Positions 1-64,000 of a stretch of DNA of 64,000 bases are shown piece after piece. The notes beneath the pieces are model-generated. The model was given only the letters and a program-made list of their open reading frames with translations. It searched no databases and had not been told where the DNA came from. The DNA is from Citrus sinensis (taxonomy: Eukaryota > Streptophyta > Magnoliopsida > Sapindales > Rutaceae): assembly GCF_022201045.2 (NCBI RefSeq), contig NC_068559.1, positions 3,756,501-3,820,500 on the forward strand, given 5' to 3'. Numbering within the stretch: the stretch's first letter is position 1; each line of letters starts with the position of its first letter. The translations under genes were made by a program, and so were the position numbers.

Positions 1-166
1 TGTTTTCAGAAAATATTGATTTTATTTTCAGCTTTTACTCATCGCTCCACCGTCTTTTAAAAATGAATTTACGAACTAGAACAAGATACTTTCTTCGTCT
101 CAGCCGAAGTTCTGTGTATTACAACACTTCAAATCAGCATGCGCATATCTCCTTACAAAAGAATCC

Positions 167-1867
167 TTAAGCATCTTCAAGTGGTATTGTCCGCAGCACC
201 ATACGATAACAGCGTTTTCTGAAACCAGGTTGAAGCACCTGCGCCGCATCAGTGGCGAGGGACAACATCTCATCACCGTTAACAAGGTTCTGGTTTTCAG
301 GACTCTTTTCAAGCTCTACTAGGATAACCTGCAGTGGTCTCCGAGTCATCCCACCGTCACTCCCTGCATCCATACCATCTATCAGGGTTCCACTATCAAG
401 GTCGGCCGCGGCTGCTTTCTCTTGGGCTTGTCCTGCTGCTTTCTGCTGAGACTCAAACTGCCCCAGCTCTTGTAGGTTAACCCGCAGTTTCGGATCTACA
501 TATTGACTCATAAGCTGTTCCCACGTTTCCGTATCAATCATAATCTTCCAAGGAGACAGTATACTATATGCAGAAACGTCACCTGGGTGACAAGCATCAA
601 GAACACTTCTCAGCTTTGTAAGAATCATCTCATACAAACCCCCGCCCACTCTGAATCCCAAGAATGGAATCCACGGAAGCACCAGATCATGGATTGGAAC
701 AGTTTCCCGAAGTGCGTCCCAAGACTCTATAGCACTTGACAGTTTTGGCATAACTATTTCATTCAAAATAGTATAAAAAACTGAAGGAGGCAGCAAATTT
801 TCCCAACACTCCAAGAATCTAAGCATCTGCTCAGAGTCACTCGTGTCCCAGGTATTGGCGCTAGACATGCTCAAAGCAGGTAAGACAATCTTTGAAACCA
901 GCCAAGTATAAGGCATCGATTTCTCTGAGTCATCACAACAGTAGTCAAATTCCAGCACATCCATCCAAACTGACACCACATCGAGTTTATGGGATGGATT
1001 TCGAAGAGGCTGCCAACCTTGGAACATCCTCATAAAAAAGGGCAAAGCAAGTGAATAAGCAACACGGGACAACTTAAGGACCTCAAAATCGAGAGAAAAC
1101 CTCCTCTTTAAGTCAATGAAATAGTATGCAAGTGAGTCCAAAGTCAATGTTCCAGAAGAACTCTCTTGCTCGATTTGGCTCAAGACACTAACAATTTTCT
1201 CAATATCAAGGAACTGCAGCTTTGTATCGGCCGCCATCGTTTCCAACTTCTCCACCTCTTTCTGCAAATTGAATGATGTCTCCAGCTCCTCCTGCAAGCG
1301 AAGTGCTTCCTTCTGCCTCTTCAGCTCCTCCTGCAAGCGAAGTGCTTCCTTCTGCCTCTTCAGCTCCTCACACAAATATTTTTCCATCATATTCGGGACT
1401 TCATGTGCAGTCTCAATGTCAATGGACTTGTGAAATTCAGATGGTTGCTGCTGCTGCCCCACAGTCTTATTCTCCTGTGACAGGGCTTGTTCTCTCAATA
1501 TTTCATCCAATCCAAAATAATCATCCTCATTTTTCTGCAAGTGTTGCCCACCCTTCATAATCTCCATCCTGGCCATAGCACGCTTAGCCTTTCTGTCAGC
1601 CGCTTCTTCTCTCACTATACTATAAAACTGTTCCTGCTTCTTCTTTGACATCTTCGGACTCTCCGATCTCCTATTCTTCCAATACTCATTCGTATTTCTG
1701 ATACTGAATCCTCTCTGCTTTCCCCTTCGCCTTTCTTCGAGATATTTCAACAGACTCTCATTCAGCATCAGTTCTTTATCAGAGTTAATGGCATCTATAC
1801 TTCTTATTGGATCTAGAATGTCTGGAAAAGCAAATTAAAAATCAAATTAGCGATCCTAATAAATAAT

Positions 1868-1928
<61 letters not shown>

Positions 1929-2243
1929 AGAGCGAGCGATTCGCAACGTTATCGGTGTGGTGTTGTTTCATCCAATTTTAAAACCCTAAGTCGGACGTAT
2001 TAAAACAGAATTAGACAAAGAAAACACAAACTTCCAAGCTAATCTAAGGCATATTTAATATCTATTTTGATTCTTATAAGCATGAAGTACAAATAAATAA
2101 GCATTGAATTATGTTCTGTGCTAATTACCTCCTGTTGAAACGAGCCCCGGAGTAATTGGATCTCGGCGACTTCTGCGATCACTGAAATCAAGCACGTCGT
2201 GCATCGGTTGATTCCTCTCGTACTCAACGCTTTCCTCCTCCAT
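167..2243 (-). CDS. STIP/TFIP11-like splicing factor, short form without G-patch
   Basis: Two exons: 2243-2129 and 1821-167, joining in frame through a GT-AG intron to 589 residues. Exon 1 encodes a start MEEESVEYERNQ. Residues about 183-242 form a charged coiled coil with a duplicated EELKRQKEALRLQ unit. Residues about 243-486 resemble the GCFC domain of TFIP11/STIP proteins (for example VMPKLSSAIESWDAL and TVPIHDLVLPWIPFLG). Those proteins act in spliceosome disassembly in the nucleus and are usually 800-900 residues with an N-terminal TIP_N domain and a G-patch. Neither of those is present here, so this is a shortened paralogue or a gene rebuilt from part of one. The reading frame is open throughout, which argues against a dead copy. 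The GCFC domain also occurs in PAXBP1/ILP1 proteins, a less good match. Family assignment is from memory of the motif, without alignment. Confidence 0.7.
1283..1360 (-). repeat. perfect 39-bp tandem duplication inside STIP-like exon 2
   Basis: Two identical 39-bp units (1283-1321 and 1322-1360) encode the 13-residue coiled-coil unit EELKRQKEALRLQ twice. The period keeps frame and almost keeps the heptad register. The upstream partial copy at 2.5 kb has only one unit, so the duplication probably arose after the two copies separated. Confidence 0.9.
1869..1926. repeat. (TA)n(GA)n microsatellite in the STIP-like intron
   Basis: About 28 bp of TA repeats run directly into about 28 bp of GA repeats inside the only coding intron of the STIP-like gene. 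Confidence 0.95.
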
Positions 2244-2474
2244 ATTTGAAAATTGTAATCCTTGTTTCGTGATGATTTAGCAATCGCCGAAGACCTAAGA
2301 TATATATAGAGAGACAGAGATTTACCCATAAAATTCCAGAGCCAACACATTTTCGGGAAAAAGAAAATTACAAATATGGACAGAGATCCGAAGCACTTGC
2401 TATGATAGCGTCCGCGTATGCAATTATTCACAATTTATTCATAAGTATTATAAAACTTTCTGTAACTTAGGGGA

Positions 2475-2990
2475 TCCTGAATTACAAATATTAAGGAACC
2501 GGAGCTTCGGATCGGCCGCTATCGTTTCCAACTTCTCCACCTCGTTCTGCAAATTGAATGCTGCAAATTGAATGACGTCTCCAGCTCCTCCTGCTAGCTC
2601 CTGCAAGCGAAGTGCTTCCTTCTGCCTCTTCTGCCCCTCACACAAATTTTTATATGAGTAATGATACAGCCACAAACTCTTGTACAAACTTATTTTGTAC
2701 AAACTGACGTGGTATTAATTTATTGGTTGAATGAAAATATAAATTAATAAAAACAAATCATGTGGGCCAAGTGATATTTAATGCAACCAATCTTATCATG
2801 CCACATCAGTTTGTACAAAATAAGTTTGTACAAGAGTTTGTGGCTGTATCATTACTCTTTTTATATATAGAGTAAAAAATAGAGCGAGCGATTCGCAACG
2901 TTATCGGCGTGGTGTTGTTTCATCCAAATTTAAAACCCTAAGTCGGACTTATTAAGACAGAATTAGCCAAAGAAAGCAAAAACTTGCTGG
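2475..2990 (-). pseudogene. partial copy of the STIP-like gene
   Basis: Positions about 2497-2646 repeat the coiled-coil part of exon 2 (source about 1213-1385; shared stretch includes KRQKEALRLQE and EVEKLET). Positions about 2865-2985 repeat intron sequence of the same gene (source about 1890-2015, starting with the AGAGCGAGCGATTCGCAACG stretch). About 500 bp present between them in the source is missing here, and a MITE sits at the junction. The reading frame is not maintained beyond the fragment, so this is a dead partial duplication lying just upstream of the live gene. Confidence 0.85.
2656..2857. mobile_element. 202-bp MITE, probably Mutator type
   Basis: The ends are near-perfect inverted repeats of about 57 bp beginning GAGTAATGATACAGCC. 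Direct repeats TTTTTATAT (9 bp) flank it at 2647-2655 and 2858-2866. A 9-bp target duplication is typical of Mutator-like elements. It has no coding capacity. It lies inside the partial copy of the STIP-like gene, so it inserted at or after that duplication. Confidence 0.9.
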
Positions 2991-3119
2991 CTAAGCAAAG
3001 GCCTGTTTTCGTCTCTTAGTAAGTTTTGTTTTCTTTTTTATTAAAAAAAAATATCTTTTTCGTTAATAAATCAAGTTTACTTAAAAATCCACAAGCTTGT
3101 CAGTTGTGTTTATGAGAAG

Positions 3120-3370
3120 GATTTACATTTTAACATTTTCCCAAATCCAAAAATTCCTAATTTCTCATGATTAAATGACGAAAACATTAAAAAAAAAAAC
3201 CAGACAAATTCAAATATTAATCAATAATATAAACGAAACCCTAGCTACAAATAACTTGTAATTCATAAGCTTTTTCTTGAAATCTGAGAATACCTGTTTC
3301 GTTTTCAGTATTGAGGGTGAGAATTCGAAGAGAAAATGTGAGTGAGAGAAAGGCAGCTGAGATTGTATAC
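3120..3370 (-). promoter_or_regulatory. orphan F-box gene leader
   Basis: This stretch matches 6940-7190, which is the 5' region of F-box relic 2. Both contain the block TTCCCAAATCCAAAAATTCC, an AAACC(AAG)CCCTAGCTA-type block and, on the minus strand, an ACGAAACAG|GTA splice donor. It therefore looks like a promoter plus non-coding first exon, but the sequence downstream on the minus strand is the STIP-like copy and no F-box body follows. It might now serve as the leader of the STIP-like gene; that is untested. Confidence 0.5.
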
Positions 3371-3454
3371 AACAATTTGTAACTTTGGTTTTCTACCTTT
3401 TATCTATTTTCGACATTGACAAAAAACAAAAATTGAGATACATTTATATTTCGG

Positions 3455-4560
3455 TCAAATTGTGATGTGCTGTATCAAGCTTATTTCATCCTCTAGGCTG
3501 CTCATGTAATTAACAATAGCAAATTTTACCCGATGCCTCTCTACAGGAAGATGAAGGTTTCTAATTTCTAGGGTAACAAGGTTGTGCCAACATACAAAAC
3601 CATTTTTGTCTTCCGTCATAATCTCATCCATATTTCTTCCATTGAATTTCAAGACCCATATGACCAAGGAATATGAACCCCCGATCAAATTATGCATAAC
3701 CATTTCAAGAGATTCATTGAACACCATAAGCCTGAAAACTTTTGAAATAGTATAATTCGGCATTGATATCTTTTTGGAAGAACTCATAACTCATGTCAAA
3801 CGCGGGGACGAACTATCTGCGCTTCTCGTTAATAACACGTGCCTGTACCCAATAACAAGCTCCATTGATGTCTTTACAATCAGACTCAGTAACAACAGAA
3901 GAAAACTATCCTCAACTCCGCGTAGGTCTTTTCTCTTTAGTTCTCTCCAGGAATCAGTACCCAAAGTGTACACTTCCACCCCTGTAGGAGAATACACATA
4001 AGAAGAAAGACGAATGAATCAGACAACCTTGAGATCATTGGATTTGGGATCATAACCAAACCTAACACCATTGTTCGGTATTTCGGACCTGAACCACGAC
4101 TGTGTATGCAAGTTTCAGGAAGCTTCCTGGATTCCCTGATAGCAGGATTCGCTGAAATAATTGTACCAGATTTCAAAGAGAGACATATATAATGCCATGG
4201 GAATGAGCCGGCATATTTTCAACCTTTCCATGCTCATACAAATTAAATATTCCCAACAGCAAAAGGGTTATTCTCACCGGGTGCTGTTCCAGTATTGTTA
4301 TTGAAGAAGCGGAAGCATAAGGCACGCTTTTCCCATGAAGCTGCCTGGAGACATCGTGCTTGTAAAAGAAGAATACCACAAGTGTCCTTGTTACTTATCT
4401 GGTTGCGAAGTTGCTTAGCTACGAATCTGGGGTTTGCAATGAGAGCATACCATGATTTTTGTACGATCTGCAATCCAACAGAGAGTCTGTAGGTCGCAAG
4501 GGGAGAATCTCGACCACTAAGTCTTCAGGAAGATCACTAAACCTAGTTATGAGTACCATA
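3455..4560 (-). pseudogene. F-box protein gene, relic 1
   Basis: On the minus strand a typical plant F-box start (DLPEDLVVEILPLRPTDSL, about 4550-4490) is followed, one frame away, by VQKSWYALIANPRFVAKQLRNQ (about 4470-4400). The body then breaks into several frames. The last piece at 3787-3455 (110 residues) resembles the C-terminal F-box-associated domain. F-box proteins are substrate receptors of SCF ubiquitin ligases. At least one frame break after the F-box makes this a pseudogene. Confidence 0.75.
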
Positions 4561-5639
4561 TCAATATACTTGCCAAAATACATGTCACTGGTTGAAGAAT
4601 CTAGCTATTGATTTCTTCTTCTTTCTTAATCTAATACACATGCACCTAGGGCACCATATCAATGTGCTTGCCAAGATAAATGCCATTTGTTGAAGAATTC
4701 ATCTCGGACTAATCACATTAATTGAAGAACCCTAGAATTGGATAAATTCTAGAATACATCTGAGGTACCATGTCATTCATACAACAATTAATAATACCAT
4801 GACATGTGTGCATTTATTTTGAACAACTATCATGCAAGTGGTGGTTGTATTAAATTCAATTACATTTGTCATGCATGCATCAATTAGTTGTAGTACATCT
4901 ATTCTAAAATTTCTCCTAGAATTGATTAACATAGCATCAGATAAAGGCATTGAATTGCACTACCCGGAAAAAAAAAAATAGAGGCACAGAACAGATTAAA
5001 AGACAGAATATCAAATAAAATCCTATGGTTTTTATTGACTGATTGCCCAATCCAGTGCCTTAACGTTGCTTCATCCTTAAACGTTTTGCGAGATAGCCCA
5101 CTAATTGAGCTATCCGCTGGAGGAGTTCTTCTTTGGTATGTTAATATCATGAGATATAGCAATAGTTTGTGGAAAATGTAGTAATTAAATCCCCACGTCA
5201 ATTATACTTACAAGCTAATGTTGAATTAAAGATGAAGAAGAGATTCAAATGTTCTTTTTCAGGTCCAAGTTTCGAACTGCAAAGAACTGAAATATGGAAA
5301 TTAACCTTGGAATTTAGTCCATCTACAAGCACTAGCACTTATGAGTTTGTATGATAAAAATCTAAGTAGCTTTATTGATATGAAAGGGTCATATGCCAAT
5401 TTAAAAGGATGGCAAAGTACATCACATACCACAAGCAATTCATTAAGTGAATAAAATTCACCTACTTTCTAAAAGTACAGACGATTACATCATTTCCATA
5501 CACAAAATAATTACAGTAAATGATGGAACCATGTCTAGCAATAGATGACGAGAGAGATAAATCTTATCATTGGTACAAATCTGTGAGTTTCTTTATGTCG
5601 GCTTTCAAGAGATATACAGCAGTCAGAAACTATAATCGA
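4561..5639. other. spacer between F-box relics
   Basis: There is no convincing gene. A direct repeat of about 50 bp is visible (ACCATATCAAT...CTTGCCAA...TTGAAGAAT at about 4556-4604 and about 4651-4701). A 91-codon minus-strand frame at 4926-5201 contains an odd hydrophilic stretch (PADSSISGLSRKTFKDEATL), but I recognise no family and see no splice context. Confidence 0.5.
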
Positions 5640-6790
5640 TGCATAGCTTCCCTCGTCAGGTCATACTCTATGTCAAACTTGTTTCCTCCTCTAACTGAAA
5701 CTACGCTGTTCACATAAGTTACAACAGAAAAGTGTTTAAGATCCCTCTGCCCGGGAAGATTTTTTATTTCTTGGATACCAAGATTGAAGCGGCATGCCAT
5801 TCCATCCACATCTTTGAAAATAAGCTAGTTTTTCCAAAATACCACTGGATTTCGAAGCCCCGGATGGGTCCAATCATCAATAAAATTTTCCAAGTACAAT
5901 TGGGACCAAATTCATCGATGATGATGATCCATTTCTTGTATGAATATGGACACTTGTCGGAATGATGCAAAACAAACGTAATAGATTCATTCAACGCCGT
6001 AAGCCTACAGAATTGGTTACCATTATAAATCAGTAACCGTATCTTTTGAAAGACCTCATCACTCATGTGAAAGTAAAGGATAAACTGTTTGATGTTCATA
6101 CCATAATCACATGCCAACCAATAACAAGCCCCATTTTAAGTATTGAAAATTAAAGTTCCAAACAAAATATCTTACATCTGTGTGGTTGAGTACTCTCCAG
6201 GAATCTGTACTCAGGAGGACGAATCAAACCAGAATTACCGATCCAGCTCGGGAATTGGATGACTTTGTAAACATTGGATTTGGGATCATAACCAAAGCCA
6301 AAACAACATGACAAGGAATCTTGCAAATAATTTACTCAGTGTCTGTCAGGTTCTCTAAATTCCTTGATAACTGGCTTAGCTAACACGAACTTATCACAAT
6401 CAAGTAAATGGAACATATAATGCCATTGCAATGACCCATCATGTCAGTAAACGTTTTTTTCCTCGGAAAAAGGAATATGAATGATATTGTCAATGACAGA
6501 AACATGATCCACACCAAGAGATGTTTGTGTTTTGTTACTAAGAATGAGCAAGGACAGGCCATTTCCTTTCTCACCAGAACCAACACCAATACGAACCTTA
6601 GATTTGAGAAGAACACAAGCAGTTTTCTTGTTATGTAACTGGTTGCAAAGTTGCTTAACTACGAATGTAGGATTTGCAATGAGGAACATGTTTTTTGTAC
6701 ATGTTTGGCTCAAATCAGTGAGTCTACAGGCAGCAATGCAAGAGTCTCAACCACCAATTCTTCAGGCAAATTGTTAAACCTTGCCACTAA
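5640..6790 (-). pseudogene. F-box protein gene, relic 2
   Basis: The minus strand shows an F-box start NLPEELVVETLALLPVDSLI (about 6775-6716) that runs into a stop. The next frame continues with FLIANPTFVVKQLCNQ, the same order as relic 1. The 117-residue piece at 6117-5764 (DEVFQKIRLLIYNGNQF and GFEIQWYFG) corresponds to the F-box-associated domain, and VNSVVSVRGGNKFDIEYDL near 5670-5640 looks like the C-terminus. Relics 1 and 2 are tandem copies of one ancestor and both are broken near the F-box. Confidence 0.75.
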
Positions 6791-6939
6791 TCTGTGTTTT
6801 TTCTTCTAATAATATATATTGGCTTTAACAGGATACATAAGAGTGAATGAGGTATATCTTTCACAATGTAACATTTCTATTTCTTTAGTAACTCAAGTTA
6901 CATAAAAATTATGAAGATTGTGTGTATTATTAGAGCATT

Positions 6940-7190
6940 TGCATTTGAATGTTTTCCCAAATCCAAAAATTCCTAATTTCTCAGTATCAACTGATGAAAG
7001 CATAAAAAAACCCAAGCAAATTCGAAAATTAAAGAATAATTTAAACCAAGCCCTAGCTATAAATAATTAATAAGTTTTCACTTGAGAATTGAGATGGAGA
7101 ATTACCTGTTTCGTCTTTTGGAAGGGAAGATGACAAAAACCATATTTTAGAATTACATGTTTCATCAAAGGGACATGTAGTGGTCAGTGA
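6940..7190 (-). promoter_or_regulatory. leader region of F-box relic 2
   Basis: This homologue of the 3120-3370 block lies directly 5' of relic 2 on the minus strand. The ACGAAACAG|GTAATTCTC sequence near 7105 looks like the donor of a non-coding first exon. Confidence 0.45.
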
Positions 7191-7899
7191 GTGAGTGAGA
7201 TGAGACAGAGACAAATACTGAAACTGAAGGCACTTTTGCTATTTTCTAGCTTTTTATGGAGACGGTTTTCTAACGTAAAATATCAACTTTTTGAAAACCG
7301 ATTTTATAAATTTTTGAAAAGGGAATATTCTAAAACAAATTCTCGTTTTCAAATTTCAAAAATACTTTTTTTTCAACACCACCAAAATATTTGTAATTTT
7401 GATTAATTAAATAAATTGAACTATCATCTAGGAAAATAAACACCAACGTACACCTAATTTTTAATAATAAAAAATTTTCAATGGTAATTTATTTTTTGTT
7501 ATTTCCAAATTTATTTTGTCACACAATAATTAATTATTTTACGCGATTTTCTGTAGCAGTAATAGAATTATAATTAATAAAATGAGGGTAGGGTTTTATG
7601 AGAATATTTAAGGGGGGTGGAACGCATTATTCTTTAACGAGCATACAACTTAAACACCCTGGCCTAATTCATAATGAGCGCTGCTAGGTAGCGAGAGGAA
7701 CGAGAGAATGACGAGAGAAACGGCATCCTCTTCTGTCGTTTCGCTTCTCGTTCCTCTCGCTAAAGAATGAATAAAAAATAATAAAGAAAGACTGCTTTTA
7801 TCATTTTGTGCAGAGAGAAATTTTAGCATTTTGTCTCCAGCCCTCACTCTTCCTCTCTCCCTCACCAGCTTCTCTCCCTCACGCTTCCAGAAGCTCCGT

Positions 7900-8120
7900 C
7901 ACGGATTACGGCGTGCCTCACGCTTCCAGATCCCTCACGGCTTCCTTCCGGCGTGCCTCACGCTTCCAAATCCCTCACGGCTAAAGTTCTTGATTACCTT
8001 TGCTTCGTACAAAAAGGGAAGGCTTTGCACTAGTAATTTTTTTTTTCTCGGCTAAAGTTCTTTAACGAAGGGGAAGGCTTTGCACTAGTAGTTTTTTTTC
8101 TCGGCTTTGCACTAGCAAAG
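7900..8120. repeat. internal tandem repeats of the Pack-MULE, left side
   Basis: A unit of about 40 bp containing GGCGTGCCTCACGCTTCCA is repeated near 7910 and 7951. A second unit (GGCTAAAGTTCTT ... AAGGCTTTGCACTAGTA) is repeated near 7980 and 8050, with a third partial copy near 8100. Confidence 0.8.
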
Positions 8121-8426
8121 ACATTCTCTCGATCATTTCTCACCTTATGTAACCGGCTCCTCTCTCTCCCTATTCCTCTAAAGTTATTCATATTTCCTAA
8201 ATTCCATTTTTCTCTTTTCTTCCCCATTTTTTTTTCTATGTATGTATCTCTGAATATGCTGAATTACTCGATAGTTTAATTTTTTCATTTTTTTTTACAG
8301 CAGTAGATTTTTTAAAATCCACCTGATAAATTATTAAATGAAGCATTTTTTTTTAATTTTCGAGTAGAAATGTAAAATTAATGTGAATTTGGCTTAGTCA
8401 TACTTAGTTAGCATTGTTAATTGCAG

Positions 8427-8552
8427 GATCACCATTGGTTTGAGCAGCAATATTATGAATTACTTGACCACTTTCGATCTCCGGATGGACCTATTTTTTT
8501 GAGGATTTGTGGTGAATATACTTGGGATGGCATACCAAATGATTATCTTGGT
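8427..8552 (+). pseudogene. captured exon of a serine carboxypeptidase S28 gene
   Basis: This is an exact 42-codon open exon, preceded by an acceptor (TTAATTGCAG) and followed by a donor (GTAAGT). It reads DHHWFEQQYYELLDHF ... DGPIFLRICGE ... GIPNDYLG. That is the N-terminal region of plant S28 peptidases related to lysosomal Pro-X carboxypeptidase (EDA2-like), where DHH.F.QRYYEFLD and GPIFL.ICGE are conserved. No further exon of the peptidase is seen within the element, so it cannot make an enzyme, but the exon is undamaged and could be spliced into a chimeric transcript. Confidence 0.82.
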
Positions 8553-9073
8553 GTAAGTTTTAATTGTATCCTTAACTAATATAATTATATAAAAAAAGAA
8601 CATTCATGGTTATTGTTGAGTGGCGAGAATAGTTTGAGGAATATTTGGACGCATGTATCATTTGTATAATTGTAATATTTACCAAAATCTTAATTCCATT
8701 AAACAAAAACAACACAATAACCGAACATTTTGTTTGATTTTTTAATTTGCCACTTTTTCTAACTTAAATTTCAATTTTGACAGTTCAAAGATAAATCTAA
8801 CTGAAATAATAATGGAAATAATCGAAACAAATATAAATCAAACATCAATTGCAGCGATTGTTGTCTTCATTGCATTATTGATATAACAATTGTTAAAAAT
8901 AAATAATATTGAAATAAATTTTGCATATCGTAACATAACCCGCAACAAAATTCACAACATAAACACCAAAGTTAAAATAAAACAAAATTCATAACATAAC
9001 CCGCAACAATTTACTAAATTCCAGAAACTTAAATTACAACAAGATCCAGCAACAACATTAAAAGAAAAAAAAA

Positions 9074-9213
9074 ACTTAACTTCCACAATACACTTAAATT
9101 CCACGCCAGATCTTTCACATAACAAAAAATTAAAACAAAAAGAACTTAACTTCCACAATACACTTAAATTCTACGCCAGATCTTTCACATAACAAAAAAT
9201 TAAAATAAAAAGA
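9074..9213. repeat. 70-bp tandem duplication in the Pack-MULE, right side
   Basis: Two nearly identical 70-bp units contain AACTTAACTTCCACAATACA and TCTTTCACATAACAAAAAAT. Very few differences suggest a recent duplication. Confidence 0.9.
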
Positions 9214-9589
9214 ACAAGCTGAAAAAGCCCACTGCTCACTTAATCTTTGCCGAGAGAGCCGAGAGAGGGGAAGACGGAGGAGGTCGTGAAGCTGCGTGAG
9301 AACTGACGAAATGGAGGAAAATGAAAGTGAAAGAGAAAAATGAAAGTGAAAGAGAGAGGAAAGTTTTGGGGGAAAACGAAAAAGTCAAGGAGAGAGGAAA
9401 GTGAAATCGTGGGGAAGTGAAAAAGTGAAAGAGTGAGCAAAGCATTCCAACGCCATTTGTTTATTCATTTGACCATTTCTTTTATTTTTTTTATGTTTAA
9501 AGAGTGAGAGGAAATGAGAGGAGAAACGACAGGAAAGATTGCCGTTTCTGTCGTCCTTCTCTCATCCCTCTCGCTACTTAGCATTTTCC

Positions 9590-12253
9590 ATTCATAATAG
9601 ATTCTGTTTCTGTACTTTCTATTACTTGGGTCCCGGTACTTCGAAGCCAAGACTCAGAAATCTCTAAACCTGGGTACATTCTTTGCCTCTCCAACTGAGG
9701 TGCGTGAGAAATATCTCTGTAAATTATGCTGCACAAGATAGTTATATGAAGTCATATTCTATTTGTTTAATTTAGTTTTGGAAATTAAGATTAGTGTTGG
9801 TGGTAAAACTTAGGTCATGTAATTAGGGCGTGACATGTGTACAATAGTCCTATTGACCGATATGTCCTTACAGTATGTTAGAAAGAAAAATCAAAGGATA
9901 GGAGTAAAATGAGAAGACTTAAAAAGAGAGAGAGAGAGAGAGAGAGAGAGCATGAGCCACCCTACTAATTTAGAAAATGCTAAAAACAGCACATAAAAAT
10001 ATCTTAAGGTTGTCAGGTATAGATAAGGGACTACTATAACAATGACAGGGCTTAAACCAAAATTATTACATGTCGCCATGTCGGCATGATATGAAATTCG
10101 CAGGAATCCTTTCAAAATTTCTCACGAGAAGATCACATGCACCAAGACTCAGAGAGGAAACCAAGTCAACTAAAATATAAGCCACCAAAAGAGGCATCAG
10201 TTGCCCCAAAATTCAATTGGCTCATTTCAAATGAGTCAACTAGAGATTAATATATGATATCGTCAATGACAATTTCTTGGCTAATACGTGTCCAACCCTA
10301 AAGAGGCTAAAAAATTGGAGTTAAATAGCTAAATTGAGGGAAATGACCCGTCACAGCCTATCACAATTCTAAAAAGACAACAAAATACCCTTCGAAGCAC
10401 TCACTGAATACTATTAAGTTCAATTTGGAAAAAAACAAGTTCAATTCCTTCCTCATGATTCTCAATTTTTCGTTAATGTTAGGATTTTTCAGAAACTCAT
10501 CACTCTCGCCAACACTTACGTGGCTTGACCATCTCGGATTTTGCCGCTGGCAACCACCTCTGTCGCCTCTGATAGTTGTTCTCTTATTTTTAAATCATTC
10601 CCAATTATATTCATCCCAAAAAATTGTTCTAAGACAAATCAATCCACACTATCAACATAACCACCCCACAAAACACATGATATCATATTTTTTAAATTAA
10701 AACAATTAATAAAACAAAAATTTTGGGAGAATTGTGATTAATGATACTTAATTTGGTTTCTTTGGTCCTTGGACGGGGCAACTTATGGGACATTTGAGAT
10801 TTTATTTTATTTTAATTTAATTATTTATTTTTGTGGTTATTGTTCTGTGCTTGCATTGACTTGCTACGTGGCACTGGCTGATCAAAATGAGGACTGCAGC
10901 GGCTAGGGTTCAATCTCTGGAAGCTGAAAAAATTTCTCCCACCCAATTCATTAAATTTAAATGCATTTACCTTCTCAGGCTTAAAGGGCTTTGCTAGCAA
11001 CAGTTTTAGGTGAATATCTTATTGGATATTAAATTTAATTTTTTGTTTCTTCAAACCCAATTCATTAAATTTAATTTGCTGTTTCTTCAAACCCCAATTT
11101 TGAATATTCTACTTGTCTTGGATGCCGATTCTTTTAAATTCGAATGGATGCCAATTTTTCAAACGTGGGTTACCAATTTCCCACTTTTTAAGAATCCAAA
11201 AAAAGTTTTTTTCTTTATTTTTTAATTTATTATCTGTCACTTTTCTTATAATAATAATCAACAGTTACCATGGAGACACCATGACGATAATTTTTTATCT
11301 GTCACTTTTCTTATAATAAAATCAACAATTACCACGTAGTTCCATGTTTCCTATTAATTTTAAAAAAAAAATAAATAAAAGACAATAAAAGTGGCACCAT
11401 GACTCCATGAGACACTATTTCTTAACTGGTGGTGTAGATGAAAAATGACAAGATTTCACTTTTTCCGATAAGATTGGATACCGCTAAGATTATCAATCTA
11501 ATTATGTATTATTAGCTATCCTTTGGTGCAATCAGCATAGACAAATAATACAAATTTCAAATTTTTATTTTAAATAATATATTATTTATTAAGAGTTAAG
11601 AGTTGATAATTTTTTTACAATATATAAGTTAATAAATTAGTATTATCTAATCAATCAATTAATAAAAATTAAATTAATTAATTAAAAATACGTAACGTTA
11701 CTCGTTAGCCTAACCATCCAAAAAAAAAAAGTGAAATTAGTGGAAGCATCTAAATGGATGAGTGCGCGAATTATTCAATTAATGAATTATAACTATATAT
11801 TCTCCATAATAAAAAAGAGGCTGAAAAAGATATTAACAAGTTGCAGGTGTCCGGTGGTTTAAGCCCCTTTCAGACAAAAAGGAAGAATATTGTTGTTATT
11901 ATGACCAAAAATAAAAAAATAAAAAGACTTTGTTGCCGTGCCCTTTTAACTCACGGCGTGTCATTTTGAAAATAAAAGTCCCAAAAAGGCCAAAAACTTT
12001 TGATTTGACGTGGCAACATCAAATTGGTTAATGAGGCGGCGCCCCGCGCCGTTTTAGGTTTGGTTGAAACCGTATGACAGAGTTTCCTTCACAAGCGACC
12101 AGCTGACGCGCGTTTACCCTCGTCCTTTGCCTCTGCCTTGGCCTTTCCCGCTCCGACATTAACACAAATACTTTGCCTACAATAAAGAACTAAGAACTAA
12201 AACCAGACGTAAAAAACCAAAATCAAAACTGAGAGACAGAGCGAGTAGAGAAA
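9590..12253. other. intergenic region upstream of CTP synthase
   Basis: No gene is seen. There is an AG microsatellite near 9928-9951, a duplicated 35-bp block (TTAAATTTAATTT..TGTTTCTTCAAACC, near 11025-11100) and a direct repeat of about 65-bp period near 11224-11338 (TATCTGTCACTTTTCTTATA). The last 250 bp are less AT-rich, with a GC block at 12033-12050, and probably hold the CTP synthase promoter and 5' UTR. Confidence 0.6.
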
Positions 12254-15200
12254 ATGAAGTACGTGTTGGTTACTGGTGGAGTTGTGAGTGGGCTTGGCAA
12301 AGGCGTCACCGCCAGCAGCATAGGCGTCGTCCTCAAAGCTTGTGGCCTTCGCGTCACCTCTATTAAAATCGGTCTCATTCCATTCACTATTATTATTATT
12401 GTTCTAATATTAATGTGCATATTTGATTTGAATTTTTTTTTTAATTTTTCAAGTTTGTTAACTGCGTCTCTTGTTTTGCAGATCCTTATCTGAATACAGA
12501 TGCTGGTACCATGTCTCCTTTTGAACACGGGGAGGTTTTTGTTCTTGATGATGGCGGAGAGGTAAATTTTATTCATCCTCAAGTTTGAATGACAATGTAA
12601 AAATCTTGCACCGCATTGTGAGTTAAATAAGTAAATAATAACCAATTAGTGTGTTTACTAGTTTATAATTATTTTGGTATTTTTCTCAAAAAGGTGGATT
12701 TAGATTTGGGTAACTATGAACGTTTCCTCGATGTTAGACTTACAAAAAACAACAACATCACCACTGGAAAGATATATCAGGTGAGTGATTGAATTTTTAT
12801 CTTTCTGATGTGAAATTTTTCATTTTTTGAGTTGTACATGAGTTGCTATAGTATGATCATCCTGTTCATTTTTTGATCAGTCTGTCCTTGAGAAGGAACG
12901 AAAAGGTGATTATCTTGGAAAGACTGTTCAGGTAGCGTCTGTAATTCGCTAAAGGTTACTTTATCTGAATTTGTATAAAGAGAAAACTGGTGACTTTAGC
13001 TTTTTTTTCTCTTTGGGTGGAGCCTAGGTGGTTCCACACATCACAGATGCTATTAAGAATTGGATTGAATCTGTGGCTGTAATTCCTGTGGATGGGAAAG
13101 AGGGCCCAGCAGATGTTTGTGTGATCGAGTTGGGGGGTACAGTTGGTAAGAACTATCTGTTACAATAAGACTTATGGTGCATCGAGAATTCTTGATAAGT
13201 TGTTTGATTAACACCAATTTTTTGTTAGGTGACATTGAATCAATGCCATTCATCGAGGCTTTGCGACAATTGTCCTTTTCAGTGGGTAAGGTTGTATATA
13301 TGATGCTGTAAGGTCGAGCTTTATGGACTGCTAATTAGTGTCATAGACATACTCGGAATCTCTTATGTAATGCTTTTTTAATTGCTGGCATGACATTTTT
13401 ATCAGCATCATGGTACATTTCTATTTGATTGAATTATTTATGTAATTATGTTGTGCTAAATGCTTGATGCTATGCTGGATAGGCCATTTGTTTTATTATC
13501 AAAAGCTAATGGAAATTCAGAAAATATTTTCTTTGATTTACGTCATGTGCTAGGCATATGCTCTTGGGTTTTGAAATCCCATTATAATGTAAAACAGTTG
13601 CTTACTTTAATTCTCTATTCCTTCCTCCAGGTCCGGATAACTTTTGCCTCATTCATGTGAGCCTGATACCTGTGCTGGGTGTTGTTGGAGAGCAGGTAAT
13701 TGATAGGGCTTAGGGCTAAATAAGGGCTGAATTTTTTTAATTGAATCGAAAGAAAGAACAATCCTGACCTACAATTCAAAAGGTAGGTCAATCTCCCAAA
13801 ACTCTTAATCACTCCTACTACTTCAGAAAACTCAGCATAAACCCTAAACGATTCCTTAATCTCTTATTTATACCTGAGCCCTAATTAATGAATAACTAAA
13901 ATTATTAAACTGCCCCTGCCCTTGAAAAGTACTAAACTGCCCCTGCCCCTTTATATTTGCGCCTAACATAGGTTTTCATTGGTCTAATAGTAATTAATAG
14001 CTTTTGCCTTTTGTGTAAACCTTTATACCAGATGTGCAATATGAATTTTTTCTACATTTTGGATCATAGTATTAGAGGCCAAGATCAATGGAATTTTCCT
14101 AAAATTCATTCAACTTATTATTATTATTATTATCATAATTTTTTTTTTCGGAGGTGGGTTGTGGTTTTTCTCTCGCTCACTCTTTTGCTTCAAGGACTTA
14201 AATCTCTCTTTCTCGTTGCTTTCAGAAAACTAAGCCTACACAACACAGTGTCCGGGAGTTGAGAGCATTAGGCTTGACACCACATCTATTGGCATGCCGT
14301 TCTGCTCAGGTATTTCTTTTTCGCTGCCTGCTACCTGCATGTATACAAGTGGGTTAACAGATGGTAAAAAATTGGTGGACGGTGGAATCTTTTAGATTGT
14401 TGTCTTCAGTTGCCTGACTGGTTTAGATGCACTGATTTCAATGTGTTGCAAAAATTCAAGTCATCTCAAGTCTGAGCTTGTTGAATTGACTTTTGTGAAC
14501 ATGTCATTGATTTGTTTTTTAATTATGTTGTTTCATATTTTTTCTACTTTATTGCAGCCTCTGTTGGAAAATACGAAGGAGAAACTTTCTCAGTTCTGCC
14601 ATGTTCCAGTAAGTTTTTTGATAATTTTTTTTCTTTTTGATCTTTGTTTTATTGATTAGCATCTTATATATCTTTTAATGGTTTCTTTCAGATTGGCAAT
14701 ATTCTCAATATCCATGACGTTCCAAATATTTGGCACGTTCCTCTTTTACTTCGAGTGGGTTTATTAACAGTTTTATGATTCCTTTTGCTTATTTTTTTAA
14801 TTCCATTGTATTTTTATTCACATTTTTTTAATGTTCTTTGGTGTGGATACCTGTTTCAGAACCAAAATGCCCATCATTCAATTCTGAAACAGCTAAATCT
14901 ACTGAGGTTAGTGTTTCTTTCAGCTTCTTCTGTATGTAAGGCTTAATTTTTATATCAAAGTCCTGGCCAACCTTGGAATTTCTCAAGAGTGTAATGATTA
15001 TATCTGTGATTATTTATAAGGTTAGGATTGCCTTAGTAACTTGTGACTGTGCTTTGGTGCTTTGATTACATCTATGATTAATTAGTATGTAAGGGTTGCT
15101 GCCACTTGAACTTGATTGACAAGCAAGAAGAATGCCTGTTTTTGGAACATGTAGGAGGTAGCATTGTTCTTTTATTAACTAACTGACTACAATCTTCTGT

Positions 15201-18200
15201 TTGCAGCATAGCTGCTCCTCCAAATTTGCAAGCTTGGACAAAGAGGGCCGAAACTTACGATAATCTCAAAAATTCTGTTAGTAAAACTTCTGATAACCTT
15301 AACAAATTTTTCTTTCGTGAAGCAGAAGATATCAATTCTGATGCCATTGTTGTCACTGCCTTGTTTTTCTCGTTAATTTTTTTTCCTTATTATTTATAGA
15401 ACATGCTGATATGGCAGGTGAGGATTGCAATGGTTGGGAAATATGTTGGCCTAGCAGACTCGTATCTTTCTGTTGTGAAGGTGTGATTCCTACTTTAACC
15501 CTCGGTTTAACCGAGAGGAGGAGCAATATAACATATAGAGCCTTTAGAATTATGACGAAAGTATGTACATTGATCTGTCATTTACCAATCAGGAAAAACT
15601 TTATAAAAGGATGCTGATGGATCCAATATGCTGTAGCATAGAACATCTGTCCTACTTGTGGTATTAATCTAATTGTTTTTGGAATGTCATGCTTCTGATG
15701 AAGCTTCAGAAATGGAAATATTCTTGTTTTGACTGGATTAATCCATGCGTGGCTGAGTTTTTACCTTGGTTTATTTTTGTTAGACGTGTACTGGTGAAGT
15801 GTAAGATTTGGGAAGACTACATCTACTAAGTGGTCTCAGCCTAATAGCATAAACCATTGGGTTTCTCATTAATTGTTATATAGATTATTTTAGGTTATTT
15901 TGGAAGGACTAAATGACACTGTGCCCCATGGTACCAGTTGTTCAATTAGGATAGTTGAGTGAATTAATGACTAGATCTTGGTTATGTAGAGTGAATTTAT
16001 TATATAAAGCACATAAAAATGGCTGGTTTGGTTTCCCAGAATATAATGTATTACATCAACTCGCCTCTTTCTTCTGTGTCACAGGCCCTTCTTCATGCCT
16101 GCATTGCTTGTTCATTGAAGCCATCAATTGACTGGATTGCAGCTTCTGACCTTGAAGATGAAAGTGCAAAACTGGTACTGAACCTTCTTTGTTGCGTTTC
16201 TGTTGAATTTTGTTTCGTATTCTTGAAATTTTTGCCTTGTGTAAATTGTTTCGTCCACATCTTGCAGACTCCAAAAGATCATGCTGCTGCATGGGAGACT
16301 TTGAGGGTAAGCATTACTGTAGTCATCTAATTATTGATCAACACTTACACCATATCCTTTATTCTTTAACCAACCAAATTGCACTCATCTTCCTGCCAGA
16401 ATCTGAAAATCGTTCATGCTGATTGTAAAAGCAAGAATTTCCTCATGTCAACATCAGAGCTTCTTTCTATAAATTAAGATAAATCTCCCTAATATATTTC
16501 ATCATTTCATTTCATACAGTGTTAGAACAGCATTTGAATGTGATTATAGATTTTAAATTATTTTTGGTAAAATGTTCATTTGCAGAATGCTGAATGTGTC
16601 TTAGTTCCTGGTGGGTTTGGAGATCGTGGCGTGGGAGGAATGATTTTGGCTGCAAAGTATGCTAGAGAGAATAATATTCCTTATCTTGGCATTTGCTTAG
16701 GCATGCAGATTTCTGTGATTGAGTTTGCTAGATCTGTGGGTGACTTCTCTTCGAATACACTGTTCCATTTTCCGGACATTGTGGTACCATATTCTGATTG
16801 CCTTGAATTTTTTGCTTTAGGTTCTGGGTTTAAAAAGGGCAAACAGCAATGAGTTTGATTCTGAAACACCAAATCCTGTAGTAATTTTCATGCCTGAGGT
16901 ATATTATTTATCGGTTGCTTTGATCTTCTCAGTTACTGTGAAACATTGCACCTACCATACAAAGTGTGTTATTGATCATTTTTTATCCACACGCAGGGTT
17001 CAAGAACACATATGGGAAGTACGATGAGACTAGGTTCTCGAAGAACATTATTCCAAACCCCTGATTGTGTCACCTCAAAGTTGTACGTGATGATTATATT
17101 TTTCAGTTTAGAAAGAACATCAAGATATATGTTGTTGTACATACAACTAAACAATTTGTTGAGCTTCATTGTTGTGATTTGTCTACAACAATGGATGCTT
17201 GTGCCTAGGGTGATTACTTTTATATACCAGTTGACCAATCTGGTGGTTCGTATGGTCACAAAGTTATTATTCCTCCATTTGGTGCTGCCTTTTGCCCAGC
17301 AACTTGCAGGCAGTTGGTAGATTTGAGGTTTCAACTGCTGGATTTAGAATCCAATAGTTTTGCTTACCCAAACAAGGACATTTAATGTTTGCATTTTGCT
17401 GTTGTTCAAGTTCACTATTCGTTGTCTTGTTTGCTAGGTATCGTAATGCGGAGTATGTGGATGAACGACATCGACACAGATATGAGGTTAGTTGTCAAAC
17501 TTGATTTGATTTGAAGAAAAAGATGCTTGACATGCCTAGTTTCCAATGGTTACGGTATGAGACTTTGATCATTGCTTACTGCAGGTGAACCCAGAGGTAA
17601 TTGGAGTTCTAGAAGAAGCTGGCCTAAAATTTGTAGGGAAGGATGAAACTGGAAAAAGAATGGAGGTGGGTTTTCTCAGTATTCGTATTAAGCTGTGTGT
17701 ATGTTCAGCCATATTTGAAATCCATTGAAAATGAATCAGTTACAGCTGCACAACTTAGATTAAACTTCTGCACAATAGGCATAAAAGCTGAACAGCTTAA
17801 GACAGATTTTTATTGTTGCCTATCCGTCAATAGGCATAAAAGCTGAACAACTTAAGACAGATTTTTATTGTTGCCTATCCGTTCTCACACGAATTGAAGA
17901 TCATTATGCTTTGGCATAAGTCTGTTGCCCTTCTTTACTGGAGAATGAGTAGTATGGCACGTAACTAAGATAAATATGAAGTTCTTTCGTTCCATTCTGT
18001 TTCTGCAGATATTGAAGCTTTATTCTCTTTCAGTAGGATGTCACGTAACTAAGTTAGATCTGAAGTTCTTTTGTTTCCTTCTGTATCCACAGATATTGGA
18101 GCTTCCAAGTCATCCATTCTATGTTGGAGTACAGTTCCATCCAGAGTTCAAATCACGGCCGGGGAGGCCCTCAGCTCTGTTTTTAGGTAATTGTCAGTTG

Positions 18201-19029
18201 ACAAAGGAGCCCTGTACATGCTAACATCTAAAGATCCATTGACATTAAAATCAAGAGTTACGGCCAATTTATTACTTTAACTTTGTCATGATAACAAACG
18301 TCTTCAACAATTATTGAGGTGCAACACTTTTATACATTAACTAGATAAAAGTGTTACACTTTTCTGCTACTGCCTTTGGTCAAACGATGATGTCGTGATG
18401 ATATCATTGGGGTAAATCTGTCTTTGCATAAAATACAACCCAAAATTGTAATATACCATAAAATTTGAAGTGCAAAACTGTCTTTAACCCAAATTTTATA
18501 TCTACCAATTTTTTTTTCATATAAAAGATTTAAATAATTAAAATATTTCTGCTCTTACAAGTCACTTATGTTAAAACGCAAAATCAGTAAAGTGTTACCC
18601 TTTATATACTTAACGTACAAAGCTGTTATACCTCAATAATTGTTGTAGTAGTTAGTAATTATGACAGGGAGTGAGTGAAGTCCACCGCCCTTTTATTGAG
18701 AATATTGCTTTTCTTTTAAATTCACCAAAATCCTTTCAATTAAGAATGGATGGTATTAGAAGAAAGATTTTACATGTACATTTATGTACGTTCTTAACAG
18801 CTTGTACTATTTTCATGGCTTTCCTTTCAATCAAAATCACATTCTTGGATGTAAAACATTAGTTATACATTAACTCTTAGTCTGGAATAGCTGTAGTTAC
18901 TTTGAGCTCCCTGAAGTGGAGACTAGTTTATTTTCTAGTTAACAATATGACACTGCAATTTCAGGTCTTATATTGGCGGCGACAAAGCAGTTGGAAGCAT
19001 ATCTTAATACACATCAGAATGGATGTTGA
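12254..19029 (+). CDS. CTP synthase
   Basis: Glutamine-hydrolysing CTP synthase converts UTP to CTP, the last step of pyrimidine nucleotide synthesis. I read 22 coding exons giving 561 residues, normal for plants: 12254-12371, 12482-12561, 12694-12780, 12881-12931, 13028-13145, 13229-13285, 13631-13695, 14226-14309, 14558-14608, 14692-14754, 14860-14906, 15207-15276, 15418-15480, 16085-16174, 16268-16306, 16586-16735, 16821-16898, 16997-17082, 17438-17486, 17585-17665, 18093-18186, 18965-19029. All joins keep frame. The N-terminal synthetase domain begins [17 protein letters not shown] with the P-loop. The C-terminal class I glutamine amidotransferase domain has the nucleophile Cys398 in GICLGMQ and the His525/Glu527 pair in QFHPEF. 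All expected catalytic residues are present. Introns 20 and 21 carry a duplicated acceptor and a MITE, described separately. Confidence 0.96.
17774..17883. repeat. 55-bp tandem duplication in CTP synthase intron 20
   Basis: Two copies of a 55-bp unit (AATAGGCATAAAAGCTGAAC ...) at 17774-17828 and 17829-17883 differ at only a few positions. Confidence 0.9.
17950..18105 (+). repeat. 84-bp duplication of the exon 21 acceptor region
   Basis: The block ending in the true acceptor (TATCCACAG, AG at 18091-18092, then ATATTGGAGCTTC) is preceded 84 bp upstream by a copy ending TTTCTGCAG (AG at 18007-18008, then ATATTGAAGCTTT). Both copies include a CACGTAACTAAG stretch and a pyrimidine-rich tract. The sequence between the two acceptors is exactly 28 codons, in frame and without stops. 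Confidence 0.9.
18285..18665. mobile_element. MITE in CTP synthase intron 21
   Basis: About 381 bp with imperfect inverted terminal repeats of about 90 bp. The left arm holds CAACAATTATTGAGGTGCAA and the right arm, reversed, CAACAATTATTGAGGTATAA; the outermost bases are GTCAT at both ends. I could not settle a target duplication. No coding capacity. It lies inside the last intron and leaves both splice sites intact. Confidence 0.7.
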
Positions 19030-22000
19030 TCTAGAACTCTTCACTGTCCAGAAGGTTCTAGAACATTTTTTACAATTATTAGGTAGGTCATATTACAACT
19101 TTGATGCGAGTATACCTTCTAGTTATATCTGCATTGTTCTTCATCCCTGCCTCTTTGGCTATTCTAATTGCCTGTGGAAGGATTGATTTTGTGTTGGTTT
19201 CAGAATTTTTTGTTTACGGTCTTGTCTCCACTGTATTATACATAAAGCTTTTGTGTTTGTAGTGATCAGCGGGTGTTTGTAGTGATCAGTGGGTGTAATA
19301 ACTCATAAATCTCACCTAGTGTGCTACCTTGTCATAATCTGTTTAGTAGTTAGCAGGGCTGTTAAATCTTTAGAGGTTGGCTTCAGTTAAGGCTTGAAAA
19401 ACCCTATCACATGCTCATTTATTTCTTTTCTCATATGTGCAGATTTTGCCAGTCCCGGGATGAAGAGTCCGAGTGGAGTGAAGAAAATTTTGTTGTACTT
19501 GAGTAGAAATTAGCAGTTATAGCATTCTTCTATAAAATATGCATATTCCCAGCTAGTTTTGGGGGGGAAAAAAAAGGTTTTCAAAAACTTTCCTCAACAC
19601 TAACATATATGTTGGACGATTGACTGATTGCAAATTCTCTGGGGGTGTTATGTGAAACTGTTTTTACTAATCAAACGCTTGCTGAACTCTTCAATGATCT
19701 TTCAAGCAACTCATCCTCCCATAACCATATCTATAATTTACTGGCTTTGCTGCCCTGGTATTAAAATTTTTTTAACGTTCATGAGGGAATCTTCCGAGGT
19801 AATAGCTCTTCTGCCACGTGGAGGATGAGGAAGGAAAACTAGCTAGGAGAAAAAGTAAATGGAAGCGCGCTTGTGTTGCATCGGGTGTCACTTGCAACGT
19901 ATAAAGGCTTCCATTGTTGTGACACGATTTTGCCGTTCTTAATAACTAGTTTTCCTGAACTGGTTCAAAAATTTGCTGTTTATCTACAAACTTATATTAA
20001 AACTTAAAGATGTGTTTATGCAACTTTCATTATATGTATTGAAAACGTCTTATTGGGAGCAGTGCAAGTAACATCCTATGCAAGGCAGGTGGATGATTGA
20101 ATTGCAAGCAGAAAAAAAAAGTTTTGACATAACCATCGATTTTTTTAGTGGATGAAAAAATTGACATAGCATTTTTGTTAGACTGTTTACTCAAATTTGA
20201 ATCTTGGATCAGTTACGAGTTCAAAAATTGATAGGGTTTAATCCTTCCCTCTACATTTCTTAATTTGCTTATTGATGTATTTTATCTTGTAATTTGTAGA
20301 ACATTCGTTGTTGGCAAAACAGCACATTTTCAAGCTTCAACGCAGCCAAACCAATTATTGGACAAAAGTTCATTCATTCCAATAAATTTGTCCATTACAA
20401 GCGTTCTACAACTTTAGTCTAAAGGACTATTACTCCTGAACAGTAATAACCTCGCCATGCAGTAGTAAATGGCGGGTGATTTTGAAACCCTACATGTCTC
20501 TCCTCATAATCAAAGACCAAAATACTTGAGGGCTCTTTCGGTCAGAGATCTCCAACTCCACGAAGTAATTAAAAGAAGGTTATGGCTATGTTAGAGTATA
20601 TTTATGGTGGCGCACGAATCTCAACCACACACGCCAAATAATAAATAGTAAAAAAACTTATTATAACTTTGATCGTGTAATTATAAAGGAGCGCTCTACC
20701 TTACAGCAACTCCAACATAACCAAACCCTTAAAAGAATTGGTGCGAGAAGAGCTTGTACTCAATTCGTACACGACACATTGTATTGTACATTTATAATCA
20801 TGGCTCAGAGGATTACTGACAAACAATTTTTTTAGCAATCATACATTTGTAATCATAGAAGTGGAAAGGGAAAAAAAAAGAAAAAAAAGAAAGAAATTAA
20901 GGAATCAGACACCTTTTTAAAAGAGTTCAGGGCAAGTTCATCAGTATGAAGAACAGACATTTGATACCAGGCAATGTCGCGAGATGAAACAAGTCACCCG
21001 AGTGACGGTTTGTAATTTGTTATGAAAAGAGAGAGAGAGAGAGAGAGAAAGACAATTTCGTTTCTGAAGAGCCATGGAAGAATCTCGACCACCAATTCTT
21101 CTGGAAGATCTCTAAACACTGCCATTGATCTTGAAAATATAGTCAATGAAAGTACAAAGTTAAGTTTAAAATAGATGCGGTAGATACATTACATTCATTT
21201 TTCTATGAATGTAGATAATATTGAATTAAATCATGATGTTAATGATAAACTAGGTTCGCTCTAGGATCCCTGTCCATGGCTTTATAATCAAATTGATTTT
21301 TCCCTTTTTCCAAGTTAACAAGTCTTGAAACCCGCGAGGTTGAGACATAGTTAACAACTATGAGGTTCAAATTCTGAGGCACTCAAATCATTTGTAAAAC
21401 AATACTAAATCGAGAAGAATTGACTCGAATTTTTTTTCAATTGATCTCTCTTTGATCCCAACAACACATGGAGATGGACATTGAAACTCTATTCATTAAC
21501 ATAAAAAAGAAAAAAAAAATGTATAATATTATCCTTCTGAAAATCTTAACGATGTACGAATTTGAAATGTTAACTATATCAACTGCCAATAAACCAAATA
21601 AAAGCATCTAGGATACCCCTAACGAGGGAAACAATTTTAGCACTAAAGGGTATAAGAGTTCGTAAGATTTATGTCAGTAATCAAGAACACAAAAGACTAC
21701 AACCAATCAAATCACTAAGTGTTAATCAATCCCCAATCCTACTATAAAAATGAAGTAATATTCCTAAAAAGAGCAGTTTTTCAAGAATCAAGAACAATAA
21801 AAAGATACTGATAGTTAGCACAAATAGAACAACAGGTTAGCACAAATACAACAACAGACTTAATAATGAACAATCTTATTCACTCTTCCACCATTGCATC
21901 TCTTACAAGAGTAGCTACTAAAGAAGATGTTGTGGATCAAGTCCTAATTCATCCTTTTTTATTTGTTCTTCTTCATCTGCAATTTTCTCTAATCGTGTAG

Positions 22001-22038
22001 TTATTTCATGTTTCTTCCACTAATTGCTCTCTCCGTAG
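19030..22038. other. 3' region of CTP synthase and gene-poor spacer
   Basis: The first several hundred bases probably include the CTP synthase 3' UTR. A short GTTTGTAGTGATCAG duplication lies at about 19258-19290. A GA microsatellite is at about 21029-21049. Apart from the F-box fragment near 21.1 kb I see no gene. Confidence 0.5.
21070..21125 (-). pseudogene. isolated F-box N-terminal fragment
   Basis: On the minus strand from 21125 an ATG opens MAVFRDLPEELVVEILPWLF, the same F-box start seen in relics 1 and 2 at 4.5 and 6.8 kb. Homology stops after about 55 bp and no F-box-associated domain follows. Confidence 0.7.
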
Positions 22039-24694
22039 CTAACCTTTCTCTCCCACATGCACCTCACTGTCCTCCAAGGGACTAATATCCACCCTAGGAG
22101 GACCTGAATGTCGTCTTGGACCAGCTGGTGAAGATGGGAATGAGAGCCGCTTCTTTGCAGAACCCAATGATCTTTTGTCTGGTGTCCCGTTTAACCCTAA
22201 CGGGCTTGTCCCCCTGGATCTAGCCTTTGTGGACTGAGTGGGTGCCATGTAACTTGGAACTGAAGGTGAGCTTGCAAGGCTCTCGTTGTCTCCCATGGAT
22301 GATCCTGCAATGCTATGCCTCCTGTAGCGCTCGGATCGTACACTGAACACACTTCTTGAGTCACCATCCCCACCCCATTGGCTTCCCTTAGGACTTGGTG
22401 GCCTGACTTTCCCAGTTACTGATGATGTAGATGGCGCTTTGGAAGGAGGAGTTGAAGGGGACTGGCGACGACTGGGAGGTCGACTTAATTTATGTGCAGT
22501 GGGTGAATCTTTATTATCATGGTTGAGATCGCGACGTGAATAAGCTCTACTGATTTCCCCAATAGACATGGCACGGCTTGTTGCACTCTTAAGAGAGCTA
22601 AGATCATAATTATCAACTGTGCTTCCAGACTCCCATGGTCGGGCTGCCATCCATCGCTCCAACCAGCTCCAGCCCCAGTGGGGATTGTTTGGATCCATAA
22701 ATGTTGGGTTTGCAGATTTTGAAGAGTTCCTCAACATCTTCTGTTGAAAAATTATCATCCAAGTGAATTCTAAAGTGTTAAACTAGTGCTTATAAAGTAG
22801 ATATGCTCAGTATGTGAAGAATTAAAAATTCTCACGAAAATGATAACAAAATTCCAGAATATCAAAGCTGCTCCTATCCATGTGTTCAACCAAAACTTAT
22901 CCATCCGAGAAAAAATTAAAAAGAACTTAAGATGTTCTTTGGCTAAAGGAATGAAAACATCAGTTGCCACCCCCCTCTCAATAGTCAAAATCATAAGCTA
23001 AATTTATAATTATCTAAAAAAGGGTAGAAATTAAAATCTCAAGTTTGTCAACTATGGACCATTAACAATCATTGGATAACATTATAAGAAGAGCTTGTCA
23101 ACTATAGACTATTTACAATCATTGGATAGCATTATAAGAAGAGTCTGGTACCTGATTGGAAAATGCATAAGCCAATGCCCTCTCCCTTCTTATAGCAGCT
23201 TCCTGCTTGTGTTGTAACTTTGCTTCAATTTGCTCCTTAGATTTTGCAGTGTGATCCCACTCTTCTCCAACTTGCTGCAAAAGTACAACATGTTAATTTC
23301 TTTGCAATGCCAGATGGAAACTATGTTCATCTTCTTCATATACGTTTACATTTGCTATTATTTTTGGTGCCTCCCTGGCATACTTTTATTTGGAAATAAG
23401 TTTCCAAGTAGAAGGAAAAGGAAGCAAACTATGATAGTTACGAAAGTCAAACTAACTGGAGAACTACAATTATGACCCTAACTATAACTAGAACAAAAAA
23501 TACAGATTGATACTAATGCAACCCAAAAATAAGTTGAACAAAAGGAAAACAAAAATGATCTCAATTTTTGTAGTTGTTAGTGCTAATCAGCAAAAATGTA
23601 ACACATGCATGTGTGCACATACTCGTGTAAGTTCTAGAGTCACAAAGCCCAAAGCAACAGATAGAAATATGATGATGGCACTTACCAAAGCTCTCAACTT
23701 CTCAATTTCCTTTTCACACTTCTGTTGGAGCTGCCTCTGGAAAGCCTGGTTCTCCTCTGACATTCTAATCCTCCTTGCCCGAATCTGAGACTGAACACGA
23801 GCAAGAGTCTGCATGCATCTTAATGTGGTGGTTGCTTGCCGCTTTACGGAGTGTCCTTGTATCAAGGATTTCAGCCTCACCAGCCCTCTCAAAGCCCGCA
23901 ATGCCCTCCTTGCCTAAAATTCCCAAAAGCAAGAACCAAGGTCACTTATAGAGCTCATTGGCAATGACCATCGCAGTTGCCGCTTATGCAGCTTATTTTT
24001 GGAATGCTACAGGTATTTGCAGGTATGTATTTGTACCCATGTTTAATGGACATCTGTGATACTATTTCTTCAAAACAAAGAGGCATCACATCAATTTAGA
24101 TAGAGAAATATAAGTTCTACAGTCAAATGTTCTAGTTCTTAAAAGCATTCATTATAATACAGCACACAGTAGCGGTAAATATGTAATAATCATACCAAGT
24201 ATCCCCGGAATGCTGTTTGAATCTTGATAACCGCAATTTCCTCCTGTGATTTTCCAGGGAAGCGTGCCACAGCAGTGAGGCGTACAACCTCTGCAGCAGC
24301 CTGAGCAGCTGCAACAGCCGCCTCAGCAGCCACTGCAGTGGCAAGAGCCACAGTGTATGCATGCTTGTTCTGCTTATTCTCGGATTCAATTAATTTTGCA
24401 TCTTCATCAGCTGAACAAGGATGAGGGACAGGAACAGAAACTGCGAGATTTTCTTCAGACGACAAAACAGCACCAGAGCTCTTTTGCTTGCCAAACCATT
24501 TTTTCTTCAATTTAATTGTTTTCTAATACAGCCAGAAAACAAAAACAATAAATTCCAATGGCAAGCATATCCAAAAATCCAAAATTACAAGTTTTTAAAA
24601 TTGAACCAAAGTGTCAAACCTGGTCTTTCTTATCTTTTTGTTCAGAGCTGAGAACTTTCTTCACTGCAGAAAACCAACTCCCTTTCTTTCCCAT
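22039..24694 (-). CDS. IQ67-domain calmodulin-binding protein (IQD family)
   Basis: Five coding exons: 24694-24620, 24522-24196, 23913-23686, 23274-23152 and 22740-22039, giving 484 residues. IQD proteins are plant scaffolds that bind calmodulin and microtubules. The start [20 protein letters not shown] is a classic IQD N-terminus. An alanine-rich helix is followed by the IQ67 region at about residues 118-190, with IQ motifs in [19 protein letters not shown] and in the next segment, and the conserved intron inside the first IQ motif (after GYL) supports the family. [16 protein letters not shown] (about 270) and a serine/proline/arginine-rich tail with the DUF4005 region complete the usual layout. 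It most resembles the IQD2/IQD3 subgroup; the exact member is not assigned. An intron probably lies in the 5' UTR toward 25.5 kb. Confidence 0.93.
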
Positions 24695-26376
24695 TTCCTA
24701 CCAATTTACCTTGGGAAAAATACAAACAAGTTATTTATTTATTTATTTATTTTTATACAAACACGTAAATTTAAAGCTCAAATGATATCAAATGAAAATG
24801 AAAAATTGCCACAAATTTATGGGATTGAAAATTTAGCATATGTGATCTATCATCGAATTCAAAGAAGAATTATGTTAAAATGACTGGGAATTAACTCCCA
24901 CCCCCATCCCTTTCAAAAATAAACTTTTAAGACAAAACTAAGAGCTTAAGAAACAATTCAACAATGAACAAAACCATAAACACTACCATTACTAAATGAG
25001 TTTAAATGTCAAAATAAAGAGTAGAAATTGACAGGAAACCGCCAAAACATTTTCAAGCACTTGCATTAGAAGTGGCCAACAATGATAAACTACCCAGATT
25101 CCAGAACTGCAAATCTTGACAAAAAGATAAGGGAAAAAAAAAATCAAATTTTCAAATGTAAAGAAACTTTCGTAGAAAGGAAACAAAAGAAATGGAGGGA
25201 GAGCCACATAAATGAGACAGATGTGGACAAATTTGTCATCACAAAAAATCAGATCAGTTCAAACCCATTAAAAGAAAAATGCCAAATGTGTGAAAAACAG
25301 ATGCCAAAACACGAGAACGTAGCTAAAACAAAAAACACCCGGATCAAGTTTCCTAATTTAGAGAGCATTAAACAAAAAACCCATGTAAATGAGGACATAA
25401 ATTGACAAAATGTACAACAAAATCCATAGCCAAAATAAAAACAAAAAATGAAAAATTCCAAATACCTGGAGTCAGATCTCTGTTAGTTCCAAAAACATTC
25501 TCCTCTTGTCTTCTGTTCTCTTCTCTTCTCTCTCTATATTGCTCTCTTTATAAAATAAGAACCAAAAAAAAAAAATTACAAAATGAAGTTAATGAACCAA
25601 TGCTTCTTCTGTATGATACAGAAGAGAAACAAAGACAGAGAAAAGGAAAGATCTTTCCGAAAGAAAGCTTCAAAGATAGGAAATGGAAAATTTTAACAGC
25701 CTGGTTTCGTTTGTTTATGTCATAAGCGGGACCCACTATTTCCGAGGGAAAAATAGGGGGGCCACTTAGCCATTGCCAGACACTGAAATGTATGTATTTA
25801 ACAGTTATATCAGTTATTTTTTTTTATGGATAAATGGGTTTTAAAAGTAAAATCAATTATTCCCAAAAAAAAAAAGAAAGGTAAAATCATTTAGTATTTA
25901 GGATTTTCACGAGTTTTTATAGGATTGATAATGGGATTATTCTCGACCCTTAATTTAAAAGTTTTAATCATCTACCATTAGTTTGACATAGTAGATAAAT
26001 AACTATTCAATTAATGAATTCATCGTGTTTGAAAAATCTTGTAACTCTTTTATTTGTTTACTTTTATTTTTTGAATAATCCTTTTAACTAGTTTATTAAA
26101 TGGCTACAACAATTTTAAAGACCTTATATCTTTTTATTGAGATAAATATTTTATACTATAGATTAAGTTCAACAGTACACATTTGTTATTTTAATAATGC
26201 TGTAAAAAAATAAATAACGACATCATAAAATGACTTTTAGCATTTTTTTTATTTTTTTCATTTTTTTCACAAAATTTAGTGAAATTTTTTAAAATAAAGT
26301 CAAAACTTTTCTATCAATTTATAAAAGAAATTGAAAAAAATATTATAAGGTTTCATTTTTAATTCATTGATTATAT

Positions 26377-26932
26377 TTACAATAAAACCTCTTTATAGTT
26401 ATATTGTTAGAACCAAACTAATTTAATTACTATGAGAAAGTTATAACTTAATAAAAGTACAGTTGCAAAAACTATTATTTTTAATTTAGTTATTCTTAGT
26501 AAGTGATGTAGATATTAAGCATTCACTATTTTAACAATTAGTTAATGAAGTGTGTCAAAACCAATATTCTATAAACATTGATAAAAGAGTTAGACACAGT
26601 TCCAAAAAAATATGGATATCTATATATTGTTAGGAATATGTAAAATCATCTTAAAGATCTATAAATATTTACATTCTTCTTAATGTTGTTCTCTCATTGT
26701 CTAAATGTACTATAGATGAGACAAGTTCCTAACGTGATATAATATATATTTTTTGTGATATATAGATAATTATTACTATATGAAAGTAATTTTTTTACGA
26801 CGGAATCTAGAAAAATTAAGAAAATTGTAACTTACTATAACGTGAAGTTTACTCTTATTATATCTTACACTTTTTTTATTATATAAAGGTTATTCATACG
26901 AAAAGTATTATTATAGAGAGATTTTATTACAA
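26377..26932. mobile_element. possible AT-rich MITE
   Basis: The left edge ACAATAAAACCTCTTTATAG is answered at the right by the reverse complement of TGTAATAAAATCTCTCTATA. The inside is AT-rich and non-coding. Target duplication was not resolved, so the family is open. Confidence 0.4.
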
Positions 26933-27821
26933 TCTCTTAAATTAATAATTTTGATTTTTAAAATAAAATATTTATAGCAACTTTGTGTCGCAACAAAGAG
27001 AATAAATAAGTGGGTTTGACATATTTAATTATCAAGTTATTTCTTGTAATAAAAAAAATTCTGTAAGGTAATTGTCTTTCTTATTGTCTCCCTGTACTGG
27101 TTTATTGGGCAAATGAAAGAGACAAATGGTGTAAATGATTACTCTCAACTGACAAACTTAGAAAAGATGAGGAATTAATTAAAATTAATAGTGTTTTTTT
27201 TTTTTCCAATTTCGGAGCTTAATTATAAAATATGTGAAAAAAAAAAGTGACTTTAAGACGGATGACGACGGATCATCACAGTTCGTAACTACCTCTACCT
27301 GAAAAAGTGATCCACAAAGAAGAGATTTTCCTTACCGCATCCTACGAAGCGCGTTTGACCCACATTATAAATGAAAGAGCAGTCCGTGAGCTGCACATTC
27401 TCAAAATCGCGTAGAGGATGTTGCTTTCTCTGTAGTGCAGTGCAGTGCAGTGCAGGCAACCGTTATCTTTAACGAGATTCACATCAGACAAATCATTAAG
27501 AGAAAGGCATGTTTTGGGAGGTCACATTAATGACATCACATGTCCGCTCTCTATCGACGTTACAAAAACTAAAAGTATGAAAAATATATATATATCAAAG
27601 GGAGTCATAATAACGGCAAAGTCCCCTATCTTTATTATTTTAACGAGTATTTTGAGTTTTTTTTTTCATTTATTACTTATATCACATTGAAGGGAAATCT
27701 CGGTTGTTTTACTAGGAAGATTGGATCATTAACCTTATACGATGCAAATAGAAACAGCTCGTCCTTATTTTCACAAAACTACTACAAGATTTTCATTCAA
27801 TAATCACGTGATAAAATCTTA

Positions 27822-28468
27822 GGGGATTGCTACTTTCCCCCCTACAGTAATTAATATATATCATTTACCCTCCTTCTATTTTTATAATGGCTAAAAACCC
27901 TCGTGACAGCATAAGTTTACAATATTATCCTTATTTTTAACTATTCTTTTATTTACATTTATTATAAATTAAATAAATTACATGAATAGAAACAAAATAA
28001 AAAAATTAAGTATTAAAAATAATAAATATATATTTTTATATGAGCAAAAAAATTAATAATAAATTTTTTTCTTGTAATTATTTATTTTGTGAATATTTTC
28101 TTATAATAAATATTTTGTAATATTTTAAAATTAAATGTAAAAAATATAGGCAAAATATTTTATTATTTATCTTATAATAAATTTTTATTTGTCATTCAAG
28201 TTTTCTTATAATAATATTTTTATCATAAAAATTTATTATTAATTTTTTTCTTCATTATCAAAACATATATTTCTTGCTTTTAATGCTTAATTTTTTATTT
28301 AGTTTCTATTCACGTGATATATTTAATTTATAATAAATATAAATAAAAGAATAGTTGAAAATAAAAGTAATATTGTAAATTTATATTATTAGGGGAGGTT
28401 TTGGCCATTATAAAAATAATATAGAAAAAAATAATATATGTTAATTAGGGAGAAATTGACAACCCCCC
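27822..28468. mobile_element. 647-bp foldback MITE, probably Mutator type
   Basis: Long imperfect inverted arms of about 150 bp or more run inward from GGGGATTGCTACTTTC (left) and GGGGGGTTGTCAATTTC (right, reversed); both arms contain TTTTTATAATGGC and an ACAATATTA(T/C)-type stretch. A perfect 10-bp direct repeat TAAAATCTTA flanks the element (27812-27821 and 28469-28478). The core is almost pure A/T. No coding capacity. Confidence 0.85.
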
Positions 28469-29060
28469 TAAAATCTTACAAAACATTTTTAATAGTGACT
28501 ACCCCCAATAATAGGAACAGGCCCACAGGCCCTTAGCCTCTGTAACCTTCCACGTGTGTTTTAATTTCTTACCCATCCTCATTATTATGATCGATTAATT
28601 TTAAAACAAAAAACAAAAATAATAAGACCTTATCAGATGGACATACAAATCTCACCTACTCCCAGGTACCAAATGTGGCTGCACTATTTTCAATTTAAAA
28701 GAAATTGAAAAAAAAAAATGAATTATCGGCAACTTCACATACTTTTGTCCAGAGGCCATACCATAATGCGTGACAAGCTGTTAGTGCTACTCGGAATGTG
28801 CTTTTGCTCTCCAGAATTGAGTGGCCAAGTGAAAACTTAGCCGTTCAAAGTGTACAAACATACACTAATTGCCAAAGTAATTATACTTGTGCTTTCTTTT
28901 TACTACTGATATACATCAACATGCAACATTTTTTTTAAACCTTGAATGTTAATCATCTCGAATCAAACAGATGATGCACAACCTTTTCTATCTTTTTTTC
29001 TTTGAGATGCTTGAGTTTAACGGCAGGCCAAGACAAACCTTAATGACTGAATTAAGAGTA

Positions 29061-32000
29061 TTAATAATGTCTATGACGGTCTTTCTCCCTCGAAGAAGAA
29101 TAACTGTGGTAGTCGCGATCTGAAAATGAGAAATCATTCGGGTTATAGTACTGACAAACATACAAAACTAATTAAATAATAATAAAGGTAATGGTTACGA
29201 GAAGGGAAAATATTAAATGCCTACCACGTGTTGAGTGATGTCTTGATTTCTCAGAATGTCCTCCTGCATTTAAGAAAGAAGTTTAGAACAAATATAAAAG
29301 ACCAACATGGGATCAATAGAGCCAGAAACATTGACTTGATGTTATGCTACGAGTATAATTTGAGCATGAGTCCATCACAATGACAGATTTGATAAACTCA
29401 CCTGAATCCTTCATTCTATCCTTAGAACGATAACCTCGATCCTTGATTTTATCGGTTTCATCTCGATCTCGTTCCCGATCAGAGTCTCTACCCCTGTCAC
29501 GATCCCGGCTCTTTCTTCTTTCCCTCTCCCTGTCTCTCTCCCTATCTCTATCTCTCTCTCTGTCCCTCTCCCTGTCTCTGTCCTTGCTTCTTTCTCCACT
29601 TGCCTCTGTCTTGTGATCAGACTTGGGTCTCTGCACAGGCTCTTCTCTTGCCTCTCCATCAGAGGGCATGCTCTTGGATTCATCATCACTCTTCTTAGAA
29701 TCCTTCAGTCGATCAAGTGCTGCTTTTACCTTGGATCCACCGGATTCAGGATTAATGGGTACTAAAGCTTCAATGGGAAAAGTGGTATGGTTATTAGCTT
29801 GTGGGCTGCTTTGCGGAACTTCCTGCAAAACAGGGCGGGAGTAATCACTATCCTTCACTTCCACATGCTACTGGTAAAACGATTCACAAGAAGTATAAGA
29901 AAAGGGGAAATAGAATCACCTTCGGAGTTGACTGAGGTTGTGAATCCACAGTCTTGCTGGAAAATGTAAATGATGTTCCATCCTTACAGACTGGTATATA
30001 CTTTGCCTTGGGAAGGCTGTACAGGTGAGCCAGGACCCTACAAACTTCATCAATCCCAGATTTCTCTGCATCAAATGCTTTCCACCAAGGCGGATTCTCA
30101 GGAAGGGGTATCTGGAACCTACGAGCAGCAGCATATACAACCCCACAAGCCACGACCTCGCTCTTGAATCGGACACACAAAGTTGTGCGCAGACTATTCA
30201 AAAGAGAGAGTTTATATGGAATGGAACCAGGAAAAGAAAAATCAAGGGATACGATGACCACAAATAACAGAACCCCAGAAACTACCCGCAGGAAAAGGCA
30301 AGATACTCGGAGTTTCCAGAAATACTAGCTCTTGAAGCATCATATTCATGCAAATTTTGTCTTACACATTAAGATTCTCAGTAGGAAACTAGAAAAATAA
30401 TAACTTTGATAGAGGTCATACTGTACTGTCATTTCACGCACTAATCATGCCACTCTACGAACTCACAATGGAAAGTATGAATGACAATACTTCTCAACAT
30501 ACCTTAATGCTAAACTAGTCGGATCAGACCAAAAAGCACTGACATGATGAAATAGCAGTATAGGACATATCATGCCAGCCTTCTTGCTCATATTCTACCC
30601 TTGTCACTTAATATCATAATCAAAACCTGATTCCCAATATGTCTAGTAGGCCAACTCCCAGATTATTATTATTCAATTATAGCTAATAGCTCCAACATCA
30701 GTGCTAGAGATGCCTTTTCTACAACTCACCATGGTCTCTTTCTTGGGAGATAATTTCCAGATGGTAAAACATAGTAAAGTGACTCTGCTCTAAACTGTTT
30801 AAAATTGGTCTCCGAAGAATAAATTTTACAGCAAATCCAGATTTTTTTCTTTTTTATGATAAACAGCAAATCTAGTTAAAATGATACCATTCCAACACTT
30901 TTAGACCTTTCTTTTTCTTACCCAAGAATTTCATGCTCAAAAGCCAAAAAGTTTAGCTGATAACAGAATGCACCAGAAATGCTTTTTCTCAATTCATATG
31001 ACTCTTTTTTAAAGTTAGCTAAACTCGGACCTCGGAGAGGTATACTCCAAGCTTCATAATAAATAAATACCATGTAATAGCATGTAAATGAATATGTGAA
31101 CATTCGGGAGAAGATTTGATAAACAACACCTTGAACATAATGTGGTAAAATAGATCATTTTGCAAAATGCTCAGAGCACAAACACACTAAAAAACTGAAT
31201 TGGAATCCAACAATTATCATATCAAAGGATAAATCAAATACTAGAAGAAGAATTGACATATGAACACACACAAACATACTAAAAAGCAGTTCTGTTGCAA
31301 CAAATACCTATCATTTGCTAGATTCCAAGCTTCCTGTCTCAATTCTAGAGGTGTCTCAAGGGTGGCAAGGTAGTTTGATATGAATTTGTGAGGGTGTTCA
31401 ACGTGACAAACAAAGCCCATCTCTTTCAATATATGTCTTTCTGTTCTGCTCATTTCCATTTTCAATTCTGAAAATTTCTGTACACATGAATTATCAAAGA
31501 AGAGTTTAAATAAATAAAAATGCAAAGCAAGAGTTTTATAGAAACGCAGGAGTTTTATAAGTGCAAAAATTTACTTAAATGATTGATCTACCCACTAATG
31601 TGATCAGTGCACCTACTGCTAGAGTAAAGGAAATGACCAATGCCTTGAACCACAAGCAAGAAACCAATACGCATCAATACAACATATAAGTATGTAAACA
31701 ACAGGGATTCTAACCTTTGAAAACAAATCCAAATGCTCTATGGGTAAGCCCTCCCTTCTGCATTCCATTCTATGGAAAACAATGATTACTTGCCTTGCTT
31801 TCCGAGGGCTCTCCTCCAGCTTTGATGCAAGCCATACGGAACTAGCAGCCACTATCTGGAAAATATCATCACATCAATGCAAATAATAGAAGACAAACCC
31901 AACAAATCCAGTCAAATTAAGCAATTAGTCAGTGTTTCTTAGTCAATAAAAGACATGATTCAGGGATCAGTATGAATCTTATATTTTCAAACAAAAACCT

Positions 32001-32440
32001 AAAGTTTAGCAAACCCAAATCATTATAAGATACACAAACACATAATTCAAAATCTCCTTTTGTTTGCACAATCACTCAGCAAAGATGGCTAACCTTCACA
32101 TCAAAACGAGCAAATGATCTCTTGCAATAGAAACGATGGAATAAAACCTGACCAGTAGCCATTACAGCTTGCGGTCTATAAACAACACAAATAAAGGAAA
32201 CAATGGAACCAGCATATTGCATAGGACACTGACAAACAAAAACTTAAAAATAGAAAATAAACTGAATATCAAAACAGTAGAAGGATACAATTTAAGCAAA
32301 ATTCCACTTTCTTGAATGAGGTCACAGCCATAGATTCTCAAAGTGGTTTCTGTTGCTTCATCAATGCCATCTTTTCTAGACGGTGAGTCCTTTAGCTGCT
32401 CATCTGTTAGGTAAAAATTATCAATTGCCGTGTAAATCAT
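29061..32440 (-). CDS. CYCL1: cyclin-L (arginine/serine-rich cyclin)
   Basis: Eight coding exons: 32440-32289, 32175-32094, 31855-31715, 31477-31308, 30193-29920, 29822-29402, 29263-29225 and 29119-29061, giving 445 residues with all joins in frame. Cyclin L partners CDK11/CDKG-type kinases and acts in nuclear pre-mRNA splicing. The start [20 protein letters not shown] matches plant cyclin L. The first cyclin fold spans about 40-150 ([33 protein letters not shown]) and the second about 155-255 (ESFK-type segment [20 protein letters not shown]). The C-terminal third is an RS/RD/RE-rich tail (about 310-425) of the kind that directs proteins to speckles. A non-coding first exon is visible upstream, with a donor near 32838 (CTCCAG|GTACTC) and an acceptor near 32472. 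Confidence 0.95.
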
Positions 32441-32471
32441 TCTTGCTCAAGATCCCTCACTTTCAACTACC

Positions 32472-33425
32472 TGAAATGAACAACACAATATGAAACTTCC
32501 AATTATTTTCACTTGTTAAGTAAATTAAAAAAAAAAAAAAAACCCTAGGTTCTTGTTTGGCTGCGGAGACAAACTGAAGTTCTAAAGTGATTTGAGTTAA
32601 ATCTGAAATAAATAAAGTAACATAACATGAGATTAATGAGTAATCATTCTACTCGAGTTGACTTAGCAAGTTAAATTTTCATGGAACAAACGAAGCAATT
32701 GATACATGAATTTTCTATTTTTTTTATTTCGAAAAATTTTCTCGTCAAAAGACGGAAAATAGCTACAGAATTCACATAATTGCAAATTTGAATTCAAAAC
32801 ATTGCTAGTTAGGAGGGAGAGAGGGAGAGGAGAGAGTACCTGGAGGATTTGCCTCGGCAACACTGCAAGCAGTGTCGTTTTGAGAAATTTGTGACAGAAG
32901 TAGACGATGCAACCCGGGAGGAATGGGCCGGGTCGACACTGAACCCAAACCCAAATGGGACTTAAATTTTACTTGCCACGTGGAGAGCTAATTGTCAAGA
33001 CTGAAAATTACTAAATAGTCCCCCATTATTTTCGTAATTTACGCGTTGGAGTTCTCTTCTTCTCCATCCAAAAACCCTAGGGTTTTAGCGCGGCCCTGAA
33101 ATTGAACTATTGTCTATTCATTTCATTGAAATTATGTCTAACTCCCCTTAAATTTCAGAATTTTTCAGTTTTCACACCTTTTAGCTTCCGAAACAAAAGG
33201 CAACACAAAACACATTCTGTGGAATTGATTGAGCTACCAAAAGCTGCTGTTGCTACAGCAGTTGGTACGAAGCGCTTTTTCAATTGTTTTAGTAATTTTT
33301 TTTTCAATTGATAATCACCTGTTAATGAATGAATTTTTTTTTCATATTTTAATGTAGCGTTTACTCTGATAGAATTTAAATTCTAATGTGCTTTTTTGTT
33401 TTTCAGGATCTTGGTGATTTGAAAA
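32472..33425. promoter_or_regulatory. divergent promoter and leaders of cyclin-L and NOC2
   Basis: The cyclin-L leader starts leftward near 32.9 kb and the NOC2 leader rightward near 33.1 kb, leaving about 150-200 bp between them. A palindromic double telo-box AAAACCCTAGGGTTTT lies at 33071-33086, and a site II-type TGGGCC at 32924-32929 with a further TGGGAC at 32955-32960. Telo-boxes with site II elements are well known in plant ribosome-biogenesis and translation genes. Both genes have an intron in the 5' UTR; the NOC2 acceptor is at about 33407 (TTTTTCAG). Confidence 0.65.
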
Positions 33426-36400
33426 ATGGGAAAACTTGGGAAGAAAGCGAGAAAGTTCGCAAAGAAGAATCTTCAGTCGGTTTTAAAAAGAAAACGAAAG
33501 ATTAAGTCTACGTTCAAGAAGAAAGCTTCTAAAAGTAGGCATTTTGGTATTTATTTTTGTTAAATTTTAGTATGAGCTTATTTATGTTGCATTTCTTAGT
33601 ACGAATCAAGTTTAGTGCAATATTTAGTGAAAGAATCTTATAAAATTTTAAGCTTGAGTTAATAATTTTTTTGGTAACATTGTTATTAATGCAATTTTCT
33701 GTAGAAGATCAGCGGGATGCAGCTGAAAATGAAGAAGAGAATGTGGAGTTGTCCACCAGAAGGTAAAACTTGAAATGACACGAGAGTTTAAATAATAACT
33801 GTTTTATTTTGTAATGGAGGAATGCCCAGCTCCATCTCCAAGATTTGTTAATAATTCTTGTACTTTAATTCAGTTTTTAATCTACTTTATATCATATTAC
33901 TATATGCTTATGTAATTGAAAATAAGTGCATCATACTAGTCAATAGAATAGCAAGGTTAGATTTTAGTTGAGTATTTTATAGGCGTTTATCTAAAATGTT
34001 CATTACAAAATCTCAATTCTGTTACAGAAACCCTGAAAATGGAGATATTGAAGACATGTCCCTTGAGGCAATATTTAGTGAAGATGAGAGTGATGAAGAT
34101 GAGGGTGATGTGGATGTAGATGACTCAGGCAGTGATGGATATCTTTCAGAGGTTTTGAAACCTATCGTGTGTGAAGTTTTTGTTAATGTGTTTCATCTCG
34201 TGGGGTTTAAATGTTGATGTAGTTGTTTTGATGACCAGGACTCAAATTGTCTGCCCATAGCTGAAAGTGAGATTCATCTAGGAGGTGAGGATTATTACCT
34301 ATTGTTGTTTTTAAATTATTTCAAATATTTTTTTCTCCCTTTCATTATCTGCTTGCTAATTTTGTTAGAAATTTATTCATAGAGAATGGTGCTGCTGGCA
34401 AGCCGTCAGCACAGAACCAGGAAATCCTTTTGGAACTGGAGAATAAAAAGAAAAAATTGAGCAGACTGAAAGCAAAGGTAAGAGGTTTTCAATATACTTT
34501 TTTTGGGATGGATCTTAGAATATTAATGTAAATGAATTGAAACCGAAAACAACTCGATTTGAGGAGCTTTATTTTGTTTATCATTTGAGTCAAAACACTT
34601 GTGAGTTACATGACAGATCTTGAAAAGTTTGTTTCTTTTTTTTTTTTTTTTTCATCTGATTGTCCATCTTTTGTTTGTTTCCTCTGTTATACCATATCTG
34701 TTAATTAGAAATAATCACTCATTTGATGAATTTCTTTTACTCGAAAATTTTCAGGATCCAGGATTTTCCAAGTTTTTGGAAAGCCATGATAAAGGTCTCA
34801 AATCATTCAGAAATGAGAATGCTGTAAGTTAATTAAGGTGTCCTTTTCTTGAGAATGATATCTCGAGGAAATAATGTGCACTTCGGTTTACCCGCCTGGT
34901 GCTTTGGCTGTTTGTCATGCGCTTATATAATCCAATTAGTTCATATACAAGCGTTATTTGCAAAAATCTGACGTTGGGGGCCATAATTTCATAAAGTATA
35001 ATGTGTCATGTTGATTGATCATTATGTTGACACAGGCTACTCTTGGTATTTCTTAAAATATGACGTTTGAATCTCAGATGTAGCCTGTTTATGTGTATTG
35101 GCTGGTTTTGCCATTTCATTAATTTTCACTGTCTTTCATGTATAGTATTCAGATGAAGATGAAAGGAGTGATGATGGTATGCAGTCAATGGATGAAGATG
35201 GCCCACATTTATATTTGAACAAGCTCTTGACTAGTTCTGCAATTAATTCTTGGTGTCACTTAGTTAAAGAGCAGCACAATGCCTCTGCCTTTATTAGTCT
35301 ACTGAATGCATATCGAGCTTCCTGCCACTATGGAGCTGAATCAACTGGTATCCTTGGATCTGGGTCTGGCGCTCCCATGCTAGACTGTGAAACTTTTTGC
35401 AAGATATTGATGTTCGTGCTTCGTGAGGCTGATGATGTATTTCGTGAGATGCTGGGTATATCCTCAAACTGCAAAAGGGATACCATACTGGGACTGAAGA
35501 ATAACTCAAAATGGAAAACTGTGAGGCCACTGATCAAGTCTTACTTGAGAAGTACACTGTTCATGCTGAATCAGGCCACGGACTCTGAGATATTAGCATT
35601 CTCCTTAAACAGACTCAGAGCCTCTATAGTATTTTTTGCTGCTTTTCCTCTTTTAATCCGTAGACTGATCAAGGTATTTTCAGCTGAAAAGCTTGTACAT
35701 GAAATTCACTTTATTTATGCATTTACTATCCATCCAGTATAGATATCTAGTCAATATACGACAAAGTGTACTTGTGGTTAATATGAGTGTTATCATTAGG
35801 ATTACACAGTTGGTGTAACGAACTTGACTTTCACAAACTAATGCATGGTACAGATAATTGCAATCTGTTGGAATGTGGGATCTTATCTTACTCTGTGAAT
35901 GTCTTCAACTCCTAACCTATATCCTTATATTTATCATGGAATCTTACTCTTTGAATTACATACAGATTGCGGTTCATCTCTGGGCAACTGGTGAAGAGAC
36001 TGTATCATTTCATTCCTTTCTGATCTTACAAGATGTGGCTTCTGGGTTTAGCTCAGATTGCTTTGACTTATGCTTGATAAAAATGTACAAAGCCTTCATT
36101 GGTCATTGCAAATTTGTGGAGCCAGCTTTATTTAAGCATTTACAATTTCTGAGGAACTCATTTGTTGAGTTATGCTCCCAAGATCTACTGAGATCATCAA
36201 ACAAGGCAAAGGTTTCTATCAATAACCTTTCTAGGATACTTCAGTTGGGTCTGCAAACTAAGAAGAAGGTATGCTGTGAGCATGTTATCTTAATTTCCTT
36301 GTTTTCTTGAATTTAGATATTATTTCATTGCCGATTAGATGACGTTCCAATGGATATGTGCTGTTTATTATGACTTTTTATATCTCAGAGAACGTTTTCA

Positions 36401-38941
36401 TCATTTTCTGTTTCTTATTGCTTATAAGCAGGAAGCAGTTAAGAAGATATGTAGTTGGCAGTATGCTAACTGCATTGATCTCTGGGTTACATATATATCA
36501 CACTGCATACATGATTATGATCTTCAGCCGTTGCTTTATATCATCATTCAGATTATAAATGGAATGGCTACTCTATTTCCGGGACCTAGATATTTGCCTT
36601 TAAGATGCAAATGCATTGAATGGTTGAATCATCTCTCTAGTTCCAGTGGGATTTTCATCCCCGTCACATCATTAATGTTGGATGTTTTGGAATATAAAGT
36701 AAGCAAAGAGGTTGGGAAGCCCGGGAAGGACTTTAACTTTTCTTCTGCAGTAAAGGTTAGAAATTTCCTATATTTGTGTAATAATATTTGAGTGCTGCTA
36801 TACTGTATTTGCTTATATGGTTATTTAGCATTCACATTTAGCTCAAATCTTTGTTTATTATTTTCCTTATTTTTCTTCTAATTTATATTTCATTGACCAC
36901 CTATTCTTCTTTCAAATCCTTACATTTATCTATCCTAAAATCTCTTATAATTTTTGTATAACTAGTAATAGATGTATTATTCTGCAGTTACCAAAACATT
37001 GGCTGAAATCCCGGAACTTCCGAGAGGATTGTGTTTTTTCTGCCATTGAACTGCTCAGTGCACACTTCGCTCAGTGGAGCTACCACATATCTTTTCCTGA
37101 ACTGGCAACTATTCCTCTTATCCATCTTAGGAAGTTTCAAGAGAAATCTGACGTTGAAAGTTTGCGGCGAGTGGTGAAACGTTTTATTGATGTGGTACTA
37201 TTTCTTGTGAAAGAATTTAATGTCTTCTTATACCTCTTACCTTGACAATGAATTTAGTATTTCTTCATATAGGAACAAACCTTGAAAACTACCAATAGCT
37301 TGCTCCTCGATGATAGTTTTAGAATGAAGCACTACAGAAAAGAAAGGAAAAACTTAGTTATGCATTATGTACTTGTTCAAGGAGTGGTAGTTTACTGGCT
37401 GGGCTGGAAGCACGTTATGATAGACATTATAAGTTTAGAGAAGCTTGACAAAAAACTTCTGAGCTATTTGTTTGGACATTAACTGAATTTAGATAAGCTG
37501 TAGAGAAAATATGGGAACATGATAACAAAATTGAACTTCTAGCCAAGTAGATCTAAAACATCCACCCTCCTATCTTCCTATGATACCAATGATGTGAAAG
37601 TTAAACCTTTTCCACTTATGAGGTTTCTAAAGCAGTTGAAGCCTGGATTAATTTGATTGGTCTCAGATCAAGCCTGAAGTGCCATATTTTATTGGCAATA
37701 GGAAGAATTAATAAAAATCCAATACAGGACTGAAGACCTGAAAATTTGAAATGTTATTCTATATGTGTTGGCCATATTTTTCACTGAATGCATTATACTT
37801 CTTTAAATTTTCTGTTAAAAATCTGAATTAATTGGGAGAGTGATGTTTCATGATGTGACTTATTGTGTACTGAGTCTGAACATTTGTGTGCAACACTTTT
37901 TTCTTGCACTGTAGGTTGAGCAGAACATTGAATTTGTGAAAAAGAAGAGAGATGAAGTGGCCTTTTCCCCAAATGACCAGCAATCAGTTGAAGCGTTTCT
38001 TCAGGTCAGTATGTTTATATTATTTATATATTTTGGGGTTAGAGATATCTATCGTTCTCTCACTCTGATCAATGTTTAATGGCAGCCCGAGAAGTGTAGT
38101 GGCAACACTCCATTTACACAATACTACAGGAGTGTCATGGAAAAGGCAGCTTCTAGGAGTCTGATTATGAATGAGAATAAAAGGTGAAATCATCTTACCT
38201 GTTTCTCCCTTCCTACTCCTTCATTAAAGACCTGCACTGCATATCAATGGAAGTAATCTGTAAATCTACAATTCTACATACTTTAAAAAAAAAAAAAAAA
38301 AAAAAGAACTTTTAAATCTACCGGGTAATATCTTTTAATGTTAAGCCTGATGGAAGTCTAGTTTGAGCATAGGCATTGTGACACATTTAGTGATGGAACA
38401 AGCCAAATCAGAGGAAAAAATTAAATAATGTCGTAGCAAACAACATATTTAATATAAACTTTTGATTGTTTTGAATGTTGGAGTTTCTATGAATGTAACA
38501 TAATAATTTAGGATCAAATAAGCAGCTTAAACGGTAAGTAATCCGATGATTGATGGTATGATCCTTGCGTCCTAGATTTGGATTGCATTTAGTTGGCCTC
38601 AGGACCTCATGTCCATTAAGACCAGACATATAAAGAGGCAGTTATTACCTATAGTTCTAGTGTAATCATGCCTTTTGTAATATCACTGGATCATGCTTGT
38701 TATCGACTCAAGCTGCTATCATGTTCAGTTGTCTTAATGCTATTGGTATAAGATATTAACAAAATTGGAAACATTTGCTCAATGTAACTATCTATAATAT
38801 CGAACCTGCTGCAGTTTCCTTGAGCAGAAGAAACAAAAAAGAAAAAGGGGACAAAACATAGTCGATGTGCGTGCTAACGGTGAAAAAGTACCAGAAAAAA
38901 GCAAAGTAGACCAGGCAGTTTCTGTCAAGGATGGAAAGTGA
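33426..38941 (+). CDS. NOC2: nucleolar complex protein 2 (NOC2)
   Basis: Thirteen coding exons: 33426-33534, 33705-33762, 34028-34151, 34239-34284, 34383-34477, 34755-34823, 35146-35673, 35966-36268, 36432-36755, 36988-37194, 37915-38004, 38086-38183 and 38815-38941, giving 725 residues in one frame. NOC2 helps pre-60S ribosomal particles mature and leave the nucleolus. The basic start MGKLGKKARKFAKKNLQSVL is followed by an acidic stretch (EDESDEDEGDVDVDDSGSDG, about 75-95). The NOC2 domain covers roughly 250-620 (WSYHISFPELATIPLIHLRKF near its end). The tail is lysine-rich. The 720-bp intron 10 contains a short open stretch at about 37275-37480 with no clear role. Confidence 0.92.
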
Positions 38942-40602
38942 GATAGAAGTACAAGCACAAAATGAAACACTTGAAGACAATGAAGAGTAACCTCCTCTTA
39001 TCTCCTAATTTTGATGCCACATGAGGTTAAGCTCTAAGATGCTTTCTTAAGTTATTGATTTCTTATAAAATTACATTGTATGATACACATGTTCTCGCTT
39101 GGAACTATTCTTGTAAATCAGGGATCCAAGAGCCGCTGTTGTTTGGATAAGCACAGGTCAGTTCTAAGGTATAGGCTAAAGCAAATTTTGTCTCTGATAT
39201 GAGAAAAGGAAATCAAGATTCTGACATGTTTTGTAACTCTTACTCCACGTGCATATCGTTGCAAAACTTCATTCATTTAATTCGATTGCTGCGGTTTAGT
39301 GGCCACCAAGCCTACCAGTAGAAAGGAAGAGTAGTTGAAAATAAAATAATAAATTTGGGGGAAAAAGAATGAGAAGATAAATGAAAGTTGGCCGTAAAGT
39401 ATATGACATTTGAACGATATTTTGACTCCACAACATTAAACTAGCCAGCCAATATTAAAATTTAATCTTTCTTTTCTTCATTCAAAAAGGCTAAATAAAA
39501 CTGCCCACTGGTCATGACTTGCACAAAATTGAATGGCTTTCGTACATATTTAAATAAATTTGCTCTACTTTTTGGAGTCTATCTGTATCAATTAGGTTCT
39601 AATGGGGAATTCTGCACTTTAGTTAAAGTGCACATGGTAAATTCTACCATATATAAATTTTAAAATGAAAAAAAAAAAAAAAAGTGCTACTAGTTTCAAT
39701 GGGAGGCCTAGCTCCTATTCATATATCTTTAACTATCACAAATTGTAGATAAAACGTGAATTGCACCAAAATTATAAACAACGTGCACGCGTAAGCAAAG
39801 CACAAATGCAACCACCAAATTTGCCGGTTGCTCATGGGCTCTGTAATAAGTGGTAAGTGTTTTGGTTGTACATAATACTGATTATAAATATCAATTATGC
39901 AAAATTAGAATACAAATTATGTGTTAGTTATAACAAATCAGTGTTTTAAATTGAGATTTAAAATTAGGGGCGTTGATTGTCTTGTTCATTTAAGCTCAAA
40001 CCATAGAGTTTTCAATGGCCCGAAATGCTAATATGCAAACCTCTTAGGTCAAATAAGAGTAGTTCGTACTTATTCTGACAACATTGTGAGAACGGATTCA
40101 AGTATCTTCGATGACATAAGATAATATATTTTTTTTCACAATTTTTTGAAATAAGTTCCTCTTTCTTTTAATGGGCTTGATTTGCATTATTGATTTACAT
40201 TCTCTCTATGATGAAGAAATTACTTTTAAATTTTTAATACATGTTAAATATGATATATTATCAAAAGAATCATAAAAATTAACTCTTTTCGACTATATTA
40301 TTCTTTTTCATGTGAAAATCTTAAGCAAAAGTTTGGAATCGAAGTGTTGTGACTACTCAATAAAATTGAGTGTTGATCAAATATTGTTGGTTTTCAAAAT
40401 TAATTGGTAGTTTACAGAGAAATGAAAGGAGTTATATGATCTAGTTTGAATTCTTATCTGGATTATGATGGGTAGTTTATAAACAATAACAACAGAATAG
40501 ATTACGAAATTTCAAATAAATTTCATCTAGTAGACATATATATCATTGACTCATTTTCAATCTTGGCAAAGCTCAACCACTCCTCCAACTAAAACCTAAG
40601 TC
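38942..40602. other. NOC2 3' region and spacer
   Basis: NOC2 3' UTR probably ends within the first few hundred bases. The rest is AT-rich spacer without a recognisable gene or element. Confidence 0.5.
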
Positions 40603-41385
40603 TCACACATGTCGAATGCGGTCAAATGAAGCTCTAACAACAGCATTTGCCTGCTGACTTTTACACCCCAAAATCTTAAGTAATGTCCGGATACCCTTCC
40701 ATGGTGATCTCTTCCCACTCCTCCTATCCGCGTCGCCGCCAGCGTCGTCCGACTGAAACATCGTCGCCGGAGTCCTACGGCTCTGTCTGTTCTTGATGTC
40801 TCTCAGCTTCATTTCCGAAGGAAACCTTCCATAGCCAAAAGCTAACAAGTACCATCTCGGCTTAACAGAAGTTACTCGTGTTGACACTTGTTTAACTGGA
40901 AAATCATACTTTTGATAACCATTTTCTTGAGACAAAGCCTTGCAGCTGCGACTTCTTATGGCATGCTGTTGTGCTTTTGATGAAGTGCTTCTTGACATTT
41001 TCATTGAGTTCGATTTCCACGGGAAGATGCGATTCCTCTTATTCTTTTGCGTCTTCTGGGTTTGCTCCGGACGGACAGCAGCTTCCTCCTTGTAGGGAAT
41101 CAGCTTCCCGCAAAAGATGATGTTGTCTTTTGGATAATCAGCACTAGCTAAAGAAGCAGTAAAATCTTCACTAAAGAACTCGAAGAAATCTTGAGCATCA
41201 TCAGAAGAAGCGCTTTGATATTGATACTCCTCATTGGACCTTGAGAAATCATTGTTGTTCCAGTTACTGCCTTCCACAAGATCACAAAGAGAAAGTGTCT
41301 CTTCTGCTTCATGATCAAGATCTTGTAGTATGTAGTCATTGCTTTCTTGCACCACTGGCTGGTTTAAGTACTCTTCAGCCACCAT
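40603..41385 (-). CDS. single-exon protein of unknown function
   Basis: One uninterrupted frame of 260 residues. The N-terminal half is acidic (NDYILQDLDHEAEETLSLCD and a DDAQDFFEFFSEDF stretch). Near residue 85 the motif DNIIFCGKLIPYKEE resembles the short F-x-G-x-I/L-x-P motif seen in DUF1645 and membrane-associated kinase-regulator-like plant proteins. The C-terminal half is strongly basic (KNKRNRIFPWK, RRSGKRSPWKGIRTLLKILG) with the segment VTSVKPRWYLLAFGYGRFPSEM. I do not recognise a function. A degenerate copy of the VKPRWYL...FPSEMK part lies at 57.2 kb, showing this gene family has moved or duplicated. A foldback MITE sits about 215 bp upstream of the start codon. Confidence 0.75.
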   Translation of the reverse strand: MVAEEYLNQPVVQESNDYILQDLDHEAEETLSLCDLVEGSNWNNNDFSRSNEEYQYQSASSDDAQDFFEFFSEDFTASLASADYPKDNIIFCGKLIPYKEEAAVRPEQTQKTQKNKRNRIFPWKSNSMKMSRSTSSKAQQHAIRSRSCKALSQENGYQKYDFPVKQVSTRVTSVKPRWYLLAFGYGRFPSEMKLRDIKNRQSRRTPATMFQSDDAGGDADRRSGKRSPWKGIRTLLKILGCKSQQANAVVRASFDRIRHV

Positions 41386-41599
41386 GTTTGAATACTAAAG
41401 GAATTTGCTAAAAGGGTATCCTCTGTAATGATGGATGATAAAGAATAGCTCAAAGTTGAAGTTTTTATACAAGAAGGCAGAAGCCATGCCAGTAGGTTGG
41501 TGAAAATAAAAAACAAAAAGAAAAAAGAAAAAAGAAAAAAAATTCCTGCTGGATTGGGATGGCTCCTGTAGGAATATAAAAATCAAAGAATTAAAGAAA

Positions 41600-42213
41600 G
41601 GGTAATTTTTAAAAACCTCCCCTGAGGTTTGGGCTTGTTGCAAGTAGATGGCGAGAATTGATTTATTTGTAAAAAACCCCCTATCGTCAGTTAAGTTTAA
41701 CATTGACCGTTAGTTGACCGTGCAAAGATAATATTACCCTTAACAATAGTTTATAAACGAAAATAACTAAAAAAAAACCAAAATTATTAGCTATTTTACA
41801 CTTTTTAAATTATTGATATTTTCTTAAAGTTCTTATAAAAAATTAAAATTAAAAAATTAAAAAATCCTCTTTAAATTATTGATATTTTCTTAAAATTCCT
41901 ACAAGAAAGATAAAATTAAAAATTTAAAAATGAAATAGTCATAATCTTTACCTATAATATTGTAAATTTTTAGAATTGACAAGGATAAAATTGTCAAAAA
42001 ATAGGGTTTGTGCTTTTTGCACCAATAATTTTGGTTTTTTTTTTAGTTATTTTCGTTTATAAACTATTGTTAAGGGTAATATTGTCTTTGCACGGTCAAC
42101 TAACGGTCAATATTAAACTTAACTGACGGTAGGGAGTTTTTTACAAATAAATCAATTCTCGCCATCTACTTGCAACAAGCCCAAACCTCAGGGGAGGTTT
42201 TTAAAAATTACCC
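41600..42213. mobile_element. 614-bp foldback MITE upstream of the 260-residue gene
   Basis: Nearly perfect inverted arms of about 175 bp start GGGTAATTTTTAAAAACCTC at both ends; they share a GATGGCGAGAATTGATTTAT stretch and AACTAACGGTCAA. A perfect 10-bp direct repeat ATTAAAGAAA flanks the element (41590-41599 and 42214-42223), fitting a Mutator-type origin. Arms differ at few positions, so insertion is fairly recent. No coding capacity. It lies upstream of the minus-strand gene ending at 41385, in its likely promoter. Confidence 0.92.
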
Positions 42214-45200
42214 ATTAAAGAAAACAGTTCTTTCTTGCTTTAGTCTTCTAGAATAGCAGGCGTTTATATATAGACAAGAATGATTTATCCTATTATTAAG
42301 GCCAACTTTTTTTTTTATCTGAATCATAAGGTGGTCTTGAGTGGGCTCTAACTATGAGAGGTACTTTTAAACTCATACCACAACCCAGACTAATTCCCGC
42401 TTGCATTCTAGACTAATCCTTGTTTGCACTGGGTCGGTCCGTAAGGGATAAAGTGCTGGCCAAAGTGGTGACTCCATACGAGAGCAGAGCTTGAACCCCT
42501 AACCTCTTTTAAGGAGTGAGAGTACCGAACTACTCACACCAACCAAATTTAGTTTTAAGGGCAACTTTTTTGTTGGCACATAATGTGTAGAGTTGTTTTG
42601 TTAATCCATTATTTTAGCTATACCTTCCTTTTTCCTCTAATTTGGTTATGAGCGTCTCCTTTATGCACCTTTTTTTTTTTTTTTTAATATATACGACTGG
42701 TCGGCCTTTTTGTTAAATATATATTAATTTCTTTGTCATTATACAATTGCATGAAGTTGAAGAGGTGAGCCAAGTGATGACTTCACGCGAGGCGGACACT
42801 TCTTTTATTTCAAATATATTTTAGATCATGGGGGCCTGCAATTGCTTGACTGGACTTTGCTGTCTAACTTTAGTCATTCATCTTTGATGGCACAAAAGTT
42901 TGATTTTGCCTCACGAAAATTAGGGAACCAGAGACCACCGTTCCTGAGTTTGAAAAGTAAGACAAAATGGACAAAACACTTATATTTTTTAAGATTATCT
43001 TTTAATTTTTTTCTAGAATTAATGGATTTAATGATAAAAGAAGTATTGTAATTGAACACCCTGAACTTGATTTAATATGTTTTATCGACCTCATGAGTGG
43101 TTAGCATAATGACTAGCTAGACTCATAATTTGCGTAGGGTTTGAGTGCACTTTCTCATTCATATTCGAATAATATTAATAAGACGTAAGAATTTGATAAT
43201 ATTTTCTGCAATTTTAATTGCGACCAAAATTGTTAATAACAGTTTTTTGTGTGCGTCATAATACTACAAGGTTTCTTTTAGTATTGTGGTGTTGACTTTA
43301 CGACTGTTGTAAATTGTAAGTTGAAATAATAAATTGATGGTGTTTAGTAAATGTGATTTTTGAAATCTATATTTTTGATAAAATACTAAAATAATAAGAT
43401 AAAATATTTATTGAAACAATTTTATGGGAGGAGAGGTAGCGTTTACATTTTGATTTTGAGTGAGAATCTTGAGATTAGGAGTATGGAGTGGGAGTGGGAG
43501 TGAGAGTATATTATTTACTTACATTAGAATGAGAGCATGAAATTAAAATAAGAATCCAATTTATGTGTATACATAGTCTTGAGTTGGGAGTAAATGATTT
43601 CAAATTACAATTTTACTCTTATTTAAAGAATTGTAGATTTTAATTACAAAATTAATAAAAAAATATATTTGCAAAATAAAATATTTATTTTATTATATTT
43701 GTAAATTAATAATTATTATTAATATTCTTAATTATGTAAATCATAATTTTTTATTAATTTTAATTTTAATTATGTAAATAAAAAATTATTATTAAGAGTA
43801 ACATAAATGAAACATTATTATTAATAATATAATATAAAATTAATATTTTCTTAGGATAAAATATTGATTATTATTAATTACTAATATTAAATAAATATAG
43901 TAATATTATATTTTCAAATAAAAATTGTATATAGTAATATTATTAATTCACTATGAGTATAATAATATTATTTTTAAGTAATTTTAACTTAAAATCAATG
44001 TAAATTATTATTTTTAATAAATATAATAATATTATATTTAAATATGTTTAATATTATTATTTTTAATACATATACTTTATAAAATAATATGATAATATTA
44101 TTTTAAATAAATATGATATTATTTATTTTATTTTATTAAATAATATTTATTTTATTTTATTAAATAATATTTATTTTATTTTATTAAATAATATTTATTT
44201 TATTTATTGAATTTCTCCCACTCACATGAAGGAATGTGCAAAAAAAGTGAACTCCACGGATTGTGATTCTCATTCTCTTTTTAAAATTGGTAAGTAAATA
44301 ATGAAGTGGGAGAAATTCAGATCAGATTCCTCCAAATCTAGCATAATTGAAGAAACTAACAATATGCTTTATCCCTTTCTTTTTTTAATGAAATGGAAAA
44401 AAAAAATTGAAACTAGATGTTGATTGGATTACAAGCTTGGGAACGACTTGGCAACCCCCTTAATACAAAACAACTTAACCAGTCATACATATGAAACACT
44501 AACGCATCATTTGTCATCCGCTTTAAGAAATTAATTTGCTAACCACCTACAATTTGTTCCACATAAACTTTTTTTCTTTTTTAAATCAACAATTTTTTGC
44601 CTCAGGTTTGGGTACATTCCCAAACCTCTTTGTCGTTTTGGGCAACAACTTTTTTTATTCAAAGCTCGTGGAAATGAGAAAACTTTGACAATTTCTTCCT
44701 ACATTAACATTAGTTATCAATGTTGAAAATCAGTCAATTAAGCTCCAGAAGTAAAATTAGTCAATCCCCATGTTTCTTTTGTCATTCTATTTTACTTTTC
44801 AACTTATGAGAAGATAATTATAAAAAATAAATTATATTTTTCCCATTAAGAGATAAAAATTTGAAAGAGAGCATTGAAATTTGAACAGCATGCCAACACC
44901 ATCGCGATAAAATCAATTTTGTTTATTCGCTGCATAATAACACTGTAACACACCAAAACGACAAATTGTTCATGCACAATATTATCATTTTTCTTATCCT
45001 AGTGTCATTGTGGGGTTCAATGTCTTCTTTCTATTTGGAATGGATTTAAAACTATGGTGCCAGCATTACAAAATGTTTTTAAATTATGATCATGTTTGAA
45101 ATTGAGATACTATAACTTTTAAGTTATAGCTGCCGTAAAAAAAAAGATGTAATTATGAAATAAAAATTAATAATATATAATATATAAATTTTAAATAATA

Positions 45201-45418
45201 ATTTTAACAAATTTATTAAAAATATAATAAATCTTTCATCATATAAGTGAAAAATCATTTCAACATATCTTGCAAGATACAATAATTAGTATTTATTAAA
45301 CACTTTAATGTTGTACCTTTTAAATTACAACTGTCTAACTTCAATTCTAATCGCCCCCTAAATACAAGTGTTTGGGGTTTGATTCTTCAACAATATTTTG
45401 TTATAGTGTATGATTCTT
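42214..45418. other. AT-rich spacer with repeats
   Basis: No gene seen. A 23-24-bp unit (TTTATTTTATTTTATTAAAT plus AATA) repeats several times at about 44125-44210. The region 43470-44330 may itself be an element, since ATTATTTACTTAC occurs in inverted orientation near both edges, but no target duplication was found. Near 45083-45363 lies an AT-rich block bordered by TTGAAATTGAGAT and ACTTCAATTCTAA that resembles a block at about 63667-63930. Confidence 0.4.
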
Positions 45419-45741
45419 GGGAAATTTACAAAAATAACCATTAATATTTTATTATTTTCGTAATTAACCCTCTCAACTTTTTTCTATCAACATTAGCCAA
45501 ACACAAGCCTTTCTTCCCAAATTACCCTTCTTTACAGAACAAAACCAACATTGTTTCTCCCATCTCGCCAAACCAAAAGCAGCTTTTCATTCTTGAATCA
45601 TCAGCCAACGGCGACCGCAAAAGACAACTGTGAAAGTGATATCCGATCATAATCTATCCAGATTCAACACAAATCGACATCACTTACTGGTATGAATTAT
45701 TTTCTGAACTTACTGAACTGAGTCGGGTGAATCTGAATCTG

Positions 45742-45822
45742 GCGACAGGCTGCCTGTCGCAGCAAAACTTGGTGCGACAGGCACCTGTCGCACCAAGCTT
45801 CGGGCGACAGGTTGCCTGTCGC
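45742..45822. repeat. palindrome cluster, left side of the large MULE
   Basis: Three short hairpin-type palindromes share the arms GCGACAGG and CCTGTCGC with 2-3 bp between them: 45742-45760, 45769-45796 (arms extended to TTGGTGCGACAGG and its complement) and 45803-45822. They lie in the leader of the transposase gene, about 80-160 bp before its start codon. Confidence 0.9.
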
Positions 45823-45899
45823 ACCCACTCTTGGAGATTTATTAAAATTGTATTATTTTAATTAGGACTGAAATAATTTTTTTTTTAATTTCAGGCTTA

Positions 45900-48536
45900 A
45901 TGGATTCAGTTGTACTTGAATTGTGTTACGATGGTTGGTGGGAGACATTAGAGAATGGCTATATGGAGTACGTGAATAGTAAAAATCGAGCTTTTTTGGT
46001 TGGAAAAAATTACCTGTTTGATCAGTTATTGGCAAGAGTATACGAGGTGTTAAAAATAAATCCTAATGACTATAGTATCACAATGAAGACAACTTTGAGG
46101 TCTAGTAACACATTATATCGTATATGTGCAATGCCCATGGATATATGTGATGATGAAATGGTAAGGGTTGTGTTGCATATGGCATCTGATGTAGCTAATT
46201 TTGGATGCATTCCTATATTCGTGACCACATCACCTCGAGTTCCGAGCGAAGGTATTGAGCCACATGTCGATACAGAAACTTCGTTTAGAGCAAATACGTC
46301 TGGCCCCGATAATGATGAAGAGGTGTTGCCAAGGACAATATCGCTGCAGCAATATTACTCTCCAATCCACGACAATTATGACAACAATGATGATAATGGC
46401 GTTACGTTACAGGATGTTGGAGCAACGGTATTTCCAATAACAACGTCGTTGGAGCAACAATATTCTCTGTATCACAACAATGATTTTCGGGACAATGATG
46501 ATTTTCATAATGAGACAGAGGGGGATAATGTTTGTGCAGAACCTTCTAATAATACAAGGCGGGGCACTCGTTTCAATAATGATGGTGATGATGGAGGAGC
46601 CGATCCTTCGAATGTTCCGTCGTTTCAGGATGAGGATGAGTGTGAAGACAATACTCCTGTGAATAACAGAGGCAATAGACCTATTCCTTCTATGGTTCGA
46701 TCGAGAAGGAGAATTGACCCCCTTACAAGTCTTGCTCCAACTTTACCTTCGAACATGGTTGCTCCAAGCTTTGTTAGCAGTTGTGACTAAGATGATATCA
46801 GCGTGGGTAAGCTATTTGCTGAGAAGAATGAGCTTATATTACAACTACGCAAGGTGGCCTTTAGAGATAAGTTTGATTTCAAGATTGCACGATCTACTAC
46901 GACACGTTTCGAGGCTCACTGTTGTTCAGAATCATGTAAATGGCGTATTCGAGCAACTAGAAGTTCGAACGAGCAACATGTTCCTTGGGTGGTGAAGAGA
47001 ATTGATAATGTACACACTTGTCATAATGAGGTATTGGTTGATGGACGTCATCAAGTAAGGAGCCGGGTTGTCGGTCATATTATCGCAGAAAAATATATTC
47101 AAGATAAGAGGATTTATACTCCCAATGACATAAGAGCAGATATGCAACAGGAATACGGTGTTCAGTTAACATACCAGCAGGCATATAGGGCGAGAGAAGT
47201 TGGTCTTGAAATAGTACGCGGCAACCCTGCAGAGTCATACAACTTGCTCCCTAAATACTCTCACGTACTAACTACAGCGAATGAGGGTACAGTCACTCAC
47301 CTCGAGCAGGATGGAGATGGTAATTTCTTGTACTATTTTGTAGCACTCGGATCTTCCATCAAGGGGTTTATGCAGTACATTCGGCCTGTCATTGCTGTAG
47401 ATGGTACTCATCTGAAGGGATTATATCGTGGAAGCATATTCGTGGCAACATGTCTTGATGGTAACAATCAATTGTATCCGTTAGCCATTGGGATCATGGA
47501 TTCAGAAAATAATGATGCTTGGGAATGGTTTATGATGAAGTTACATGGAGTGATTGGTGATAGACCTGAGTTGGTAATTATCTCTGATCGATGCACTGCC
47601 ATAAGGAGAGCCGTTCTTAAAGTATTTCACAATGCAACTCATGGTGTTTGTTTTTACCACGTCAAAGGTAACATTAAGTCACAATTTAGAATGTCCAAAG
47701 CTCTTTGGGATGAATTTGAGCCTGCCTTTATTAATGCAGCAAAAGCATATGGCCACGAGGAATTTAAGAGACAACTTGAAGGGTTGTGGATGATCCACTC
47801 GGGTGCGGCTGATTACCTAGAAAATAATGTCGGTACGTGTAATTGGGCAAGGTCTCAGTTTCAAGGTAGGAGGTACAACATTCTTACCACCAACATCGCG
47901 GAGAGTGTTAATGCTTTCATGAGGGAACCTCGAAAATTTCGTGTTACTCATCTTGTTGATCACTTCAGGAAAACATTGCAGCAATGGTTTTATGATAGAA
48001 AAATTGTGGCTGAATCAATGACTACTCGGCTAACAACATGGGCGGATAAAATAGTCACTGAGAGGAGAATTATAGCTGAAAGAATGATAGTTCGGCCGGT
48101 GTCTCCGCATCGCTTTCAAGTTATAGGCGGTGGGCTTAAGGAAGGGTTGGTTGACTTGCAAAAGAGAACTTGCTCCTGCAGAGTGTTTCAGCTTGATCAG
48201 CTTGTGTGTGCTCATGCAATTGCGGCGTGTCTAACACACCGGGTGGATTTTATTAACCTTTGCTCGGACTTTTACACTACAGAATCGTTGGCGATGGCTT
48301 ATGCACAACCAGTGGAGCCAGTTGGTGATGTGGCTGATTGGGAAGTTCCAGATGAAATTCAGGAGCTGCAGGTATACCCACCAGTTGAGGCACCGCCACC
48401 TGGACGTCGTAAAGAGCGCAGAATACCCTCGGCTGGCGAGGACGTTGACCGGCGAACTGTAAGATGCGGCCGGTGTCATGAACTTGGCCATAATCGTAAG
48501 CGATGTAAGAATCCTATTGCGTCGACTCGAAGTTAG
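45900..48536 (+). CDS. MULE (MURA-type) transposase, interrupted by one stop
   Basis: The frame runs 879 codons from an ATG at 45900, just after an acceptor-like TTTCAG at 45890-45895, with one in-frame TAA at 46788-46790. The first 296 codons hold a PB1-like N-terminal region (VVLELCYDGWWETLENGYME) and an acidic asparagine-rich linker. After the stop come the MuDR DNA-binding domain (KNELILQLRKVAFRDKFDFK ... CCSESCKWRIRA), the MULE catalytic domain with Asp in AVDGTH (47400), Asp in ISDRC (47586) and Glu in TNIAESVNA (47901), a SWIM zinc finger (CSCRVFQLDQLVCAH, about 48170) and a C-terminal CCHC knuckle (CGRCHELGHNRKRC). It would cut and rejoin the element's ends in the nucleus. The stop replaces what could have been CAA by a single C-to-T change; it is otherwise intact. 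Confidence 0.93.
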
Positions 48537-48755
48537 TTGTATTTTGTGTGTTATTCGTTGGTTAAAACTATTATTGTTTTTGTGTTACGTTGGTTAAAAC
48601 TGTTATTGTTTTTTGTATTTCGTTGGTTAAAATTGTTATTATTCATAAAACTTTATTTTATTTTAAAGTTCAAAATGTGAGGCATTAAAATTATATAAAA
48701 TTAAGTGCGGAAATAAAAAAAATGTAAATTTCAACATTGAAATTACTACATAGGT

Positions 48756-51700
48756 CTACAATATAATATCGTCATTAAATATATCAACCGCAATCTTCTT
48801 TCTAAAGTACTCGACATGACTAGCGTTAAACTCCAACCTAAGCCCGAACATTAAATACATCGTAACCATCAATACAAAAACACCGCAATCGCCAGTGCCT
48901 CTTTCTTGTTGCGGCGCGCTCTTAACTGCGATAACTTTCCACGAGTCTTCACTCCGCAACTCAGGTCGTATATTGTAGAAGCCAACATATTCCAACCATC
49001 GAGGGAATATAACTTCAAGTGGCTTGAATTTCAACTTGTACCTTTTGTCGTCGCGAAATGTGAGTAATGAGTCATAAATCCAGACTTTATTTTTCCGAAA
49101 GTCAACTCGTGCTAGTACCCAATGCGCGCCGTCCAAGTTAACAGGGATAAGTAACTGCATATAAAAATTAAAAAACATGTTCGTTATATATGAAATTGAA
49201 ATACAACAAAGAAAAAACAACTCCTCGAATATTTTCAGTATAGAACATGTGAAATGTAATAAAATACATACTATATCGACATCCGTCATTGATTTTGACA
49301 TTGTGTGCTGTCGCCCACAAAGATAACTATTCAAGCGGTCGTCGAATACCATTGAATCGACTGCACAATTCCCGTTATTCCATAACTGATTCAAGAACAC
49401 CTAGTACATAGATAGCCAAGAAATGCATAAATTAATAAAACTTAAAGGCAATAATTAAAGAAATTAAATAGTATTTATAAGTTTTGTCGGCACGTTACCC
49501 AAAAAAATGTGTCCGTATGTGTGACACGTTGGAGTAAGGCATTTGGATACTGCCGTTGTTTCTCGCTAATCAAGCGGAGATACTCGTGAATATGCTGTAG
49601 AGAAACAGAAATATTACGATTTTAAAAAAAAAATTATACACAAATCCACAACAGTATACACCACGAGGAAAATATAAATACCTCATCGCCTAGCCATCCC
49701 ATCGAAGCTGTCCCCAAAATTATTTGAAAGAATGACCGCGGATGCTGGACGTTCCGGCGGACTCTGATATCACCAGTGAACCATCGATCAAACTCAGCAA
49801 ACAAACTAGAGTCCTCCAATCCTCTCAGTGGATTTACATCCACACTCGTACTCATGTCAATCGCATGCTCCATGATTTGGGGTCGAGGTAACCTCCGGAC
49901 GTTCTGTCCTCACCTGACTGGAGGAATCATGTAAGGACTGTTATAAACATACGACGGTATGTACACGCAGCCGAACTTACTAACGCCCGGAGGCACCTCT
50001 GTGAACACCTGCACGCTCTCCCCACTAACATCCCCGTAGAAACTAACCAATGACGTGGGCGTAGACAAATTTTCATTGCCCACGTTAGTATACACTCCAT
50101 AGTCATCCGGGGCCTGTACAATCGCCAAAAAGAACATATTAAATAATTATCAAATTAAAAGTTAAACGAACATAATTATTTAATTTAAATTAGCTTACCG
50201 CATACGAGCGTGCAGTGGGAGAATCCTTATTTGGACGTTTAGAAAATGTGTCGATGAAGCCAACAACGGTTTCTTTAAAATCTTTTAATTCTGACTTTAT
50301 TTCATACACGTTACGATCAATCTTATCCAGCCGTCGTCGTACGTAATCATTAAACTGCTTTGTCCTCGACTAATACAAAAGAAAAAAATAAAACTTTAGA
50401 ATAACAATAAAAAAATAATAACAACCAAATTGAAAAATATCGTATATTATTTATAACCTCAGAATCTCGTGCGTCATCAGAGTTGTCTGTTTGCTGCGGG
50501 TGGTCATCAACAGCCACCTCATCCTCAAAAGTGTCATGACGCTGCTCAAAAGTGTCATGACGCTGCTCAAAAGTGTCATGACGCTGCTCTGGTATTGGGT
50601 TTGGTATGTCGTCATGATTGTCATGCTCGTCCGATTGTCTTGTAACCGACGGCATCGCGTTGATTGAGGGTTGGTGCTGTATAAAGTATCATTTAAAATT
50701 ACTAAATGAAAAGTCAAAAATTTCGATAAAAAAATTTTTTGTACTTACAGTATACCGACCTTATGAACCCAGTCTGGAATGCTTGGCAAGTAATCCTTCA
50801 CAGAGAGCCAATATTTTCTGCTACTCTCCTTTGAATTTGGCTCAAGAGTTTGTAAAACGTCCGTCTGCCATAAATTTAATTGAAAATTTTAAGTAAGTAT
50901 ACCCAACTTAAATTTAGTAAAGTTAAAAAAATAAGTAATACATATTACTTACAAGACGAGATTCGTCGTTGAAGAACGAATAAACCTCCGCAAAGTTGAT
51001 TCTCGAAGACGACATAGGCTTCCATTGCAGAATGCGGGGAATCTTACTCTTCGTTTTGACGACCCATGTTGATGGTAACCCTCCGATTGCTTCATAAATC
51101 CAAGCCTACAACAACCAAAGTGAAAAATCAAATAAAACAACTATCAAATATTTAATACTATAAAACTTATTAATAAACAAAAAAAAGCACCTGCACCCCA
51201 GACGTAAATCCATAAAGATTGTATTTTTCAATATTATGATCTGGATTTTTCAACCGAGTCTACTTAAATTTCTCGTCTTTTTCGAACAGTGCATTGTCAA
51301 GACTCTCGTAAATCATTTCCCACGACAATAGACCCCATGGACGCTTTCGGAAGTACTGAATATCATCAACTTGGTCAAGCCAATCGAAATTAATTTGACA
51401 GTGATTTTTTCTTGCATTTAGTAATCTGTCCGCAAAATAAAACAGCGCAATCTTTAATGCGTCCATATCGTCTATTTCCTCGAAATTCAACTCCTTAAAT
51501 ACGGCATCAAATTGCTTCACATTAATCTTACGATGCACACCACCAAAATACGTATTCCGTAGCCTCTGCTCCATTTCATCATTTTTTTCATTGGTATCAA
51601 CACCAAATGAAAGTCCAGTAACCAAGCACCATTCGACAATTGACAAGCGAATCAAATGCTTACCAATTTGAAACCATAACTGATCCTCACGGCTATCTTC

Positions 51701-51949
51701 TTCATGGGCCACTTGACGCAGTAAAAGATTATGCAAAATTACCCCACTAAATGGAAAACTTCGACACTCCAAGAAATGCCCAAATATATCCTTTTTGAAC
51801 ATACTTAACTGCCGCTTTGTTAATTTTTCCTCGATAGCTTTTACGACCGAAGATAACATACACATGCTCGAAATTCGACCAGGAAAGTGATCAGCATAAC
51901 GAAAATACATCTTGCCTACTTCAATATCTGGTGATTCTGATTTCGCCAT
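48756..51949 (-). CDS. DUF1985 / ULP1-like C48 protease gene of the MULE, decayed
   Basis: Exons read on the minus strand: 51949-51191, 51105-50953, 50864-50760, 50676-50458, 50369-50199, 50113-49682, 49594-49499, 49400-49272 and 49154-48756. Exon 1 is the DUF1985 region (for example FKKDIFGHFLECRSFPFSG). A middle part is acidic with a triple EQRHDTF repeat, then a probable coiled coil (RRRLDKIDRNVYEIKSELKD). The C-terminal domain is a C48 (SUMO/ULP-type) cysteine protease with His in GAHWVLARVDF (49124-49122), Asp in VWIYDS (49073-49071) and Cys in GTGDCGVFVL (48887-48885). Such proteases cleave SUMO or similar modifiers; their use by MULEs is unknown. In-frame TAG near 51260 and TGA near 49911 interrupt the frame, so the full protein is not made. 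Confidence 0.85.
50525..50587 (-). repeat. 21-bp x 3 coding repeat in the ULP-like gene
   Basis: Three perfect 21-bp units encode EQRHDTF three times in the acidic linker. Perfect identity points to recent expansion. Confidence 0.9.
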
Positions 51950-52030
51950 GTATCTGTAATATTTATAAAATTATTACATTATATTTACAGAAATAAAAAA
52001 TTAACTCGTTAAAAAAAAAACTCTAATTTT

Positions 52031-52110
52031 TTGGTGCGACAGGCGCCTGTCGCTCCAAAAAACTGGTGCGACAGCGTCTGCTGTCGCACCAAATTTGGTG
52101 CGACTGCAGG
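52031..52110. repeat. palindrome cluster, right side of the large MULE
   Basis: Palindromes with the same arms as the left cluster: 52031-52056 (TGGTGCGACAGG / CCTGTCGCTCCA), 52064-52091 (TGGTGCGACAG / CTGTCGCACCA with a longer loop), and a half-site TTGGTGCGAC at 52095-52104. They lie 80-160 bp before the start of the ULP-like gene, mirroring the left cluster. A very GC-rich stretch (52110-52170) follows. Confidence 0.88.
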
Positions 52111-52597
52111 CCGCGCATGGGCGCGCGCTGCTGCCCAGCGATGGGCGCCGGCGCGCGCCCTGCCCCCCTCCCTTCCCACCCCCAAAATTAAGCGCAATCA
52201 CTCCAAAATAAAAAACAGTACTCCCAAACACCACCAACCACCACAAACATCATCACCACCATTATCAATCTCAAGCTATAACTATTATTATTCTAAAATC
52301 TCATTTTAAATTAATGAAAATAAGAAAAATGACTAACCTAGGTTTTGTTGAAGGTTGTGGATCGTAGATCGGATGCCGGTGAGAGATGGAGCCGCCGCCG
52401 ACGAGGGTTGATGTCGCCGCCGATGATGGGAGTTGGATCGGTTTGGGAGAGATGAGAGAAAGGGTGTGTTGGGGAAGAGATGAGGGAGGGGTATTTTGGA
52501 CTCAAATGTTGTTTAATGGCTAATGTTGATAGAAATATTTTTGGGGGGTTAAGATGAAAAAAAGCAAAGTTTTTTTGGTTATTAGTGTAAATTTCCC

Positions 52598-53656
52598 ATG
52601 ATTCTTCAACAGTGTTTTGGAAAATAAAGTCAACAGTATTTTAAAAAGAAATATTTTTCTGTTATTTTAAAAAATTAAAAATGCACTTTAAATTTTTCTT
52701 TAAAACGGTATCGAGCGTTTTTTTTTTATTTAAAAGAAAAAGAAATGCATTTTGTTCCGGGTATATAGTACGAGTGAAAGGAGACCATGGACTTTCAATC
52801 ACACACCACGCCAGTGAGCCGCCAAGTGGATACTTCTAGAGCGATGTGAAGTGAGGTTTTGACCTCTTGATTATTATGTCTAAGCCGTCGGATTTGTCTG
52901 AGGTCCCATTGACCAAACGACGAAGATTCTCCTTTGACCTTTGGCTTCCAGATAGACCAGAAGCCGTCGGATTTGCATGCTTCGGATGGTCAACTTTCGA
53001 AATGGATGCATCGCCAATGAGGAATGCTACGCCACGTGGAGAAAATTATAACAATTATTTTTTTTCCATTTTCTCTAAATTTCATTTTTTAACGATTCGT
53101 TTTCTCTAATTTATAGTTTAAACAAGTTGATGCGAGTTCCTACATTTTGTTTTTGTTTTTGTTTTGTCAAATAATTATTAAATAACTGGAGAATGGAAAA
53201 TAAATTCATTTTTATTTATTTCTCTATAAGCAATTCGGTGCTGTTTGATGAAACAAAATTTTGTTTTGTAAAATAAAAATTACTAGAAATTGCTATGGTT
53301 ATTAAACTACTTCTCCTCAAACACTAATTATTAATTTGTTTCAGTATTTTCCAAAAAAGAAAACCAATTTATCTTAGTTAATTAGAAGCTTCTCAACAAA
53401 TAATCACAATTTAGAATGGTGGGTCGAATTTGTGTTGAATCTCAAATAAATTATGTCGAAATTTCACTAATTCGTTTTCGACTTTTGTATTAAACAATTA
53501 TAAAATTAATGACCCAGACGAAACAATATTTTTTTTAAAAAAAAGTGAATTTGCGTCCATGCCCATATTTACTAAAAATCATCAAATTGCCCCAGATATT
53601 CATAAATCATCATTCCACATCCAAATAGTGAAGTAGATTAAAATAATAATAATGGT
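52598..53656. other. spacer between the MULE and the ADSS promoter
   Basis: No gene is seen. The MULE target site itself lies in a short local duplication, since GATTCTTCAACA occurs both before the element (45381-45392) and across its right junction (52600-52611). Confidence 0.5.
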
Positions 53657-53967
53657 AAAATTTTGGGTAACCTGTGCTGTAACTGTAGTATCGTGTTACA
53701 GTTATGGGTCAGGATACAGTATAATTATGGTACTGTGCTACAGTTGCATCAGTTATTGGATCTACTCAAATAAATAGGGTCCACTTAAATAAGTAAAAAT
53801 TCAACGATTGGGTACAACTGTGATACGGTACCATAATTACACTACAATTTTATCATACAGTTATATACAGCTGTTAGATGTTAATATACTCTACTAATTC
53901 AAGTTCATCTGCCTGATGTAACTGTAGTACGGTACTACAGTTGTACCGTAGCCTGATCCAAAACTTT
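53657..53967. mobile_element. MITE-like element upstream of adenylosuccinate synthetase
   Basis: About 310 bp with imperfect inverted ends beginning TTTTGGGTAACC (left) and TTTTGGATCAGG (right, reversed). Both ends carry a palindromic AACTGTAGTA(C/T)-type motif; the right copy at 53920-53942 is a perfect palindrome with arms AACTGTAGTAC. Related half-sites recur inside. Target duplication was not resolved. It ends about 40 bp before the EF-1alpha-like leader. Confidence 0.65.
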
Positions 53968-54004
53968 CAGCTTTTACGCACTCTCACTTCACTTGCCTGC
54001 TTGT

Positions 54005-54600
54005 CTAGTCTCTTTGTCTCTCCCGTGCGGCTAAGAGTTTTAGCAGAACTCCTTCAGGTCCGATTCTTCTCGTTTAATTGTTCTTTTTAATTTTAATTAA
54101 TTAATTTATTATTAAGTAAGTTTGTTTGGTTGTATTTATTTGGAATTTTGTTTGAATTTGATTACTCTATAGTTTCAGTTTTTCCTACGATTTTCAGTTC
54201 TTTTGTATTAAAATTGTTGTCTGATCTGATTCTTACTGATTTTATCAATTGGTTTTTGTAAATTTGTGGCTCGAATCATCATATGTATACATTCTGAGTG
54301 GGTTGGATGTATTCCTTCTACCATTAATTTGTGTCATATATACTGAATCTGATGTGGCATGTGTCGATATTGCTGAAAATTCTTTCACCTGATTTTGTAG
54401 ATACGTGTCTTGACACTGGTGTGATTATAAATGTATAAGTTGCGTTAACGTTAATACAATTGCTTTCGTTGTTCTCGAAGGTTTAGTTTATATGATAAAG
54501 TTAAAATGTTGAAATTCAGTGTCCTTATAAGTTTGAGCTGCATCATTTAGACATTGTTGAGTTTGTGAATTATACTTAATACCTATCTCTCTCAAAAGCC
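54005..54600 (+). promoter_or_regulatory. EF-1alpha-like leader exon and leader intron upstream of ADSS
   Basis: Three blocks match the 5' region of the EF-1alpha gene in order. 54005-54075 (GTGCGGCTAAGAGTTTTAGC then CCTTCAGGTCC) matches 58638-58710. 54155-54360 (GTCTGATCTGATTC and GGGTTGGATGT) matches 59139-59320. 54430-54530 (GTATAAGTTGC, TATATGATAAAGTTAAA) matches 59402-59500. In EF-1alpha this is the untranslated first exon plus leader intron, with donor CTCTTTCAG|GTCC; the same donor position is kept here as CTCCTTCAG|GTCC. The telo-box of the parent is altered (AGGGTTTTAG to AGAGTTTTAG). It most likely forms the leader of the ADSS transcript. Confidence 0.8.
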
Positions 54601-54671
54601 CTCCCCTTCTTTTTCTCTCTTGGCTCTCACTTACTTTTCGTTATTCACTTGAACAAGACATTTAATGCGGC

Positions 54672-57198
<2,527 letters not shown>

Positions 57199-57204
57199 GA
57201 AAAC

Positions 57205-57495
57205 AGTGAACCGCCAAAGGCCGCCTGTTCTTTTATATCTCTCATCTTCATTTCTGAAGGAAACCATCCATGGCCAAATGCTGACAAATACCATCTTGGT
57301 TTAACAAATGTTGCTCGTGTTGTTGATACTTCTTGAACTGATAACTCATACCTTAAATAACAACTTTTATGAGACAAAGCCTCCTAACTTCCTATCTGTA
57401 ACTGTTTTTTTCTTGCTGTCGTGCTTTTGATGAAGTGCTGCTTCTTGACACATTGAATGAGTTTGATTTTCTAGGAAAGATGCCAGTCTTTTTAA
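57205..57495 (-). pseudogene. antisense fragment of the 260-residue gene in the ADSS 3' UTR
   Basis: On the minus strand the fragment reads TFVKPRWYLSAFGHGWFPSE and, further on, DEVLHQK-type remnants. It aligns by eye with 40770-41035 of the unknown single-exon gene (TSVKPRWYLLAFGYGRFPSE). Several indels and frame breaks make it dead. It starts within 10 bp of the ADSS stop codon and so most likely lies inside the ADSS 3' UTR in antisense orientation. Confidence 0.85.
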
Positions 57496-58588
57496 ATATT
57501 TGCTGCTGCTTGGTACTCCGTTAAAAATAGTAGGAGATAAAGAAGCTTGGAAAGTGCTCTGAGAATTTCTCCTTTTAACTAGATTTTTCATTTTTGGGTA
57601 CTTTGTTAATGGTCGCACTAAATTTGTGGGCTAGGGCCTTGACTTGTGTTTATAGGCTTAGGAGTTTTTCGCCTAGTTAATTAGTTTACGTTCACAAAAT
57701 TGCTCTGGTCGTCTGTTGTATTTATTAGTAGACAGTAGTAATGCTATATGATTTGACGTACAGGTACAAAGTTTGCATCTGAGCTTATGTGGTATATGAT
57801 GTGGCTTCATTACAAATTGTTATGTATTGAGTGATTGTTTATTTTATCTTCCACCGTCAGGAAGTGATTTTTCTGAAGTAACATTTTTGCCGGATTAGTT
57901 ATTTTGTTAGTACAATACGACTAATTTCTTAATAGTACATTCACGACACCCAATTTGAATATTTCTAAATAGAAATGAGTAAGACTTATGCTCTCAAATA
58001 TTTATGAGGAAAACGTTTGCACCTATGGGAAGGAGGCAGGTACCAAGTAATCACTGATCACATTGATACATTTGGTTAAAAACAACGTAAAAGCTCATTG
58101 GATTTTGGTTTTAGATCCCATTAACACAGGGGTTTCGGTAACTGATTTGTGTGTTTGGGGAAAATTGGGATTGAGTTAGAAAATCAGCGGGGTGTATTTA
58201 GTTCTATCCTGCTTTCAAGTGAGGGCCACATCCTATTGCCAACTCACATCAAGGTAGGGTCCACACGAATAATCGAACATACTTCCTGGCCAGGACTTCG
58301 TGGTGCTTGCCTGTCTCTCAAATATATATCCGAAACATACACACGCTCCTCAGACGCGCGTGTTCACTGATTCCTTGGACATTAGTCCTTACAACGATAA
58401 TTCGCGAAACGCACATCGAAGCGAGTGGGATAAGAGGGACAAAAAAAAAAAAAAAAAAAAAGAACGAATCCCAATCTTCCACCACCATTATAAACTTACA
58501 ATATTAGACTTTAGTAAAAAGGAGGACACGTAGGTAATTCCAATAGCACGTAAGGGTATATTCGGAAACAGAAGATATAAAATTCTCG
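57496..58588. other. ADSS 3' region and EF-1alpha upstream region
   Basis: No gene is seen. A run of about 20 A lies at 58441-58460. The last 200 bp form the likely EF-1alpha promoter. Confidence 0.5.
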
Positions 58589-59350
58589 TATAAAACTAGC
58601 CAACAAACCCTATACGAGATATCAGCTCTCTCTGTTCTGTCCAGTCTCTTTCTATCGCTTGCGGCTAGGGTTTTAGCAGAGCTCTTTCAGGTCCAATTTT
58701 TCTTCTTTTTGATGAGTGAACAAATTAAATTTTTTAATTGCATTTCTGTTTATTTTTCTATAAGTTAATTTATGACGAGAAGTTCATTTGATTCTTGCGA
58801 TTTGAATTGTGTTCGTTGTTTTGATGTAGTACGAATGCTTCCTTCTTGTATTCAATGATTTTTGTCAATATGTTGATCTTGAATCGTTTATTTGAACATA
58901 TGTTGGCTTTGAATCGTTTAATATCTGATTTTATTTTCATTATAGATGATTTTGGCATCTTTTTAAATAACATATGCGCATTCTATTTTCCTTTTCGGTT
59001 ATTTGCTCTAGTTAGATTAACTTTTTAATTTTTATATACGTTCGGTGATTTTGTGCCTTAGCTGATTTAAAAAATAATAATAATCTATGATGTTTTTTTT
59101 TATTATTGATCAGATTCTGATTTTGTTTGATTTTCAATTTGATTAGTCTGTTGTTTCAGTTTTTGTAATTATTTTCTGCTCTTTTGGATTAAAAATGTTG
59201 ATTGATCTGATTCATACTGTGTTGATATATTTTATTTTTGTAATTTTTGGTTTGAATTATAACATGATTACCTGCTGAATATGTTGGATGTGTGTCCCTT
59301 CTTCTATATATCTGTGTGATACAAACAGAGTTTACAATCTTTTTCTTGAT

Positions 59351-59383
<33 letters not shown>

Positions 59384-59604
59384 CTTATTAGCTTGTAATT
59401 ATGTGTATAAGTTGCCACTACTGTTAAAACAATTGTTTGGGTCCCTGAAGGCTCGTTTGATATGATACAGTTAAATGAAGATTAAATTGTCCTTCAAATT
59501 TTGGGCTAAATTGTTTGAGATATTGTTGAAGTTTGTGTTCTGCCCAAGCAAATTTTTCTGACTTGAACTTTTCCTTGGATACAGTTTTAAGCAAATACTT
59601 TATC
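58589..59604 (+). promoter_or_regulatory. EF-1alpha core promoter, leader exon and leader intron
   Basis: A TATA box (TATAAAA, 58589-58595) is followed by telo-type motifs (AAACCCTA at about 58605 and AGGGTTTTAG at about 58667). The untranslated first exon ends CTCTTTCAG|GTCC near 58690. The leader intron of about 900 bp ends at GGATACAG near 59584, just before the start codon at 59605. It contains a GT microsatellite (59355-59382). A long first intron in the 5' UTR is standard for plant EF-1alpha genes and usually boosts expression. Confidence 0.85.
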
Positions 59605-61137
59605 ATGGGCAAGGAGAAGTTTCATATCAATATTGTGGTTATTGGCCATGTCGACTCTGGGAAGTCAACCACCACCGGTCACTTGATCTACAAGCTTGGA
59701 GGTATTGACAAGCGTGTGATTGAGCGGTTTGAGAAGGAAGCTGCTGAGATGAACAAGAGATCATTCAAGTACGCATGGGTGCTTGACAAGCTCAAGGCTG
59801 AGCGTGAGCGTGGTATCACCATTGATATTGCTTTGTGGAAGTTCGAGACCACGAAGTACTACTGCACTGTCATTGATGCCCCTGGACATCGTGACTTTAT
59901 TAAGAACATGATTACCGGTACTTCTCAGGCTGATTGTGCTGTCCTTATCATCGACTCCACCACTGGTGGTTTTGAAGCTGGTATCTCTAAGGATGGGCAG
60001 ACCAGAGAGCACGCTCTACTTGCTTTCACCCTTGGTGTGAAGCAAATGATTTGTTGCTGTAACAAGGTAATGCTTGATACCTTAATAGTACTTACAATCT
60101 CGGCTTTGTGCACCTGATTCCAGCATCTCGTTTTTCACATTATTTTTTATACAGTTGCCTGTTCTATATTTCTAATTTCTCTAGAATCTCAGATGGCACT
60201 TGCTGACATATTTATTCCTTATCTGCTGATATATTTATTTTTTATGTTGGTACAGATGGATGCCACCACTCCCAAGTATTCAAAGGCAAGATATGATGAA
60301 ATTGTTAAGGAAGTCTCTTCCTACTTGAAGAAGGTTGGCTACAACCCAGATAAGATTCCATTTGTCCCAATCTCTGGATTTGAGGGTGATAACATGATTG
60401 AGAGGTCCACGAACCTTGACTGGTACAAGGGCCCAACCCTTCTTGAAGCTCTTGACCAGATCAATGAACCCAAGAGACCAACAGACAAGCCTCTCCGTCT
60501 CCCCCTTCAGGATGTCTACAAGATTGGTGGTATTGGAACTGTCCCTGTTGGCCGTGTTGAAACTGGTGTACTCAAGCCCGGTATGGTAGTCACATTCGGT
60601 CCGTCTGGATTGACTACGGAAGTTAAGTCGGTTGAGATGCACCATGAGTCTCTCCAGGAGGCACTTCCTGGTGATAATGTGGGGTTCAACGTTAAGAATG
60701 TTTCAGTGAAGGATCTTAAGCGTGGTTACGTTGCATCTAACTCCAAGGACGATCCCGCCAAGGGGGCATCCAACTTCACCTCCCAAGTTATCATCATGAA
60801 CCACCCTGGCCAGATTGGAAACGGTTATGCACCTGTTCTTGATTGCCACACTTCCCACATAGCTGTCAAGTTTGCTGAAATCTTGACCAAGATTGACAGG
60901 CGATCTGGTAAGGAGCTGGAGAAGGAGCCCAAATTCTTAAAGAATGGTGATGCTGGGTTTGTTAAGATGATTCCCACCAAGCCTATGGTTGTGGAAACTT
61001 TCTCCGAATATCCCCCACTTGGTCGTTTTGCTGTGAGAGACATGCGCCAGACCGTCGCTGTTGGAGTCATCAAGAGCGTGGACAAGAAGGATCCATCTGG
61101 AGCCAAGGTAACCAAGTCTGCTGTGAAGAAGAAGTGA
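59605..61137 (+). CDS. EF1A: translation elongation factor EF-1alpha (eEF1A)
   Basis: Two coding exons, 59605-60066 and 60256-61137, give 447 residues, the usual plant length. It delivers aminoacyl-tRNA to the ribosome as a GTP complex in the cytosol. G1 GHVDSGKS is at 14-21, G3 DAPGH at 91-95 and G4 NKMD at 153-156, which is split by the intron after Lys154. Domains 2 and 3 are complete ([36 protein letters not shown]) and the C-terminus is lysine-rich. I chose the ATG at 59605 because an acceptor lies 20 bp upstream and the family always starts MGKEK. A canonical AATAAA signal follows at 61186. Confidence 0.98.
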
Positions 61138-62101
61138 ACTGTGCTGGTATCTTTGTCTGCAAGTAATGTCTATAGGCGTCATCACAATAAAGATTGTGTT
61201 CTTTTTAGGCATAAATGTGTTGGATGTTTGGGTCGTCAATTTGCTGGTTATAATTACAATTCGTCACCATCGACAAGAGACTTTTGTTCACAGAACTGGG
61301 TTCTTGATCGGCGGTGGCGAGATTACTGTATTGAGTCTATTTTTGTTGTCCATGTCATGTTCAAACTTGGATATTTTGTAAGCAGCTCAGGAGTTTTAGG
61401 TCTCTGCTGAGCTCCTTAAGATGTTGTTTGTTGATGTTTTATGTTCTATCTAGTTTGCCATTTTCAAATATTTTTGGCTTCTGGAGATCTTTTATTCTTT
61501 TCTTCATGGTTGCAAGATACGGTGGTGGACTTTACAGCCAACTGCAATAATCCTTTCAAATCACTACTAGTCACAGACCATTTACAGATGAAAATGGTTA
61601 ATAAACATAATTATATATGACATATCCTTGTTTACTTGGAATGGTTGCCATTTGTTAGTTTCAGGTTCTTTTCAATTTACCAAACTTTTTAAAATACATT
61701 GCTAATTTCCAATTACACGCTCACTTGATGGGCATACTGAGACGAGTTTTGAAATGAGTGGCATCGCTTCTATAGTTGTTATAAGATTTGTAATCTTATA
61801 ATGATGATCATTTCATCTGTCATCATGCGATGCCAGCGTCAATAGTTCAACTGCTATAAATTGATATGGATAAATATGCATAATAGCCTCCCTTATTCAA
61901 TGCAATGTTATTGTAAGTATTAACTAGCAAACCTGATTGAGCAAAATTTTAAGGCATGTAGCTTTTGATATAATAAATAAACTAACGAATCAAAACCATT
62001 TAAATTTGATATCTCACTAATAAAAAAGCAAGGTTGAAATGCCCACGCAGACATTAACTGATGCAGGGCTTATCAAGAGTACACTTAACATATAATTTCA
62101 A
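61138..62101. other. convergent 3' regions of EF-1alpha and the TMEM70-like gene
   Basis: EF-1alpha 3' UTR with AATAAA at 61186-61191 and probably further weak signals. The minus-strand gene to the right also ends here. No gene or element is evident in between. Confidence 0.55.
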
Positions 62102-62767
62102 TTATAGGTTCTTGAAAGCCGACTCCTGAGTTGCCTTTTGAGGGGTTAGTCTTGCCAACAAAGCCTTGTTATGACAATGCTCTGCATCAACGAAGTAGAA
62201 ATTCTCATTGGCCTTAAATGTTACAAATGGCCTATTGGTCTCTGGTAGCCGGATATCAGCAAACCTGATAGTCTTTGGAATGTATGTTGCCAGCCATGAC
62301 ATCATTTCCACCTCAAAGCTGTCTGAACCTGGCTTCCACTTCAGCTTGTGAATATATGGGCTCACAAACCAGTGAAGAGCAGCAGTGGTAGTAGCACTCA
62401 TAAATATCACAGACGATGCCACTGCACCCTTCACAATGACATTCATGTCTGGAGATGTCATGAAGGTTATGACTGGGCCTAAGGATACAGAAAGGCAGCA
62501 GGTTGAAAGAGAGAGAAGCTTAACTTTCTTGATGGTTGATGAGATTGGCCCATAATATACAACACTACCGTCCTTTTCATCTTCTACAGCTTCTCCCCCG
62601 CGATGTGGTCCAATGCTGATTTTGTTGTCTTCTGCAGCTGAATTTTGAGATGCCCATCTTCTTTGGGCAGCAGCGACCGGGATGGCAGAGTTGAAATTGA
62701 CCTTAGGTGTAGGGGACCTAGCTCCCAATCTACAAAGTTGATAACCTAATGCCAGCAGAAAATCCAT
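62102..62767 (-). CDS. TMEM70-like mitochondrial membrane protein, 3' exon
   Basis: An open frame of 221 codons ends at 62102. The N-terminal part is basic and serine/alanine-rich, ending RRWASQ, like a mitochondrial presequence. The body starts at VVYYGPISSTIKKVKLLSLS. Two hydrophobic segments (about 100-120 and 130-155) surround MTSPDMNVI, followed by HWFVSPYIHKLKW and a soluble tail. This is the layout of TMEM70/DUF1301 proteins, inner-membrane factors that help assemble ATP synthase and complex I. The ATG at 62767 may not be the true start: CTGGCATTAG before 62745 looks like a splice acceptor, so a first exon may lie upstream, perhaps beyond the window. Confidence 0.75.
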   Translation of the reverse strand: MDFLLALGYQLCRLGARSPTPKVNFNSAIPVAAAQRRWASQNSAAEDNKISIGPHRGGEAVEDEKDGSVVYYGPISSTIKKVKLLSLSTCCLSVSLGPVITFMTSPDMNVIVKGAVASSVIFMSATTTAALHWFVSPYIHKLKWKPGSDSFEVEMMSWLATYIPKTIRFADIRLPETNRPFVTFKANENFYFVDAEHCHNKALLARLTPQKATQESAFKNL

Positions 62768-64000
62768 AACAATGAGTATAGCAACAACAGAAACAAAAGT
62801 TTGGATATTTTAATCATCAATTAGGTGAAGAATGCTTGATGTATCTAGGAGTTCTGAGTTTAAGAACAGACTTAATGGTAAACATGAGGTAATCAAAGAT
62901 GAAATCTCTTTCAGGGATAAGCACAACAAAATGTGCATTTCACATAATAAGCATCAAGAAAGGGACAAATACATGTTCAGCTACACATAGAAAAAGTAAA
63001 ATAGCAAAGGAAGTCACAGCATTCAGAATTACTACGTAATACAAAAGAATGAAGGCTAGGTAGGACATCCATTTAAATAAACCTCAGGGAACAGAAGAGG
63101 CTCTTAAGATATTGGAGATTAGCCCTTCATAAAAATATATAATAAGAATACGTCATCTCATGTCATTCACTTAAAAATATATGGAGAAAAACATCACCAT
63201 ATGTTGTGGTATATTCATTCTATGCATAGTTTATTCAGATAAGAGTGTAGAGAGATTCCCTATATGTATGATGTGATTATTTTCATTACCAAATACAAAA
63301 TCAAAGACTATCTACATTCCTAAGATGAATGCAGAACAGTACAACGGCAATTAAAGAAACATCACCACACAAAGTATTATTGATATGTTTACCCAACTTT
63401 TGCCAGAAGGCACGACATATGCCAAGTCGACATGAGTTTTCCCTTCTTTTTCTATCTAAAAATTAAGGTTGTAGCGATATATACTCCAACTTGTGCAGCG
63501 TAGAGATAGTAGAAATATTAACGAAGAGTAAACTGACCACAACAATAGAAATTTGAAAATAGAAAGCTTAAAACATAAAAGTGATTGTTTCATAACTCCT
63601 AATGTCTAAAGGTGCATGAGATCGAAATGAGACCAGAAACAAGAAAACAAACAGTGTATTAAATAAGGTGTGCTTCACCTTTTAAGCCACAGTGGTTGTG
63701 GTAAAAGAAAAAAAAATTGCAACTATAAAATAAAAGTTGATAATGTGTAGTAAATATAATAAATAATAATTTCAAAAAAATAATAAAGATATTACAGATT
63801 TTTCATCGTACAAGCGTGAGTTAAAATCATCTTAACTTTTAAGACAAAGCAGCGAGCATTTATCAAACAGTGCAGTAACTTTACAGCTGCTCAATCTCAA
63901 TACCAAATATGATATCTAAATTGCACAAAAAAACTGTTGAAATTGAACCATTCATTTCAATCTCTAAATAACAAAATAAATAAACGAAAAGAAAATTTTC
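62768..64000. other. upstream region or first intron of the TMEM70-like gene
   Basis: AT-rich sequence without a clear exon. The block at about 63667-63930 shares its edge motifs and AT-rich core with 45083-45363 and may be a second copy of one MITE family, but the match is loose. Confidence 0.35.

Follow-up and report, generated by a model that had tools for sequence, protein, structure and literature searches.

A diverged duplicate of the leader exon and leader intron of EF-1alpha upstream of an adenylosuccinate synthetase gene, and its putative use as a chimeric leader

The genes for adenylosuccinate synthetase (ADSS) and the translation factor EF-1alpha are same-strand neighbours in the 64,000-nt stretch of DNA analysed here (hereafter the window), and both are read as intact. 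Their arrangement raises the question of whether the sequence directly before ADSS derives from the EF-1alpha leader and, if so, whether ADSS still uses it. ADSS lies at 54672..57198 (+ strand), where translation reveals a frame of 488 aa, open throughout, in four coding exons (54672-54962, 55687-56379, 56571-56882 and 57028-57198). In phmmer searches against PDB, the protein matched 1dj2_A best (E 5e-264) and 1dj3_A next (E 1e-241), both of them plant enzymes, and its residues 52-488 align to 1dj2 without a gap. The third coding intron (56883-57027), placed via the protein reading frame, is of the non-canonical GC-AG type (AAG|GCAAGT).

Downstream, the EF-1alpha coding region (59605..61137, + strand; exons 59605-60066 and 60256-61137) is likewise open throughout its 447 aa by translation, and residues 1-445 match eEF1A structures (PDB 5lzs, E 1e-232, phmmer). 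It is preceded on the same strand by a core promoter at 58576..58612, with TATAAAA at 58576 and 58589 and the telo-box AAACCCTA at 58605, and by an untranslated leader exon at 58613..58690, the start of which was placed by the TATA-spacing rule and which lies in a region free of ATG (58600-58688). A predicted leader intron of 894 nt follows (58691..59584, + strand; CAG|GTCC...GATACAG|TTTT) and represents the source family of the copy described below.

The window as a whole is AT-rich (35% GC) and has a seemingly plant-like gene content, and Rfam at gathering thresholds and ARAGORN returned nothing over its length. At 46791-51970, an ORF for a MULE transposase with a SWIM zinc finger (+ strand) precedes ORFs for a Ulp1 protease and for DUF1985 (- strand), which suggests a Mutator-type element carrying a Ulp1-like gene, of the kind named Kaonashi. 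Furthermore, a segment of about 130 nt at 63708-63836 is repeated at 45138-45264 (74%, E 4e-15) and partly, in inverted orientation, at 44109-44184 (E 3e-4); it is probably an interspersed repeat.

A local duplicate of the EF-1alpha leader before ADSS

When 53001-55500 was compared with 58001-61500 by BLASTN, three same-strand collinear HSPs were obtained: 54002-54070 with 58638-58703 (57/69 identical, E 4e-13), 54151-54346 with 59132-59329 (148/199, E 5e-30) and 54420-54567 with 59394-59537 (111/153, E 2e-11). The same three blocks were recovered with the whole 64-kb window as subject. The copy is offset from its parent by 4.6 kb, its significant similarity begins at 54002 and ends at 54567, and over 400 aligned sites it is 76-86% identical to the EF-1alpha leader exon and leader intron. 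Two parts can be delimited on the + strand: a diverged copy of the untranslated leader exon at 54002..54057 (57 of 66 aligned sites identical, ATG-free), which is the putative first exon of ADSS, and a diverged, shortened copy of the leader intron at 54058..54567 (two HSPs, a T-A skew and the donor CAG|GTCC), which is the putative ADSS leader intron with an uncertain 3' end at 54550, 54598 or 54657.

Both regions are T-rich, a composition that could in principle create such similarity by chance. The best collinear chain nevertheless scored 245 bits, compared with a maximum of 57.5 in 300 dinucleotide-preserving shuffles and an equal best value, 57.5 bits, among 314 other windows of 723 nt searched on both strands. 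The best single match behaved in the same way, with 120 bits observed against 34.6 in the shuffles and 32.8 in the other windows. Because the chain so exceeds these controls, the sequence before ADSS is a genuine local duplicate of the leader exon and intron of EF-1alpha, and chance similarity is refuted, its remaining probability being practically nil. The sequence-only reading of this DNA had proposed three collinear blocks matching the EF-1alpha leader 4.6 kb downstream; the pairwise alignment bears this out and extends beyond low-complexity T-rich sequence, with the parental segment still nearby and homologous beyond chance.

The two sequences differ at 9/66 sites in the leader exon block and at 47/195 and 28/139 sites in the two intron blocks, giving a K2P distance of 0.248 over the 400 sites; the lower value of the exon is non-significant (9/66 versus 75/334, p 0.14). 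With assumed substitution rates of 13, 7, 5 or 1.5e-9 per site per year, this distance corresponds to a rough age of 9.5, 17.7, 24.8 or 82.5 million years, which may be too young because the aligned blocks are the best-conserved parts. Between the first and second blocks, 428 nt of parent intron (58704-59131) are opposed by 80 nt of the copy, over which matches are short and scattered. Either the copy has therefore lost or the parent has gained a net of about 350 nt.

Splice sites, telo-box and promoter of the copy

The donor context CTCYTTCAG|GTCCRATT is common to both sequences, reading GAACTCCTTCAG|GTCCGATTCTTCT in the copy and GAGCTCTTTCAG|GTCCAATTTTTCT in the parent. The copy carries G at position +5 (CTCCTTCAG|GTCCGATT), whereas the parent has A (CTCTTTCAG|GTCCAATT), which is farther from the consensus. 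Splice sites were scored by an approximate matrix and expressed as percentiles among GTs or AGs; on this scale the copy donor ranks at 97.5 and the parent donor at 91.2. The kept donor is not the sole option, since the copy also contains TAA|GTAAGT at 54116, whose score equals that of the parent donor.

Acceptors present a less favourable picture. The five acceptors of EF-1alpha and ADSS scored as genuine reach the 95-99.9 percentile of AGs, whereas the candidates ending at 54550, 54598 and 54657 reach the 76th, 41st and 70th, respectively. The AG at 54560 ranks at the 19th percentile and one within the coding region, at 54686, at the 47th; matrix scoring found no strong acceptor upstream of the ADSS start codon. 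The AG at 54550 corresponds to a one-base difference, TTTGAG in the parent being TTTAG in the copy, and is a permissible acceptor. The EF-1alpha acceptor itself (59584|85) has no recognisable counterpart in the copy, the similarity ending at parent position 59537. What follows the copy, at 54568..54671 (+ strand), is the pyrimidine-rich ADSS-side 5' leader, which contains the weak candidate acceptors 54598 and 54657 and, in direct comparison, matches the end of the EF-1alpha intron weakly (20 nt at 80%, E 0.048). It also contains an out-of-frame ATG at 54665, seven bases 5' of the ADSS start, which opens a 40-codon frame overlapping the coding region and could reduce ADSS translation.

The leader telo-box of the parent, TAGGGTTT at 58666, is changed to TAAGAGTTT in the copy, where its position is 54032..54041 (+ strand; TAGGGTTTT to TAAGAGTTTT). 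For the EF-1alpha core promoter (TATA at 58576/58589, telo-box at 58605), no recognisable counterpart was found before ADSS: a direct comparison of 58500-58640 with 53400-54005 gave only matches of 8-13 nt at E 1.6 or worse. The nearest TATAWA stands at 53862, over 100 nt 5' of the putative ADSS transcript start. A fold-back, MITE-like element some 310 nt long, built of degenerate inverted repeats nested within one another, was recognised at about 53657..53967 by self-complementary alignment. Its inner arms lie within 53700-53965 (E 1e-18), its outer arms pair 53657-53704 with 53919-53967 (E 2e-5), and its right end is 34 nt upstream of the copied leader; no second copy of it was detected in the window at E 0.01.

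These observations delimit what ADSS could have gained. The sequence-only reading had described a kept splice-donor context and a mutated telo-box, and both are present as described. It had further claimed that ADSS acquired the strong leader and intron of EF-1alpha. This claim holds in so far as the leader exon, a reduced intron and the donor are recognisable; it is unsupported for the promoter and the acceptor of EF-1alpha, for the net 350 nt of intron that are missing and for the weakness of the acceptors available. As the EF-1alpha promoter is unrecognisable before ADSS, the strong promoter was not acquired in recognisable form, and ADSS has at most a copied leader exon and a shortened intron.

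Function and origin of the duplicate

The reading favoured here, to which we assign a probability of roughly 55% on the basis of sequence, is that ADSS bears a putative spliced chimeric leader derived from the EF-1alpha copy, since the donor is kept, the T-bias is kept and upstream ATGs are almost confined to the putative intron. In the parent, all 19 ATGs of 58600-59604 lie inside the leader intron and none in exons. In the copy (54002-54671), the putative exon is devoid of ATGs, seven of the eight fall in the putative intron (54283-54506), and the eighth is that at 54665, which with any of the candidate acceptors would stand directly ahead of the ADSS start codon. The T-A skew is 0.29 in 54058-54598 versus 0.33 in the EF-1alpha leader intron; it amounts to 0.27-0.32 in three of the four coding introns (0.08 in ADSS intron 1) and to -0.02 to 0.05 in four non-genic stretches tried, and two unaligned parts of the copy intron keep it at 0.40 and 0.27. 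This T-bias is weak evidence for intron status, because a skew of 0.29 is reached by 2.0% of 1270 overlapping windows (leader regions included), the leader exons are themselves T-biased (0.38 and 0.51) and 54568-54598 is without skew (-0.04).

A motif with a described stimulating effect, TTNGATYTG, has no such effect upstream of the transcription start according to the same report (PMC6760150). With one mismatch allowed, it occurs 10 times in the EF-1alpha intron versus 1.6 expected, four of these matches starting in 58704-59131, and 3 times in the copy versus 1.0 expected (P 0.08); the exact motif was found in neither. If ADSS transcripts start beyond 54567, the copy would therefore be without an effect of this kind.

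Such a downstream start is envisaged if the copy is instead a non-functional relic, which we consider possible but less likely. ADSS would then have its own promoter in the pyrimidine-rich 54568-54671, and the EF-1alpha-like DNA would be decaying and act at most as a remote promoter region. The C+T-rich composition of 54599-54671 (0.73), as in many plant 5' untranslated regions, agrees with this, as do the weak candidate acceptors, the proximity of the fold-back element to the copy, and the lack of recognisable counterparts to the EF-1alpha TATA, upstream telo-box and acceptor. The kept donor, the T-bias that extends into two unaligned parts, the ATG-free putative exon and the absence of any TATAWA within 60 nt upstream of 54599 argue against it.

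Under the favoured reading of a spliced chimeric leader, the history of the locus may be outlined as follows. Long ago, the 5' end of EF-1alpha (leader exon and most of the leader intron) would have been duplicated locally to a position directly before ADSS; we infer this direction. A single tandem duplication of the ADSS-to-EF-1alpha segment could have joined the leader intron of EF-1alpha to the 5' untranslated region of ADSS, thereby fusing the EF-1alpha leader to ADSS directly, with the outer ADSS copy being lost later. The copy would then have diverged and ended up lacking, in one stretch, about 350 nt relative to the parent intron, and its upstream promoter may have been displaced or replaced, perhaps by the fold-back element. 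ADSS transcripts would start at about 53.98-54.01 kb and be spliced from 54057 onto one of the candidate acceptors that end at 54550, 54598 and 54657, and the chimeric leader intron may still provide mild intron-mediated enhancement. The simplest route, and one with fewer steps, is a single, incomplete tandem duplication whose breakpoint lay within the leader intron of EF-1alpha. By tblastn, no further copies were detected in the window below E 2.9 for EF-1alpha or E 0.6 for ADSS, and the ADSS-EF-1alpha spacer (57.2-58.6 kb) gave only A/T-tract matches to 48000-54005; the remains of the outer duplicate or of a second breakpoint, not found in the window, may have decayed or moved.

Other routes were weighed against this one; the degrees of belief attached to the alternatives are not mutually exclusive, as part of them address function and part address origin. 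Plants are known to carry tandem EF-1alpha genes, and a complete tandem gene could have lost its coding part by a deletion reaching up to ADSS, or ADSS could have moved in behind it. The copy does retain the leader side, with everything 3' of the intron gone, but this route requires at least two events and an EF-1alpha/ADSS/EF-1alpha order, and the next tblastn hit to the EF-1alpha coding sequence, at E 2.9, provides no remnant elsewhere in the window. We therefore regard it as rather unlikely; these were the two origins offered by the sequence-only reading, and the window shows no vestige of either. With its three coding introns, ADSS is unlikely to be a simple retrocopy. Pack-MULEs can alter the 5' ends of genes, and the MULE transposase ORF with Ulp1 and DUF1985 ORFs alongside, at 46.8-52 kb, would fit a Pack-MULE-like element that picked up the 5' end of EF-1alpha and brought it before ADSS. 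This capture is rejected as highly improbable: the flanks 53901-54005 and 54566-54680 contain no convincing terminal inverted repeat, the best match being 23 nt long at 74% identity (E 1.5), and that the source is the adjacent gene on the same strand speaks for local duplication.

A bolder version of the favoured reading is unlikely as a whole. It holds that housekeeping ADSS has used a spliced leader captured from adjacent EF-1alpha for perhaps 10 million to tens of millions of years, with its original promoter replaced and a new acceptor at 54550 created by a one-base change, so that purine supply would be partly coupled to translation-factor-type expression across a plant lineage. If ADSS does use the copied leader, the locus would constitute a natural leader-swap experiment, in which a parent intron and its decayed duplicate lie 4.6 kb apart before two genes of different roles, and comparing the two would reveal what portions of an enhancing leader intron persist after transfer and how splicing is rescued after acceptor loss. 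If the copy is a relic, the local duplication is an unremarkable one and a warning for those who annotate promoters.

Comparison with known systems

Among the matches listed in a search of titles and abstract openings of open-licence papers, neither an EF-1alpha leader before ADSS nor such a leader or promoter capture was described. Scanned for by exact pattern, the leader was found neither in viral contigs nor in bacterial or archaeal genome contigs, and an ADSS-like locus found by protein scan in viral contigs was set aside, its 43% identity being too distant for a close plant relative.

A report on the soybean eEF1A gene GmScreamM8 describes a leader intron that begins 77 bp after the transcription start and has an interior of at least 702 bp; its removal cut expression by 60%, three partial deletions kept part of the enhancement, and a variant lacking most of the intron interior was unspliced and very weakly active (PMC5091777). 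EF-1alpha in the window has the same predicted layout of a short untranslated exon and a long leader intron, and the ADSS copy retains the exon, the donor and part of the intron. Unlike GmScreamM8 as described there, ADSS is preceded by no recognisable EF-1alpha promoter or acceptor, its putative intron is shorter, motif enrichment is not clear and enhancement is putative. As partial deletions of GmScreamM8 still enhance, the shortened ADSS copy could still act, whereas the unspliced GmScreamM8 variant speaks against a spliced ADSS leader; carrying either result over is an extrapolation.

MULEs are described as capturing sequences as Pack-MULEs (PMC8277862), and the ADSS copy resembles such capture in that a gene fragment was moved; it differs in lacking convincing terminal repeats in the flanks compared. 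A further parallel is with duplication fusions of parts of genes from one cluster, in which a coding sequence gains a new 5' regulatory region. Here, unlike in those fusions, the ADSS coding sequence is apparently unchanged, only an untranslated leader is involved and there is one fused copy in the window. This type of event is already known, and the EF-1alpha leader before ADSS provides a further example.
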